Origin: Amanita rubescens
Lineage: Eukaryota > Basidiomycota > Agaricomycetes > Agaricales > Amanitaceae
DNA: 64,000 nucleotides
Reading direction: 5' to 3'
NCBI GenBank assembly: GCA_015039365.1
Contig: WION01000113.1
Location: forward strand, 1 to 64,000
This document shows positions 1 to 64,000 of the stretch, piece after piece. Position 1 is the first letter of the stretch, and every line of letters begins with the position of its first letter. The position numbers were made by a program, and so were the translations under genes. A model generated the notes under the pieces. It did no database searches. It was not told the origin of the DNA and saw only the letters and a program-made list of their open reading frames with translations.

Positions 1-2618
<2,618 letters not shown>

Positions 2619-2670
2619 CGATTCGTTTAGCCGAAAAGTGGTGAGACTTGCACGTCTCTCCCTCTACACC

Positions 2671-4131
2671 ATGTCAAAACGCCTGCGCATATACAGCTCT
2701 GAAGATGTTCAGAAACACAATTCAGAGTCGAGCTGCTGGATTACGCGCGGCGGGAACGTGTACGATGTTACTGGCTTCTTGAACGACCATCCTGGAGGGG
2801 AGGACTATATTCTCCAGTATGCTGCCAAGGACGTCAAAGAGATAATGCAGAACGCCGAGATGCACGATCATTCGTCTTCGGCCTATGACATGCTTGAGGA
2901 GTATGTCATTGGAAGACTGGGCACCGACGAGACTATCGTACGTGACGGTGAGTATTGAAATTTTGCTTCCGCTCCGTCACTCAATTGATTATTGCGTGTA
3001 GATTGGGAGGCCACAGATGACTTCCACCCGGATAATACAGACTCTGCCGTGGACTACTGAAAAGAATTTGTTCTTGGATCTGCGCAAACCACTTTTCATG
3101 CAGATGTGGCACGCCAAGTTCAGGTATGCGCACCCTGCCTCACAAATCACCCGTTCTTATCTCTCTACAGCAAGTTGTATTATCTTAAACAAGTTCATCA
3201 ACCGCGACACTTGCCAGAACCCTGCGCGTTTGTTTGGTCCCGATATTCTAGAGGTTCGTCTCCCCTCGTCTTTACCCGCGTCTGAAACATCTTGACATGT
3301 TGTTCCCAGATTTGCACCCGCACCGTCTGGTATGTTGTCCCCTTATTCTGGGGCCCTATCACGGCGAATCTGTTCCTCCGTTCTGCTCTCCAATTCACCG
3401 GCCCTCTCCCGGCGTTCACGTCTAATCCACGACTTCCACTTGAACTCGCTACTATACCATCCCATTTGATTCATGGGTCAAGGCGCTGGTCTGTTTCTTC
3501 CTTGGGAATATAATATGGACAATGCTGGAATATGGCCTGCACCGGTTTTTATTCCATGTCGATGAATGGCTTCCGGACAAGCCGATATTTTTGACGCTTC
3601 ACTTCTTGATGCACGGTATCCACCATTATCTGCCTATGGATCGGTAAGCCGATGCACATCTGCAGCATTGGACATGCAACTGATTTAGCGTAAGACTTCG
3701 TTTGGTTATGCCTCCCCTGTTATTTGGTGCATTGCAAGCACCATTCACATGGCTAGCCCATGTCCTATTCCCTACTGCCGTAGCGAACGGCATTATCGCA
3801 GGATCTTTCGCTTTCTGTACGTATGTTCCAGCTTTTTCGCAATAAACGCTAATCTTAGTGCCGTAGATATCCTGTATGACTGCATGCATTATGCGTGAGC
3901 ATCTTCTTTTAATTTGTCGCTTTTACTAAAATGCACCAGTTTGCACCATACGAAGCTCCCTGCATATCCTTCGGGAGATGAAGAAATATCACTTGGCACA
4001 TCATTATAAGAACTTTGAGCTCGGATTCGGCGTGACAAGTGGGTGTTTCCTTCCTCCCTTCATCAGCGCAATTCAATCTGTCTTCAGGTAAGATATGGGA
4101 CTATGTTTTCAACACCGTTGTTTTGGTGTAG
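2671..4131 (+). CDS. SCS7: fatty acid 2-hydroxylase (Scs7/FA2H), cytochrome b5 fusion
   Basis: ER membrane di-iron enzyme that adds the alpha-hydroxyl group to the very-long-chain fatty acids of sphingolipids. ATG 2671 starts a cytochrome b5 domain with the haem-ligand motif NDHPGGEDYI and a second histidine in AEMHDHSSSA. The C-terminal hydroxylase domain shows the histidine boxes HRFLFH, HFLMHGIHH, YALHH and HLAHHYKNFELGFG. The last exon reads SKIWDYVFNTVLV and stops at 4131. About eight introns of 45-60 nt interrupt the gene. The b5-plus-hydroxylase order and overall length fit fungal Scs7. It is tightly packed between the GH13 gene and SEC5 on the same strand. Confidence 0.9.
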
Positions 4132-4327
4132 TTAGTTCCGTTTTTACCAGTATTAGATTATGGTATCTATGATACGCGTTCAGGTGTGTCTACCATTATT
4201 AAATTTTAGCAATAGCATAGTCGAATAATACCTGTTCATGGACTTGCAGCATTATATACACTTTTAATACTAGGCCTTCTGCAATATCTCCTCGACGTGA
4301 ACTGTGTGACTGTCACGCCCACCTCCA

Positions 4328-7300
4328 ATGCCAACCTTCAACTTTGATGTCGACGAATCAGCTCTCCTGAAAGCCTACAAGATTTCTTCCCTTACACCTT
4401 CGTACGTGTCGCACAAATGTATATTTTCTCAGAAGATCCCTAACAATTTGTGTTTCAATTCAAGTCAGTGGGAAGAAGTAGATCATGACTTTAACGACAC
4501 CATGGCCGGATCCTCAACAAGCCCCATGGGTATCGGTGCTGATGAAGTAGCAGATCCTCTGGGACTAGGCAGTCACATTGAGTGAATTGATATATGCGCA
4601 TGTTCCGCAAGCAAGCTAAATGTTGAACTGGGCAGCATCCATAATTTGGACACAGAGACCAGTTGAGTCCCAACCTCAACTGTGCCATAGCGGGTCATTA
4701 ATTGACACGGCATTCCACTGCTCAGAAGCAGCTATTCTGATCACATCCAAGACGTTCCACCCGAAATCATTCTTAGCTCTCGTACACCCTGACGCAACAT
4801 ACCAAGAGCTTGTAGCCGGAATGGCGCATCTGAAATCTTCAATAGACGCGCGTTCGCAGGACATTCGAAAGCTGGTGGAGGATAACTTTGACAGATTCGT
4901 GGCTGTCAAGTCGTCGACAGATGGTACGCATATATGTTTGTCTCGCCATCTGCTTCTAACGCCATTGATAGCACTACATGCTGAGATGAAGGAGGGGTTA
5001 CTGGCACCCGACGCCGATTACGCATGTTACCCCTTGCAGAGAGAAGCTACGATGTACGTTTTCGCCGTGGTATTGATACCAGTACAGATCATTTCTGAAC
5101 GCATACAGTGGCTGCACTCAAGGCAAACCAAGTGTTCCTTCCCGTGCTAGAAAATGCATCGAAAGCTCACAAACTCCGCACGACGTTGGGCGTCTTTGAA
5201 CGATCAAAATTCTTCTTCAATCTTCCATCTTTTATTATCGAATCCATAGAAGCTGTATGTATTCTTCTTCAGTCAGCAGTTGACCGTCTCAACATATTCC
5301 AGGGCCGTTATGAACAAGCTTTACGCGACTACAAAAAAGGCAAACTATTGATGGAATCAAGACCTGGTCAGCTACTTCCTATTGGACCATCAAGTCAAGG
5401 AAACTCTGCAGCGGAACAACAGCAAAAGCGGATTCTTGAGAAAGTGTGGGGCAATGTCGAGAAGGCCATGACCGAGATGAAGAACGCATTGCATTCTCAG
5501 CTGCAGAATCCCTAATCGAACTGTAGATGAGCAGGAAAAGACTATAGAGTGAGTGCGCTTTGTTTCCAGTCATCGAATTCCGTTTAGAAGGTTTCGATAG
5601 AATACTCATGGATCTACAAGGAAATGAAGATCCTATCTGGATATATTTCGATAATCAACATAAATATATATTAGATCAAATTAACAAAACATTCAAGTCG
5701 GCCGTGGCTAATATAGAAGTGTCAGTGTCGAAGTCGGTTCCCTGTTTCTGCCGGATTAACATTTTACTCCCCTATCAGCTGCAGCCGAGAGCGTGGCAGA
5801 TAATTCACCGGTTATTGCTCATGCTGAACAGGGCTAGAGCAAAGGAAATCTACGCTGCGATGCTCGCTGTTGAAACAAAGCAAGCAGATGTTGTAATTGG
5901 TAAAATTTTATACGCTGTAGGCTACATTTGATCCTGACTCATTGATGCAGCTAAATCTGATGCAGAACCTGTATGGCAAGCTATTTGGGATTTGATCAAG
6001 TCCGTGTCTGAAGCAATGGCAAATCCTCTCCCTAATTTCTGGAAGATTTCGAAAAATTTTATAGAGGGCAAGTATCGCAAGGTAAATCGTTGGTTGACGT
6101 ATAGCGAGTTGTTGTTCACCCTCAAACGAACAGAAGCAAGATACATCAACCGGCTCTCGTCGTAGTCCGATGCAATGTCGAACAATGGTTCTTGATATAG
6201 TCAAGTCGTATATTTTACTCGTATCCGAGTTCTTCAACCTTTCCGACGTCACTGTCATGGCTTCTGCAACTACCAGCATCCTCCCACAACATATCCCTGC
6301 GAATTCGACGTCTTTTGCAGCAGCTCATTTCCTACAAAGGATATTGGGTGAGCTACAGGACTGCGTAAACGACGTCTGTGCCCTGGACGTCTCCAGCGAC
6401 ATTGGTTCTAGCCTTCGTAGTTTGACGGAAAGTGCCAAATGGCGATTCGATGATATTCTGATCAATTATTGGTTACAAGGTTAGTCGGTCAACATGGGTA
6501 ATCTACATAATATACTGAAGCAACATCTTTAGATGCCCTTGTATTTTACTATCTGGAATCATGGAGGGCGAGCATCACTGACCCGTCCTCGACTCACTAT
6601 CTAACACAAATTGAACTGTATCAACGACACGTGACAACGGCGGCGTTCAAGATTGCTGTTGGAGCGGACCTACCTTCTGGATCCTCAAAATCTAGCAAGC
6701 AAAACTCCATAAATCCGATACTCATGCATAAGATAGCCAAAGCATTTTTGGATGCACTGTATGCGTTCCTTGACGGATTAGTCCTACTTGCATCCGATGA
6801 ATCGCCCATCTCCACTGGGCAAATGCTTGATATGGAAACGCCGACCCTTACTAGGTCTAACCCCCTTGAGCAATTGGACCTGAAGAATGGTGTAAGTCAT
6901 TCACCCACACAATGAGTCCGTGACCTTCTGACATGATGCAGGACATCCGGATGCTATTCGTGATTTCGAATTTCGGCCATTTGTCCAAAGTCGTCATACC
7001 CAGCATGCTAAGCCAGCTGGAGAGCGCATTAGGTGTCGCCGTCCTTGATGATAAACAGGTACGACCCTGAAATGTCTGATATGAATGCGAATCATATTCA
7101 ATTTTCCATGCCAGACGTTGCTAACGGTGATTCAAGAATTGGACATGACGCTGTTTGAGCGATACGCTAAACCCAAAGCGAACACTGCGGCGGCCCTGTT
7201 GCGGAGTGGTATCTTGGGCAGCAGTATGGATTGGTATGAAACGCCGCAACCGACAGGTATGTCGTGTACGCCATGCTTGGTTTAGCCTTCAACCTGAATG

Positions 7301-7852
7301 AAAATGGCAGAGATACGACCCTACATGTATGAAACCCTGATGTACCTCGTTGGTGTACATGCCCAAGTCAGCAATGCTACCGAGCCCCTGCTCGAACGCA
7401 CTCTGAACTCGCTCGCTGAGGAACTTGCCGAGGAAGCGCTACGTTGTTTCCGACAGGTGAAACGGTTTGGTATGGGTGGGATGCTCCGGGTGAGTAATGG
7501 TCATTTATTTCGCAAAATTGGGGTCCCTGACTTTCGAGGATTGCATTAGGCAACACTGGAGATTGAATTTCTGCACCAGACTCTGGGTCGCTACGTGACG
7601 CCCTCCGCCACCAAAACCTTATCCGATTTATATACAACAATTTCCCAGGCGTATGCGCGCCGGCCCGGCGATGAAAACCTTCAGAGCCACCTGGACGGCG
7701 TAAAGAAGACCTTGGCAGAAACCCGCCGCGCCACAGGAATAGAGTTTCTCTGTTTCAGGCAGATGAAGACTTCTTCCACAAAGCCTCCGTCAAGTGCGCG
7801 ACCTAAGGATCGAGAGAAAGGTGCGGGGCGCAGTGGGAAAGAGTCTAAGTGA
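4328..7852 (+). CDS. SEC5: exocyst complex component Sec5
   Basis: Subunit of the octameric exocyst, which tethers secretory vesicles to the plasma membrane at growing tips and septa. ATG 4328 gives the fungal Sec5 N-terminus [18 protein letters not shown]. After short introns comes the conserved core: [40 protein letters not shown] and [20 protein letters not shown]. Later exons are helical-bundle sequence with segments such as [20 protein letters not shown] and [18 protein letters not shown]. The basic C-terminus ends [16 protein letters not shown] at 7852. Roughly a dozen introns are needed. The junction around 4585-4700 is the least certain. No frame disruption was needed elsewhere. Confidence 0.88.
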
Positions 7853-8050
7853 CATACAGACGACCCCTATGTTTCTTCGCATGCTCAGGCGCCCATTACC
7901 TCATATATATTGTAATTATATATTCAGCACAAACTGTAGTTGTAAAATGAACACGAGTGAAAAGCAAGTGGCACCACTCCGACGGCCGGACTGCGAATCG
8001 TTGCCCGAAGGAGCACAGGATGGGATACATATTGCACGAGGCATACTATA

Positions 8051-9965
8051 CTATGCCATAAGATCAACAAGAATAGTGACAATACCAAGGACTGAATTGT
8101 GGTCAAAATCGGAAGGTGCAGGTGGCGGGATACGTACCAATCTCAATGGCAATTAGGGCGATTACAATCTGTTCGAGGCGTTCCGCGTGTTTACTTGAAA
8201 CGGACTCTTTAAGAAGCTGCAGCATGTCCTGCAGCACCTGATGATGACGTTGAACAGGATCAGAAACAAGTAAAAGAAAAGGGGATTGAACGTACCTCAA
8301 CACGAGTGTTCAAGAGATTAATCCGCTGAGGTATCTCGAGGTAACTACGCGCCGCATCGTAAAGAGGTTGTAGATCTGGATAACTCTGACAATTGTTAAC
8401 CATAATCGCCGCATTGATAGTCCAATAACTTCCGTACCCAGAATATTTCCTGTTTAAAGAAATCAGTTCTGATGGTCTTTCATGAGGCTATCTCACGCAC
8501 CGGAGAATCGAGAACAGAACCAACAGAATTGATATTCGTACGGAGCAGGAATAATTGCCCTATCTTCTGCATGATTTCTGTGGCACACCCTCTTAGGTCA
8601 CTGATTAATCCATCTTGTTAGATCTACCTTTGTGCGGCATCCCAATCTTTCCGGTTTCGCTGATAATTTCAGGTATATCCTTAGTCTCCTCTATCGTGTT
8701 TGATATCAGTTCTTCGAACTGTCATAATCTTAGCGTTGACCCGGTCAATAAAGTTAAAGTCATCACCAGAGATATCTTCACCGATTGGGACAAGGCGTGA
8801 GAAAGCGATAATTTCGTCCTAACGAAGATTTGTAGGTGGCGTCCACGCCGCAATAAAAGATATTCCTCAACGCACATATAGCCTGAACCCTTGCGTAACG
8901 TTATGACATCGTTATATATGCTAAATGATCAGCACATGAATTCGATCAGTACGGGTCAATGCCTGGGATACTCACCGGCTGTAATTCGCATAATAGTAGT
9001 TCAAATCTTCCATTTCAACGTCTTCGGGCACTGAACCAGGATGTCAGTGTGGGATGCCCATATGAAGGCAGCCTAAAGCCTACGAAGTTTCTCGACTTCG
9101 AAACGTTTGCTTGGAAATTGTGGATTTAGCCCTAGAACATCACAAATGAAACTTACATTGATGTCAATAAACGCTTCTCCTGACCCTCTGTCATACCCCA
9201 GATTACAATAGTCCCGTACGGAACAGAAAAATCTCCGCTTCGGACGCCGTCGTGTCAAATTTGCTTTTCCTTTTCTTTCTCACAGTGGTCACTTCATCAA
9301 AGTTGTTCATGCGCAGTTCTGGTATTCCAAGCAGGTCCGCCGTCGCGGAACCATCGGAATGTTGTCGTGCATCCCCTTGAAGGTCGTACATGTAAGGGGT
9401 ATATATCACCTCGTCAATCATCTTAGGATTTGTGTGATACGCCGATTTCCGGGCATTGAAGAACTTCATAAGTTCATCCATTCGATAAGACCTACGAGCG
9501 CACTATGATTTTCAGGTGTACGAGCATGGGGGAAAGCAAGTACCCTGCAGTTGCGTAAGCTGTCACTCTCGATAGTGATTTGGCCTTCCTTTTTGTCAGC
9601 CTGAGTGCATCTCTGCGTGCGGTTCCTTCAGGAATGAGTGAGATTTGATTATACACCTGGGTTTGTCAGAAAATCAGATATACAGACGCGCTGGGAAGAA
9701 TGCTATTGACCTCAATTTCTTCGTCTTGTTCGTCCTCATCTTCGTCTATATCCGCCTCATCACTATCCCCTGTTGCCTCCACGTTGTCAATGTGGTCCCT
9801 AATGGGTTCTGTTTGTAGGGTAACTGCCTGAGGCCGAAAACCTGGGAGATTATCTGGTTGTTCTGGTAAAACTTTCAATTTTCCAGCGACTTTCGTAGAC
9901 CTGTTGGCACCACGGGTCTTGAGCTCCGTCTGAGCCGACGGTCGTGACATACGAGGCTCCGACAT
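8051..9965 (-). CDS. DUF155 family protein (RMND1/Rmd8/Sif2-like), C-terminal membrane anchor
   Basis: DUF155-family protein of fungi; relatives are membrane-anchored organelle or nuclear-envelope proteins with poorly defined roles. ATG at 9965 starts a basic, disordered N-terminus (RSTKVAGKLKVLPEQPD), followed by an acidic run. The next exon reads VYNQISLIPEGTARRDALRL and leads into VTAYATAGSYRMDELMKFF, the family entry motif. Downstream exons include EVEKLRR, then VEVLQDMLQLLKESVSSKHA and ERLEQIVIALIAIEI. A 46-nt intron (8092-8137) precedes the final exon, VLGIVTILVDLMA then stop. These last exons form the C-terminal transmembrane helix typical of the family. About nine introns. Confidence 0.85.
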
Positions 9966-11965
9966 TACAGCAGGAATTGTTGGATTGAATTCGGTGAACT
10001 AGTCGCGCGACGCAGTCGTGGAACGCTGACGTAAGGTGCCTGAACAAATATCGTCACGGTTGCCTGGCACCAGTGACCAGGTCGGTGCTTGCCGTGCACC
10101 CAAGAACGCTAAACCTTTCACAGTCAACATGACGTTGATTGATTAACCTGGTCCTGGTTGCTCCTTGTTCCTTTTCTTCCGTCAATTTTATGTCGTAAAT
10201 TGAACTGATCGTATCTATCTGGTAAGTACTACTAGTAAGTATTACCTGACTTGATGATGATGACCGATGGGATGCCATGTGTGCCGAGTTCCACCGACGG
10301 CGAAAAACGGCCAATACATACTGGGCCGGTTGTCGCCACATCGTTACATCAGCTGCGGTCAAGATCAATTATAAACAAAATTTCACTGCAGAATTGACTT
10401 ACTGGATCGCCTGTTGGCGCGGTATCCGAAGGTCTTACCATAACGAGAAGATCAGCGCCAGACGGTATTAAATAATTCTCATCCTTCACCCAAGATGTAT
10501 TCGCTCAGGAACAATTTTAATTGTCATGGTATCGTAGTTTCGCTGGATCCCGATCGTCAAACCGAGACGCAGCGTAGACGCGGTATCGCTTACGCATTTA
10601 AGAATGACAAGGAGATCAAGCAGCAACTTTTCGAGCGTCTATGTCATCAATACCGGATCGTAAAATGATGCATCTACATGCCAACTGTTCAAGAAAAGCC
10701 AAAACCATACTGCAAACGGTCGATATGAAAACCGCATGCAGTAATGTGCCCAAATGGTGCATCAGTCCCAAAATCCGGGCCGCTGCAACGTACGGGAAGT
10801 GAGAATTTCAGATCCACATCTCGTCATTAGTTAATGATACATGTCAGTCACACAGGAAACCTGATGAAGTTCTGCTCAGTGACGACTCATGGGGCAAAAG
10901 TTGAAGCCGAAGCGGGCCGTCAGTGGCAAACCAAGCTAGCGGTTTCTCAGTCCCACATATCCCAGACTCGGAATTTACTGCGCGTGCATTTGTACCGTCC
11001 AGCCGATCAATTTCGTCAAACCCATATATGTGGACCGCTCACACCATATTATTTAACTTCATTGAATGCCGCGGACCACCTGTCCTTGGTAAGCAGCACG
11101 TAATGGAAAAATCATATGATAAGATGTCCACGTTACTTCGAGCACACCTGTGCTTGGCAGACTTCAACAAGCTTCAAGCTTCAAGTTCAATCGATTGAAC
11201 CCCAAAATCTGTCATGGAATTTGACTAGATGCGTTGGCGAAATTAATTACAAAGGACGATCAAAATTGTTTTGTACAAACCTTCATTCTGCCTCGCATTG
11301 CACAGGCAAGCTGGTCGTGAGGTAAATCTTACAGAGATCAGAATGAAATGAAAAGTGTCAGGATACGCGAGGCTCGCTGCCGACCTCGATCGTTTATCTC
11401 TCTTCTGCTCCCTTCTTAAGCTTGATCTGCGCACAGGGCGAATTCAATTCAATAACCATAGTGGCTTGTGAAACGTGGGTTTAAAAGTCCGCGAATGTGG
11501 AAAATTCCCTTGTCACTGAGAAAGGTACAGCACCATTACCACCGATAGATATAACCCATTTGTATGTTTCTAGTTAGGCAGTTCTTTGTGTGGGACTACC
11601 AGACATGCGGAGAAAAACGTGGGTTGGCCCTCATCCCTCTTACCCCTAGAAATGGCGATAACCATTATTACATGAGGTAAATGTTTACATGTGCTCTGAA
11701 ATGTCATGAAAAGCTCTACTAATCATCATGATGAGAATTGCGAAAAGGATCCGGGCATAAAATGAATCACATCACATAAAAGCCGATATCAATCAGACAG
11801 TCATCCGAAATGAAATCAAGGGCTGCTATATTCAATGAAGGAAACTGACGTGCTCAGATAGTACTATGATCGTGGTCACCAAGGCGTCCACCCGCTCCTC
11901 AGCACCAACCCATCCTCGAAATGCTACACTATCCACAAACCATAACACCTTTAGTACTCGCAGCT
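9966..11965. other. gene-poor 2 kb interval
   Basis: Between the DUF155 start and the stop of the Gti1/Pac2 gene. No conserved protein segment is visible on either strand. It includes one isolated 57-codon reading frame (10495-10668), listed separately. It presumably holds the DUF155 promoter, since that gene starts at 9965 on the minus strand. Confidence 0.5.
10495..10668 (+). CDS. possible small protein, 57 residues
   Basis: ATG 10495 to TGA 10668, preceded by an AT-rich TATTAAATAA element about 25 nt upstream. The predicted product is polar and basic with no signal peptide or membrane segment, and it is not recognised. It is listed because it is the only clean start-to-stop frame with a TATA-like element in this interval. 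It may equally be chance. Confidence 0.15.
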   Translation: MYSLRNNFNCHGIVVSLDPDRQTETQRRRGIAYAFKNDKEIKQQLFERLCHQYRIVK

Positions 11966-13237
11966 TCATGAACCCGAAAATCGACGTAAAAGCTGCTCGT
12001 CCATGGGATCCCTTTGTGGTGCTGACACAGATTGGAGAATTTCTAATGGCACCAACTGCTGGGGGCTACTGACTCTCGGAGTCAGTGCCGTCGTCTGCGC
12101 ATTGGGAGATGATGAAGGAGACCTCGCAGAGGGCAGCGGAGGGCTGCTTTGCTGTAACATCTGCAATACGTCGCGATTTGGGGAGAAATCCGATATCAAC
12201 GATGGAGCATCGGCGAAATTGGGAGGAGAGGGATAAAGATTGCGATCAGCCAAGTGAGAAGTCGAGCCATAACCTCGACTGTCTCTCCGCATCTTGGGCA
12301 CCGTCCGCGCACTTCCAAACCAGCCTTCTGGCACGACAGTATTACCCACCATGGGAATAGAGTCGATCGTTTCGAGGCTTGCTAGTTTTTGCTGGCTAAA
12401 ATAAGCCGCTGCGACAGCGTGAGTGGCTACTAGTCATTGCTTCAAGATACGTCTACCCACTGAGATGCCATTTCCGAACTATGCCACGAGGTCGGTCAGC
12501 GGGCAAATATACAAGCACGCTATATGTCTGTTTTATCAGACGTTCTGGTTCTGATGATGACTGTTGATTAAGATTCGAGGAGTGACTTGGTGGCTCCCGC
12601 CTTCTATTTCAAAGACGAATCGTGGCAAGTCGCCAGAGAAATTTATCAATCAGAACAAAGCGGAATACAGTCTAAACTATCCGAGAAAACCACTCACCGC
12701 ATCATCTGCGCCCATGGAGTTACAGGGTTTACAAGTTCTTCGGCCGTGTCAGACTCCTTCTGATGATAGAACAGAAATTCCTGGCCACCGCTGATATAAA
12801 TTATCATATATATGAGCGAAGCGTATAATACGTACGTCTCGAACTCCTGAGAGCTTGGTTAGTAGATGTCGTAGATCAACTAGGCATAACAGACTTACTG
12901 CTTGGACCCCATCCCATTCCATCAGTCCTGTGGGATACTCGTAGCATCTCTAGTAGCTAGATTAAACACCATGCGGTTCTCACCATCTTTCCATGCCCAA
13001 ACCAGTGGGCTCTGTATTTGCGCCACGTTCTTCCCTTGTTTAAGCGTTAGCAAAACACCTCCAGGTAGTCGTCAAAACACACCACACGTAGACATTTCCT
13101 GCGATAATGGCCCTGCGCTCTTCAGCGTCTAGTCGTCGGGTTATCAATGGAAGGCGATTCACGGCCACAGCGTAGAAAACTTGGAGAGCATCCCTAGTTG
13201 AGCGGATGCGTACATTTTTCAGCGTCGGAATTTGCAT
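11966..13237 (-). CDS. Gti1/Pac2 (WOPR) family transcription regulator
   Basis: WOPR-box DNA-binding regulator of the Gti1/Pac2/Wor1 family, a fungal group controlling morphology, nutrient sensing and sexual development. Start ATG 13237: MQIPTLKNVRIRSTRDALQV then FYAVAVNRLPLITRRLDAEE. Splicing the short exons by eye restores GNVYVWEERGANTEPTGLGM, ERWTDGMGWGPSR, VRDEFLFYHQKESDTAEELV and the second half of the box, ERLIKQTYSVLVYLP, RGIVRKWHL, AAYFSQQKLASLETIDSIP and VVPEGWFGSAR. The C-terminal tail is Pro/Ser/Gln-rich and ends at 11966. At least six introns of about 45-110 nt, one with a 9-10 codon exon between two introns. Both WOPR halves are intact. Confidence 0.88.
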
Positions 13238-14887
13238 TGACAATTGGGTTGTCTAGAAGGCAGTAATGCGAGCGGTTAAATGCTGCTATATATATCGGAA
13301 AGTTAGCCAGAATAGCCGGGAAAGTGTTTCGTGAAATTAGAACAATCTCTCTTAAGGTTCATATTAAGTTGAACACATGTAAATTGTCCAAATTTTAGAA
13401 GGCGGAACGTAAGAGGTTTATCGATTATCTACGACTCTCACGGATGGCCTTGAGGAACTCATGCGTTACAAGAACAATATAGGATATACGCAGGTGAGAA
13501 TCGTCAGTGCCTGCCTCGTTCCTGATAACGAAAAGCGCCATTGCTTCGATTACAGCCGCTGAGTCGAACTTAAATGGCCAATCTTAGATCATGATCTCCA
13601 TAAGCCGAAGTGTACTGTGAATCGTGCAATTGGGCGTGACTAGTAACTTGAGGGGAACGCGGTGAAAATACCTCCGTCAAGTAAGCTGATTACAGCAGAT
13701 TCAAAATGATCGGCTGATGCCATTCACCGATGAACCACCGATCTCGTACGTATACCAAAGGTTCCGAGTACGCTCAAGGTTGTATTTATGCCATCAGAGC
13801 ATCCGTTGAAGTCTAATGTAGCCATTGTGACGGAATGCTTAAGGTTTAGAGATCAACCCAATCTCAACGCGCCAAAAACTTAACGAAGCCGTACTGAATA
13901 GCGTATGCGTCACTTGCCGTCAAGCCAACTTCTTTCGCAAGGCCTAGCTTTACAATAATCTCGGCAATTATGCATCGTCAAAGTACATAGAGGCAACTTA
14001 CATTATTACATGTGTTCAGTCCAGACCGGCGGGGAAAAGACCAAACCCTACTCAGCTCACTACGCCGCAGTGGGCAGTAGATTGAATGATAGATGATAAG
14101 CGAAGCAATTGAGATCCGATTAGCCTTACTCACCTCGACCGCGTTGCTGTGTGAAAAAGGATAACCCCGTTCGGATATGAAGAAAACGTGGGCGAAGAAA
14201 AGGTCCAATTGAATGAAGTCAGATGATTACATGCGGCAACCGTATACATGCCACTTAGGGGTACGGGTTTGTACGCCAGCATGGCGACGGATAGTCATAC
14301 ACCATAAAATGAATTAGCGTCTCATTTGCCTGACACCTTCGCCTGAAAGCTGGAAATATTATCGTGGAAGCACAGGCGCTTCTTCCACTGTCCGATACAA
14401 GTAGAAATCAAAGCACCGCGGAAAGTCAGTGAATACGTCACATGAACGACATCATTTGGGCCATGGAATGCCGTCCTCTGAAGCATGCATCATACATTAC
14501 ATCAATCGTCTTGAACATTATCAGAACTCTAACGGCATCATGAATCCGCATCGGCGCACATGATGTGACTATCTCCGGAGATTGGCGACATGTCTATATT
14601 GAGTAGTGGATATGTGACTTGGTAGATGCGACAAAATAGGCAAATAAATCCGACAGGATCCCTTTAACGCGAGAAATTTGAGTATAAACACGTGTTGCGG
14701 GGAGTGCCGCTGTCATCTCAAGTTCAGGATGAGCAGATACGTCACACGAGGCGACTTTAGAATAGAGCCCCTTGGGGAGGGATGGGGATGGGTCGGCAAG
14801 ATCCTCCACTATTTGTACCGATACGTATCGTGTACCGCCCAGTGTTCCCGCGACAGTTCCGCTGATGGTTTACGGAATCTCATGAGA
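13238..14887. other. gene-poor interval
   Basis: About 1.65 kb between the Gti1/Pac2 start and the 3' end of the DNAJC11-like gene. No recognisable coding segment, RNA gene or repeat. Presumably holds the promoter of the Gti1/Pac2 gene, which reads away leftward. Confidence 0.5.
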
Positions 14888-17448
14888 TCATTCGGCCAAA
14901 TGTTCTGCGGCGTTAACACACGTTAATTTCCGCCTCGTGGGATGTGAAGATAACTTACCTGTTAAAGGAAGTACGGCCGATTTACCATCGGCAATTTCAG
15001 TGTAATGTTTCCGCCCGTTGAACAAATAGCGAATGCAGAGAACTTTGGGTGTGAACGGAGCGGGGTTCGAGAAACCTGGTAAGCTGGACTTTCCACGGTA
15101 ATAACATGTCGGCAAGAAAAACAGCTTCGGCTTAGCCCGGCTGCTTGGACATTTTAGATACAACATACCTTTAATTGGTCGCCAGGGATGTGAAGTTGCG
15201 AGTTGCGCACTAGAGCCTGAACAGGGATGGTGACATCTTGAGCCAGGTCGCTGACCCTGTCGTCCTTCTCGATCGGACGATATATCGCCTCGAGAATGAT
15301 AAGGCCTGGCGGAATGAGCGTGGCGGAAATGATGAAAAAAAAACACCGATTCACCTCCTTTTGCGGTTTCACTTTGCATATGCCGCTTAGCCACACCACG
15401 CAGGATGCCAGTGACAGCATCTATTTCCCTCTGCGCACCTGAATCTTCGTCGTGCGCTCGCCTGGCAGCGCGGATATGTCTGATAATGACATGCAATTAA
15501 ATACAAGCCCTTAAAGCATCCAGGTTGGTACTCACGCGAGACGTGCTGCCCTGCGTCGTGGCTTGAGAATAAAGTGATATCCAATCGCTATCGCAGTTGA
15601 TGGCAATACGACGGTCCACAATGCTATGAAAGGGCTGTGATGCTGCGACAGCCTGATGGGTAATGACAGACGTTGCTCCAAGTAGGCGAACCTAATATTC
15701 CGTCAAATTCTATCTCACATAGAGCTGCAATACTTACTCCAACTGAAGAAACACGGCCATAGGGGTCAATACCGTCTGCGCTGTGATCTCAGCCGAATCG
15801 TTTGACCATGAACCACTAAAGACTAATGAAAGGCCCTCAAAACCTAATTCGAAGGTAAACTTGACCTCTAGGGCAAGTTCTGTCAAGACTACGCCCATTC
15901 CAGCGACAAATTTTGGTAGGAATGTATCAAACGCAATGCCAATTGATCTGAGAAATTTTCCACGAGCGAATCCAGAAATTGAAGGCGGCTTTGAGCCGGG
16001 ACCATTTTCCCCAGCTATGGACGACGTGTCAACACCAAAAGGTGAGGGAAAGAGAACATCAAAGGCCAATTGGGGTTCCCGCGCGATGTGAAGCTGGAAA
16101 ACCCCACGTGTTTGTCGGCGAGGGAACAATCTCCGATCAAAAGTAATGGTAACCGACGGTGATCTATCAGGTACGAAAGGAGAAAAGGTCGTTTTCACCG
16201 AAACCACGTTGTTTTCGTCCTCATAATTGGCACCCAATCTGAAGACATGAGGCGCCAGCAATCTTACTAATGTGGCCTAGTCGGTTTTCAGACGCATGTT
16301 CAAAAGAGAGCTCATAAATGCATGCCTCGGCTGTCAGCCTTGGGGAAAATTGATGGCGAACAGTGCCCAGAAAGGATATGGCAGGCTTCTTTTCGCGCCC
16401 GCTTACAGTTGTCGTGAATGATGCCACAGTTTTATCATTTAATCGTTTCTTCGGACATAATAAGGAATGTCGTGAGATACATGATGATGACATACCTTCA
16501 CAGAATGACGCAGACTATAAGCGGCCATCCGAACGTCCGCCATACGGTTCGCTAGGCGCACGGGTAGGGCATCTATCGTCGCTGAGCCTCGGTATGGCTC
16601 AAAAAGTGAAGATGCATCGATGCTGCATTGTAGTCGACCTCTGGGTTGTATCTCGTTCCTCCATTGTTTTTCGAGGGTTTCTCGCTTCACGCCCTTGAAA
16701 ATATCTTTAAGCTAAAAGGATGCCACTCGTTAGACTGACTCATGAAATGGAACGAAGCAAGGAACCTCCTCCTTCGACCTGCTACGTATTGACTCATCCC
16801 AGTTGTACGTTAGACCTTGCTCACCTGAGATAGATCGTGAATACTAATGTTTAGTAACCTTATTCTGATGACAAACCGAACGTGTCATACACCTCCCTAG
16901 AAGAGCTTAACATGGTTCATCAGGATATGAAAAGAAAGTGCTTACCGAAGAAAAGGATCAGACAAAACTGACATAAAAATCAAAATCCATACGCAACAAT
17001 CCGAAAACAAAGGCGCTTGCCTTGATATGCTTTTTGTATTTCCAAAAATGTACGCGCCGCAACTTCTTTTGCTTTAGCATCCTGGTGTTTATCGGGGTGG
17101 AAAGTAAGAGATAGAGAGCGGTAAATCTCCTTTATCTCATTTTGAGAAGCAGTTCTGGGAAGATTCAGAATACAGCTAGATTCGCGTTGACCATCATGTG
17201 AAGTAGTTGGAAGCGAGAATGTGTCGGGCTCACTAGTAATGATCTTTACCGCGACTCTCCCCGTAGTTAGTTGTCATCGAATTCTCGTGGCTCATGTTAC
17301 ACCTGCATTTGCAGTGTAATAGTAAGAGGTGACTCGGGCAGTGAGGTTTCCCGGAGCAAGCACTTTCGGCCGACATTGCCTTTTTGGGAAGGCACGTGAC
17401 TTGGTATGGGGCGATCTTCAAAACGCTCCGTGAACTTTACCTGAGCAT
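14888..17448 (-). CDS. DnaJ-domain protein of the DNAJC11 family (mitochondrial outer membrane/MICOS-linked)
   Basis: DNAJC11-type J-protein; animal members sit on the mitochondrial outer membrane and associate with the MICOS/MIB cristae complex. The J domain (about 17260-16990) reads LNLPRTASQNEIKEIYRSLS then LTFHPDKHQDAKAKEVA, with the HPD motif intact. A long beta-rich middle follows (about 16490-15730, e.g. FLRSIGIAFDTFLP, VKFTFELGFEGLS). The C-terminal DUF3395 part reads VSDLAQDVTIPVQALVRNSQ, PGFSNPAPFTPK, LCIRYLFNGRKHYTEI and SAVLPLT, and the last small exon EHLAE stops at 14888 after a GTAAGT intron. The 5' end is uncertain: the J-domain frame has no in-frame ATG. An 8-nt first exon (ATGCTCAG|GTAAAG, 17448-17441) would give MLSEPDTFSLP but needs an unusually long intron of about 185 nt. 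Confidence 0.82.
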
Positions 17449-17533
17449 GGCGAATGCACCGTAGACTAGATAATTGGCTAGATAATAATGACTGGGAACC
17501 TAACTTCTTCGCCCTAGTCCGCTATATTCGGCT

Positions 17534-19602
17534 TCACGAACTACCGCTCTTCACCCACTTTTTTTTCACGAGATTCCAAACTTTGATCACGCCCGAACCA
17601 ATACTGGACCCGTGGATCAATATCGTCACGGAAAAGTAGAATGGCTAGCTCACTGACTTTGCGCCACCTACTTCATCATGACGATACCACCTGCTACCCA
17701 TCGTAATCTTGGCCGTTGAATCGGGAGACGCTGCGTTCTTTGCGTTTGACAGTTGAGGCGGACCCTGGCCACCCTCCAAAATAACCCATTGCACGCGATA
17801 CGTCTTCCGGATGTGGGAGAAGACATGCACAATATCTCCAGCGGGGATGACGTTTTCCACTTGGCACGTCTTTCCGAAGGATAGGTGTGAGGTCTTCTTT
17901 TGACGTGCGTCAAAAGGTTGTATCTCCGTGTCAATATGCTTCGATAACAAGTTGTTTGTCTGCTTGAGCAGAGCAGCCGAGGAGATGGTTTTTGATACAT
18001 TGGCTGTTGTGGGAAACTCGTACAAGCCCGCAAGAAGCCCTGTACCATTTCAGCAACCTGGGACAGTTCTGATGAGAACGTCTGATTTCTTACCGTTCTC
18101 CGGTCTCCGAACGAGCAGGAACCAGCGCTCTTCAGGGGATAAAGATTGACGCCATTCGATCACGTTAACAATGTCTAGTTCCTCTCTTGCCTTTTTGCGG
18201 TTGCCTTTCATGGGATAAGCCGTAACAGCATTTTCACCCGAGATGGGAACGCATAAGGTGCATAAATCTTCTATGTCATGTATGCCGTCGGCCTAGAGTT
18301 AAACCCTTTACGACACGATCTGTTGTCTGACCGGAGTACTCACTATGCCGTTCTCACCAGTTTCCTCATTCGTTAGGTTGTACGCACGACACCAGCTACG
18401 GATCGGGCAGGCACTGCAATGAGGGTCTTGAACCCTGCATACAGTACTTCCAAGCTCAATAAGGGCTTGGTTTATGTCGCCAGGGTATTGAGTACGAGCC
18501 ATTTCAGAGTTGGCGGCGTTATCCTCTTTTGCCCCTGATTCTAGGGCACAGAGATTTTCTGCTAAAATTTTTTACACGGATTACTCCGATGAAGATCATT
18601 CTCCACTCACCATCTGACTGCACTAGCCCAGTCGCAGCATCCCACAATAGGTCAAGAGTGGCCTTCGCTTTAGGTGGTGCATGGACGGCAAGGAGGCGGC
18701 TCAGCAGACGGTGCACGTTGCCATCTAGCTATTATAGTACTAGTGACATATATTTCAAGAAATAGTAAAGCTTCACTCACAACGGGCACACGCTCTCCAT
18801 AGGCAATAGAACATATGGCACCAGCACTATACCGGCCAATTCCGGGTACCTCGTCTTGCATTTCTTTTGCATTATCAGGAAGCCGACCTCCGAGCGCTTT
18901 CACAACCTTCTGGGCCCCTGCAAGTAATCGACTAGCGCGGCTGTAATACCCTAGACCTTTCCATAACGCGTTAACTTGCTCTATATCAGATATAGCCTGA
19001 GAGATGGGGTATTAATTCAACACTCGAACATGATATGAAAGCACGTACAAGGTCATCTATAGTCGGAAATCTTGTTGTTTTGGTATGTGGCAGATCTAGT
19101 ACATTGATAACACTTACTTTTCCATCCACCGTTTGTAATAAGGTATCACCGTCACTACTTGGGTTTGCTGGAGCATGACTTCGGATACCCAGACCTAGAC
19201 CGTACTGTTCCCATCACTTGCGATGAACTAGAAAGAATATGCACCAACTTCATATGCTCTTTGATTCCGTTCCTCGATACTCAGATTGGGGTTGAAACGT
19301 TTCCGCCATGGCATCTCGCGTGCATCGTGTACCCCAGCGAACCATCGCAACAACGCCTCGCGTATGTCACGAACATGACGTAGATCGTGCAATGACTTTG
19401 GATGTTGCACTTGCGCGTCGGTATTTTCCTGCTCTAAAGAATCTGATTCTTCAGGCTCAGCTCGTCTTTTCCCCTTCGCAGTGGCCGCGCTAGCCTTTGT
19501 TCGCTTCCGTGGACGGCAATCTTCTGCATAGTCACTATCGTCGACGTCGCTGCAGCTGTATGACCGCTTCTCAGCTGTCTTTGTCCGTGAGCGGCGCACC
19601 AT
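17534..19602 (-). CDS. MYH1: A/G-specific adenine DNA glycosylase (MutY/MUTYH)
   Basis: Base-excision repair glycosylase that removes adenine mispaired with 8-oxoguanine in nucleus and mitochondria. ATG 19602 opens a basic Arg/Lys-rich N-terminus. The core follows: MPWRKRFNPNLSIEERNQRA, WVSEVMLQQTQVVTVIPYYK (catalytic Glu in SEVMLQQTQ), GLGYYSRASRLLAGA, the helix-hairpin-helix VPGIGRYSAGAICSI and the catalytic Asp in VDGNVHRLLSR. The 4Fe-4S cysteines are present with C-X6-C-X2-C-X5-C spacing (CRVQDPHCSACPIRSWC). A NUDIX-like 8-oxoG recognition region follows (YRVQWVILEGGQGPP). The final exon, after a GTCAGT intron, reads NIGSGVIKVWNLVKKKW and stops at 17534. All catalytic residues are intact. 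Confidence 0.92.
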
Positions 19603-20089
19603 TTACATGGACCGACTGGTCACGCGCGAGTTGCAACTGAGTCCGTCGGGGGTCGCGTTCTGGGCTCACGTGGGAGGTGGTTGACCCATTTGGCGAGTCA
19701 AATTCACCACCAACACGACGTCCGCGTACGTACGAGCAGACGTTCTGAAGAAATGTCGTACGTCAGCCCGATTGAGATGGGTAATTCGGGGTGCACCGAG
19801 TTGCCCGAGCACAAAAAACAAATCTCGGCAATAGTTTGTTTGCACTACCCTGGCGAAAAGTGACCCCGTTTCAATTCGAACAAAAAATTCCTCCTAATGA
19901 TGCACGCGGTATACATGCAGTAGCATGCACTATGGTCTGCACCTCATAATAATCAGAAAGATCAGATTACAATGATCAAGACATCAATGTGAGGCAGTGT
20001 GAAGGCGGCCGCTTACCTAATCGTTCGCCACGTCTGAATTTGACACGTTAGAGTTCAGGTTCACTCGCTTCAAAACTCCACCACCAACC
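19603..20089. promoter_or_regulatory. divergent promoter region MutY / SURF4
   Basis: 487 nt between two divergent start codons. No coding segment is visible, so it should carry both promoters. No clear TATA box was found. Confidence 0.5.
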
Positions 20090-21332
20090 ATGTCCTCGCG
20101 GATCAGTATCGCACGTCCTCAGACGAATAATTACAATCCAGACCCTCACGGTTTTGGAAACTCTCGTCAGTCTACGGGTTACAGGGCTGCTAACCCGGAC
20201 GACCCCATCGAGAAACTTCGCGCTTTCAGCAAGCAAGTAGAGGACTATGTTGAAATCTACTCGCAACCACTGAAGCCTCATTTACCGGCCATTGGACGTT
20301 TCATGATTGTTGTCACTTTCCTTGAGGATGCGCTCAGAATCACGACCCAGTGGGGTGACCAGCTCTGGTATCTCCAACAGTAAGATCTTTTTCTTTCCCG
20401 TCTTTTCACCAATAAAACTTGCTCTGCAGACACCGGAAGTTCCCTTGGGGTCTTTCACACATATTCCTCATCATTAACATCGTGGTAAGAACTGAAACGT
20501 TTCTCGTCGCAGCGGCGGACTCAGTCAATTGCCTAGGTTATGTTAGTCGGCTCAGGTGCTATTATCCTCAAACGGCATTCAGAATTTGCCGTCGCAGGAC
20601 TTTTGGGTGTGGTCATCATTCAGGGCTTTGGTTACGGTCTCATTTTCGACATGAACTTTTTCCTACGCAACTTGAGTGTCATTGGTGGCCTCTTCATGGT
20701 TTTCAGTGACTCGATGGTGTCGCGCAAGACCCTATTCGCCGGTTTGCCCCAGATTTCGGAAACTGATCGCAAGAAATAGTCAGCCGCCTACTAATCTATC
20801 TGTGACTTGTCAACTGAAATTTTTGCCTAGTTTCCTGCTTGCTGGACGTGTCTTGCTCATCTTCCTTTTCCTTGGTTTCATTCTGCAAGGACAATGGAGC
20901 ATTGTTCGCGTCATTGTTTCCTTTGTTGGCATGGGTGCATGTGCCATGGTCGCCGTTGGTTTCAAAGCCAAGTGGTCCGCCGCATTCCTGGTCATTGTAT
21001 TGAGTATCTTCAACGTCTTTGCGAACAATTGGTGGTCTGTGCACTCTGCACACCCTTCACGAGATTTCCTCAAGTGAGTCTTTTGAACGTGTAAAAGCGC
21101 GACGTTTACTAAGGCAAATTGCAGATACGACTTCTTCCAGACGTTATGTTCGTATTATCGTTTCTTTGATATGGTGTTGCATCTAACTTTGGTCCAACAG
21201 CTATTGTGGGTGGCTTGATCTTGTTGGTTAACATGGGACCTGGTACGTGTTGTCATTGGTTTGGGATACAGCCGCTTATTTATGAATCGTAAAGGTGGTC
21301 TGTCTGTCGACGAGAAAAAGAAGACGTATTAA
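20090..21332 (+). CDS. ERV29: SURF4/Erv29 family ER cargo receptor
   Basis: Multi-span ER-Golgi cargo receptor that packs soluble secretory proteins into COPII vesicles. Exons joined by short introns read IEKLRAFSKQVEDYVEIYSQ, RFMIVVTFLEDALRI, QWGDQLWYLQQHRKFPWGLS, then membrane segments (AGLLGVVIIQGFGYGLIF, LLAGRVLLIFLFLGFI, SFVGMGACAMVAVGF, FLVIVLSIFNVFANNWW). The C-terminus GGLSVDEKKKTY ends in a lysine-rich KKxx-like ER-retrieval signal. Start ATG 20090 gives the usual polar N-terminus; stop at 21332. The last intron uses GTTCGT (weak donor) and joins LSIVGGLILLVNMGPG. About six membrane helices, as expected. Confidence 0.92.
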
Positions 21333-21519
21333 GCTGATGCGCCATCGTCCATGCCCTACTTATTAAAAGCACAGTATAATATACCGCGAGTGGATTATGA
21401 TATGTTACACTGCCAAATTATTGCTGTATTCGCATTGTATCCACCAAAAATTTTTTGTCCGGTGTCTTGGTTAGTAGCCTGTCTAGAAATGGCAATTCCA
21501 TATCTTGACCTTGTGTGTC

Positions 21520-23970
21520 ATGGTCGAGGTCAAAGTATACACCGTCAACGGAGCAGCGGCTGGCTCATCTTCTTCTCTGCCTGACTGGCTCACAAGGAAA
21601 CGCTCCGCTGCAAAAGGAAAACGCGCAATCAAAGAGCACGTCGAAGGAACCGTTGAGCTCATCCAAGGATTCGAGTTCCCCGAAGCCAGCAACAAAATAA
21701 AATCCACCCGCGATGGACACCACATCATAGCAACCGGCGTATACAAACCCCAGATGAGAGTATGGGACCTTGACCAACTCTCACTCAAATTCGAACGACA
21801 TTCAGACGCTGAAAACGTCGATTTCGTTGTAAGTGAGTTGTTTTCTTATTTCTCGTCGAACACGTCAAAAGCTAAACGTAACGTATATATATATCTAGAT
21901 CCTCTCTGACGATTGGACGAAATCTATCCATCTCCAAACCGACCGCACCATCGAATTACACACTCAAAGTGGGTTTCATTACCGAACTCGAATACCAAAA
22001 TTTGGACGGTCCTTGGCGTACCATTTTCCTTCTTGCGATGCTTATTTTGCTGCGTCGGGTCATGAAGTGTATCGTCTTAACCTCGATCAAGGGCGGTTTA
22101 TGACTCCGCTTAGTTTGCAGCAGCAGCAGCAGACGGACGATGAAGTTGTAGGTGTCAATGTGGTTGATGTCAATCCTGCGCATCAGCTGCTTGCGTTTGG
22201 GATTGAAGCCAATGGGACGGTGCAGTTTTGGGATCCTAGGTCGAGGTCGCGTGTTGGCGTGTTGCGGGTACCGAAAGGGAGGCTTGCACCGCCGGGTACT
22301 ATGGTGTCAGATGGGATCAGCGTGACTGCGATCTCGTCGAGAGGTGATGGGTTGTCGTATGCGATTGGGACGTCAACGGGGCATACGTTGCTTTATGACG
22401 TTCGATCGTCAAAGCCGTTTGCGTTGAAAGACCAAGGTTATGGGTTGCCTGTTAAAAAAGTGATTTGGATCGAAGGAGGGAATAGGATGGCTGGAGATGG
22501 TATGGTGTTGAGTACGGATAAAAAAGTCATCAAAATATGGGATAAGAATGTGGTATGTGGATTTTATTTTATTTCCTTCCCCAAGCTTTTGCTGATCGTC
22601 GATGTGTAGCCCTCGTCCAACTTTGTGTCCATAACGCCGGCTCAGGATCTGAATGATATACTTCATATACCAGCGAGCGGAGTGCTCATGACTGCGAATG
22701 AAGGTATCCAGATGGCTACCTATTACATACCCCAACTAGGTCCTGCTCCTAGATGGGCTAGCTTCCTCGAGAACATTACGGAAGAAATGGAAGACCAGAC
22801 GACTCGTTCTGTCTACGAAGACTACAAATTCGTCGAAAGAAAAGAACTCAAGACGTAAGTTCTTTTTTCGTGAAGTTTTTTTATTATTACTAATCTGACT
22901 TTTCGCGAAGGTTGGGGTTGGATCATCTCGTGGGCACTGTGGCACTTAAACCTTATATGCATGGATACTTTATTTCACTCAAGCTATATGATGCTGCGCG
23001 GGTTATCGCCAATCCGTTTGCATATGCCGAGCATAGGGAGAAGATGGTGAGAGAAAAGATGGAGAAGATGGCAGAGACGCGGATAAGGACGAAGAAGGAC
23101 GCACAAGTGAAAGTGAATAAGGCGCTAGCTGAGAAGATTCTCAAGGAGGCCGAACGGGAGAAGAAGAAGGTAGAGAAGAAGAAACAGAAAGAGGCAGAGA
23201 AGGGTGAAGAGGAAATGGACGTCGATCATGATGATCAGCTGCCGAAGAAGAATCTGCTCAACGATCCTCGATTCAAGGCAGTCTTTGAGGATCCCGAGTT
23301 TGCCATCGATGTGAATAGCAGAGAGTATGCTCTGCTAAATCCTTCTACTGTCGCGCAGATGAAGGGCGGGAAGACAGCCGTTGAGGATGAAGAGGAAGAA
23401 AGCGATAAGCTCTCTTCTGATGGGCTTGGGAACAACAGCGACAGCGGAAGTGAGAATGATGATGAAGACAGTGGGAGCGATAGCAGCGATGCAGGAGGTC
23501 AGTCCATTCTATCGTTTTTTGCTATATTACGTTCGTTGACGATTGTGGTAGAGCTTAGCAAGTTTGACCCTCGAGTAAGACCTGGTCAAAAGAACCCAGC
23601 TCTAATTCGGGGTCGTTCCAACCGTGTTCCAAAAGTCAATCTCGTACCTATGCGAGCAGACACTAGGTCACGAGGGGTGGACAAGAATGCTACGTTTGGT
23701 CAGCGACGCAAAGGTGCTTCTGCGCCTAGCGGCAGGGAAGATGATGTATTACAAGTGCATCTTGGTGAGGTGACATGGACTCCGTCAACAACGAAAGTAG
23801 CGCGTGAAGATAGTATGTTTAAGAAGAAGGGAAGGGAAACATTTGGAGCAGGGATGGAAAAGGGAGTTGTTGATCAGCCTGAGCTGAACGAGATGGAGCG
23901 CAAAGGACGCACACAGCGACGAAAGGGAGTTCGCAGTGGCAGCAGAAATGTTTTTAGGTCACTCAAGTAG
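21520..23970 (+). CDS. ENP2: NOL10/Enp2, WD-repeat ribosome biogenesis factor
   Basis: Nucleolar WD40 protein of the small-subunit processome, needed for 18S rRNA maturation. ATG 21520 gives MVEVKVYTVNGAAAG, followed by LPDWLTRKRSAAKGKRAIKE, a beta-propeller with GVYKPQMRVWDLDQLSLKFE, the internal block NGTVQFWDPRSRSRVGVLRV, and ADQ-type segments. The C-terminal NUC153 motif is clear (LLNDPRFKAVFEDPEFAIDV). It is followed by acidic (DEEEES, GSENDDEDSGSD) and basic tails. Introns are at about 21830-21898, 21969, 22552, 22856 and 23500. The short downstream gap to RRP3 places two ribosome-biogenesis genes head to tail. Confidence 0.92.
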
Positions 23971-24027
23971 CACTGTCACGCGTGACTCTTTGTCACTGAA
24001 AAAAAGATATGCAATTGACTCACTAAA

Positions 24028-25504
24028 ATGTCTTCAACTGAGGTCACTTTCAAGTCTCTTGGCTTGATAGATCCTCTCTTGGAGGCTCTCGAAAAACTCG
24101 AGTTCAAATCTCCGACGGATATTCAACAGGAAGCTCTTCCACACGCTCTTGAAGGACGAGACATTATCGGGGTTGCTTCCACAGGCTCGGGAAAGACTGC
24201 AGCGTTTGCACTTCCGATTCTTCAAAAATTATGGGAGGAGCCAAAAGGACTGTTTGCATGCGTGCTTGCGCCAACGCGTGAACTGGCTTTTCAAATATCG
24301 CAGCAGTTTGAAGCGTTGGGATCCGCTATGGGTGTACGGTGCGCGGTGATTGTGGGTGGCGTACGTGAGGTGGATCAATCCGTCGCTCTAGCGAAGAGGC
24401 CACATGTGGTTGTTGCAACGCCTGGAAGGTTGCAATGGCATTTGGAGAATACCAAGGGGTTCAGTTTGAGAGGAATTAAATTTTTGGTCTGTTCTCTCTC
24501 TTTCTCTCTACGTGCCTGAGTTGATTTGGTCCAAAGGTATTGGATGAAGCCGATCGTTTGTTAGATATGGACTTTGGTCCTGTGATTGACAAGATTCTAA
24601 AAGTGATGCCAAAAGAGCGAACGACGTATCTCTTTTCGGCTACAATGACAACAAAAGTTGCTAAACTGCAACGAGCGAGTTTGATGAATCCTATAAAAGT
24701 TGAAGTGTCGACAAAGTAAGTGGATCGTTGTTGACTATGTAGGCAGCTCAACTCTTTTAAGATATCAGACTGTATCAACGCTACTGCAGTATTACCTGCT
24801 TATGCCACTCAAGGAAAAGGATGTACATTTGATATACATCGCCAACTCGTTAGCGCAAAATACAATGATCATATTCACGCGGACGGTCAGCGACGCCTCG
24901 CGGTTAGCGATCATCCTACGAACGCTCGGCTTTGCAGCTGTGCCTCTGCATGGCCAGCTCAGCCAGAGTCAGAGGTTGGGCGCTTTGGCAAAATTCAAGA
25001 GTGGTGGTCGGAAAATTTTAGTTGCAACAGATGTTGCCAGTCGGTTCGTGATCAGTACCCATTCGTTTGCCGCGGTTGACTCATGTGATGCATGCGTCTA
25101 GTGGGTTGGATATACCATCTGTCGATATTGTGATCAATTTCGATGTACCTACCCATTCCAAGGACTACATTCACCGGGTTGGCCGTACTGCGCGTGCTGG
25201 GCGTTCTGGGAAATCAATAACTCTGGTGACGCAGTACGACGTGGAACTGATACAACGGATAGAGCAGGTGATCGGGAAACAGATGGAGCTATGGGCGACT
25301 GATGTAGAGGAGATTGCGTTGCTGCGCGAGCGTGTGGAAGAGGCCGGGAGGGTGGCTGTGAATGAATTGAAAGAGCAACATCTGAAGGGCGGGGGCGGTA
25401 AGAAGCGGAGAAGGGATGAAGGGGTTAACAAAGATGATAGGGATAGAGACGATGATGTAGTCGAGGCAGGTATGCCTTTAGTTAAAAAGAAGGGGAGGCG
25501 CTAG
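24028..25504 (+). CDS. RRP3: DEAD-box ATP-dependent RNA helicase Rrp3 (DDX47)
   Basis: Nucleolar DEAD-box helicase for pre-rRNA processing to 18S. Motifs in order: Q motif [11 protein letters not shown], motif I ASTGSGKT, Ia [10 protein letters not shown], Ib ATPGRL, II DEAD (created at the splice near 24487-24540), [27 protein letters not shown] (across an intron at about 25045-25100) and [15 protein letters not shown]. The C-terminus is basic ([10 protein letters not shown]) with an acidic stretch, like fungal Rrp3. The family usually has [12 protein letters not shown]; here it reads [12 protein letters not shown]. It ends 3 nt before a poly-T terminator of the tRNA gene on the other strand. 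Confidence 0.92.
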
Positions 25505-25506
25505 TT

Positions 25507-25516
25507 AAAAAAAAAA
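25507..25516 (-). terminator. RNA polymerase III terminator of the tRNA gene
   Basis: Ten consecutive A on the plus strand read as a T10 tract on the minus strand, two bases past the tRNA discriminator base. This is a standard Pol III stop. Confidence 0.85.
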
Positions 25517-25518
25517 GC

Positions 25519-25595
25519 TTCCCGCTAGCCGACTTGAACGACTGACCTCGTCATTACATACTAGTGACGCGCTCTACCAACTGAGCTAAGCGGGA
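25519..25595 (-). tRNA. tRNA-Thr (AGT anticodon), apparent 4-nt intron
   Basis: A full cloverleaf is visible on the minus strand. The acceptor stem TCCCGCT pairs with AGCGGGA, discriminator A. D arm GCTC-AGTTGGTA-GAGC. T arm AGTCG-TTCAAGT-CGGCT. Anticodon stem CGTCA/TGACG. The loop reads CTAGTATGTAA, eleven bases instead of seven. Removing TGTA after position 37, the canonical tRNA intron site, leaves CTAGTAA with anticodon AGT after U33. Reading GTA (Tyr) would lose the anticodon stem. Mature length is 73 nt before CCA. The gene lies in the roughly 180 nt between RRP3 and LYS2. Confidence 0.8.
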
Positions 25596-25684
25596 CCAGT
25601 TGTATTATAACATTTAGAATATCTCTCAACATATACTTGATAATAGATTATCAAAAAATAATAATCATCTCCTTCTCGATTGCG

Positions 25685-28600
25685 ATGCTCGACGACCGGT
25701 TAGCAAGAGTGTTAGCCAGGTTGCAAAACCTTCCCTCCATTTCATTGCCCACAGATTACCCCAGATCTCTAGGCACCCACAAACTCATAGAAGCTGCTCA
25801 CTTTGCCGAACTCTCAGAGCAAACCTCCCTTAGTCTACTCAAGCTAGCTGTACACAGCGAAGATGAAGATGCCGACGAAGATGAAACCGATACCCAGAGT
25901 AACAGACCTTCGGCTTTCCACTTGCTTCTCGCTGCTTTCACAGTTCTACTCCATCGGTACACTGGAGATACTGACATTCTTATCGGCTCCTCTTCTGCCG
26001 CTGCTCACGATCCCTTACTTCTCCGCCTCTCCATAGATCCTTCAGATCCTTTTTGGGCTATCGTCCGACGCGTCCAGCACGTAGAAAAAGAAGCGGAATC
26101 TGACGTCGTCCCATTTGAAGAGATCACACGAGAGCTTGCTAAAGGCAGAGATGAAGGTGGAGTAGACGCGCCCATTTTCCGTGTCCGGTTTTTCGACGAG
26201 ACGGACGCACCGGAGAATTTTGTTCGCTCGACAAGTTTAACGTCCGACCTGACTGTCTTTGTCACACGACAAACGGTTTCAGCGACATCGCGAGAGTTGC
26301 TTGCTCCCAAGATATCCCTCCGCATACTCTACAACTCCTTGCTTTTCACTTCTGCTAGAATTTCATACATTGTTGATCAACTCTCCGTTCTGCTCCGAAG
26401 AGTCGGTGCTAATCCTCTGGCACTCGTCGGCTCTGTTCCCTTATTAACTCCGGGACAAAAGGCCAAATTACCAGATCCCACCGCAGATCTAGATTGGTGC
26501 GGATGGAAGGGCGCCATCACAGACGTCTTTTCTCGAAATGCTCGTCTACACCCTGACAAGCCCTGCGTTATTCAGAGCATACCCTCCGCCGACTCGACCC
26601 AACCTCAACAAAAAGTGACGTTTAGCTATGTCGCTATTCTGCACGCTTCCAATGTTTTGGCCCATCACTTGATCAAGCACGGTGTCCAACGAGAGGAAGT
26701 GGTCATGGTCTATGCTCACCGAAGCGTCGATCTCGTCGTCGCCGTCATGGCCATTCTCAAAGCGGGAGCCACGTTCTCAGTCATTGGTGCGCACGTTGGT
26801 CTCGTTCTTCCTTTCGTTGTTGCGTTTTAAAGCTGGGATTTTTCCACACCAGACCCTGCTTATCCTCCTGCGAGGCAAATCGTATATCTTCGCGTTGCGC
26901 AACCTAGAGGGTTGATCGTCTTGAAGGGCGCAGGAAGAATCAATCCTTCCGTTCGCGAGTTTTTGAGTACGGAGCTGAAGATACGCGTCGAGGTGCCTTC
27001 TCTGGAAGTTTTTCCCACTGGAAAAATTGAAGGCGGCGTTGAGAGCGATGGCTCTGATCTCCTTGGCTCTCACGCCCATCTTGCCGATACGGATCCAAAC
27101 GTTATCTTAGGGCCTGACAGTATCGGCACTCTCTCATTCACGAGTGGAAGTACAGGCATCCCAAAGGGAGTTAGAGGAAGACATTTCAGCTTGACCCACT
27201 TCTTCCCTTGGATGGGTGAACGGTTTGGACTTGGACCTGACGCCAAATTTACGATGCTGAGTGGTATCGCGCATGACCCAATTCAACGTGACAGTTAGTA
27301 TAAACTCTATCCACACTTTCAAGTTGACGAATAAATAAAACAGTGTTTACTCCTCTTTTCTTTGGAGCTGAGCTACATGTGCCAACGTCAGATGATATCG
27401 GTACCCCTGGACGACTGGCAGAATGGATGGCTGATAGCGAGGTGACCGTAACTCACTTGACGCCGGCCATGGGTCAGCTCCTTTCAGCTCAAGCTACGCG
27501 CCAAATTCCCTCATTGCGAAACGCGTTCTTTGTCGGAGATGTCCTCACCAAACGCGATTGCCTTCGACTCCAAGCCCTTGCGGTTAATGTCCGCATTATT
27601 AATATGTACGGCACTACCGAAACCCAACGCGCTGTATCGTACTTTGCAATCCCCCCTGTTTCTGAGGATTCTACCTTCTTGGCAACGCAAAAGGACATCA
27701 TGCCGGCAGGGGAGGGTATGATCGACGTGCAGCTCCTTGTAGTTAACAGGAATGATCGAAACCTTGCTTGCGCTGTTGGCGAAATGGGAGAGATCTATGT
27801 CCGATCTGGTGGATTGGCAGAGGGGTACTTGGACCAAGATGCTTCCGCGAAGAAGTTTGTGACCAATTGGTTTTCGACGAAATCGCCTCCCAGGAAAGAT
27901 ACTATTCTTCATCCGCCCTCCGGCTTCGCTGGTTCAGAAGCTTTGCATTGGAAGGGAATCAGGGATCGCATGTATAGGTCTGGAGACCTCGGACGTTACC
28001 AACCCGATGGCACCGTTGAATGCACCGGTCGGGCGGATGATCAAGTCAAAATCCGCGGCTTCCGTATCGAGCTTGGTGAGATTGACAGGTATCTGAGCCA
28101 GCACCCTCTGGTTCGGGAGAACGTAACTCTAGTGCGGAGAGACAAGGACGAAGAAAAAATTCTAGTTAGCTATTTTGTTCCGCTCGACGGCCCGTCTTTA
28201 GCCGCCTACGCAAGCGACATACAAGAAGACGAGGACCCCAAGGGTGTCGTTGGTGGTATCAGGAAGTACAGGCGCCTTATCAAAGATATTCGAGAATATC
28301 TTAAAAAGAAATTACCAAGCTATAGCGTTCCCTCTCGTAAGATAATACCTTCATTTTAGCTGCTTAACACACATCTTTTTTGTTTCTTAGTATTCGTGCC
28401 ACTCAAGCGTATGCCGTTGAACCCTAATGGTAAAATTGACAAGCCTGCTCTTCCATTCCCCGATACCGCACAAGCTACTTTGGGTGCTCCTCCTCCCACG
28501 CGCCAGGCTAGCTCCACGGAGAAGACATTAGAGAATATCTGGGCCGCCATTCTCCCCAACGCTCCCCAACCCATACCATTCGACGAAAGCTTCTTTGACC

Positions 28601-30250
28601 TTGGCGGGCATTCTATCCTCGCCACTCGACTTGTCTTTCAGATCCGAAAGGTGTTCCTCGTCAATGCTCCTTTGGGCTTGATATTTGAGCAACCTACCAT
28701 TTCGGGCCTCGCTGGAGCGATCAGTGCTCTCAAGAATGCTGATTTGGGCTTCGTCAAGGAGTCCGCCGCTGTGCCTGCAGCCGGACGTGCTCCCGTCACA
28801 CCGGTCAAAGCGGCGGTTGAGTACGGTCAGGATCTGGACAAGCTATTGCCTAGGCTGAAAGAGTCGTACCCATCGTTACCCGCGGATTATGGGACTTGTC
28901 AGCTGGTCGTGTTCCTTACTGGCGCCACCGGTTTCTTGGGCGCGTTCATCCTCAAAGACTTGCTTTGTCGCAAGGACAGAGTGAAAAAAGTGATATGTCT
29001 GGTCAGAGGATCTGATGTGCAAAAGGGACTGTCCCGTTTGAAGGAAGGCTCAACGGATAGAGGCGTTTGGGACGAGGAGTGGGTCGAGAGTGGCAGGTTG
29101 GAGGTTGTGACTGGCGACTTGGGCTTGGACAATTTTGGGCTAGGACAGGATACGTGGTCTCGAATTTCTGATGAAGCAGATGTGATTCTGCATAATGGAG
29201 CTTTGGTATGTTTGTGGGCTAGTTCAAGGGGTCGGTGAAAAAGCTAATTCGTGCCTTAGGTTCACTGGGTCTATCCCTACGAGCGGCTGCGCTCCGCAAA
29301 TGTCATGTCAACGCTGACGGCAATGGATCTAGCCTCAATCGGCAAGCCTAAAGCGATGGTTTTCGTTTCCTCCACGTCTGCAATTGACACGGGATACTAT
29401 GTTCAGTATTCCGATTCGCTAGTTACCGGCAGGTCCAACTATGAAGGTGTCCCTGAAAGTGATGATTTGGAAGGAGCCCGTTCATCTCTTAAGACCGGTT
29501 ATGGTCAGTCGAAATGGGTATCAGAAAAACTATTGTTCGAGGCCGGCCGCCGTGGATTGCAGGGTCATATCGTTCGACCTGGATACGTCGTCGGTGATTC
29601 TCAGACTGCCGGTGGGTTGGGTTGTTTTTCCCCTGAGCGGGGAAAAGTACAGATATTAATATTACCTGACAGTCACAAATACGGATGATTTCATCTGGCG
29701 AATGGTCAAAGGGTGCATACAATTGGGTTTGACCCCTGATATCAATAATACCATCAACATGGTCCCCGTCGACCACGTCGCGTTGTGCTCTGCACTTGCA
29801 GCAATCTCGCCATTACCAAATAATGCTTCTATGAACGTTCTTCATATCACCGCTCGGCCTATGCCGACGTTCAACAGGATGCTTTCCTCACTCTCACAGT
29901 ATGGCTTCCCCACGGAGCAAATTGAATACCTGGTCTGGCGGCGGAAGCTTGAGAGACATGTCATGGAAATTCAGGACAATGCGTTATTCCCCTTGTTGCA
30001 TTTCGTTTTGGATGATCTACCGACGAGCACGAAAGCGCCGCAGCTTGATGATGCCAATACGCGTGCTTTGCTGCGGCAACATTCTGGAAGGCTCGCGTTA
30101 ACTGTGGACGATGACTTGATGGGCTTGTATTTGGCGTGGCTCGTTCGAGCTGAATTCCTCCCCCCTCCATCCACGACGAATTCTTCAAAGGCATTACCTG
30201 CCTTGTCGAACGCGGGGGTAATAAAAGCGGCAGGTCGGACGGGTGCATAG
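25685..30250 (+). CDS. LYS2: L-2-aminoadipate reductase (Lys2)
   Basis: Large fungal enzyme that activates, carries and reduces alpha-aminoadipate to the semialdehyde in lysine biosynthesis. ATG 25685 gives [20 protein letters not shown]. The adenylation domain shows [54 protein letters not shown] and [14 protein letters not shown]. The carrier domain has the phosphopantetheine serine in [14 protein letters not shown]. The reductase domain has the NAD(P)H motif [17 protein letters not shown] and the [12 protein letters not shown] catalytic Tyr/Lys. Introns are at about 26788-26852, 27294-27343, 28338-28390, 29204-29259 and 29612-29673, the last restoring [14 protein letters not shown]. Stop at 30250. 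All domains are intact. The promoter must overlap the tRNA gene. Confidence 0.93.
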
Positions 30251-30459
30251 ACTTGCGAATGCCAAAGAAATAATACATGTATTGATACGAGAGACTACAG
30301 CGGGACGAAAAAATACACATTACACTATCGCGAATTAGTGATTGCTATTCATAATTACACAAGTAACTAGAAAAAAAAACATGAGTGGTGGTGGTTCATA
30401 ATTGACATACTATGCGACGACCATTGCCGTATTTCTTGTCATCGGTGCGCGATCTTGAT

Positions 30460-31116
30460 TCAACTCAAAGCAGCCGTTGCCCCGATAGCCGCACCCATCA
30501 AAGGGAAGAAACCTCGAACGACATTCATCCACGCCCATTTCATCATCAAACCCGGAATTTCATCATCCTCCTTCTCCATCTTTGCCTTTTCCTCTTCCGT
30601 GATGTGAAGGATACCTTCTTTACCCTCAGCAGCGGCATATTCATAAGTAGCCGCAATGATACCTCGTTTTGCGTGGCTTTCGAGCCGCCTATTAGTCGGC
30701 ATCATGACGCCAAGAGTGTAAGGGACAATCGCCATGGAGACAGCTGCAGCTGCGAGGTAGAGTCTGGAGAACTTGTCGGGGCGGCTGCGCAACATGTATG
30801 CAACGTAGGTAAAGGCGAGGGCGGAGCTGGCTACGATGGAGGGGAAGATCCGTTTGCCCATGTTGAAGGAATGAAGCCATTGGTGCGACACGTGGGTGAC
30901 GGCTGTCTGAGGTTTCACTGGCTTTTTGAAATGAGGAGGAGGTCCCGGGAGGAGGAGGGTAGGGACCAGTAAGAATGAGATGGTAAAGATCCCGCCTAGC
31001 GTGTGGTGTTGAGCTAACGGTGTAAGTTATACTACTAGGAGTAACTTACCAGAGGCAAAGGCGGAGGTGAGGATAGCGGCGACTTGTGCAACTTTGAAAG
31101 TGAGAGAGTCAGACAT
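30460..31116 (-). CDS. DUF1772 (anthrone oxygenase-like) membrane protein
   Basis: Small integral membrane protein of the DUF1772 family. Some members act as anthrone oxygenases in polyketide clusters; most have no known function, and no such cluster is visible here. First exon (31116) MSDSLTFKVAQVAAILTSAF, intron with GTAAGT, then GGIFTISFLLVPTLLLPGPP, SHQWLHSFNMGKRIFPSI, a membrane segment (ASSALAFTYVAYML), SRLYLAAAAVSMAIVPYTLG, MMPTNRRLE and the final helix NVVRGFFPLMGAAIGATAAL. The NRRL-type motif after the third helix is typical. One intron. Convergent with LYS2. Confidence 0.82.
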
Positions 31117-31308
31117 GGTGGTTGGGAGACAACAGTTGGAGTCTGGCGCGTCACTACGACCCACGTTCTGAGACATCCGTGGCATCTGCACTAATGAAAC
31201 ATGTATATTGCCGGGATACAAAACATATGCGTGATAGCGGTCGATAGTACTACAGATTAAGACACTTGCGATGAAAATTGAAATCGAAAATGATTGTGCA
31301 GACATGCA

Positions 31309-32583
31309 TCACAGTACGCCTTCGGGTATGTCTACAATCTCGTCATCCATTAGGTCCCAATTAGAGTCCACGGATGACAGCGGACTTTCGGGTCGTTCAC
31401 TTGAAGCTCTGGAAAAGGGATCGGAAGAGAAAGATTCCGACGCATACGAAGTATCGCCGGTACTGCAGATACGTTAGTAGCCATACACGTGAAATGCCTT
31501 TTAAAAAATCCTCACTCGTCAATATAGAAATCTGGCGAAGTGGCTCTAGACGTCGCCCTCGAATGGTCGGACTGACCTCCAGAAGAACCTGCTTCACTTG
31601 CACTTTCGCCCTCTGCAGCACAGGAATCGATGGCAAACTGGTGCAGCGTCTCCGTTTCATCCCCATTCTCTATTCGATCTTCCCATCTCATAATCATCCC
31701 GCGCTCGTGCTCATGGCGACGAAGAACCTCATCCCACGGAGTCATATGCGGATTGGAGTTTTGGAGCGTTGTAAGCCATTCAGTGTCGAGTACCGCCAGG
31801 TAGGCTATATCCTGATATTCATTATCGAATGGGTTGAAATAGGAACAGCGTCGTATTCCTTCCTGTCTGAAGCCTCTGTTTGTTCGAAATATGTTAGCTG
31901 AGATATTTCCGAGTTGAGGGGGAGATCAACTTACATGGATGTGAAGAGCCTATAGGATGCATATTTCGCTCCCGTAAAAGGGTTCATGATGATTGCTTGA
32001 ACGCGATGACAGCGGATTTCGTTGAATGCTTTGTCAAGAGCGAGTCGGAGAGCCTGGGTTGCGTATCCTTTTCTTCTGTATTCAGGGTATATGATAACAC
32101 CAATGTTAAGGTCATTTACTCCTATGGAGTTGTTACGTGACTGGGACGGCATGGTTAGGTAGATCATCCCAATGATGTCTCTCCGAACGAGTTCTTTCGC
32201 TTGTTGTGGGAAGAAAGAAAAGATGCATCTCAGTCTGAGTCAACCTAGCGAGGCAAAAGTAACGTACTAGTAAAAGAAGTGCTTCTGTACGTGCCCGTCT
32301 TGAATTCCTCCCTCACGATGACGGCGAAGTATTGAACTGAGTTGACGAACGCAATAAAACCGAGCATCATATCCGAAGCTTCATATGTCGCGAGTTGGAG
32401 TTGCTCAAATAGGGCAGAGAGTGATTCATAGTATTTGTCGTCCGAATGGAGGAGAGACTGGAGGTCGGTGAGGGCGATGTCAGAGTGCAGGCAGTTGGGC
32501 TTCGGGGGAGTGCGAGAGCGCTGGGGGGTGGGCATCGGGGGGATTTCAGCGAGCAGGTTGATTAGGGGAGTGGATTTGTACAT
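31309..32583 (-). CDS. GNAT-family N-acetyltransferase
   Basis: GNAT acetyltransferase fold; substrate unknown. ATG 32583. The N-terminal region contains YYESLSALFEQLQLATYEAS. The acetyl-CoA site is IGVIIYPEYRRKGYATQALR (R/Q-x-x-G-x-G/A equivalent RRKGYA). The tail of the domain reads HRVQAIIMNPFTGAKYASYR, LFTSMGFRQEGIRR and YQDIAYLAVLDTEW. A GTGAGG...CAG intron at about 31508-31462 joins SPDFYIDD to a Ser/Asp-rich tail ending VDIPEGVL at 31309. A diverged, frameshifted paralogue sits at 38 kb on the same strand. Confidence 0.78.
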
Positions 32584-33358
32584 GGTGGAGGGTTAGGCTA
32601 TGCTCGCAGCGTGGCCTCGAGGCCATCTTGGGCGCTTGAGACGGTTCTCACCCACTTTGTGCTATATTGAGACATCTTCTCCCGGAGATGCACGTCTGCT
32701 ATGCAGTCTCAGCGTGTCCCCGTTGATGTAAACGGCATGAGGTGATGCATGGAGGCCGGAGGTTCAGAAATTTGCAGGGATGTGCTAACAGTTATCAGAT
32801 AAGATACTGGTGTACCAAATCAACTCTTTTTAGACCACGACGGGCATTGGTACTCGGATCACCACCGCGGGGACCACCTCGGCTTATAGACATTTGTCTC
32901 ACGTTCCCCGCAGCGTCATGGATCAAGCTGGAGACTTGAAAAATAGTATCAATCGGAACGCAGTGCCGGCGAGCGTCCCCCACGAGGAGTGCGAAGGTAG
33001 GAATAAGTACCCGTGCGGATGAAACGATAGGACGGTGTGGAAAACAACGGGAACGGAGCTGAAATGGCCGAAAACATGGCAAGTGAATTTTGCCGCTTAT
33101 CAGAAGAATGTCAAGTTCAAGTGGAACCTCATGGACATCCCCCCACCGGTTCTCTATGCACAGCGTGGCCTTACATGTAACAGGTGCATCACTTCACTAC
33201 CATCCTGATTTCAATGAATAACAGAGCCGATTTTGCCGCCGAGTACACATCGCCTTTTGGGTCGCTTCTGAATCATATAAACTCTGCCAACCTTCGAGTC
33301 CCCAGCGTACTACTATCCACTCAACGTGCTGGCCACTTGAAAATATTTTCACCTTATC
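32584..33358. other. intergenic, divergent promoters
   Basis: Lies between the GNAT start (minus) and a small-protein gene (plus). No coding segment is recognised. A TATA box (TATAAA at 33276-33281) sits about 80 nt upstream of the plus-strand ATG at 33359. Confidence 0.45.
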
Positions 33359-33733
33359 ATGGTTAAATTCAATGCCTCCGTTTCCCTTGCACTCCTTCAA
33401 CTTGCCTTGTTTTCTCGAACCTCAGTTAGCCTCCCCGTCCCCTCAGGCCTACTTCCTGGCGAAAATGGTCCCCCAATTCCCTATTACCCCGGGAGGTGAG
33501 TAGTATTTTGTTTATTCTTAACCAAGGTGGATTAATAGATTCGCAACGACAGTACCAGTACGAATGTTATGATGGGGGTCGGTGGGGTCGTGGTGGGGGC
33601 TTCGGCAATATACTGTGGTGTCACGATCGTAAAGGGTGTCGCAAGACAGTGCCTAGGGGGGCATCCTCAGGGATCTGACCTTGAAGCCAATCGTCCAGGG
33701 CCACACAGTCCACATCAGGGGTACGGTATATAG
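33359..33733 (+). CDS. small secreted or membrane protein, 105 residues
   Basis: Not recognised. ATG 33359 opens a classic signal peptide (basic start, LALLQLALF core, then SVSLPVPSG). Exon 1 ends at 33495 with a GTGAGT donor; a 57-nt intron ends in CAG at 33552. The joined frame is 318 nt and continues STSTNVMMGVGGVVVGASAI then YCGVTIVKGVARQC, a glycine/valine-rich hydrophobic segment with two cysteines, and a polar tail ending HQGYGI. Upstream TATAAA supports a real promoter. It could be a single-pass membrane protein or a small secreted protein. No homologue is recalled. Confidence 0.55.
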
Positions 33734-34911
33734 CATTATCAATGTCTTGAGGCTGATAATTCATAGGGAGTCGACTGCCGGTCCTGCTTCCGATCATGCT
33801 GATGGGTACGATTGATGCATTTCTCAAGGTATTGAATGATCAAAACTCATATTCCTTGATGAAAGGCCTACTGAAAACACTGCCCTTCTCGGGTACGACG
33901 ATGCATTATAACAGCTGTTAAGCGATTGAAATTGTCCTTTAAAAGGTCCCATGCCAGTGCTAAGCATACTCAGGAACAGAGGTATGGCCGAGAATTTCCC
34001 AGAGCGTCACGAAGTTGAGACTAATATTGCTCCTTGAAAGAGAAACTGCTGGGAAAGGGAATCCTCATGGGTATGGAACGTTATGCAATGTGCTAAGGAA
34101 TTGATATTAATGCCCATTGAAAGGCCTTCTGTTCATCAGCGTGATCTGATGTGATTGGATATGCAAGACCGTCTATATCAGCTGGTGAGTTATGACCAGG
34201 CCCAAATTTCCGAAGCAACTTAACAACCCGAAGTCGATGCATCTGGCGTCGAATCTAGGTTAGATGGAGAAAGGTTAGTCTATGAAATGCAATTGAGATG
34301 GATGGGGTTTTGTATACTAGAAAAAGCTTCTGATCAGTGATCACCAAGCGCATCACATTTAGGGATTGGCCTGGGTAAACCGGCATTGACATTCTATTCT
34401 GGCGGAGGATACATTCCGTATACCGACACGCCACCACTGCCACGGGCGCATATGTTTCTCCAAATTGGACCCCGGTATGTAAACAACACCAAAATAACAT
34501 GAATGATCATGCATCGTCCATGTGTGGACAATGAGTGGATCACTGTTTTCTCCAATGCACGAACCACGCATGATCCGCTTGTAGTCCCAGAAATCTGTTG
34601 GTGACCGGTGACCGGTGATCGGGACCAGTGAATTGCCCCGCGTCATCAAAGCCAGGATTTCGGCGGCACGCAAGAAAGCGAGGCATTCAAGTTCTGGGCA
34701 GTGCTAGCGACGCCCGTCAACTTCTGCTGAATGATGAACATCGATAATGATCAGGTTGTACGATTGTTTGATAGAATCCTTCTGCTCTGTCTATCGTAAC
34801 TAGTAGGAGCTGATACCTTGATTCCAGTCATTTATCATGATCGAAGGTGAAGAAGAGATATATTTCTGACGAGTAGGCAACGACGAGTGGACATGTAATC
34901 CTGACAAATTC
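33734..34911. other. intergenic, nothing recognised
   Basis: About 1.2 kb between the small secreted-protein gene and the 3' end of the F-box gene. No coding segment, RNA gene or repeat stands out on either strand. Confidence 0.45.
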
Positions 34912-36767
34912 TCAGCCAAAATGGAATACAGTCATCTTTTCAACCACGTCCCGTCCGTCGTCATGATGGCTTTCGACACTCTGCCAACCGTAAGTATAAG
35001 TAGGACCCAAAGCCATGCCTAGCACATACCTTTAAACCTAACACATTCTCGTCGTCCATGAACCACATGTCGTAACCATACACCTCGGGAGCTGTGTATA
35101 TCGTACAGCCCAATCCCATCTTGATCTCTTCCGCAAAAACATTACGATGATCAAAGTAGTCTCCTTTTCGTCCTACAACCAATTTTCCAGGCAGATTATC
35201 TTGAAGATTGTGGACGTTATAAGGGTTGAAGTCAATGATGCTGACTTGGTATCTTTCATCACCATCATCTACAGGCTCAAGACGAACCCATCTTTGTCCG
35301 GCGGAAGTGGTAATCCAGGTTTTAGTTTTGTCCCCAGCGTCGAGCCACCTTGAAATAGGTGGTCCCCATCCAGACCAAGGAATTGAGTTCACGCTATACA
35401 CCACTGCCGGAGACCCGCTAGAGGCTGCCTGAAAGTCCATGCTGAAGGAGAGAGAGTATGACATCCCAGAGTCGTCAGAATCGATCAACTCTTTATTGAA
35501 ATGATGCTGGAGATCGAATGGGGGAGGCGCGCCTGTCTCTGTGAGATTTGTGATGGTTTCTAGAAGAGATCGGCGGCGCATGAAAAGAGCGAATATCGGG
35601 CCAGATTGGGGTGGGGAAATGGTGATATTGACTATGGTGATGATCATGGTTTCGTCCGCAGAAGTGTGGAATGGTTTAGGTGAAGCGCGTAGCATGTTAT
35701 GTGGATTAGGTCGACCGCAGCATTCATCAAGTGAGGAGATAGAACATCCCTTAGACATAACAGGAAAACAAAGACCTAACACCTGATATGGAACACTATC
35801 TGCTTCCTTGGGGATCTTCCAAACTTCATATTGGCCATGGATCACGTTGGGTATGATAAGAATTTCAGGTGATACGAAAGCAAGATTACTAGAGTAGGCG
35901 TTCTCCGAAGTTTGATGTTGCTATCGTAAAAAAGGCAAATATTTAAGAAGGAAAAGGGAGAAGGATTAGCGTAGCTGCGTACCAACCTCTTGTGGCCCGT
36001 CTTCCAGTCGAAGATGAATAGCTGGGCCATCCTGTGAGTGTTGACTAGGAGAGCAAGGTTGTCGCCAGCGATTTCCAGTGTAACATTCTGACCTCTTTCA
36101 TAATCTTGTACATCGATTCGTGGACGGTGAGCCAACGGATGGTATTCTCTAGTAGAGAATTGGAGAAGAATCATGTACATTGAATATGGGGTGGGTCTTT
36201 GATCGACATTCGTCGACCTGGCGTTTAAAGTGAAAAGCGTCATTCATAAAATAGGTTTTGACGAACGCACGAGATGACGTTGATCATGAGATCATGTTCG
36301 TCAACGGCCATGCCCACCTTACGGATATGCACACAGCAACGATTCCAATTCTTGATTGGAGCGTGACTGGGTATGGTTATCCATCGTAGAACATCGTCAG
36401 GTGTGGATGGAAGGAAGCAATAGTGCAAATTATGGCCCTCGCTATCACCGTACAGATAGACGCCCGATGTCAAGTCGCATATAGGAAATGGCTCATGCGC
36501 ATCATCAAACGTCTTTATAAAGGCTGGCTGAAACCTGTACCACGCCTTTTCTCGCTTCATCAGAGTATCGTAGCGTTCCGCGAATGACAGAGTGCAATAC
36601 GGGTTGTCAACGACGCCTGCCGCATAACAGGCCAAGCGATACCGAAGAATCACCGAGAAACGTATGAAACTGTTAATTTGCATTGATACCAGGGTGCACT
36701 TTCTGACGTCTTCTGCATCCAGATAGAGGAAAATTTGCTCGAGCACATCGTGGGGGAGCGCAAGCAA
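34912..36767 (-). CDS. F-box protein with beta-propeller-like region
   Basis: F-box protein, presumably an SCF ubiquitin-ligase substrate adaptor. The N-terminal F-box reads ALPHDVLEQIFLYLDAEDVR then KCTLVSMQINSFI. The body is beta-rich with DLTSGVYLYGDSEG, RMAQLFIFDWKTGHK and YGYDMWFMDDENVLGLK, a pattern common in agaric F-box proteins. A GTGCGT...CAG intron near 36290-36230 joins MINVIS to STNVDQRPTPYSMYM. A GTATGT...CAG intron at about 35030-34980 adds a last exon ending VFHFG at 34912. The start codon is not resolved: the frame runs open upstream of 36767 without an ATG, so a small first exon probably lies beyond an intron. Confidence 0.75.
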
Positions 36768-37984
36768 AGTAGTGGGGCTGCTTATGCGATAGATTAAAAG
36801 GACATGAAGGAAAACAGGGTGCGGACGAACTTTGCAGAGTCAAAAACTGCACTCCCAGTCACTATGGGACACATAACTCCAGTAGCCTCGTTGCGAGTGC
36901 TCCTTGGCGCCTTTACGTGCATTGATTCCATGCCTGCTTCCTGGATGTAGTGTCTGAATCATCAGAGAACCCCTATTTTTTTTGTCGATTTCCGGTGCCC
37001 ACGTGACCCGGCAAATTCCGGCAGGGCCTCCCACACTCTCCCACGTCGTCCAAGTCACCCAAGGCTGAAGGATGCTCCTGCTCTCGTCTTTTTTCTTGGG
37101 TGGCCGTCCAGCCGTCCAGTGTAGAGATCGAGGGTTTCGACAGTCTTCTTCCCAGCGGCCCAGCCCTGTCGAGGTTATTCTGAAACCAATGACAAACGTG
37201 AAGCTGACGACGGACGTTGGTGATGCAGACGGCATGGATGCAGAGGTCATTTCGGATCAGTCTCTCCCTGCAGCTCGCTTTTCTTCAGCGTCGTGAGTCT
37301 CTTTCTTACTATTTTGCGTGCAAAATGCAAAATGCTCACATTAGTGCGACCTACAATTTAAATTTACACTTGACTCCACGAGTGATAAGGTGTGCACCAT
37401 GGAAGGAGTCGCAGAGCGTACTACAACATCAACGCTCGCTTAAATTCTAATGCCTCATTTCGTTCAGTTTAACAGTAAATGTCAAGAAAAAGGGTTATGA
37501 TATCCTTCTGCACATCCTATCTGCTCATTCTACAGCCCTATGCCAGTTGTCTCCATAGTAAACGTGTTTAATAGTTGGCGATGATGGAAGAGTGATCGGA
37601 GGAACGTGCTTGTGCAGTGATGACATAAATTTTTGAGAAACCAACTCCCAAAGTAGCGATTGCGCGATGATTCGGAGATGGTTTGGCCGATGACGATGAC
37701 CATGTGTGTGCTCCCGTTAACGTCGCCTCGAGGCTATATCAAGTCGGTCGGCGATGGCACCGTTACCGCGGTACCTTCTATTGAAAATGAAAATTCAAAA
37801 TTCATTTCGTCTGGTCAAAACGCATGCGAGACACCACGACAAACACGCCGAGAGCAGTGCACAGCTGGAATGCTCGGGAGTAGTCTGCAAAACTTACCCG
37901 GAGGGACATGTGGTGTAACGTTCGCGGTTATCAAATCAAGAAGGCACCCGAGAGACAAGATCTATTCTTATCATTCACTTTTTT
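36768..37984. other. intergenic; possible orphan first exon at 37189-37293
   Basis: No gene can be closed here. ATG 37189 on the plus strand opens MTNVKLTTDVGDADGMDAEV and runs to FSSAS before a GTGAGT donor at about 37293, which looks like a real N-terminus. No convincing downstream exons follow before the next gene, so it may be a relic or a truncated gene. Confidence 0.25.
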
Positions 37985-38978
37985 TCATTCTGATAACTGC
38001 CATTCTACCATCGCCTTCCTAATCTCTTCCGTCATATACTCCATCGCTTGTGTCTTCCGACGGCCCGGTGCTGCCTCGATTTTTTTCGATGATGGTATCC
38101 GAGTTTCTACCTTGTCAAACTCTTCGCTCTCCATCTGGTGCCGGTCCAGCATTTCTTCCCAGATCGTGATGGTGTCTTTCTCCTTTGGGCTCCCATGGCG
38201 TATGCACCATTCGGTATCGAGTATGGCGAGGTGTGCGACGTCGTGCCATATGGCGTCAAATTGGTTGTAGTGGCTTCTTCGCCGGATGCCTTCTTGATTG
38301 AAACCGCTGCGCGTAGGCAAATACAATCGGTAAACGACGAGGAAAAATAAGTGGACTCACGCAGAGATGAACGTCTTATATGCTGGGTACATTGCAGGCG
38401 AAAGTGATCGTCGCTTGAACTCGATGACATTGATGGGATTTGAAGGCGCGGCTGAGAAGGAGGTTGATTGCACGCCTTGCGTAGCCTTTTGGTTGATGTC
38501 GGGGGTCGAGGGCGATCCCGGCGTTGAGTTCGCTTGTCTTGTATGGGAGGTCATCTCTGTTCTGGGGATATGTGAGATAGACGAAGCCTATGACGTCCAA
38601 GGACGTCAACGTGACTGAAATCAAACATATTAGCTGGTGATGATGTCAAATCAAATGGGTGTTGCGAACAAGATGTCTCCACTTCCTCTTGCTTTCCTAA
38701 AAGGGTACAAGCGCGTCAGGGTGATAAAACCGTAAGGATAAATTGGACTCGCCATTCTGGACTTGGTAATTCCTACTTTGGGTTGTCTTGATGATCAAGG
38801 AAAAGTCGCAAGCTTCGTTTGCAAACGTCAAAGCGTCCACGGCAAGATCGGACGCTTCCAAAGTGGCAAACTGGAGTTTTTCGTAAAGACCGACGAGGTA
38901 GTCATACTTGTCGTCGTCGAGGTCGCAGAGACCCCTTGAAAGTTGAATACGTTCAAAATTTCTCGTGATTGTTTTCAT
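37985..38978 (-). pseudogene. GNAT acetyltransferase paralogue, frameshifted
   Basis: Second copy of the 31 kb GNAT gene. ATG 38978; KYDYLVGLYEKLQFATLEAS parallels the first copy's KYYESLSALFEQLQLATYEAS. The acetyl-CoA region is RHQPKGYARRAINLLLSRAF then HQCHRVQATI. After that the expected continuation (MYPAYKTFISAGFNQEGIRR) lies in a different frame. About 13 nt separate the two blocks, where the intact copy has 21. No intron fits such a short distance. The 3' part (HDVAHLAILDTEWCIRHGSP) is again well preserved and stops at 37985. Either a young pseudogene or an assembly error. The N-terminal Pro-rich segment of the first copy is missing. Confidence 0.6.
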
Positions 38979-39327
38979 TGCGGAGTGGAGTGGGGTAAAT
39001 GGTTTGCGGCCTCGGCGGTTGATATATTGTGCCGTTAACCTGCGGAGAAGTATCGATGGGTCCAGCGCAGCATTAGAAGGGTGGTCTTATCGAGAACTAG
39101 CCGTTCTGAATGTCGATGCGCAGCATTGAATGAGAATCGAAGCTCATCTGTGGGTGGATTCAGTTATCTACTCAATCCGAATCGTCTCTGTTTATGACTG
39201 TTTCCTCGGTGCTATTCGCCGCCAGAGTTTCAGAAGCACACGGTATAATTCTTGCATGCAAGTTCATATATCATATTCGAAGAACAATGCGGATGGAGGT
39301 AATATGACATGGATGTATAATACGTGC
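38979..39327. other. intergenic
   Basis: 349 nt between the GNAT relic and the last exon of the eL42 gene. Nothing recognised. Confidence 0.4.
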
Positions 39328-39903
<576 letters not shown>

Positions 39904-40293
39904 GATGTGGACGCCGATGAGTTGTGTGTTGTGCGGGCGTGAGAGTTGTTGCTTCGGCGATTGCCGTTCAGCTGTACAGTTTTGTCATCAGAGTTTGTCC
40001 TCGTTTGTATCGAAAGTTACACTCTCGATAGCGGTGAAGCGGTGCCGGGGAACATGGCATGAAATACCGGTTTAATTCTACATACTTGTATAAATGTACT
40101 TTTGACTACTTATCCATTGGGATAAAGAGTCTACGGATTTGCTGTGTCGGAGTTTGATAACGGCGATCTTTTTATCAAGCGGCGCTAACCCCAAACGGGC
40201 TACAGGAGTGGTCGGGGTCTCTCTGACATTGTAATAAGAGTGGTGCGACATTTCTCTCTCGCAGCGACCGTCGTTCGCTGAACGCTCAGCGTT
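39904..40293. promoter_or_regulatory. divergent promoter eL42 / HMG-CoA reductase
   Basis: 390 nt between divergent start codons. No coding segment is visible. Pyrimidine-rich stretches lie upstream of the HMGR start. Contains the promoters of both genes. Confidence 0.5.
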
Positions 40294-43200
40294 ATGCGTG
40301 CCCTTTTCCGCCCTTTTGCCCTCCATGCCGCCTACACTCCTATAGAAACAATCGTCTTCTTCGCCATCGTTGGCACATTAGCCTATTTCTACGTCCTCGG
40401 TGCAGTCAAACACTCGGCTTTCCTCGACCCTCCATACTCTCAACCACCAATTCTTGAACCTACCCATGCTCTCTTTAAGCACGGAGAGTGGGTCTCTATC
40501 ACAAACAAGTCGTGGAATACAGCCAGAACCGAGCGACGCGCTACCGTGTTGGAGCTGCAACAACTCCTCATTTCCCTCGACTTCAAGGCAAAGGAGGTAT
40601 GAAGGTCTACACGTGTAGTTTAATGGATCGAAGCTGACTGCGCATCCTACAGCCTGTTCCGGACCCCGTCACATTTTTGACGACGCCTCTTTCCGACTCG
40701 ACTCAGAACTTTACTACGCATCTCACCCAATCTTTCTCCGCCCGGTCCGGAAGCACCTATTCTTCAATTTGCCATCATACTACGGCCCTCGCTGGTGCTC
40801 CGCAATGTTTTCTTCACAGCCAGGCCGGTGAACGAACCATTGTCAAGACATTAGCGTTTAATCCAGGGTCGCGCGCGGAGTTCGCTGCCGCATTGGAGGA
40901 CAATGCAAAAAATTTCTGCGACAATGCTGGCACTAAATTTGAGGTTGTGTCTGGAGGGGCAGACACCATCCCGATACGCGAAATGAAAAGCAGTAAATGG
41001 ATGGCACATGCCGCAAAGGCCCTGGTCATTCGCTTTTGGGATCTAGCCAAGGTACGGGCTGGCTCCACCTACGCAATTTCCTCTACAATTGTCTTACTCT
41101 ATTGTCTACAGAAGGCCGACTCTCTTGATATCCTGCTTATCCTAATGGGCTATCTGCTGATGCACATCACGTTTTGGTTGCTCATCAAGCGCTCTCGGAA
41201 ACTAGGATCAAGCTTCTCCCTTCCCATTGCCATTCTTGCTTCCGCTGTTCTCGCACTTCTGCTGGCGCTCCCGATTGCCATGTTCCTCCGTATACCCATT
41301 GAACCCGTTGCGTTAACTGAGGCACTGCCATTTTTGGTCTGTACAGTCGGCTTTGACAAGCCGCTCCGCCTAGCACGGGCGGTCTTTTCGCACCAGCACC
41401 TTCTGACACCCATGTCCGTCTCGGCCTCGGGCCTGTCAACCCCCGGCGGAAGCCAGGTCATGAAGCCAGCGTCAAAAATCATCACAGAGTCTTTGACATT
41501 GGTATACCCTCCTATTATTAGGGACTACATCTTGGAGATCGCCGTACTCGTCATCGGAGCAAACAGCAAAGTCGGCGGCCTAAAGGAAGTTTGCGCTTTT
41601 GCTGCATTGTTGCTTGCCGTCGATTGTTTCCTTCTTTGTAGCTTCCTTGCGGCTATTCTTGGAGTGATGATTGAGGTTCGTTCCTGTCTTTTTGTCTTTG
41701 GTGGCAGTGCAATCACGAGACTCATCATCCCATCTCAGGTTCGCCGTATTAAGAATGTCCGGTCCTTGACGCAATCTCGCACGCCGACCATATCGCCCGC
41801 ATCAGGACGTCCTAGCGCCCTCGCTAGATCATCGGCGACAAATTTAGCAGCCCTCGCACAGGCTGCGGAAGTTCGACCCAAAACCTTGACTCACAGACTA
41901 TCCAGTGCACTCCTCGGTGTTAAAGGGGAGGCGCTGCCTTCGCACGGAAAAACAGCCTCCAAGGACAAGGTCACTAAGCAGGAAAATCCTGTTGCACGTT
42001 TGAAGCTACTCCTGGTACGCATTTATCTACCTGGGTCAACGCCGATGACTGATGGCATCTTAGATTGCATCATTTACCGTACTTCATATCCTGAATTTCA
42101 TTACACCACTTACCCAAGCCCCACATACCGATAATCGTAGCGCTGTCACTCGTAAGGTCGACATCACATCACCGCCTCTCCGTGCTGCTCTGTTTTCCCT
42201 TGCCACGACCGAGGCCACGTTGTCCGCCGAGGGCTCCGTCGTACCCAAGGATATTTTTGTCAAGGTCTCTCCTCCTATCTACGTTCGCGTCGTTCCTCCC
42301 TCTATCGTGTTCGTGAACGCTGCAACTACTTCTCCGAGACAGACACATCGCCAACACCGTTTGAAAGCAGCGGAGGCCAGGTTCAAGCGCCCTTCAGAGA
42401 TCATCGAAGATTTCATGTCTTCCTGGACGACACTTGTTGGCGATCCCATTTTGAGCAAATGGATCGTGGTGATGTTGGCCCTGAGTATCAGTTTGAACGG
42501 ATACCTCCTCAAGGGTCTTGCAGCTGGTCTGGGGTTCAACGGCGCGTTTGATGGGTTCCCAAAGAAGGGCGGGGTACGATTCGAAGGCGATGCCAATGAG
42601 GCTGATGTAGAGGACAAGGACAAGGCAGCACAGGGACAGCAGCATTATACCACAGACGTGGTGTTGGCCGCACCGCCTGTCAAGGCGACCAGAACCCAGA
42701 CTGCCACGGCCGTCGTGGAGAAGAAACGATCTGCGTTCCTCAGTCCTAAAGCTACTATTACTTCCACGTTCACGCTAGAGGATGTCGACCGCAAGCTGAA
42801 GGCACAACTAGCTTTGGCACCCGCGTCTCCCCCACTTCTCACACCATCATCTTCCCAAGGTAGCGAAGACACCGGCCCCCTGCAAGAAGCCCCCGTACGT
42901 ACATTGGCGGAGTGCGTAGATGTGTTTGAGAACGGGCCAAGACCGGTTAGCGAGAGCTTGGCGTTGTTGAACGACGAGGAAGTCATTCTGTTGACGCAGA
43001 CGGGCAAGATTGCTCCCTACGCCCTAGAAAAAATTATGGGACCCAATGCACTGGAGAGGGCTGTGAAGATTCGCAGGGCAATCATCTGTGAGTACGCGTT
43101 TTCGCTTGTATGTGTGATTTGCTGACAACGCGACAAGCTCGGGCCTCGTTGACAAAGACACTAGAAGCTTCCGACGTCCCATTCACTAGCTACGACTACT

Positions 43201-44446
43201 CTAGAGTGATCGGCGCCTGCTGCGAGAACGTCGTTGGATACATTCCTCTTCCTCTTGGTATTGCTGGTCCGCTCAAGATTGATGGCACCATGTACCCCAT
43301 TCCTATGGCCACAGCTGAAGGCACGCTAGTTGCGTCTACTTCTCGAGGATGCAAGGCATTGAATGCAGGAGGTGGCGTGACGACGGTGTTGACGCAGGAC
43401 GGTATGACGCGTGGCCCAGCAATCGATTTTCCGTCTATCACCGGAGCAGCTGAGGCCAAGGCCTGGATCGCTTCCGAGGAAGGATATGCCATCATGAAGC
43501 AGGCATTCGAGAGCACGTCTCGGTTTGCAAAACTAAGGTGCCTCAAGACGGCCATGGCAGGTCGGACGCTATTTGTTCGGTTTGCGACGGCTACTGGGGA
43601 TGCGATGGGTATGAACATGATCTCGAAAGGGACAGAAAAGGCGCTGGAGGTGATGGGCAAGCAGTTCCCTGATATGGTTGTGCTTGCTCTTTCGGGCAAC
43701 TATTGCACCGACAAAAAGCCTGCTGCCATTAACTGGATAGAGGGTAGAGGGAAGAGTATCGTTGCGGAGGCTGTGATCCCCGGCAAGATTGTCCAGACGG
43801 TGTTGAAGACGACGGTGGAGGCGTTATGTAATCTGAACGTGAAGAAAAACCTAATTGGAAGCGCGATGGCGGGTTCGGTAGGAGGGTTCAACGCGCATGC
43901 GGCGAACATCTTGACTGCAGTGTTTTTGGCAACGGGTCAGGACCCAGCGCAGAATGTGGAAAGTTCGAACTGTATAACGTTAATGGAGCCGTAAGTGATC
44001 ATCTTGATTTTCCTTGACCAATCGTTCATCTGAATTATTTAAACAGGACTAACAACGGCCAAGATCTTCTAATGTCTGTATCTATGCCTTCAATCGAAGT
44101 CGGTACCGTCGGCGGCGGAACCATTCTAGCACCTCAAGGCTCCGTTCTAGATATGCTCGGAATCAAAGGGCCCCACCCCTGTAATCCAGGAGCAAATGCT
44201 CAGCGGTTGGCGCGGATCATCGCCGCGGCCGTTATGGCGGGCGAGCTGTCGCTGATGAGCGCGTTGGCAGCAGGACACCTCGTCAGAGCCCATCTGGCAC
44301 ATAACAGGAGCCAGGTCAATACCCCTGTGGCATCGCGGCCGACGACGCCTGGCCCTCGCAGCGCGGGTACAGAATTGGCGAGCATACAGGCACAAGTGGC
44401 CGCTGCTGTTGGCGTCGCACCACCCTCAGATGACGGCAAGCAATAA
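40294..44446 (+). CDS. HMG1: 3-hydroxy-3-methylglutaryl-CoA reductase
   Basis: ER-membrane, NADPH-dependent, rate-limiting enzyme of the mevalonate pathway to ergosterol and terpenoids. ATG 40294 starts [20 protein letters not shown], a first membrane span. Spans at 41,100-41,700 form the sterol-sensing region ([60 protein letters not shown]). The catalytic domain is complete: [86 protein letters not shown] and [14 protein letters not shown]. The catalytic His is in [18 protein letters not shown]. Introns are at about 40600, 41050, 41672-41740, 42015-42150, 43088-43138 and 43993-44047. A Ser/Pro-rich linker precedes the catalytic part. Stop 44446. Confidence 0.95.
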
Positions 44447-44904
44447 AGAGGGTGTGTCCTCCTTTTCCATTCTCGTTTTTTGCCCACCTATTTTTTATTT
44501 TTTTTTAAAAAACACTTTCATTGCTTGATCTCCATGTAGCGTATACCCTTCTCGTCGTTAATTGCGCTCGGATTCTGTTTTGGAATTTGGAATGCCTGCT
44601 ACCGTGCTTTGATATACAACTTACCCTTATTCTTTTTTTGTTTATTGCGTAACGTAATTGGCGCTTTGTTACTGTACTTTATCTAGCACTATTGGCACAT
44701 TGCATTTGGCACACACTGCATTACTCTTATATATACATACTACATAGCATGTTGCATGTTATACTCGAAAATAAAAACATTTCATTGGTCAATTGATGAT
44801 GTGAAGGCTGTATACAACTTTTGCATCACATACAAGTTTGTGCACTGGGTCATGGTATTTACAATTTTAACTGAAGACAGATAGTGTGAAGCTGTACACT
44901 AAAA
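44447..44904. other. HMGR 3' flank, AT-rich
   Basis: AT-rich sequence with a T-rich run at about 44490-44510, presumably the HMGR 3' UTR and polyadenylation region. From about 44733 it contains the downstream copy of a repeat described separately. CpG becomes almost absent from about 44770 onward. Confidence 0.5.
44733..44797. repeat. direct repeat, copy A (3' flank of TPR fragment)
   Basis: Shares most bases with 45667-45730: both contain ATACATACTACATAGCATG, then TACTCGAAAATAAAAAC and TTTCAT followed by a CAATT-type end. It marks the downstream edge of a partial tandem duplication of the STAND/TPR gene. Confidence 0.8.
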
Positions 44905-45660
44905 TCATAGAAAGGAATCTGCCTTCCCTGATTTTTGTATGTATATTAATACCAGATTGTGCATGGTGCAGAGAGTATCTGGATGGTCTGATCCAAGCTT
45001 TGCTTTTATTGCATTCATCACCTTAACCTGGAGCTTCTCTGCTTCATCCCACCTTCCCTGATTCTGGTATGTTGATGCCAGATTGTCCATGGTGGAGAGA
45101 GTATATGGATGGTCTGATCCATGCTTTGCTTTTGTTGCATGAGTCATCACCTCCACATTCAGCTTCTTTGCCTCATTCTGACACCTTCCCTGATTCATGT
45201 ATGTTGCTGCCAGATTGCACTGGTGCATGGTGGTAAGAGTATCTGGGTGATCCAGTCCAAGCTTTGCTATTGTTGCATTCACCACCTCCACCTCAGCTTC
45301 TCTGCCTCATCCCACCTTCCCTGATTCCAGCATGTTGATGCCAGACTGGTCATGGTGTGGAAGATATCTGAATGATCTAATCCAAACTTTGCTCTTCTTG
45401 CATTCATCACCTTCACCGGCAGCTTCTCTGCATCACCCCACCTTCCCTGATTCAGGTATATTAATGCCAAATTGTGCAAGATGGTGAGAGTGTCTGGGTG
45501 TTCTAATCCAAGATTTGTCTTTCTCTATTCAGCCACAGCAAGTAACAGCTTCTCTTCCTCATTCCAGCTACCAATGCAATGAAAAACAAGTTCAAATCTG
45601 GCATATTCATCATCATAGTACCTTTTTTCCAACTGTAAATACAATCCACATGATATACTA
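44905..45660 (-). pseudogene. partial duplicate of the TPR gene (kinesin-light-chain-type repeats)
   Basis: Broken copy of the C-terminal part of the neighbouring STAND gene. Reading down the minus strand: KRYYDDEYARFELVFHCIGS then WNEEEKLLLAVAE, a stop, then TPR units in shifting frames (LALIYLNQGRWGDAEKLPVK, TYWNQGRWDEAEKL-type, LASTYQNQGRWDEAEKLQVK, LGSDHPDTLCTMHNLVLIYI). At least two frame changes and one stop interrupt it. There is no NB-ARC part. Like its parent it is almost free of CpG. Confidence 0.75.
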
Positions 45661-45666
45661 GCCCTA

Positions 45667-45730
45667 ATACATACTACATAGCATGTCACATGTTGTACTC
45701 GAAAATAAAAACTTTTCATCAATTAATTGA
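45667..45730. repeat. direct repeat, copy B (3' flank of STAND gene)
   Basis: Counterpart of the 44733-44797 copy. It lies between the STAND stop (45808) and the TPR fragment, as expected if one unit of gene 3' end plus flank was duplicated in tandem. Confidence 0.8.
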
Positions 45731-45807
45731 CATGAAGGGTGCACAAGTTGAAAACTCTTGTATGATATGCTGATGCTGTCCAGAATGCAGCAAAACATCA
45801 CAGCCAA

Positions 45808-48540
45808 TTATTCAAGGCTATTATCACTTTGCCTCCTAACACATTTATCAAGTTGCCATTCATAATAAACTGTAGTGGGATGTTGAGTTCCCATAACAGT
45901 TTGCATGGTTTCTACAGCCTGAGACAGCAAAAATTCTGCTTCACCCAACCTTCCCTGGCTTCTATATGTCAAAGCCAAGCTGGCCATTGTCTTCAAAGTG
46001 TCTGGATGATTTGTTCCAAGCTTTGCTTTTTTTGCATTCATCACCTCCAGCTGCAGTTTCTCTGCCTCATCCCACATTCCCTGATCCTGGTATGTTAATG
46101 CCAAACCATGCATGGTTTTGAGAGTATCTGGGTGGTCTGATCCAAGCTTTGCTTTCCTTGCATTCATCACCTCCACATGCAGCTTCTCTGCCTCATGCAA
46201 CCTTCCCTGATTCTGGTATGTTAATGCCAAACAATGCTTGGTGTTGAGAGTATTTAGGTTGTCTGATCCAAGCTTTGATTTTCTTGCATTCATCACCTCC
46301 AGCTGGAGTTTCTCTGCCTCATCCCACATTCCCTGATCCTGGTATGTTAATGCCAAATTATGCATGGTTTTGAGAGTGTCTGGGTGATCTGCCAATATAA
46401 GCTTTGCTTTTCTTGCATTTATCACCTCCACCTGAAGCTTCTCTGCCTCATCCCACCTTCCCTGATCCTGGTATGTTAATGCCAAATAGTGCATGGTGGT
46501 GAGTGTATTTGGGTGGTCTGATCCAAGCTTTTCTTTTCTTGCATTCATCACCTCCACCTGCAACTTCTCTGCCTCATCCCACCTTCCCTGATTCCAGTAT
46601 GTTGATGCCAAATTGTCCATGGTGGTGAGAGTATCTGGATGGTTTGATCCAAGCTTTGCTTTTCTTGTGTTCATTACCTCCACCTGCAGCTTCTCTGCCT
46701 CATCCCATCTTCCCTGGTTCCGGTATGCTACTGCCACATTGTGCATGGTGGTGAGAGTTCCTGGGTGGTCTAGTCCAAGAGTTGTCTTCTGCTCTTCAAT
46801 TGCAACAAGTAACAGCTTCTCTTCCTCATTCCAACTACCAATGTGATAAAAAACAAGTGCAAATCTGGCATATTCATCATCATAGTACCTGCTTCCCAGC
46901 TCTAAATTTAATCCATGTGAAGTATTTGCCCTAATGTGTGGTGCAAGAAGCTTGCAGAATGTATAGTTATCAATTTCCCAATCAAGGGCTACTGAACAGG
47001 ATAACAGTGCTCTTACTCTGTGATATTCATCACTTATCTCTCTCTTGGGTATGATGTGTCTGCTCCACTCATTTACTAACGGATGCATGGAGTATAGATG
47101 ATCAATGACCTTGATCAAAGAAAATGATAATAGAATTTTGATTCCATCCAGGAACTGCATTCTGTCCCACTCTCCTTTGTTCACAAGCAACATCTGATCA
47201 TCTAACAGTGTCACTGACAATGGTAAATTCAACTGTGCCTCCTGTACAAGATCTCTCTTTATATAATTTTCTGCTGCATTTTTGAATAATTCCTCAGGTA
47301 TATTCTCATGATTTAAAAAGGCAAAGATTCTTAGTAACCTCATTGCACATTGTGCTGCTTGAGCCTCTTCCCCAGTTCCTTTTCCAGCCATGCCCTCAAT
47401 CTGTTCTATTGAGATGTCCCATGTTCCATATGTAGATGTTCCATAACCAGATGCTCCCTTGAATCCTTTACTTGACATTAACTGATGCCTGTATTTTTTT
47501 ATTAGCTCAAGATAGCTACCAATGCTACAGCCACAGTTTTGCATGTATGCTCCAGCTTGATCAACAGCAAGTGGTATTCCACCCAATTCTGATATCACAT
47601 TTTTGGCCATATTTGTTATATGGTCAGATGTGCCATCAAGCATAGCTGACTTCAATAACAACTGAACAGCCTCATCATCTCCCATGTCAAGAACATTCAC
47701 TGAGTCCAATGCCAGCCTTTGCAATCCCACATTCCTACTTGTAATCAAGATATTGCCTCCATTCCCTGGTGGAAGGAACTTTTCAACCACTGAATAATGC
47801 CCATCTGCACTATCATATACCATGAGCCATCTAGATTTCTGAGCAATCCATTTGAGAGCAGATTGAGAAGATTTTGTTGCCTCTTTTGGTGCATTGTTAG
47901 CCAGAGCTATCTGCATTAGTCCAACTTCAATAATAGCATCTGAAGAACTATGAAGCCAAAATATCTCAGAAAACCTGAGACAAGTTGTTCACCTTAAATG
48001 AGTATTATACCATAATTCACATACTCACAAATCAAAATTTTGTTCAATGAATTTCAAGCATATCTGAGTTTTTCCAATACCTCCCATACCATGCAACAGG
48101 AATGACTTCCTTTGGCCTTCCACCTGGGAGCTGAAATGGTCCTTCAATCTTTGCAAGTATTTAACTCTGCCTGTGAAGAATGTACTAGAATGTTTCAGGG
48201 GTGCTAGAGGAGGTAAAGTTGTCTCAGGAGGAGTGAGGTTAAGGTTGATGAAGTTGTTTGTTATCTATGGGTTAGGGTTATTGGTATGTTGTAGACAATG
48301 CTTAAACACAATAACCTCTGTAAATTGAGCATCTTTCATAAGGATGTTGTGTACCCCAGGAAAAAAATGGTTTGTAGCCTCTTGAGGGTTACAGTCCATC
48401 ATACCAGTTACAGTGCAACTAGAAAGGGATAAGGGTATTATAGAGGTGTTGTGGAGGTTAAGATGAAGCTTACCTGATAGTAGTGTTTTGAATTGGTCGA
48501 GAACTTGAATGATCTCGTTAAGTGGGTGGACAGTCATCAT
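45808..48540 (-). CDS. NB-ARC/TPR STAND (NLR-like) protein
   Basis: Fungal NLR-like STAND ATPase; relatives take part in non-self recognition and programmed cell death, but its own role is unknown. Candidate start MMTVHPLNEIIQVLDQF at 48540. The exon FFPGVHNILMKDAQFTEV resembles the short segment before the NTPase in agaric STAND proteins. NB-ARC: TFFTGRVKYLQRLKDHF, Walker A LHGMGGIGKTQICLKFIEQN, an intron (GTGAGT...CTCAG at about 48029-47976), Walker B WLMVYDSADG, ILITSRN and GGIPLAVDQAGAYMQ. The C-terminus has seven kinesin-light-chain TPR units of 42-43 residues (e.g. HPDTLTTMDNLASTYWNQGR, WDEAEKLQVEVMNARK). An in-frame TAG at about 48267 lies before the NB-ARC part, probably the AG of a short intron. 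CpG is nearly absent from this gene except in its first exon. Confidence 0.8.
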
Positions 48541-50135
48541 AGTAGGAAGCGATGTCGGGTTGAAATGACTAACCTGGCGAAGCCACGAAGGGAGGACTGA
48601 TGGAACTTGTAGCAGGTGAGTACTAGCAGAGGAAGTGACGGAGAGCGAGGAGAGGTTGACGCAGAGTTGACTTTCAGCTTGGTGGCAGAAACATTCTACA
48701 CTGTGCGTTTCTGAATCGGATCGATTTCAAAGTTGGCTGGGGTTATTTGGCCCTTTCAATAGTTTGGCTCGGGAGTTACCGGCGTGAACGTGTCAGTTGT
48801 GGGCCACTGCTTCGCGTGGCAGGGTCCAAGGCCAGCCTGCGCTATCGGTCATATAGCAGCTCAGGCATTGGTCATAGGAGGCGAGGGCGAACGACAACGA
48901 TATTGTTGGCCAATCTCGCGTGACCGTCGCGCTGGCTGCTGTCCGACCTCGTGTATCGCCGCTGCTTAAGCAGTACTAGATGTCCCGTCCTTTTAGCCGA
49001 CGTCGGCCAATAGAAGTCACACTGATGGAAGACTGGAAGGCTTCAGAGAGCGAGTCTGCGAGTAACATCAACAAGGCTGACCAATGTCTCGATGTCGTGG
49101 TGAGTTCCGAGTCGTGCCTTAGCTATACTAGTTCCCAACAACCGCCTACTATCGACTGCCACACAGCGCTTAGTGTCCGACTCCGAAGCAGTACTTTATT
49201 GTCATCTATGCTCTATTAGTATGTGCTTACCGCTCAAGGCCGCAGCACCGTCCTGCTGCATTGCATATTGAGCGATTAGGGCGGTCCACTGCATATCTTT
49301 ACCGTTATCAATGGTCCGTCCGAAACAAACTCAAGCGTTATTGACATTTTATTGAAGTAATATTTTTTATGAAGGTCCTATATCACGCCCTCGGTAACAA
49401 CGTCGGACCAGAAAAATAAAAATGGACATACCACGCACGGCGCAAACGAACTCTTCTAGCTCCGCACTTGTAAAACAAGAAAGGGGAGGTATAGTTATTT
49501 TCGCCTCTGATGCTTCCGAAGTGCGGTGCAAATTCCGCTTGATCACTTTTGACGCCCTTGCAGGTATCGGAACCTAGACGGCGCCGAACAATATAGAGCG
49601 CATGTAATCTAGAATGAATTGTGTGTCTCAGGCCTAGCATCTGACCTCGTCATGCTAAATAAGCGATTCAGCTGCCAGTGCAGGGTATTCATCGATCCAC
49701 TCAATTCTGATTAGAATACTGAACAAACTCTCGCAAGATTCTAATCAATTCACCATTGAAATGTGTCGAGCAGTACAAACGTCATAGTCATGTTCTTCCA
49801 ACACCAACTGCCCTGAGATGGCGTGCAGGATTCATCACAACGCAACACATGGACCTCAACTGAAAAAGCCATCAAGTTACTTAGTATATGTGAGTGTCGA
49901 AATGCGACCTGATCGCTCATGCGGTTTACGTTGAGTACTTAAGGTTACCCGAATAATCAATGTCGTACGTTTTACATCCTCCTGGATTCGCGCGCGCAGG
50001 GACAGCCGGACAGGATAACGTTAGCAGAGACTCTGGTTTGAGCCACATATTACTAAGACAGCTCAATCCTGGCATTTATAAATGCCTTCGCCGAGTGGCT
50101 CGTTGCGTTATCGATCACCTCGAGCCTCCCCAGCC
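48541..50135. other. intergenic
   Basis: CpG-normal sequence. The frame of the STAND first exon stays open on the minus strand to about 48727 without an ATG (possible 5' UTR or an upstream exon; includes LLQVPSVLPSWLRQ). Beyond that, no gene or RNA is recognised up to the monooxygenase start. Confidence 0.45.
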
Positions 50136-51895
50136 ATGGCGCCAAAATTGAAAGTTGCAATAATGTGCGTATGGAAATCAACGTCTCATTCGCTAGCTCC
50201 GACGTCCAATAAAGAGGCGCAGGAATAGGCGGCTTGACGCTGGCTTCTTGCATCGCAAAGATGGACAAGCAGAAGAAGATCGAGCTGGATATATACGAAG
50301 CAGCGGAAGAACTAGCAGAGATCGGCGCTGGAATTAATCTTTGGCCAAGAGCTACTGAGATGCTGACGGAGATTGGCCTCGAGGCAGACATCCTTAAACT
50401 CTACGAGCGAGCAAGTGTTGATCGTTGTACGTATATATTGACTGATGTCCGAGTATAGTGGCTTACACGAACTAGCGCTCGCCTTCGAATTCAGGAAAAG
50501 CGACCAGTCGAAAGGCCATCCAATCCTTAATTTATACGTCAAAGGTTCGCTAAGCCACATTGTTTTCACCGACGGTTCTAAATCGATTTTTAGGTCAGGC
50601 TTTTAAAATCCGCCGAGCAGATCTCCAAAAGATTCTGCTGAAGAAAGCCTCAACATACGCTCGCCTGCACCTCTCCAGTAAACTTATATCGTATACCGAG
50701 CATCTGGATAGTGTTAACCTGGAATTTCTGGATGGCTCGAAGCGAACGTGTCATCTGCTTGTAGGTGCCGATGGGATAAAGTCGACTGTGAGAAGAATAT
50801 TCCTCGAAAATCGACCTATAGATGGATATCAAGAATCAATCGAGCCTGTTTGGACTGGCACGTACGCATATAGAGGCATTGTTCCTCGGGAAGTGCTCTT
50901 GAAGGGGTCTCCAGGTCATCGGGCCGCTCGAGTCCCCGTGATGGTGAGCATGAATTAGTTATCGGGAAAAAGGTTTGACCTGGAGAACCTCAGTATATCG
51001 GAAAATTGAAGGTTTGATCTAACTTGGTATTTAAAGTCGATAACTGTTACTTACGTCCGTCCCAGCATATATTAAGTTATCCCATGTCCGACGGAGAGTC
51101 CATCAACATCATTGGTCTTGTGCATGACGAGAGTCAAGAAGACACACGCCACGAAGGGGCACTTATAAAAGATGTATCAAATGCGGAAATGTTGTCTTTG
51201 TACGAGGGATATGAGCCAGAAGTGCGAGCGCTGCTCAAGGTATGACAACGACTGTTGCGATTCTGATGACAAAGAGAAAATTAACGATTTAACCTACTTT
51301 ACGAAGTGTACCCCCAATTTTTCGAAGTGGGCTATACACCACCTAAAGCCACTCAAAACGTATGCTGAACGAAGGGTGTTACTTCTCGGTGACGCTGTAT
51401 GTTTCTCTGACTTGGGTTTCATCATTGGTTATCTATTTGCCTAGGCGCACGCCGTGGGTCCACATCAAGGAAGCGGTGCAGGCCAGGCCATGGAGGTACG
51501 CGTATATCCTTCATTATGCTCTGGAATGCGAGTTGAGGATGACCCAGGACGCATATATTCTCTCTGCTATGCTTACTGACGTGACCGGCACCCCGAGTCC
51601 CGAGTCTCAAATCCTATTAATTACGCATATATACGATGCGATTCGCCGACCCATCGGGAACGCATTGATAGAGGAGACCAAGGCGTGCGGCAAACTAAAA
51701 GGGCTCACTGACGATGAGAAAGAGCTGCCATTTGTGAAGCCACACGATGAGACTGTTCCGCACGAAGTATTAGTAGCATATGTTAAGAAATCGGAGAGTC
51801 GTTGGAGGTGGCTTCGGGACGCCCCTACTAGGATAAAAGAACAGGGCCAAGATGCAGTAAAGTTATTACGAAGTTCCAGGGAGTCAAAACTGTGA
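50136..51895 (+). CDS. FAD-dependent monooxygenase (salicylate hydroxylase-like)
   Basis: Class A flavoprotein monooxygenase that would use NAD(P)H and O2 to hydroxylate an aromatic or similar substrate; substrate unknown. ATG 50136: MAPKLKVAI, then across a GTGCGT intron IIGAGIGGLTLASCIAKMD (FAD GxGxxG), IELDIYEAAEELAEIGAGIN, the DG motif LLVGADGIKSTVRRIF, YAYRGIVPREVL and the GD motif RVLLLGDA+AHAVGPHQGSGAGQAMEDAY, joined across two introns (about 51399-51443 and 51496-51545). The C-terminal helical tail ends SSRESKL. About nine introns. The C-terminal SKL tripeptide matches a peroxisomal targeting signal (PTS1). No cluster partners are visible. Confidence 0.88.
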
Positions 51896-53966
51896 ATGAA
51901 ATATTTTTAGAACAGGTTTCATTGGGCCATTCAGTATTAATCCGACACCAACGCATCTCGCCATCACGTCTCGTAAACACTTTGCTCATCCTCTCTACCG
52001 CTGTTCCGCTTCAGACAAGGCCAAGATACCGACCGCCCCAACCTCCCACTAAACCGCTCCCCTCGTTCCACCTCCAATGCCAAAACGCCGGCCTACAGTT
52101 ATGCCGCCGAGTCTGCGAAAATCGCCACTAAGAAACGGGAAGACAACCGAAAACTCACCTTACCGCCCCGCCACTTCTTGTGCTGGTATCGTTGGCCTTC
52201 GTCCAGTCCGGGAATCGAGAAGGGGATGGGTTAAAATACAAAAAAAGAAAAGTCGCTCATTGGCGACGACCGGTAGGACACAGCTTCCAATGGCAAGAGG
52301 GGTGTATTTGAAAGATGTCACGCGCGTTGAACGGTACGTGCTCCCAAGGGACACTATTCCTCTGCAGCCAGCCAACTGACTAGTACGAAGCAGAAGGACG
52401 ACTGGATGTTCATTGAACCGCAAAGCTTTGCTCGACGGTAATGTCGCATCCATCCTGAGGGGTCCTAAGGGACACTAGTCCTCAAGGATCGCCCAACACG
52501 CCTTTTGGTGTGAGCGCGTGGGCGGGCGTCAATCGGGTCTATCTGGTACAATCAGCATGTGTGGCGAGATTGCAAAATCGTTGATACATACTAGTCAGTT
52601 GAGGCTGGCGGCCCATGCATGTGTCCGTAATATTTGGGATGATGGACCCGGTATATCCGAAAGAAAAAAGAAAAGAAGGATGGGGTGAAGGAATGGAATT
52701 GTGGGAGGTCGATGTCGTCCGAGCGAGTTTCGAGGTCTTGAGGGCTTGATGTGGATATCGTCGTAGGCGAATGCGGCGGGGCGTGAAGGTGGGTAGCTGG
52801 AATTACCTGCTTATATATATTTCTGACGGGCGTTTAGTCTGCTCTTGTTTTGACAAGACGCGGTGGAGCAGGACGCGTCTGTCTCGTATCAATGACGCAA
52901 GTTTATGGCTTGGCAAGACATCCGTCTTTGCTGATGCCGCGGGTACTCTAGGACAATTTTTGCGGGCGTGCTATTCTAAGGGAGTGGAGCCACCACCCAC
53001 AAAGTGATCTTACATGTAAGTGACCCTCATTTTAGTATTTACTGAGGCGAATTAATCTTGTTAGAATAGAATATCACACCAGCTGCATTCACATACGAGG
53101 TCGTGCTAAAGATCCCATATCCGCGCGTACAGCGCTTGGACGTATATTTCGCATACTCCAACGTAGTCTCCGAGTCGCTCTTCTCCATACCCCACCCTTG
53201 CCTCGTCGTGTTCCAATTCTTTCTCATGTCCGCCTCTACTACTTTTCATCATCTCTTCTATATGGCCGAGATGGGCGGTCAAGTAATTGACCACATCCAA
53301 TCATTGAATCATGACAGCAACGGACTAAGAGGGTGTGGAACGGTGGAACGTAGGTGGCCTGAGGGCGTCAGAGTGGACCTCATCACAGAGCATGAGGCCT
53401 GAAGCCGTTACAACCAGGTCCCAGAATCGCACCTGTCTGGGCAAGTGTCATGGAAGCTACAGCTATTCTCGAACCGGAGAACGCCGAGAATGACATTTGT
53501 TAATGGAGTTCCTACTTGCCTCCGCTGCCAGGAACGCAAACTGAGGTCACACAGCACAGTGTACTACACTAGACGGTATACGACGTTTACTGTGTATTAC
53601 CAACATGGCAATTCGCAACCAAAAGAGATACAGATATGACTGGAAGAACAAAATGCAGTCGTACTATGTTGCTGGGCGAATACTTACTGCCTAATATGGA
53701 AAGTCCCTGGGCTCCTCTCGACCGCGATAAAATCCGTCATATGAAGCATATTAAACGCCGCGTTGTGTGAGCTTGTAACCCAAGAAAAGAATATGAGCCA
53801 TGGCCCGTGCGCCGTGCAGTAGCATAAAAAGCCATTTTTTACCGTCTCTCTGCACTCTCAACAACTCCTCTTGAGAAAAATCGTCAGCTAAACAAGTCTG
53901 TCTCTTCCTCGCTCCTTGCACGACGGATGCATTGATGCTTACTACTATATTCAATTAGGTATCACC
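51896..53966. other. 2 kb without a recognisable gene
   Basis: Several moderate open frames exist on both strands (52077-52379 plus; 53106-53300 minus), but none shows a known domain, and no splicing makes a longer one. A TATA-like CATAAAA at 53823 lies 140 nt before the lectin start and may be its core promoter. Confidence 0.4.
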
Positions 53967-54401
53967 ATGTCGTACTCTATCCAACTTCGCATCTTTCAGA
54001 GCAACCCCTCTCGCGGGTTGTTTTCCCTCGTCGAGGAAACCAACTGGGACTTTGCCAACGGTGGCACTTGGTCCAATACAGATGGTGTTCTGACCCTCAC
54101 AATGGGTGGAAGTGGCACGTCTGGCGTGCTTCGCTTCAAATCGGACACCACGGGCGAGCTCATTACCGTCGCTGTTGGCGTGCACAATTACAAACGTTGG
54201 TGCGACGTCGTGACTGGACTTTCGACCAGCCAGACGGCTCTCGTGATAAATGGGCAGTACTACAACAATGGACCACGCTCCTACATGAGGGAGAAGCAGT
54301 TGGCCGAGTACAATGTCACGAGCACTCGTGGAACCAGAGTTGAAGTCATTTATACGGTCGCTGAGGGCAACAACCTCAAGGCCAACGTCCTCATAGGATA
54401 A
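53967..54401 (+). CDS. fungal fruit-body lectin
   Basis: Member of the fungal fruit-body lectin family (Agaricus/Xerocomus type), cytoplasmic homo-oligomeric lectins of mushrooms that bind the Gal-GalNAc (T) disaccharide and GlcNAc and are thought to defend against fungal grazers. Single exon of 144 residues, the usual family length. Conserved segments: TNWDFANGGTWSNTDGVLTL, TMGGSGTSGVLRFKSD, VAVGVHNYKRWCDVVTGL, and YTVAEGNNLKANVLIG at the C-terminus. No signal peptide, as expected. ATG 53967 preferred over an in-frame upstream ATG at 53916 because it gives the family's N-terminus MSYSIQLRIFQSNPS. Confidence 0.93.
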   Translation: MSYSIQLRIFQSNPSRGLFSLVEETNWDFANGGTWSNTDGVLTLTMGGSGTSGVLRFKSDTTGELITVAVGVHNYKRWCDVVTGLSTSQTALVINGQYYNNGPRSYMREKQLAEYNVTSTRGTRVEVIYTVAEGNNLKANVLIG

Positions 54402-55132
54402 GTGAGTCGATCTGATCTTTCCCAGATCATTCAACTAATGGCCATGTTTCGTATGCTAGAAATTTTCCGCTTCCTGTATTATGTTGAATCAGAAATGTCC
54501 GTTTGAATGTACTAGTTGTTGTTCCGATTATGAAGTGAATAAACCGTTGAAGTAGCTCGTCTCTGTCATTTCCATGCCCAATTGAGCAAGATATAAGGTA
54601 GAGTCCAATCCGAAGCAGCTTCGCGTCAGATTTGGACGACAGTGTCAATAATATCTATCTATTTACGTTTAGCCATGGTAACGAGATCATGAGATGCATG
54701 GCGGCGTGATCACCAGCCCATGCCTTAGCAAGTGTTTCGTAATGATGATAATGACTCTAGATATTCCACCTAGCGTTTGAAAGTGTGCATAGATGTAAGA
54801 GACAGGGCCCAGGCTTGCAGCGCATGAGCTTTAATTGCGGATGGACCGGGGACAGTGAGAATATTAATTTGTCAATCAGGATTCAGCGCAAAACAACGGA
54901 AATGAAGAGATGTCAGCGTCAAGAGATGCGGTGTTTGTGTGCGCCTCAAAGTCGGACATGAAAAAGTTAAAACTGATGGACTGGAGAGAAAGTTCGTGCG
55001 ATGCGGAAACCAAGCAAGTAACAGAAAGCGATCGCGATCGGACTCGACCATACCTCGATTACATAATCCGGGAGATTCCGGCGTGTCTCAGTGTTTCACT
55101 CCGCTTCCAAAACTCCGACTGAAATATACCAG
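54402..55132. other. intergenic
   Basis: Lectin 3' flank and upstream part of the HNH gene. No conserved segment is recognised. The missing first exon of the HNH gene may lie here. Confidence 0.4.
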
Positions 55133-56404
55133 TTCTCGCACTCTCCATCCCCTTCAATGACATCGAAAAGCTCTCCGTCCGTCCTGTCAAGTGGCTTCGA
55201 TTTGTTACATTCGCCATTTGTGGGGTCCGTGGACATCTCTCTGCGACGCCAAATGGCCCCCCTGTCGACTATGACAGTATCTCCCTTGAGAATATTGCCG
55301 AAGCCTACTACTATACTCCTGAGGGTAATATTCACACCGCATATTTGTCGCTTATTACTAATATTTTAGTGTACGCCCCTATAGGGGATTATCATTTCGT
55401 CGACCACAATGCAATGGACGATCGAATCACCTCCTCTGAGCAAACGGCACGCGCTTCACGTTTCCGCCGTAATGTCATGGCGCGCGATGGCCCTATGTGC
55501 GTCTTCACAGCGACTCCGGGAGATTCAAGCAATGCAGCACACCTACTCCCCAAAAGCAAGGGCGATGAGGTATATATCAGTCCTCATTGTTCTATGTCAC
55601 CGCTTTGCTAAACGTCCTCCTAGTACATTGCAGTTGTTCTCCAAGATCGTCTCAATTCGTACGACCCCGCTCTAGAACCTGGTGATTTAGGCATTAACTC
55701 TGTTGAGAATGGGATCTTTTTGAGCAAGACGCTGCATTCGTTCTTCGGGAAGGGGCGCAGCGCTTTCCTAAAGGTACGTAAAGTAGACATAAGTTCCGAA
55801 AATTACTGAATCTGGTGATCTCTAGACGCCCAACTTTGCTTTGGACCCCGCCGACATCCCTAGGGTTGAGGCAGGTCCAATGCCATCCAGTCGCATCACA
55901 TTGCATCATTTGGAACCAGACCTTAGCCACAATCCGATGCCGCAACGTGACGCGTGCATGACCGGTACGGGCATATCGCCACCATCCACTGTCGCCCTTG
56001 ATTACATGTATGGTGTTGCTGCCTATCAACGCTGGGGCACTGGACAGGACATCAACGAAGTGATGCAGCAACGTTTTGCCGACCGCTATAAATCTATACC
56101 TATACCAGCAGCCTCTCCGTACTCAAGTGACGGCTATAATTCTTCAGAACCTGCTGATCCGGACGACGATTATATACCCAATAGACAACCGAGAGGGAGA
56201 AATCACAGCACGAAAATGTCAGATGGAATGCTTCGTGCGATGGACAACGTCCTTGCGCTCTCCATGTTAATCAAGGGAACCACTCCTGAATTGATGGCCG
56301 CAGAAAGACAGAGGCGAGAGGAGGCGGAAGAGCTGCGTGCGATGGAGGCTGGTCGAGTGAAAGTGCAGCAGTGGATGGAAAGCTCTCCGTGCGTTCTCTC
56401 TTAG
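55133..56404 (+). CDS. HNH_2-type nuclease domain protein, 5' end unresolved
   Basis: HNH endonuclease-like protein of a family expanded in agarics; role unknown. The open frame enters at about 55133, after a possible CAG acceptor, reading LALSIPFNDIEKLSVRPVKW, LRFVTFAICGVRGHL, then NGPPVDYDSISLENIAEAYY. A GTAATA...TAG intron (about 55324-55394) joins to GDYHFVDHNAMDDRI. The HNH core is RFRRNVMARDGPMCVFTATP then SNAAHLLPKSKGDE, with the zinc/metal His in AAHLLP. Next exons: VLQDRLNSYDPALEPGDLGI, NSVENGIFLSKTLHSFF. The C-terminal part is acidic with a Glu/Arg helix (ERQRREEAEELRAMEAGR). No ATG lies in the entry frame, so the start lies upstream. A GTGCGT donor at 56389 would allow a longer C-terminus running to 56887. 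Confidence 0.75.
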
Positions 56405-56449
56405 CTCCAGTCTATTTCCCACAGAAGCTGATCGTTAAACAGAGATATC

Positions 56450-56644
56450 GAATTCCAGTCAAACGCACTTGGTAGTGGTCAAGACATTGGAAAGTCTGCG
56501 GTGCCGGAATTCCAGTCAAACGCAGCTTGGGGATCCAGTAGCGATCGAGACATTTCCCTACAGGGCGAGGGTCCGGAGACTGAAAGGGGAAAGTCGGCGG
56601 TGCCGGACAGCTTGGGGATTACAAGGGTCCGGAGACTGAAAGGG
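56450..56644. repeat. short interleaved direct repeats
   Basis: GAATTCCAGTCAAACGCA occurs at 56450-56467 and 56507-56524. GGTCCGGAGACTGAAAGGG occurs at 56570-56588 and 56626-56644. GCGGTGCCGGA occurs at about 56499 and 56598, with a degenerate third copy. The units are interleaved and lie in an open plus-strand frame that could be a C-terminal extension of the HNH gene. Confidence 0.8.
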
Positions 56645-57091
56645 CGGCGATGCCGGCACGTGCCCCTTCCCACACGAGGAAGGAAACCCACAAAGAGCGC
56701 GCAAAGACAGGGACTCTTGAGGAATTCGACGGGCGCACGGAAAAGTATTGCGACAGGGATGCGTCGCGTGACGCCGAATTCAAACCGTTTAAACTTTAGG
56801 ATTGTTTATCGATTTATCCTCCGCGACGGCCATAGCATATTTTCACGAACCGGAATCCAAGAGGTGTTGTTGTGTTTCCTGTGTTGACCTATCGTAATTG
56901 TTCTAAATATGAGCCACCTGTCTCATTACGGTAGACAACTCCAGCTTCAGACAATCATTGTAGCGCATTCCTCCTTTCGCGTTTATATTGAAGTTGCATG
57001 TCCGGGGATCGCCAGGACGCCGTATTACAAATGTAACAAGTGAACCACCTGTCACGAGTCACGAGTCACAATACGTCAGTAGAGCAATGAC
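56645..57091. other. intergenic or possible HNH 3' extension
   Basis: The plus-strand frame after the short repeats is basic and stays open to a stop at 56887. After that no gene is visible until 57092. GTCACGAGTCACGAGTCAC at about 57052-57070 is a small tandem repeat just upstream of the MNT gene. Confidence 0.4.
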
Positions 57092-57742
57092 ATGGTCCTC
57101 TCCCAGTCCGACGTCCTCTCCATAGCTTCATCTATCATTAAAACTTATCAATCCATCACATCAGCTTACCTTTTCGGTTCCTACGCCAAAGGCACTGCTC
57201 GCCCAAACAGCGACATCGAAATCGCTCTTTTTCTTCCTGATCTCCACCGGGACAAGCTCATAGACATCGGCGGGGTGCTTATGGATCTAGAGCGTGCATT
57301 TGATAGGCATGTAGATCTATCGGTGTGCCTCCCTGATGATTTTGTAGAGGACTACTGGGTGCCGATTAGCCTAGAGGCCGAGTGTGAAGATGGAATCGGG
57401 GTGGATACAGAGCCTCGTTTCCCTCAACTGGTCCTCTCTCAGTCCGACGTCCTCTCCATGGCTTCATCTGTTATTAAAGCTTATCCATCCATCACATCCG
57501 CCTACCTCTTTGGTTCTTACGCCAAAGGCACTGCTCGCTCAAAAAGCGACGTCGGCATCGCTATCTTTCTTCCTGATCTCCGCTGGGACAAGCTCATAGA
57601 CATCGGAGGGGTGCTTGAGGACCTAGAGCGTGTGTTGGATAAGAAGATTGATCTCTCGGTGTGCCCACCTGATGACTTTGTGGAGAAGATTAAGAAATAC
57701 TGGGTGCCTATTAGCCTTCTCTGTGACGAGTCTGGAACTTAG
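57092..57742 (+). CDS. double minimal nucleotidyltransferase (MNT) protein, bacterial type
   Basis: Intronless 216-residue protein made of two copies of a minimal nucleotidyltransferase domain (MNT, pol-beta-like superfamily) with a period of 112 residues. Copy 1: YLFGSYAKGTARPNSDIEIA, G29-S30 then D41-x-E43, third acidic D75 (VDLSVC). Copy 2: G141-S142, D153-x-G155 (SDVGIA), D187 (IDLSVC). Bacterial MNT proteins use GS-X10-D-x-D and are typically antitoxins of HEPN RNases, some adding AMP to the toxin. Here copy 1 has Glu and copy 2 has Gly at the second acidic site, so copy 2 is probably inactive. The domain type and lack of introns suggest transfer from bacteria. No HEPN partner was seen in the window. 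Confidence 0.85.
   Translation: MVLSQSDVLSIASSIIKTYQSITSAYLFGSYAKGTARPNSDIEIALFLPDLHRDKLIDIGGVLMDLERAFDRHVDLSVCLPDDFVEDYWVPISLEAECEDGIGVDTEPRFPQLVLSQSDVLSMASSVIKAYPSITSAYLFGSYAKGTARSKSDVGIAIFLPDLRWDKLIDIGGVLEDLERVLDKKIDLSVCPPDDFVEKIKKYWVPISLLCDESGT
57110..57730 (+). repeat. tandem duplication inside the MNT gene (336-nt unit)
   Basis: Bases from 57094 and from 57430 are close copies: TGGTCCTCTC(C/T)CAGTCCGACG, TACGCCAAAGGCACTGCTCG and GACAAGCTCATAGACATCGG recur 336 nt apart. A trailing block GTGAAGATGGAAT(C/A)GGGGTGGAT recurs past the second copy's stop (about 57782), so the duplicated unit extended beyond the present gene. Confidence 0.85.
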
Positions 57743-57867
57743 GGAAGCGGTGCGTTGTCGACAGAAACCGGCGCCGATCAGAGTGAAGATGGAATAGGGG
57801 TGGATGCGAGCATAGAGAAGATCTGACCACACCTGTTGAGTATGATACAATTATGAGAACTACAAGT

Positions 57868-58110
57868 TTAACCTGAGAAAGCTTGCGTGTTTTCGTCGTA
57901 CTCGAAAACAGCCCAGTCACCCTCGGCGGAAATAACCGTGCCCAGACATTCATAAAACTCTTCCCAGTCAATAAGGCCATACTGCCAGAACTCTTTGGAA
58001 AACGTCAGTGGAGCATCAGCGCCTCGTAAAATTTACCACTGACTGGACAAAGTGTTGCTCTTGAAATTACGAACGGTAACATACTGTGACTGAAGCGCTG
58101 AGGCCTGCAT
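57868..58110 (-). CDS. possible small protein, 63 residues
   Basis: Not recognised. ATG 58110 reads MQASALQSQYVTVRNFKSNT; a GTCAGT...AAG intron (58043-57993) leads to KFWQYGLIDWEEFYECLGTV then ISAEGDWAVFEYDENTQAFS and a stop at 57868. The second exon is acidic and rich in Trp/Tyr/Phe, unlike chance sequence. The exons sum to an exact reading frame (192 nt). It may be the C-terminal part of a longer gene, because a CAG also directly precedes the ATG. It lies between the MNT gene and the RHS-like relic. Confidence 0.4.
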
Positions 58111-58370
58111 CTGAGTGATGGATATTCACACGATGCCAACGTTACATGTTACATGAGACTACGTTCGGCGCCTCTTACCACCCTTGGCAGCCTCAAAGAC
58201 TGCATCTTTCCACTCCTCGACTCATACCCGTCGCCCGACCCTACTTCACCCTTACCCGACATGGCCCAGATCCGTCGGCCTAGTACCGGTCTGCGAAATG
58301 CCGTCCTTGCTGTGAACCCAGCAAGTACCTCCTGAATAATTCCAGACATCGCATACTGTTAACCTCTTCG

Positions 58371-59467
58371 CCAAGAAGCAGGAAAGACCAAAGCTGGCTT
58401 AAACAATTCGGTCAAGATCAGTATGCGGTGTTTGCGATGGAGCCATGGTCACGAAAAGAATTTGTTGTTGCATCGTTCGTATGTTCCGCTTGATTGATTC
58501 GCCTGCTTACAGTTTATAGGTTGTTCCTGCAAATGACCGACGTCACTCTCAAACGACTTCAGGAAGTTTCCTATATTTGCGGGAACATACCTCGTCCATG
58601 TTCCCTAGCAGCAGTATCTCCTGATGAAGTTGATCAAGGCAAAACGATGATCAGGGATGCGATTCAAGAGATCCAGGACTTGTTTATTGTTGTCTTACAC
58701 ACGCAGGATAGCGACAAAATAATACATCGTGCATTCCAAGTGCGCCCGAAGTCGTCCGAGAATCGGTTTTGGGAAAGCCGTGTCGTAGAGCCGGTTTCGG
58801 CCTGGGCTTTATCGGAGATGTTAAACGAGCTGCGCAAAAAAAGCATGGGCGACGCATACAAGTTCTACTGTACCATTAAAGGGTCCCCCGAATCTGCTAG
58901 GCTCCGCGGACGGATTTTTGAAATTTATCTTCACCGATACATGGAAATTTCTCGGACCTTCACTATCAAGTCCCTTGATAAATTCACTTCACTTCCGGTA
59001 CAAATCACCTCGATTTCGAAGACAACCGTTTCTCAGACCACTTAGCCTCGTCCGTCCAGAGTAATACATCATGGTACCTCCGCCCGCAATCTCCCGTCTT
59101 TCCATCCTTTGATTCTTTCCTGTACCTCCCCGGAATTTCCCATCCTGGCTTCTCACGTCTTATCGCTTTGCAAGTGACTAATGCTGCCGACCATGATATA
59201 AATATCAAAGGTTTGGAGAAGGTTCAAAGGGCACTCAAGCCTCAAGACCCTGACCTGAAAGGTCTTCGACCAGCAAAGGATAACAAGATGATTATTCTTT
59301 TTGTTGTCCCGCCCGCTTTGGGGAAGACTTTTGGAGTGCAGGAAATCACTGGCAAAGCGAAAGTGGACCATTGGTATGAGAAGACAGCTCAATACGTTGT
59401 TACATTATCAGAAGAACTGTTCACGTTCTATGCACAAACGGAAACGTTAAATGCAACGCAGTCATAA
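58371..59467 (+). pseudogene. Crinkler/RHS-like ATPase family remnant
   Basis: Resembles the C-terminal two thirds of the Crinkler/RHS-type P-loop ATPases that multiply in agaric genomes. Segments in order: ILLTSSPRSRKDQSWLKQFG, YAVFAMEPWSRKEFVVAS, a short intron (about 58472-58518), VSYICGNIPRPCSLAAVSPD, SENRFWESRVVEPVSAWALS, FTIKSLDKFT. Then, in a different frame, SFDSFLYLPGISHPGFSRLI, ALQVTNAADHDINIKGLEKV, IILFVVPPALGKTFGVQEIT and a tail ending TLNATQS. No Walker A segment is found upstream, so the 5' half is missing. A frame change near 59020 breaks the remaining part. Family assignment is from overall pattern only. Confidence 0.5.
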
Positions 59468-60012
59468 TACCAATAAGAATGATTGTAACGATTGTAATAC
59501 GTATTAAGTCTATATATGTTGCATGATGCAGGAGTCGCTGCCTCATATATAAACTATAGCGATGAACTGATGGACCATGGTACCCGCAACGATGTATTTC
59601 CCCCGTCTTCCCCAAGCAGCACAGCATACTCGACGTTGACACGGAACAGGTGACCGCGAGAGGAACGAACGGGCATACCAACACTTGGCGTGTAGGCACG
59701 GAGGCATAGGGAATCCCTATGCCTCCGTGGCTACATCATAAAGATTTCGGAGCGCGGCACAAGTCCCGCAGGTCCCGCAACATATGAGGGTTGCGGGCAG
59801 GGAGCAAATAGTCGACTCAGATAGTCACAAAAGAGACTAATAGTAAGAGTAGGCTGCGAGGGAGCGCTAGTAGGCCCGAAGTGGCCCGCTTTCGAAGATC
59901 GTAATGATTCGCAGCCGCGCGCATGCACTGGCAACTTCTCTTGTCCGATACCATAAGTCATAGCCTCGGAATTATAGTACAACACAACTAGTATAAGCTT
60001 GTAACCCGGTAA
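59468..60012. other. intergenic with a perfect palindrome
   Basis: No gene is recognised. A 33-nt palindrome sits at 59697-59729 (separate entry). Confidence 0.45.
59697..59729. repeat. 33-nt perfect inverted repeat
   Basis: CACGGAGGCATAGGGA and its exact reverse complement flank a single central base: 16-bp arms with a 1-nt centre. It could extrude as a cruciform or form a strong hairpin if transcribed. There is no T-run beside it, so it is not a simple terminator. Confidence 0.9.
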
Positions 60013-60442
60013 CTACAATGGTTGACCGTATTTATCCTGCAACATAGAATGAATAGGCTCAGAAACTAGACTGTTTCAAATGAAAAAGCGTTACCTGGAA
60101 TGCGGCCAGAATTGTGGCTCTGATCTGGGCCTCACCAAAAGGGGCGGCAACAGCACCCTCCAGCCAGACCACAAGGTTCTTTCCCCCACCGCTGACAATA
60201 CGGACCCTGTGGACACCATCACCGCCAAGCTGACCTTGCATGCGCAAGACATTTGTAGAAGACTTTCCGTCACCGTGGATCTTGTTCCATGAGCCGACAG
60301 GATCCCAGCCAGTTTCAGGGTTGTCGATGGATTTGATGGCAGCATAATAGGTGCGAATGAGGGCCATGTCTTCCTTCTAAAGGATGGAGGGTCCGGTGAG
60401 TTGCAACTGGAGAGATGGCTAAGGAGTACATACCTTTCCCAT
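60013..60442 (-). CDS. small protein of unknown function, 104 residues
   Basis: Not recognised. First coding exon is only nine bases (ATG GGA AAG, MGK) before a GTATGT intron (60433-60377). Then KEDMALIRTYYAAIKSID, TGWDPVGSWNKIHGDGKSST, NVLRMQGQLGGDGVHRVRIV and VVWLEGAVAAPFGEAQIRAT. A GTAACG intron near 60096-60037 leads to the last exon DKYGQPL and stop at 60013. Without that splice the frame would end in a different, less protein-like tail. Hydrophilic with a central beta-strand/glycine pattern; no signal peptide. The two small terminal exons support a real gene. Confidence 0.6.
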
Positions 60443-60817
60443 TATGCAATTCTGGAGTTTGATTCAATGAAATGATCTGGTTGTACACTGCAGAGTCGGC
60501 GATAGTAAGGATCTTTGATCACTCATTGATAATGCCTCCATTTCTGGTGACTGACAGGATGGAGATAATGTGAGGATGAAGCTATTTCAGGTCGACGAAA
60601 GGCTATCTATAACAAGATGCAGCGTCGGAACATCCCGTTGCACTCTAGTGGGGATTACTTTTTTCAAGGCAGCTATATGGTATTCAAGGTTCGTTGCCGT
60701 CGTAGATCGTTTGTTCATCAATGTGTGTAAGTTGAAAAATACGGCGCAAATGGATTACACTGTGAATTTGTCAGTCAGGTTGGGTGAATGTCCAGCTAGA
60801 GAAAGACACGCACAATA

Positions 60818-61963
60818 TCAAGCCTTCAGCTTCCACGCTGCATGATGATACTCCTTGTTACCACCCTTCCCATCGTCGATCATTTCCAAATGCCCCCCTT
60901 CCCTGAAAATTGGTTCGTAATGCCTGCTACGCCAGTCCGGTCTCTCTTTTTCAATGATCCTGTTAAAGTTCATGTAACCTGCGAAACCCTCTGCCGGTGG
61001 TGGGGGGGTTCTGTCGCGGAACCGGTTCCAATGTAGCATCAGTCGCATTCCATGCAGCTCATCCTCCAAACGCACTTCCTCCTGCCACTCTTCGTCCGTC
61101 TCGTCCTCATCACGGATCCGCGAAAGAGCAAAATCTATGACGGCCACACGTAATGGGCGCGTGATGCTCACAATAAAGTTGGCAAGACGAAGGTCAAAGT
61201 GGATGACATTGTGTTCGCGGAGACGGTGCATGATATCAAATGCCTGTGAGCCTGCTTGATGTGCGTCATCCTGGGAGATGTTGATCCCAACTTCGAGTTC
61301 ATCCATTGTGTGTCCTTCGATATATTCTAGTAATAGGCCCGGAACCTCACCAAGGAATCCAGGAACAAGAGTGGCATTCTGGACATGGACCAACGCATAG
61401 CATCGCGGAATGACGGAGCCATGAAGAGAGCGGAGATGTTCGTAGACGGTTGCCTCGTTTTGAAACAGTTCTTGATTCACAACTCTGTACTTCCTCTCCC
61501 AATCCCAATCCTCATAATCGTCCGAGTCCTTTCCATCGTAGTCGTCTTTGCGCTCTCCGGTTCCGACATCGGCTAGAAACTGAAGGAGTGCATCCTCTTT
61601 TGATTGATCCCACGGATGCGAAGGGCGCTCAAAGAAACGGCGATCAAAGAGTTTTAGAACTGCGTATTCTGGATCGCCAGGAGTCAAGTTATTCAATTTG
61701 ACTTTTAAGACTTGGCTTTGAGTGAACGGTATGTACGCGTTCTCGATATTGACTGTAAATATTTTCGTAGGAGAGGAAGATCCCGAATGCGAAAGAGACT
61801 GGAGCGTGAGAGTAGTACCGACGGTATAAGGACATCCAGTGGGCGGGGAATTGAGTTCAGGAGTTCTTAAATAAATCAAGTTAGTCCAGGATAGCTACTG
61901 ATGGAAAATAGTCCTCGAACCCAACAGCCATCGCGAGAAACCGATTCGGCTGGCCAACTCCAT
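60818..61963 (-). CDS. protein kinase-fold protein with degenerate DFG
   Basis: Agaric kinase-like protein. Candidate start ATG 61963 (MELASRIGFSRWLLGSRT), a 33-nt intron ending TTTAAG, then TPELNSPPTGCPYTVGTTLT. The N-lobe has EYAVLKLFDRRF, with Lys as the likely ATP ligand. Then ELFQNEATVYEHLRSLHGSV, LLLEYIEGHTMDEL, the catalytic-loop equivalent VIHFDLRLANFIV (HFD for HRD, Asn kept) and VIDFALSRI, where the metal-binding DFG is DFA. An acidic insert (DDYDGKDSDDYEDWDWE) lies between the lobes. Activity cannot be judged from this. Stop 60818. The alternative ATG at 61931 does not keep frame through the intron. Confidence 0.7.
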
Positions 61964-62031
61964 ACCGCGGTTGAGGTTGGGGTTAGCTTATGTCATACTT
62001 TCCCACCACGAGCTTACAAACTCACTCAAAA

Positions 62032-63280
62032 TGAACGACGGAACACAACTGTCCATTGATATTCTATGTGAAATATTTCTTCTCCTCTGTGATCAACCTA
62101 TCGCTCTCCACCACTTGAAGAACGAACGGCATTTGCACGAGTTTCCGTGGGCGGTAGGACAAGTTTGCAAGCATTGGAAATGGGTATTTTTGTCCTACCC
62201 GGCTTTATGGTCCACTCTTTCCTTCAACGATCCCGTGCTCCCGTGCTTCCCCCAACGGTTACATCGCCGAAATGAATCGACGTGCAACGACATACCTTAA
62301 ACGCTCCGCCCAGCGACCTCTCACCCTTGTCGTTCATATAACGGATTCAATTGGCTGAAAGTTTTTCTACGACAATATGGGGTTTACTATTATCGTATTC
62401 GGATCGTTGGAAAAGTGCAGATCTAGAAATAAAAACCTCCATGGTAAATGGTCTCGTCAGACGCATAGACAAGATGCCGATTCTCGAATCGCTGGCAATC
62501 GTTGTGTATATGTCCTTCAATTGGAAGTACAAAATCACATTTAAGAATGCGAGGTACCTTACCGAACTAACTCTGAATGGTGTGCCAGCGGCAGGAGGAT
62601 CCGGAGTGATAAAATGGGAGATGGGAAAGTGGATGTTTCGGTTTCCCTGGGCTCAGTTAACCAAGCTCCGCATAGACATAGACCGTCTCTGCTTCGCTGA
62701 CAGAAACGAACTCGAAACCTTTCTACTGCAGCTTCGAAATGTCGAGGAGCTACGCATCGCCGTATTCTGCATCAGTTTTGATTCCGACGTTCCCAGCGCG
62801 TGCCTGCCTATATGCTTTCCCCGTCTCAAACGACTTGAAACCACACTTTCCTTCTCCTTGATACTTTCCTGCTTCGAAACACCCTTGCTGCAATATCTCT
62901 GGGTGTGTGACAGTTTTAACAACATTAATCATCGACATGAATATAAAGGAAATTTGGCGTCCCTTGTCCATCGTTCTTCCTGTCATATTCGTCGCTTGAC
63001 ACTTCAAAATTGTGAAGTCGAGGTGGCTTACGATATTATGGAGGTGCTGGTTAGCGTTGAGGAGCTCTATGTCGAGGAAATGCTGCGCACGGGAATAGTA
63101 AATGTGCCTTCCCTCGTACAGGATATTGTGGATGGTGTCCTGTCCAACCTACGGGTGTTGCAGGTTCCGTGTTGTGCTGGACAATTTGAGCAGGTTATAT
63201 CGGCGGCATCCCGCCTCTTCCAAACGCGGAACAGAGAACCAGGGTCAGAACCTGTTGTCCACCTGCTCAAGAGACGATAG
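62032..63280 (+). pseudogene. F-box/LRR-like gene with two frame shifts
   Basis: ATG 62032: MNDGTQLSIDILCEIFLLLC, AVGQVCKHWKWVFLSYPALW, typical agaric F-box start. The conserved next part IAEMNRRATTYLKRSAQRPL lies in a second frame (about 62265-62340) and the rest (FSTTIWGLLLSYSDRWKSAD to HLLKRR, 62351-63280) in a third. Each change needs one base and no intron fits the distances. The long 3' block has LRR-like leucine spacing (LTELTLNGVP, NVEELRIAVF, VEELYVEEM, LSNLRVLQV). It could be a pseudogene or contain sequence errors. Confidence 0.55.
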
Positions 63281-64000
63281 GCTGGGTAACTTGTGCCTGC
63301 GGCTCATTGGAAGATATGTGCCGTTGGCCATCTTTGTCATTTCTCTTAACGACAACCCACGGAATCGCACCTTGACTGTCCGCGCCATTGTGGCTGGCAC
63401 TTTAATCGATCTCACTCTATACTATCACGGGCATTATTATTCATACGTGTACTACTCCGAGCGAAGTCGCAGACACTATCGTATTCTTGAAAGCAAACGC
63501 ATGGCGGTAAATAGCTGATCTGTTCGCTACAGCCGAGATTTTGAAATAATAATAGTCCTTAAGTCCCTGCATCAGAGTTACTGATCAAGTGAAATATCAG
63601 GACAAAAGTACCCACCGAACGGAACGTTTCCGTTGAAGGCGTTGTCGCAATTCCATATTCATACAAAAGATTTCGTCGTAAATCTCGCTTGCCGACTGTT
63701 CCTCAAAACGCGTCAAGGGGAGATCGGGCCCAACATAGCCTAGAATGAATACCGCGCGCTAGCTTATTTTGTCGATTACCTATGCATTTTTCACTTGTTG
63801 CCCTTGCATTGTTTATGCCTCGTGCATTGGCATGTCGCGATTCCCTGACTGGATGATGCTCCGTAAAACCCTCCACCTTTCAGGTTGCGGGGATAGGACT
63901 CAAAAACATACGCTTCACAGTTGTGTTTACTCCCTAATGGCCAAAGAACACGCCATACGTTTCGGTAATTCGAGAGTATATCTTGCCAAGCCATAAATTG
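63281..64000. other. window end, nothing recognised
   Basis: A plus-strand frame continues to 63518 (NDNPRNRTLTVRAIVAG) but shows no domain. No other feature was seen up to the window edge. Confidence 0.35.

Follow-up and report, generated by a model that had tools for sequence, protein, structure and literature searches.

How does a gene that appears to have kept its protein come to lie in DNA nearly free of CpG? This question was raised by a locus of the basidiomycete Amanita rubescens, in the first 64,000 nucleotides of contig WION01000113.1 (hereafter the window). The explanation that we find probable is heritable and long-lasting CG methylation of NLR-like gene bodies, sparing the promoters and followed by deamination.

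A CpG desert over an NB-ARC-TPR gene

The window gene is predicted to encode a STAND NTPase of the NB-ARC-TPR type. The gene and its surroundings are made up of the following features.

44767..48497, no strand: CpG desert of 3731 bp with four CpGs (45417, 45700, 46721 and 47080)
44919..45843, minus strand: stretch with a partial TPR duplicate, in broken frames, with two CpGs
45808..47916, minus strand: main open frame, 702 aa from ATG and 726 aa stop to stop, with part of the NB-ARC domain and the TPR array, and two CpGs
47917..48473, minus strand: upstream exons (with a GMGGIGKT-type P-loop) and introns of the NB-ARC-TPR gene, following the allelic gene model P0002, without CpG
48474..48540, minus strand: exon 1 (MMTVHPLNEIIQVLDQFKT...), ending at a predicted GTAAGC donor in agreement with the allelic NCBI model
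48498..48997, no strand: promoter side, CpG-normal, with an observed/expected ratio (o/e) of 0.99 over the 500 bp upstream of the desert

The TPR array in the window frame matched the domain profiles TPR_12 (2.5e-86) and TPR_10 (3.6e-86), and NB-ARC was matched in P0002, a model marked partial (2.7e-10). No N-terminal effector domain was recognised before residue 85 of P0002 among the best stretches reported, and the protein is therefore named NLR-like and not a tripartite NLR. The partial TPR duplicate was 80% identical to the main copy across 44922-45668. In the other haplotype (C101) the 44919-45843 stretch had no match and 176 bp were found in its place.

The nearest CpGs bounding the desert are at 44766 and 48498, the latter inside exon 1 and 25 bp before its predicted donor. 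Between them 157 CpGs would be expected from the base composition of the desert itself and 218 at the rate of the remaining window, against the 4 observed. The loss was confined to CpG: the o/e was 0.03 for CG, TpG and CpA were raised to 1.61 and 1.48 (1.11 and 1.08 outside the desert), and the reverse dinucleotide GpC was unaffected (1.12 inside, 1.01 outside). Only three of the 64 1-kb bins of the window, those starting at 45001, 46001 and 47001, had a CpG o/e of 0.02-0.05, the next lowest being 0.66. Every part was depleted: the o/e was 0.05 in the 3' flank, which includes the duplicated fragment (44767-45807), 0.02 in the long exon (45808-47916) and 0.00 across the 5' exons and introns (47917-48497). 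A preliminary description of this DNA had claimed a desert that covers the gene, its introns and its duplicate, stands out from the flanks, ends sharply at the first exon and holds just two CGs between 45781 and 48497. All of this was borne out, the two CGs being exactly those at 46721 and 47080 (o/e 0.017).

The 726-codon frame was also recoded synonymously, with codon frequencies taken from nine long ORFs that lie outside the desert (CpG o/e 0.72-1.11), which gave 111 +/- 8 CpGs (minimum 81 in 2000) compared to the 2 observed. The protein sequence thus does not explain the desert.

Edges, constraint and continuing decay in related loci

The comparison with other STAND/TPR copies, as the preliminary description had proposed, gave the same depletion in all 20 family loci measured (CpG o/e 0.009-0.07). 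The 5' edge was mapped in 19 loci, all with a GMGGIGKT-type P-loop and including haplotype pairs, so that they represent fewer genes than loci, and it was located 392 +/- 60 bp before the P-loop. In 11 of these 19 loci a candidate donor followed the edge at a distance of 9-75 bp, and in 19 of 20 loci the 600 bp upstream of the edge were CpG-normal (o/e 0.78-1.21). On the 3' side the footprint ran 290-1147 bp beyond the stop of the long frame. With start sites as predicted, the footprint begins within the gene and leaves its start region untouched, and we conclude from the sequences that the position of the 5' edge follows from the gene start and is not determined by the reach of the repeat alone.

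For two pairs of paralogs (L007/L008 and L014/L018) the homology extends upstream past the edge into CpG-normal DNA, and a duplication boundary was therefore ruled out as the source of the edge in these pairs. Upstream homology also continues in L003/L006 and L013/L014, which are possible alleles and were left out of the count. In several loci no homology upstream of the edge was detected, and these do not demonstrate homology crossing the edge.

An open frame of at least 700 aa was found in 28 of the 29 loci (L023 and L024 each have one of 734 aa), and synonymous divergence from the window gene reached about 1.1. The median dN/dS of the NB region was 0.26 (134 of 136 pairs), by which measure this region is under purifying selection. 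The preliminary description had noted no obvious loss of the protein frame in the main copy.

To follow the decay, six pairs were formed from all 29 loci by dropping identical copies, taking best matches first, using each locus once and requiring a desert identity of at least 0.90. In these pairs 14 of 25 residual desert CpGs were kept. Retention was higher for desert GpCs (926 of 1016, p 6e-6) and for flank CpGs (545 of 593, p 4e-6). The sample of residual desert CpGs is small, and no loss occurred in two of the six pairs. Ten of the 11 lost CpGs had become TpG or CpA. The retention of flank CpG was itself slightly lower than that of flank GpC (634 of 671, p 0.07). As judged from these pairs, the residual desert CpGs are still decaying. 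Discordance of TpG and CpA among paralogs was 3.8%, compared to 1.1-2.2% for other double transitions, and was well under the estimate for independent loss; most of the CpG loss seems to be older than the divergence of the NB-ARC-TPR paralogs.

Depleted and spared gene classes

Stretches sampled across the genome were compared by class with a cut-off of CpG o/e < 0.2. Depletion was found for NB-ARC (18/20), TPR (8/8) and ankyrin (9/10) samples. NACHT, P450 and reverse transcriptase samples were spared (0/20 each), as were the WD40 samples apart from one of ten, and the sampled reverse transcriptases had an o/e of 0.97-1.53. In these genome-wide samples, and beyond what the preliminary description had claimed, the depletion is a property of two NLR-like classes. 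With regard to a viral origin, no relative was found in one scan of viral contigs, and no published report of such a pattern was found in the literature searched, with subscription papers mostly outside reach.

Repeat copy number as the sole cause was ruled out, because the sampled reverse transcriptase and WD40 stretches retain CpG. WD40 genes with similar repeats, and NACHT genes of the sampled kind, escape depletion; this observation counts against the methylation reading.

The affected genes belong to large families of repeated copies and carry TPR or ankyrin units in tandem, as would suit a RIP-like process in which homology triggers CpG mutation of repeats during the sexual phase and no methylation is maintained. 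CpG-biased C-to-T hypermutation is described, in the parts of the papers available to us, for Tricholoma matsutake (PMC6980582), for Rhizoctonia solani AG8 with genes included (PMC4014442), and for transposons of Microbotryum and weakly of two rusts (PMC4352252). The bias from CpG to TpG in repeats, and in R. solani also in genes, is shared with A. rubescens. However, the reported cases, as given in those parts, show a partial bias, in transposons or between nuclei genome-wide, whereas here the loss is near-complete and falls on particular gene classes. Action on any repeated DNA, whatever its gene class, was not seen: none of the samples of NACHT or of the high-copy reverse transcriptases, which may be young, and one of the ten samples of repeat-rich WD40 fell below the cut-off. 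Nor was the classical CpA-biased C-to-T change of ascomycetes, since the desert is rich in CpA and poor in TpA. The 5' edge at the gene start even where paralogs are homologous further upstream, the long frames and the low dN/dS also argue against such a process, which we regard as unlikely.

A related case is that of the internally repeated NLRs of Podospora, where fungal NLRs with TPR, ANK or WD repeats are likewise under repeat-directed mutation; according to the accessible text, concerted evolution is combined with RIP, and hypermutation of the repeat region by RIP is suggested (PMC4986451). In contrast, the CpG loss in A. rubescens spans the NB domain, the introns and the 3' flank, and most WD40 samples are spared.

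Ordinary repeat silencing would place dead or silent repeats in methylated heterochromatin, with their NLR-like identity incidental, and in Pleurotus gene-body methylation is negatively correlated with expression in the part of the study that we could consult (PMC5974365). Yet genes long dead would not be expected to show this dN/dS and such long open frames, the DNA directly 5' of the desert is CpG-normal in 19 of 20 loci and other multicopy classes are spared, which makes this account very unlikely. Conditional silence of these genes would merge with the explanation by methylated gene bodies.

Selection against CpG in transcripts or codons, without methylation, would fit the arginine codons, which are nearly always AGR in these frames (29 AGR and 1 CGN in the window frame), but is hardly credible, as introns, 3' flank and broken duplicate are depleted as much as exons and all three codon phases are hit (28, 14 and 10 of the 52 CpGs counted over 17 frames with 16151 codons in total). 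An origin of the families by lateral transfer, from a donor poor in CpG and without later re-equilibration, is equally implausible: the family copies have a GC content of 0.41-0.44 compared to 0.48 for the whole window, but residual CpGs are being lost now, the edge lies at a similar place in the gene in 19 loci, and the synonymous divergence would have restored CpGs absent continued loss.

Proposed methylation of NLR-like gene bodies

As judged by structural matches, the genome contains genes for predicted CG methyltransferases of the DNMT1 and DNMT5 types. The DNMT1-type gene (L033) matched DNMT1 chains (best 2.7e-16), with a BAH match under the cut-off, and the DNMT5-type gene (L034) matched 7r76 at 4.2e-71, an entry with the file label Rad8 which we take to be Cryptococcus Dnmt5. 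The search for a replication-focus domain gave no match anywhere, its controls being likewise unmatched, and the search for TET/JBP gave four matches, all below the family cut-off.

The preliminary description had read the desert as a mark of long-term methylation and deamination. This reading is supported by the CpG-only loss, its cover of coding and noncoding DNA, the continuing decay, the constraint and the methyltransferase genes, and from these we infer that cytosines in the deserts are methylated. Methylated cytosine would deaminate to thymine and turn CpG into TpG or CpA. Entire NLR-like classes, NB-ARC-TPR and NACHT-ANK, would inherit the methylated state, which would predate most of the divergence among NB-ARC-TPR paralogs. 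It would start near the end of exon 1, leave the promoter and the larger part of that exon free and extend beyond the stop codon, with the protein preserved by purifying selection despite the CpG loss. Upkeep would likely be by the DNMT1- and DNMT5-type enzymes. As for a role, we can only guess at damping or insulating dangerous receptors and limiting recombination between repeats, with the promoter still usable.

Repeats are the usual targets of methylation in fungi. The sampled reverse transcriptases are without CpG loss, which counts against the methylation reading; they may simply be young.

In Coprinopsis cinerea, also of the Agaricales, 5hmC/5mC is described, as cited in PMC8889193, on multicopy paralogous genes that are called non-expressed. 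Both fungi would thus have cytosine modification of multicopy gene families beyond transposons, as deduced from sequence in A. rubescens. Unlike C. cinerea, A. rubescens has two almost CpG-free, constrained NLR-like classes with an edge near exon 1, and other sampled multicopy classes are spared.

A CG-only footprint that spans the gene body but not its start region also resembles the gene-body methylation of plants and animals, although in A. rubescens it passes the stop codon and marks receptor-like families. Gene-body methylation is said, in the portions seen, to be mostly absent from fungi (PMC13297926, PMC7862722), with U. reesii and M. robertsii as two ascomycetes where it is clear (review, PMC7862722). 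A review suggests, in its available portion, that fungi, some exceptions apart, largely lost it owing to its cost in mutations (PMC13297926). In the genes studied here this cost appears to be fully paid, the CpGs being gone and the proteins still constrained. If methylated, they would offer a natural setting in which to test how CG methylation is directed to certain coding genes of fungi and kept there, and whether it protects, mutates or regulates receptor genes.

Expanded NLR families of plants carry excess DNA methylation, so that a common logic across kingdoms could be tested; in the excerpt consulted the plant methylation is non-CG (PMC10271904), whereas the footprint in A. rubescens points to CG.

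CpG depletion across the NB-ARC-TPR gene

Based on dinucleotide counts in the window we found a CpG desert in which four CpGs were observed, compared to 157 expected from its own composition and 218 from the rate in the rest of the window. The desert is crossed on the minus strand by a gene encoding an NB-ARC-TPR protein.

44767-48497: CpG desert, 3731 bp, 4 CpGs
48540-48474, minus strand: exon 1, placed via P0002, the NCBI protein model of the allele
44919-45843: stretch with a broken TPR duplicate, without match in the other haplotype

The ratio of observed to expected dinucleotides (o/e) in the desert and outside it was 0.03 vs 1.01 for CG, 1.61 vs 1.11 for TG, 1.48 vs 1.08 for CA and 1.12 vs 1.01 for GC, which bears out the CpG deficit and TpG/CpA excess anticipated in the preliminary description. 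Three of the 64 1-kb bins of the window had a CpG o/e of 0.02-0.05, the next lowest bin being at 0.66. The two CpGs previously reported for 45781-48497 (at 46721 and 47080) are indeed the only ones there, and the duplicated fragment is CpG-poor as had been claimed; the main stretch described was real, but its extent was slightly too small. The desert starts past the 3′ end of a convergent, CpG-normal neighbouring gene (40677-44447), which is probably HMG-CoA-reductase-like, judging by its motifs.

Across the gene the contig of the other haplotype is 98% identical to the window. P0002, encoded on that contig, has 858 aa, is marked partial and has the N-terminus MMTVHPLNEIIQVLDQF. It scored above the cut-off for a bacterial TPR family, NCBIfam FxSxx_TPR (NF040586; 378 vs 300 bits). 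The NLR-like gene is structurally polymorphic between the haplotypes, as 44919-45843 is carried by the window and has no match on the other contig.

Depletion in the family and in other gene classes

Searching the genome at DNA level for members of the family gave at least 98 matching pieces, a lower bound as 40 of 259 candidates were scored. We measured 20 of 32 loci, among which haplotype pairs remain; the other 12 were omitted as redundant (haplotypes, overlaps, or L020, a match in the flank). The preliminary description had named other STAND/TPR copies for comparison, and the matched body was CpG-depleted in all 20 (o/e 0.009-0.070). The 600 bp adjoining the desert on the 5′ side of the gene had an o/e of 0.78-1.21 in 19 loci, the exception being the split copy L011 (0.43).

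Other classes were surveyed in stretches of 500-900 bp at family matches, counting those with o/e <0.2 in non-random samples, taken mostly from the tops of the lists with obvious duplicates avoided. Depletion was found in 18/20 NB-ARC samples (126 matches listed), 9/10 ankyrin and 8/8 TPR_12 samples, in one of ten WD40 samples, and in 0/20 for each of NACHT (88 matches), P450 (122 matches) and reverse transcriptase (RVT, range 0.97-1.53; 150 matches scored of 525 candidates). The NB-ARC exceptions, L044 and L047, differ from the others in P-loop sequence. CpG-free DNA was also present upstream of three ankyrin genes (o/e 0.03-0.07), one of which (L145) carries, by domain scan, an NPHP3_N (NACHT-like) domain N-terminal to the ankyrin repeats, and the remaining two resemble it by eye. 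As NPHP3_N was present also in the two spared NACHT genes that were scanned, these findings together with the class counts show that CpG loss goes with the class of a gene rather than with the type of domain or with repetitiveness in itself.

Five NACHT genes (L056-L060) were intermediate in CpG (o/e 0.56-0.83), with TpG raised in all and CpA in most, as if under early or weak methylation, judging from their composition. The reverse transcriptase stretches (L096-L115) combined the CpG o/e of their range with a GpC o/e of 0.47-0.97, which is the reverse of the pattern expected for old methylated repeats. The CpG-retaining ankyrin stretch L118 (G000:C100:37900-38600) had an o/e of 0.83 and a GC content of 0.57, and the depleted WD40 stretch L130 (G000:C91:56000-56700) an o/e of 0.19, the other nine being at 0.65-1.15.

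Age of the loss

Six pairs of similar copies were chosen by a fixed rule (L006/L011, L027/L028, L016/L017, L013/L014, L018/L019 and L009/L010). Across these, 14/25 desert CpGs were retained, in comparison to 926/1016 desert GpCs (p 6e-6) and 545/593 flank CpGs (p 4e-6); flank GpC retention was 634/671. Ten of the 11 desert losses were to TpG/CpA. Two of the six pairs showed no CpG loss (2/2 and 3/3 kept), and all CpGs were retained in seven near-identical pairs. In 216 heavily overlapping pairs below 0.90 identity, 4/1577 CpGs were shared vs 18565/44174 GpCs.

Independent loss in paralogs should leave many sites with TpG in one copy and CpA in the other (TpG|CpA). Against the reference copy L009, 11 paralogs at 71-80% identity had 4-14 such sites per 1.5-1.7 kb (GpT|ApC background 2-6), and four at 89-90% identity had 2-7 (background 1). 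For the full set of pairs with less than 95% identity, the TpG|CpA rate was 3.8% vs 1.1-2.2% for other double transitions. CpG|TpA, a comparison that includes the lost dinucleotide itself, was at 0.13%. From about 42 CpG per kb by composition we estimate that fully independent loss would give about 35 TpG|CpA sites; the counts fall far below this, and therefore most CpG loss appears to predate the paralog split, with a continuing trickle. Protein selection may hide some such sites. The dS among paralogs reaches 1.1 vs L009.

Edges of the deserts and selection on the proteins

A two-state CpG-density model placed the 5′ edge in the window at 48498. In 19 loci (the 20 minus L011) this edge lay 392 ± 60 bp (241-461) before the P-loop. 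A predicted splice donor followed 9-75 bp past the edge in 11/19; L007 and L016 have AGGTAA within about 60 bp, missed by the donor pattern, and the remaining six have no donor after the edge by that pattern. Homology extends upstream past the edge into CpG-normal DNA in L007/L008 (75-85%) and L014/L018 (72%), and in L026, L030 and L032 the desert begins ahead of detectable homology, so in these loci the limit of the repeat is ruled out as the cause of the edge. At the 3′ side, deserts overran the stop of the long frame by 290-1147 bp (10 loci with the 3′ edge inside the locus).

A frame of at least 700 aa in the gene sense was present in 28/29 loci, L030 having 426. The median dN/dS, calculated over the NB region only (428 codons, 17 loci, non-independent pairs), was 0.26 (quartiles 0.24-0.29) for 134/136 pairs, the two pairs with dS ≤0.02 (dN/dS 0.09 and 0.79) being removed.

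Possible mechanism

CpG decay under methylation is textbook knowledge. The simplest account would be germline CG methylation over NLR-like gene bodies, which maintenance enzymes would uphold and gene duplication would pass on, with the promoter and most of exon 1 presumably shielded. One review gives the basidiomycete toolkit as DNMT1-RFD and DNMT5 with strong CpG preference (PMC13297926), 5hmC is reported on multicopy paralogous genes of Coprinopsis cinerea (PMC8889193), and gene-body methylation is reported in two ascomycetes (PMC7862722). In the literature searched, we found no report of CpG loss that is near-total, class-specific, bounded at exon 1 and selectively constrained.

Three PF00145 loci were identified in the genome, and a search for TET/JBP gave four matches, each scoring under the family cut-off. 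L033 is DNMT1-like, with a BAH match below the cut-off. L034, the candidate DNMT5-type gene, matches chain 7r76 (4.2e-71), which is labelled Rad8 and which we take to be Cryptococcus Dnmt5. L035 is presumably DNMT2-like, by a motif and a weak match.
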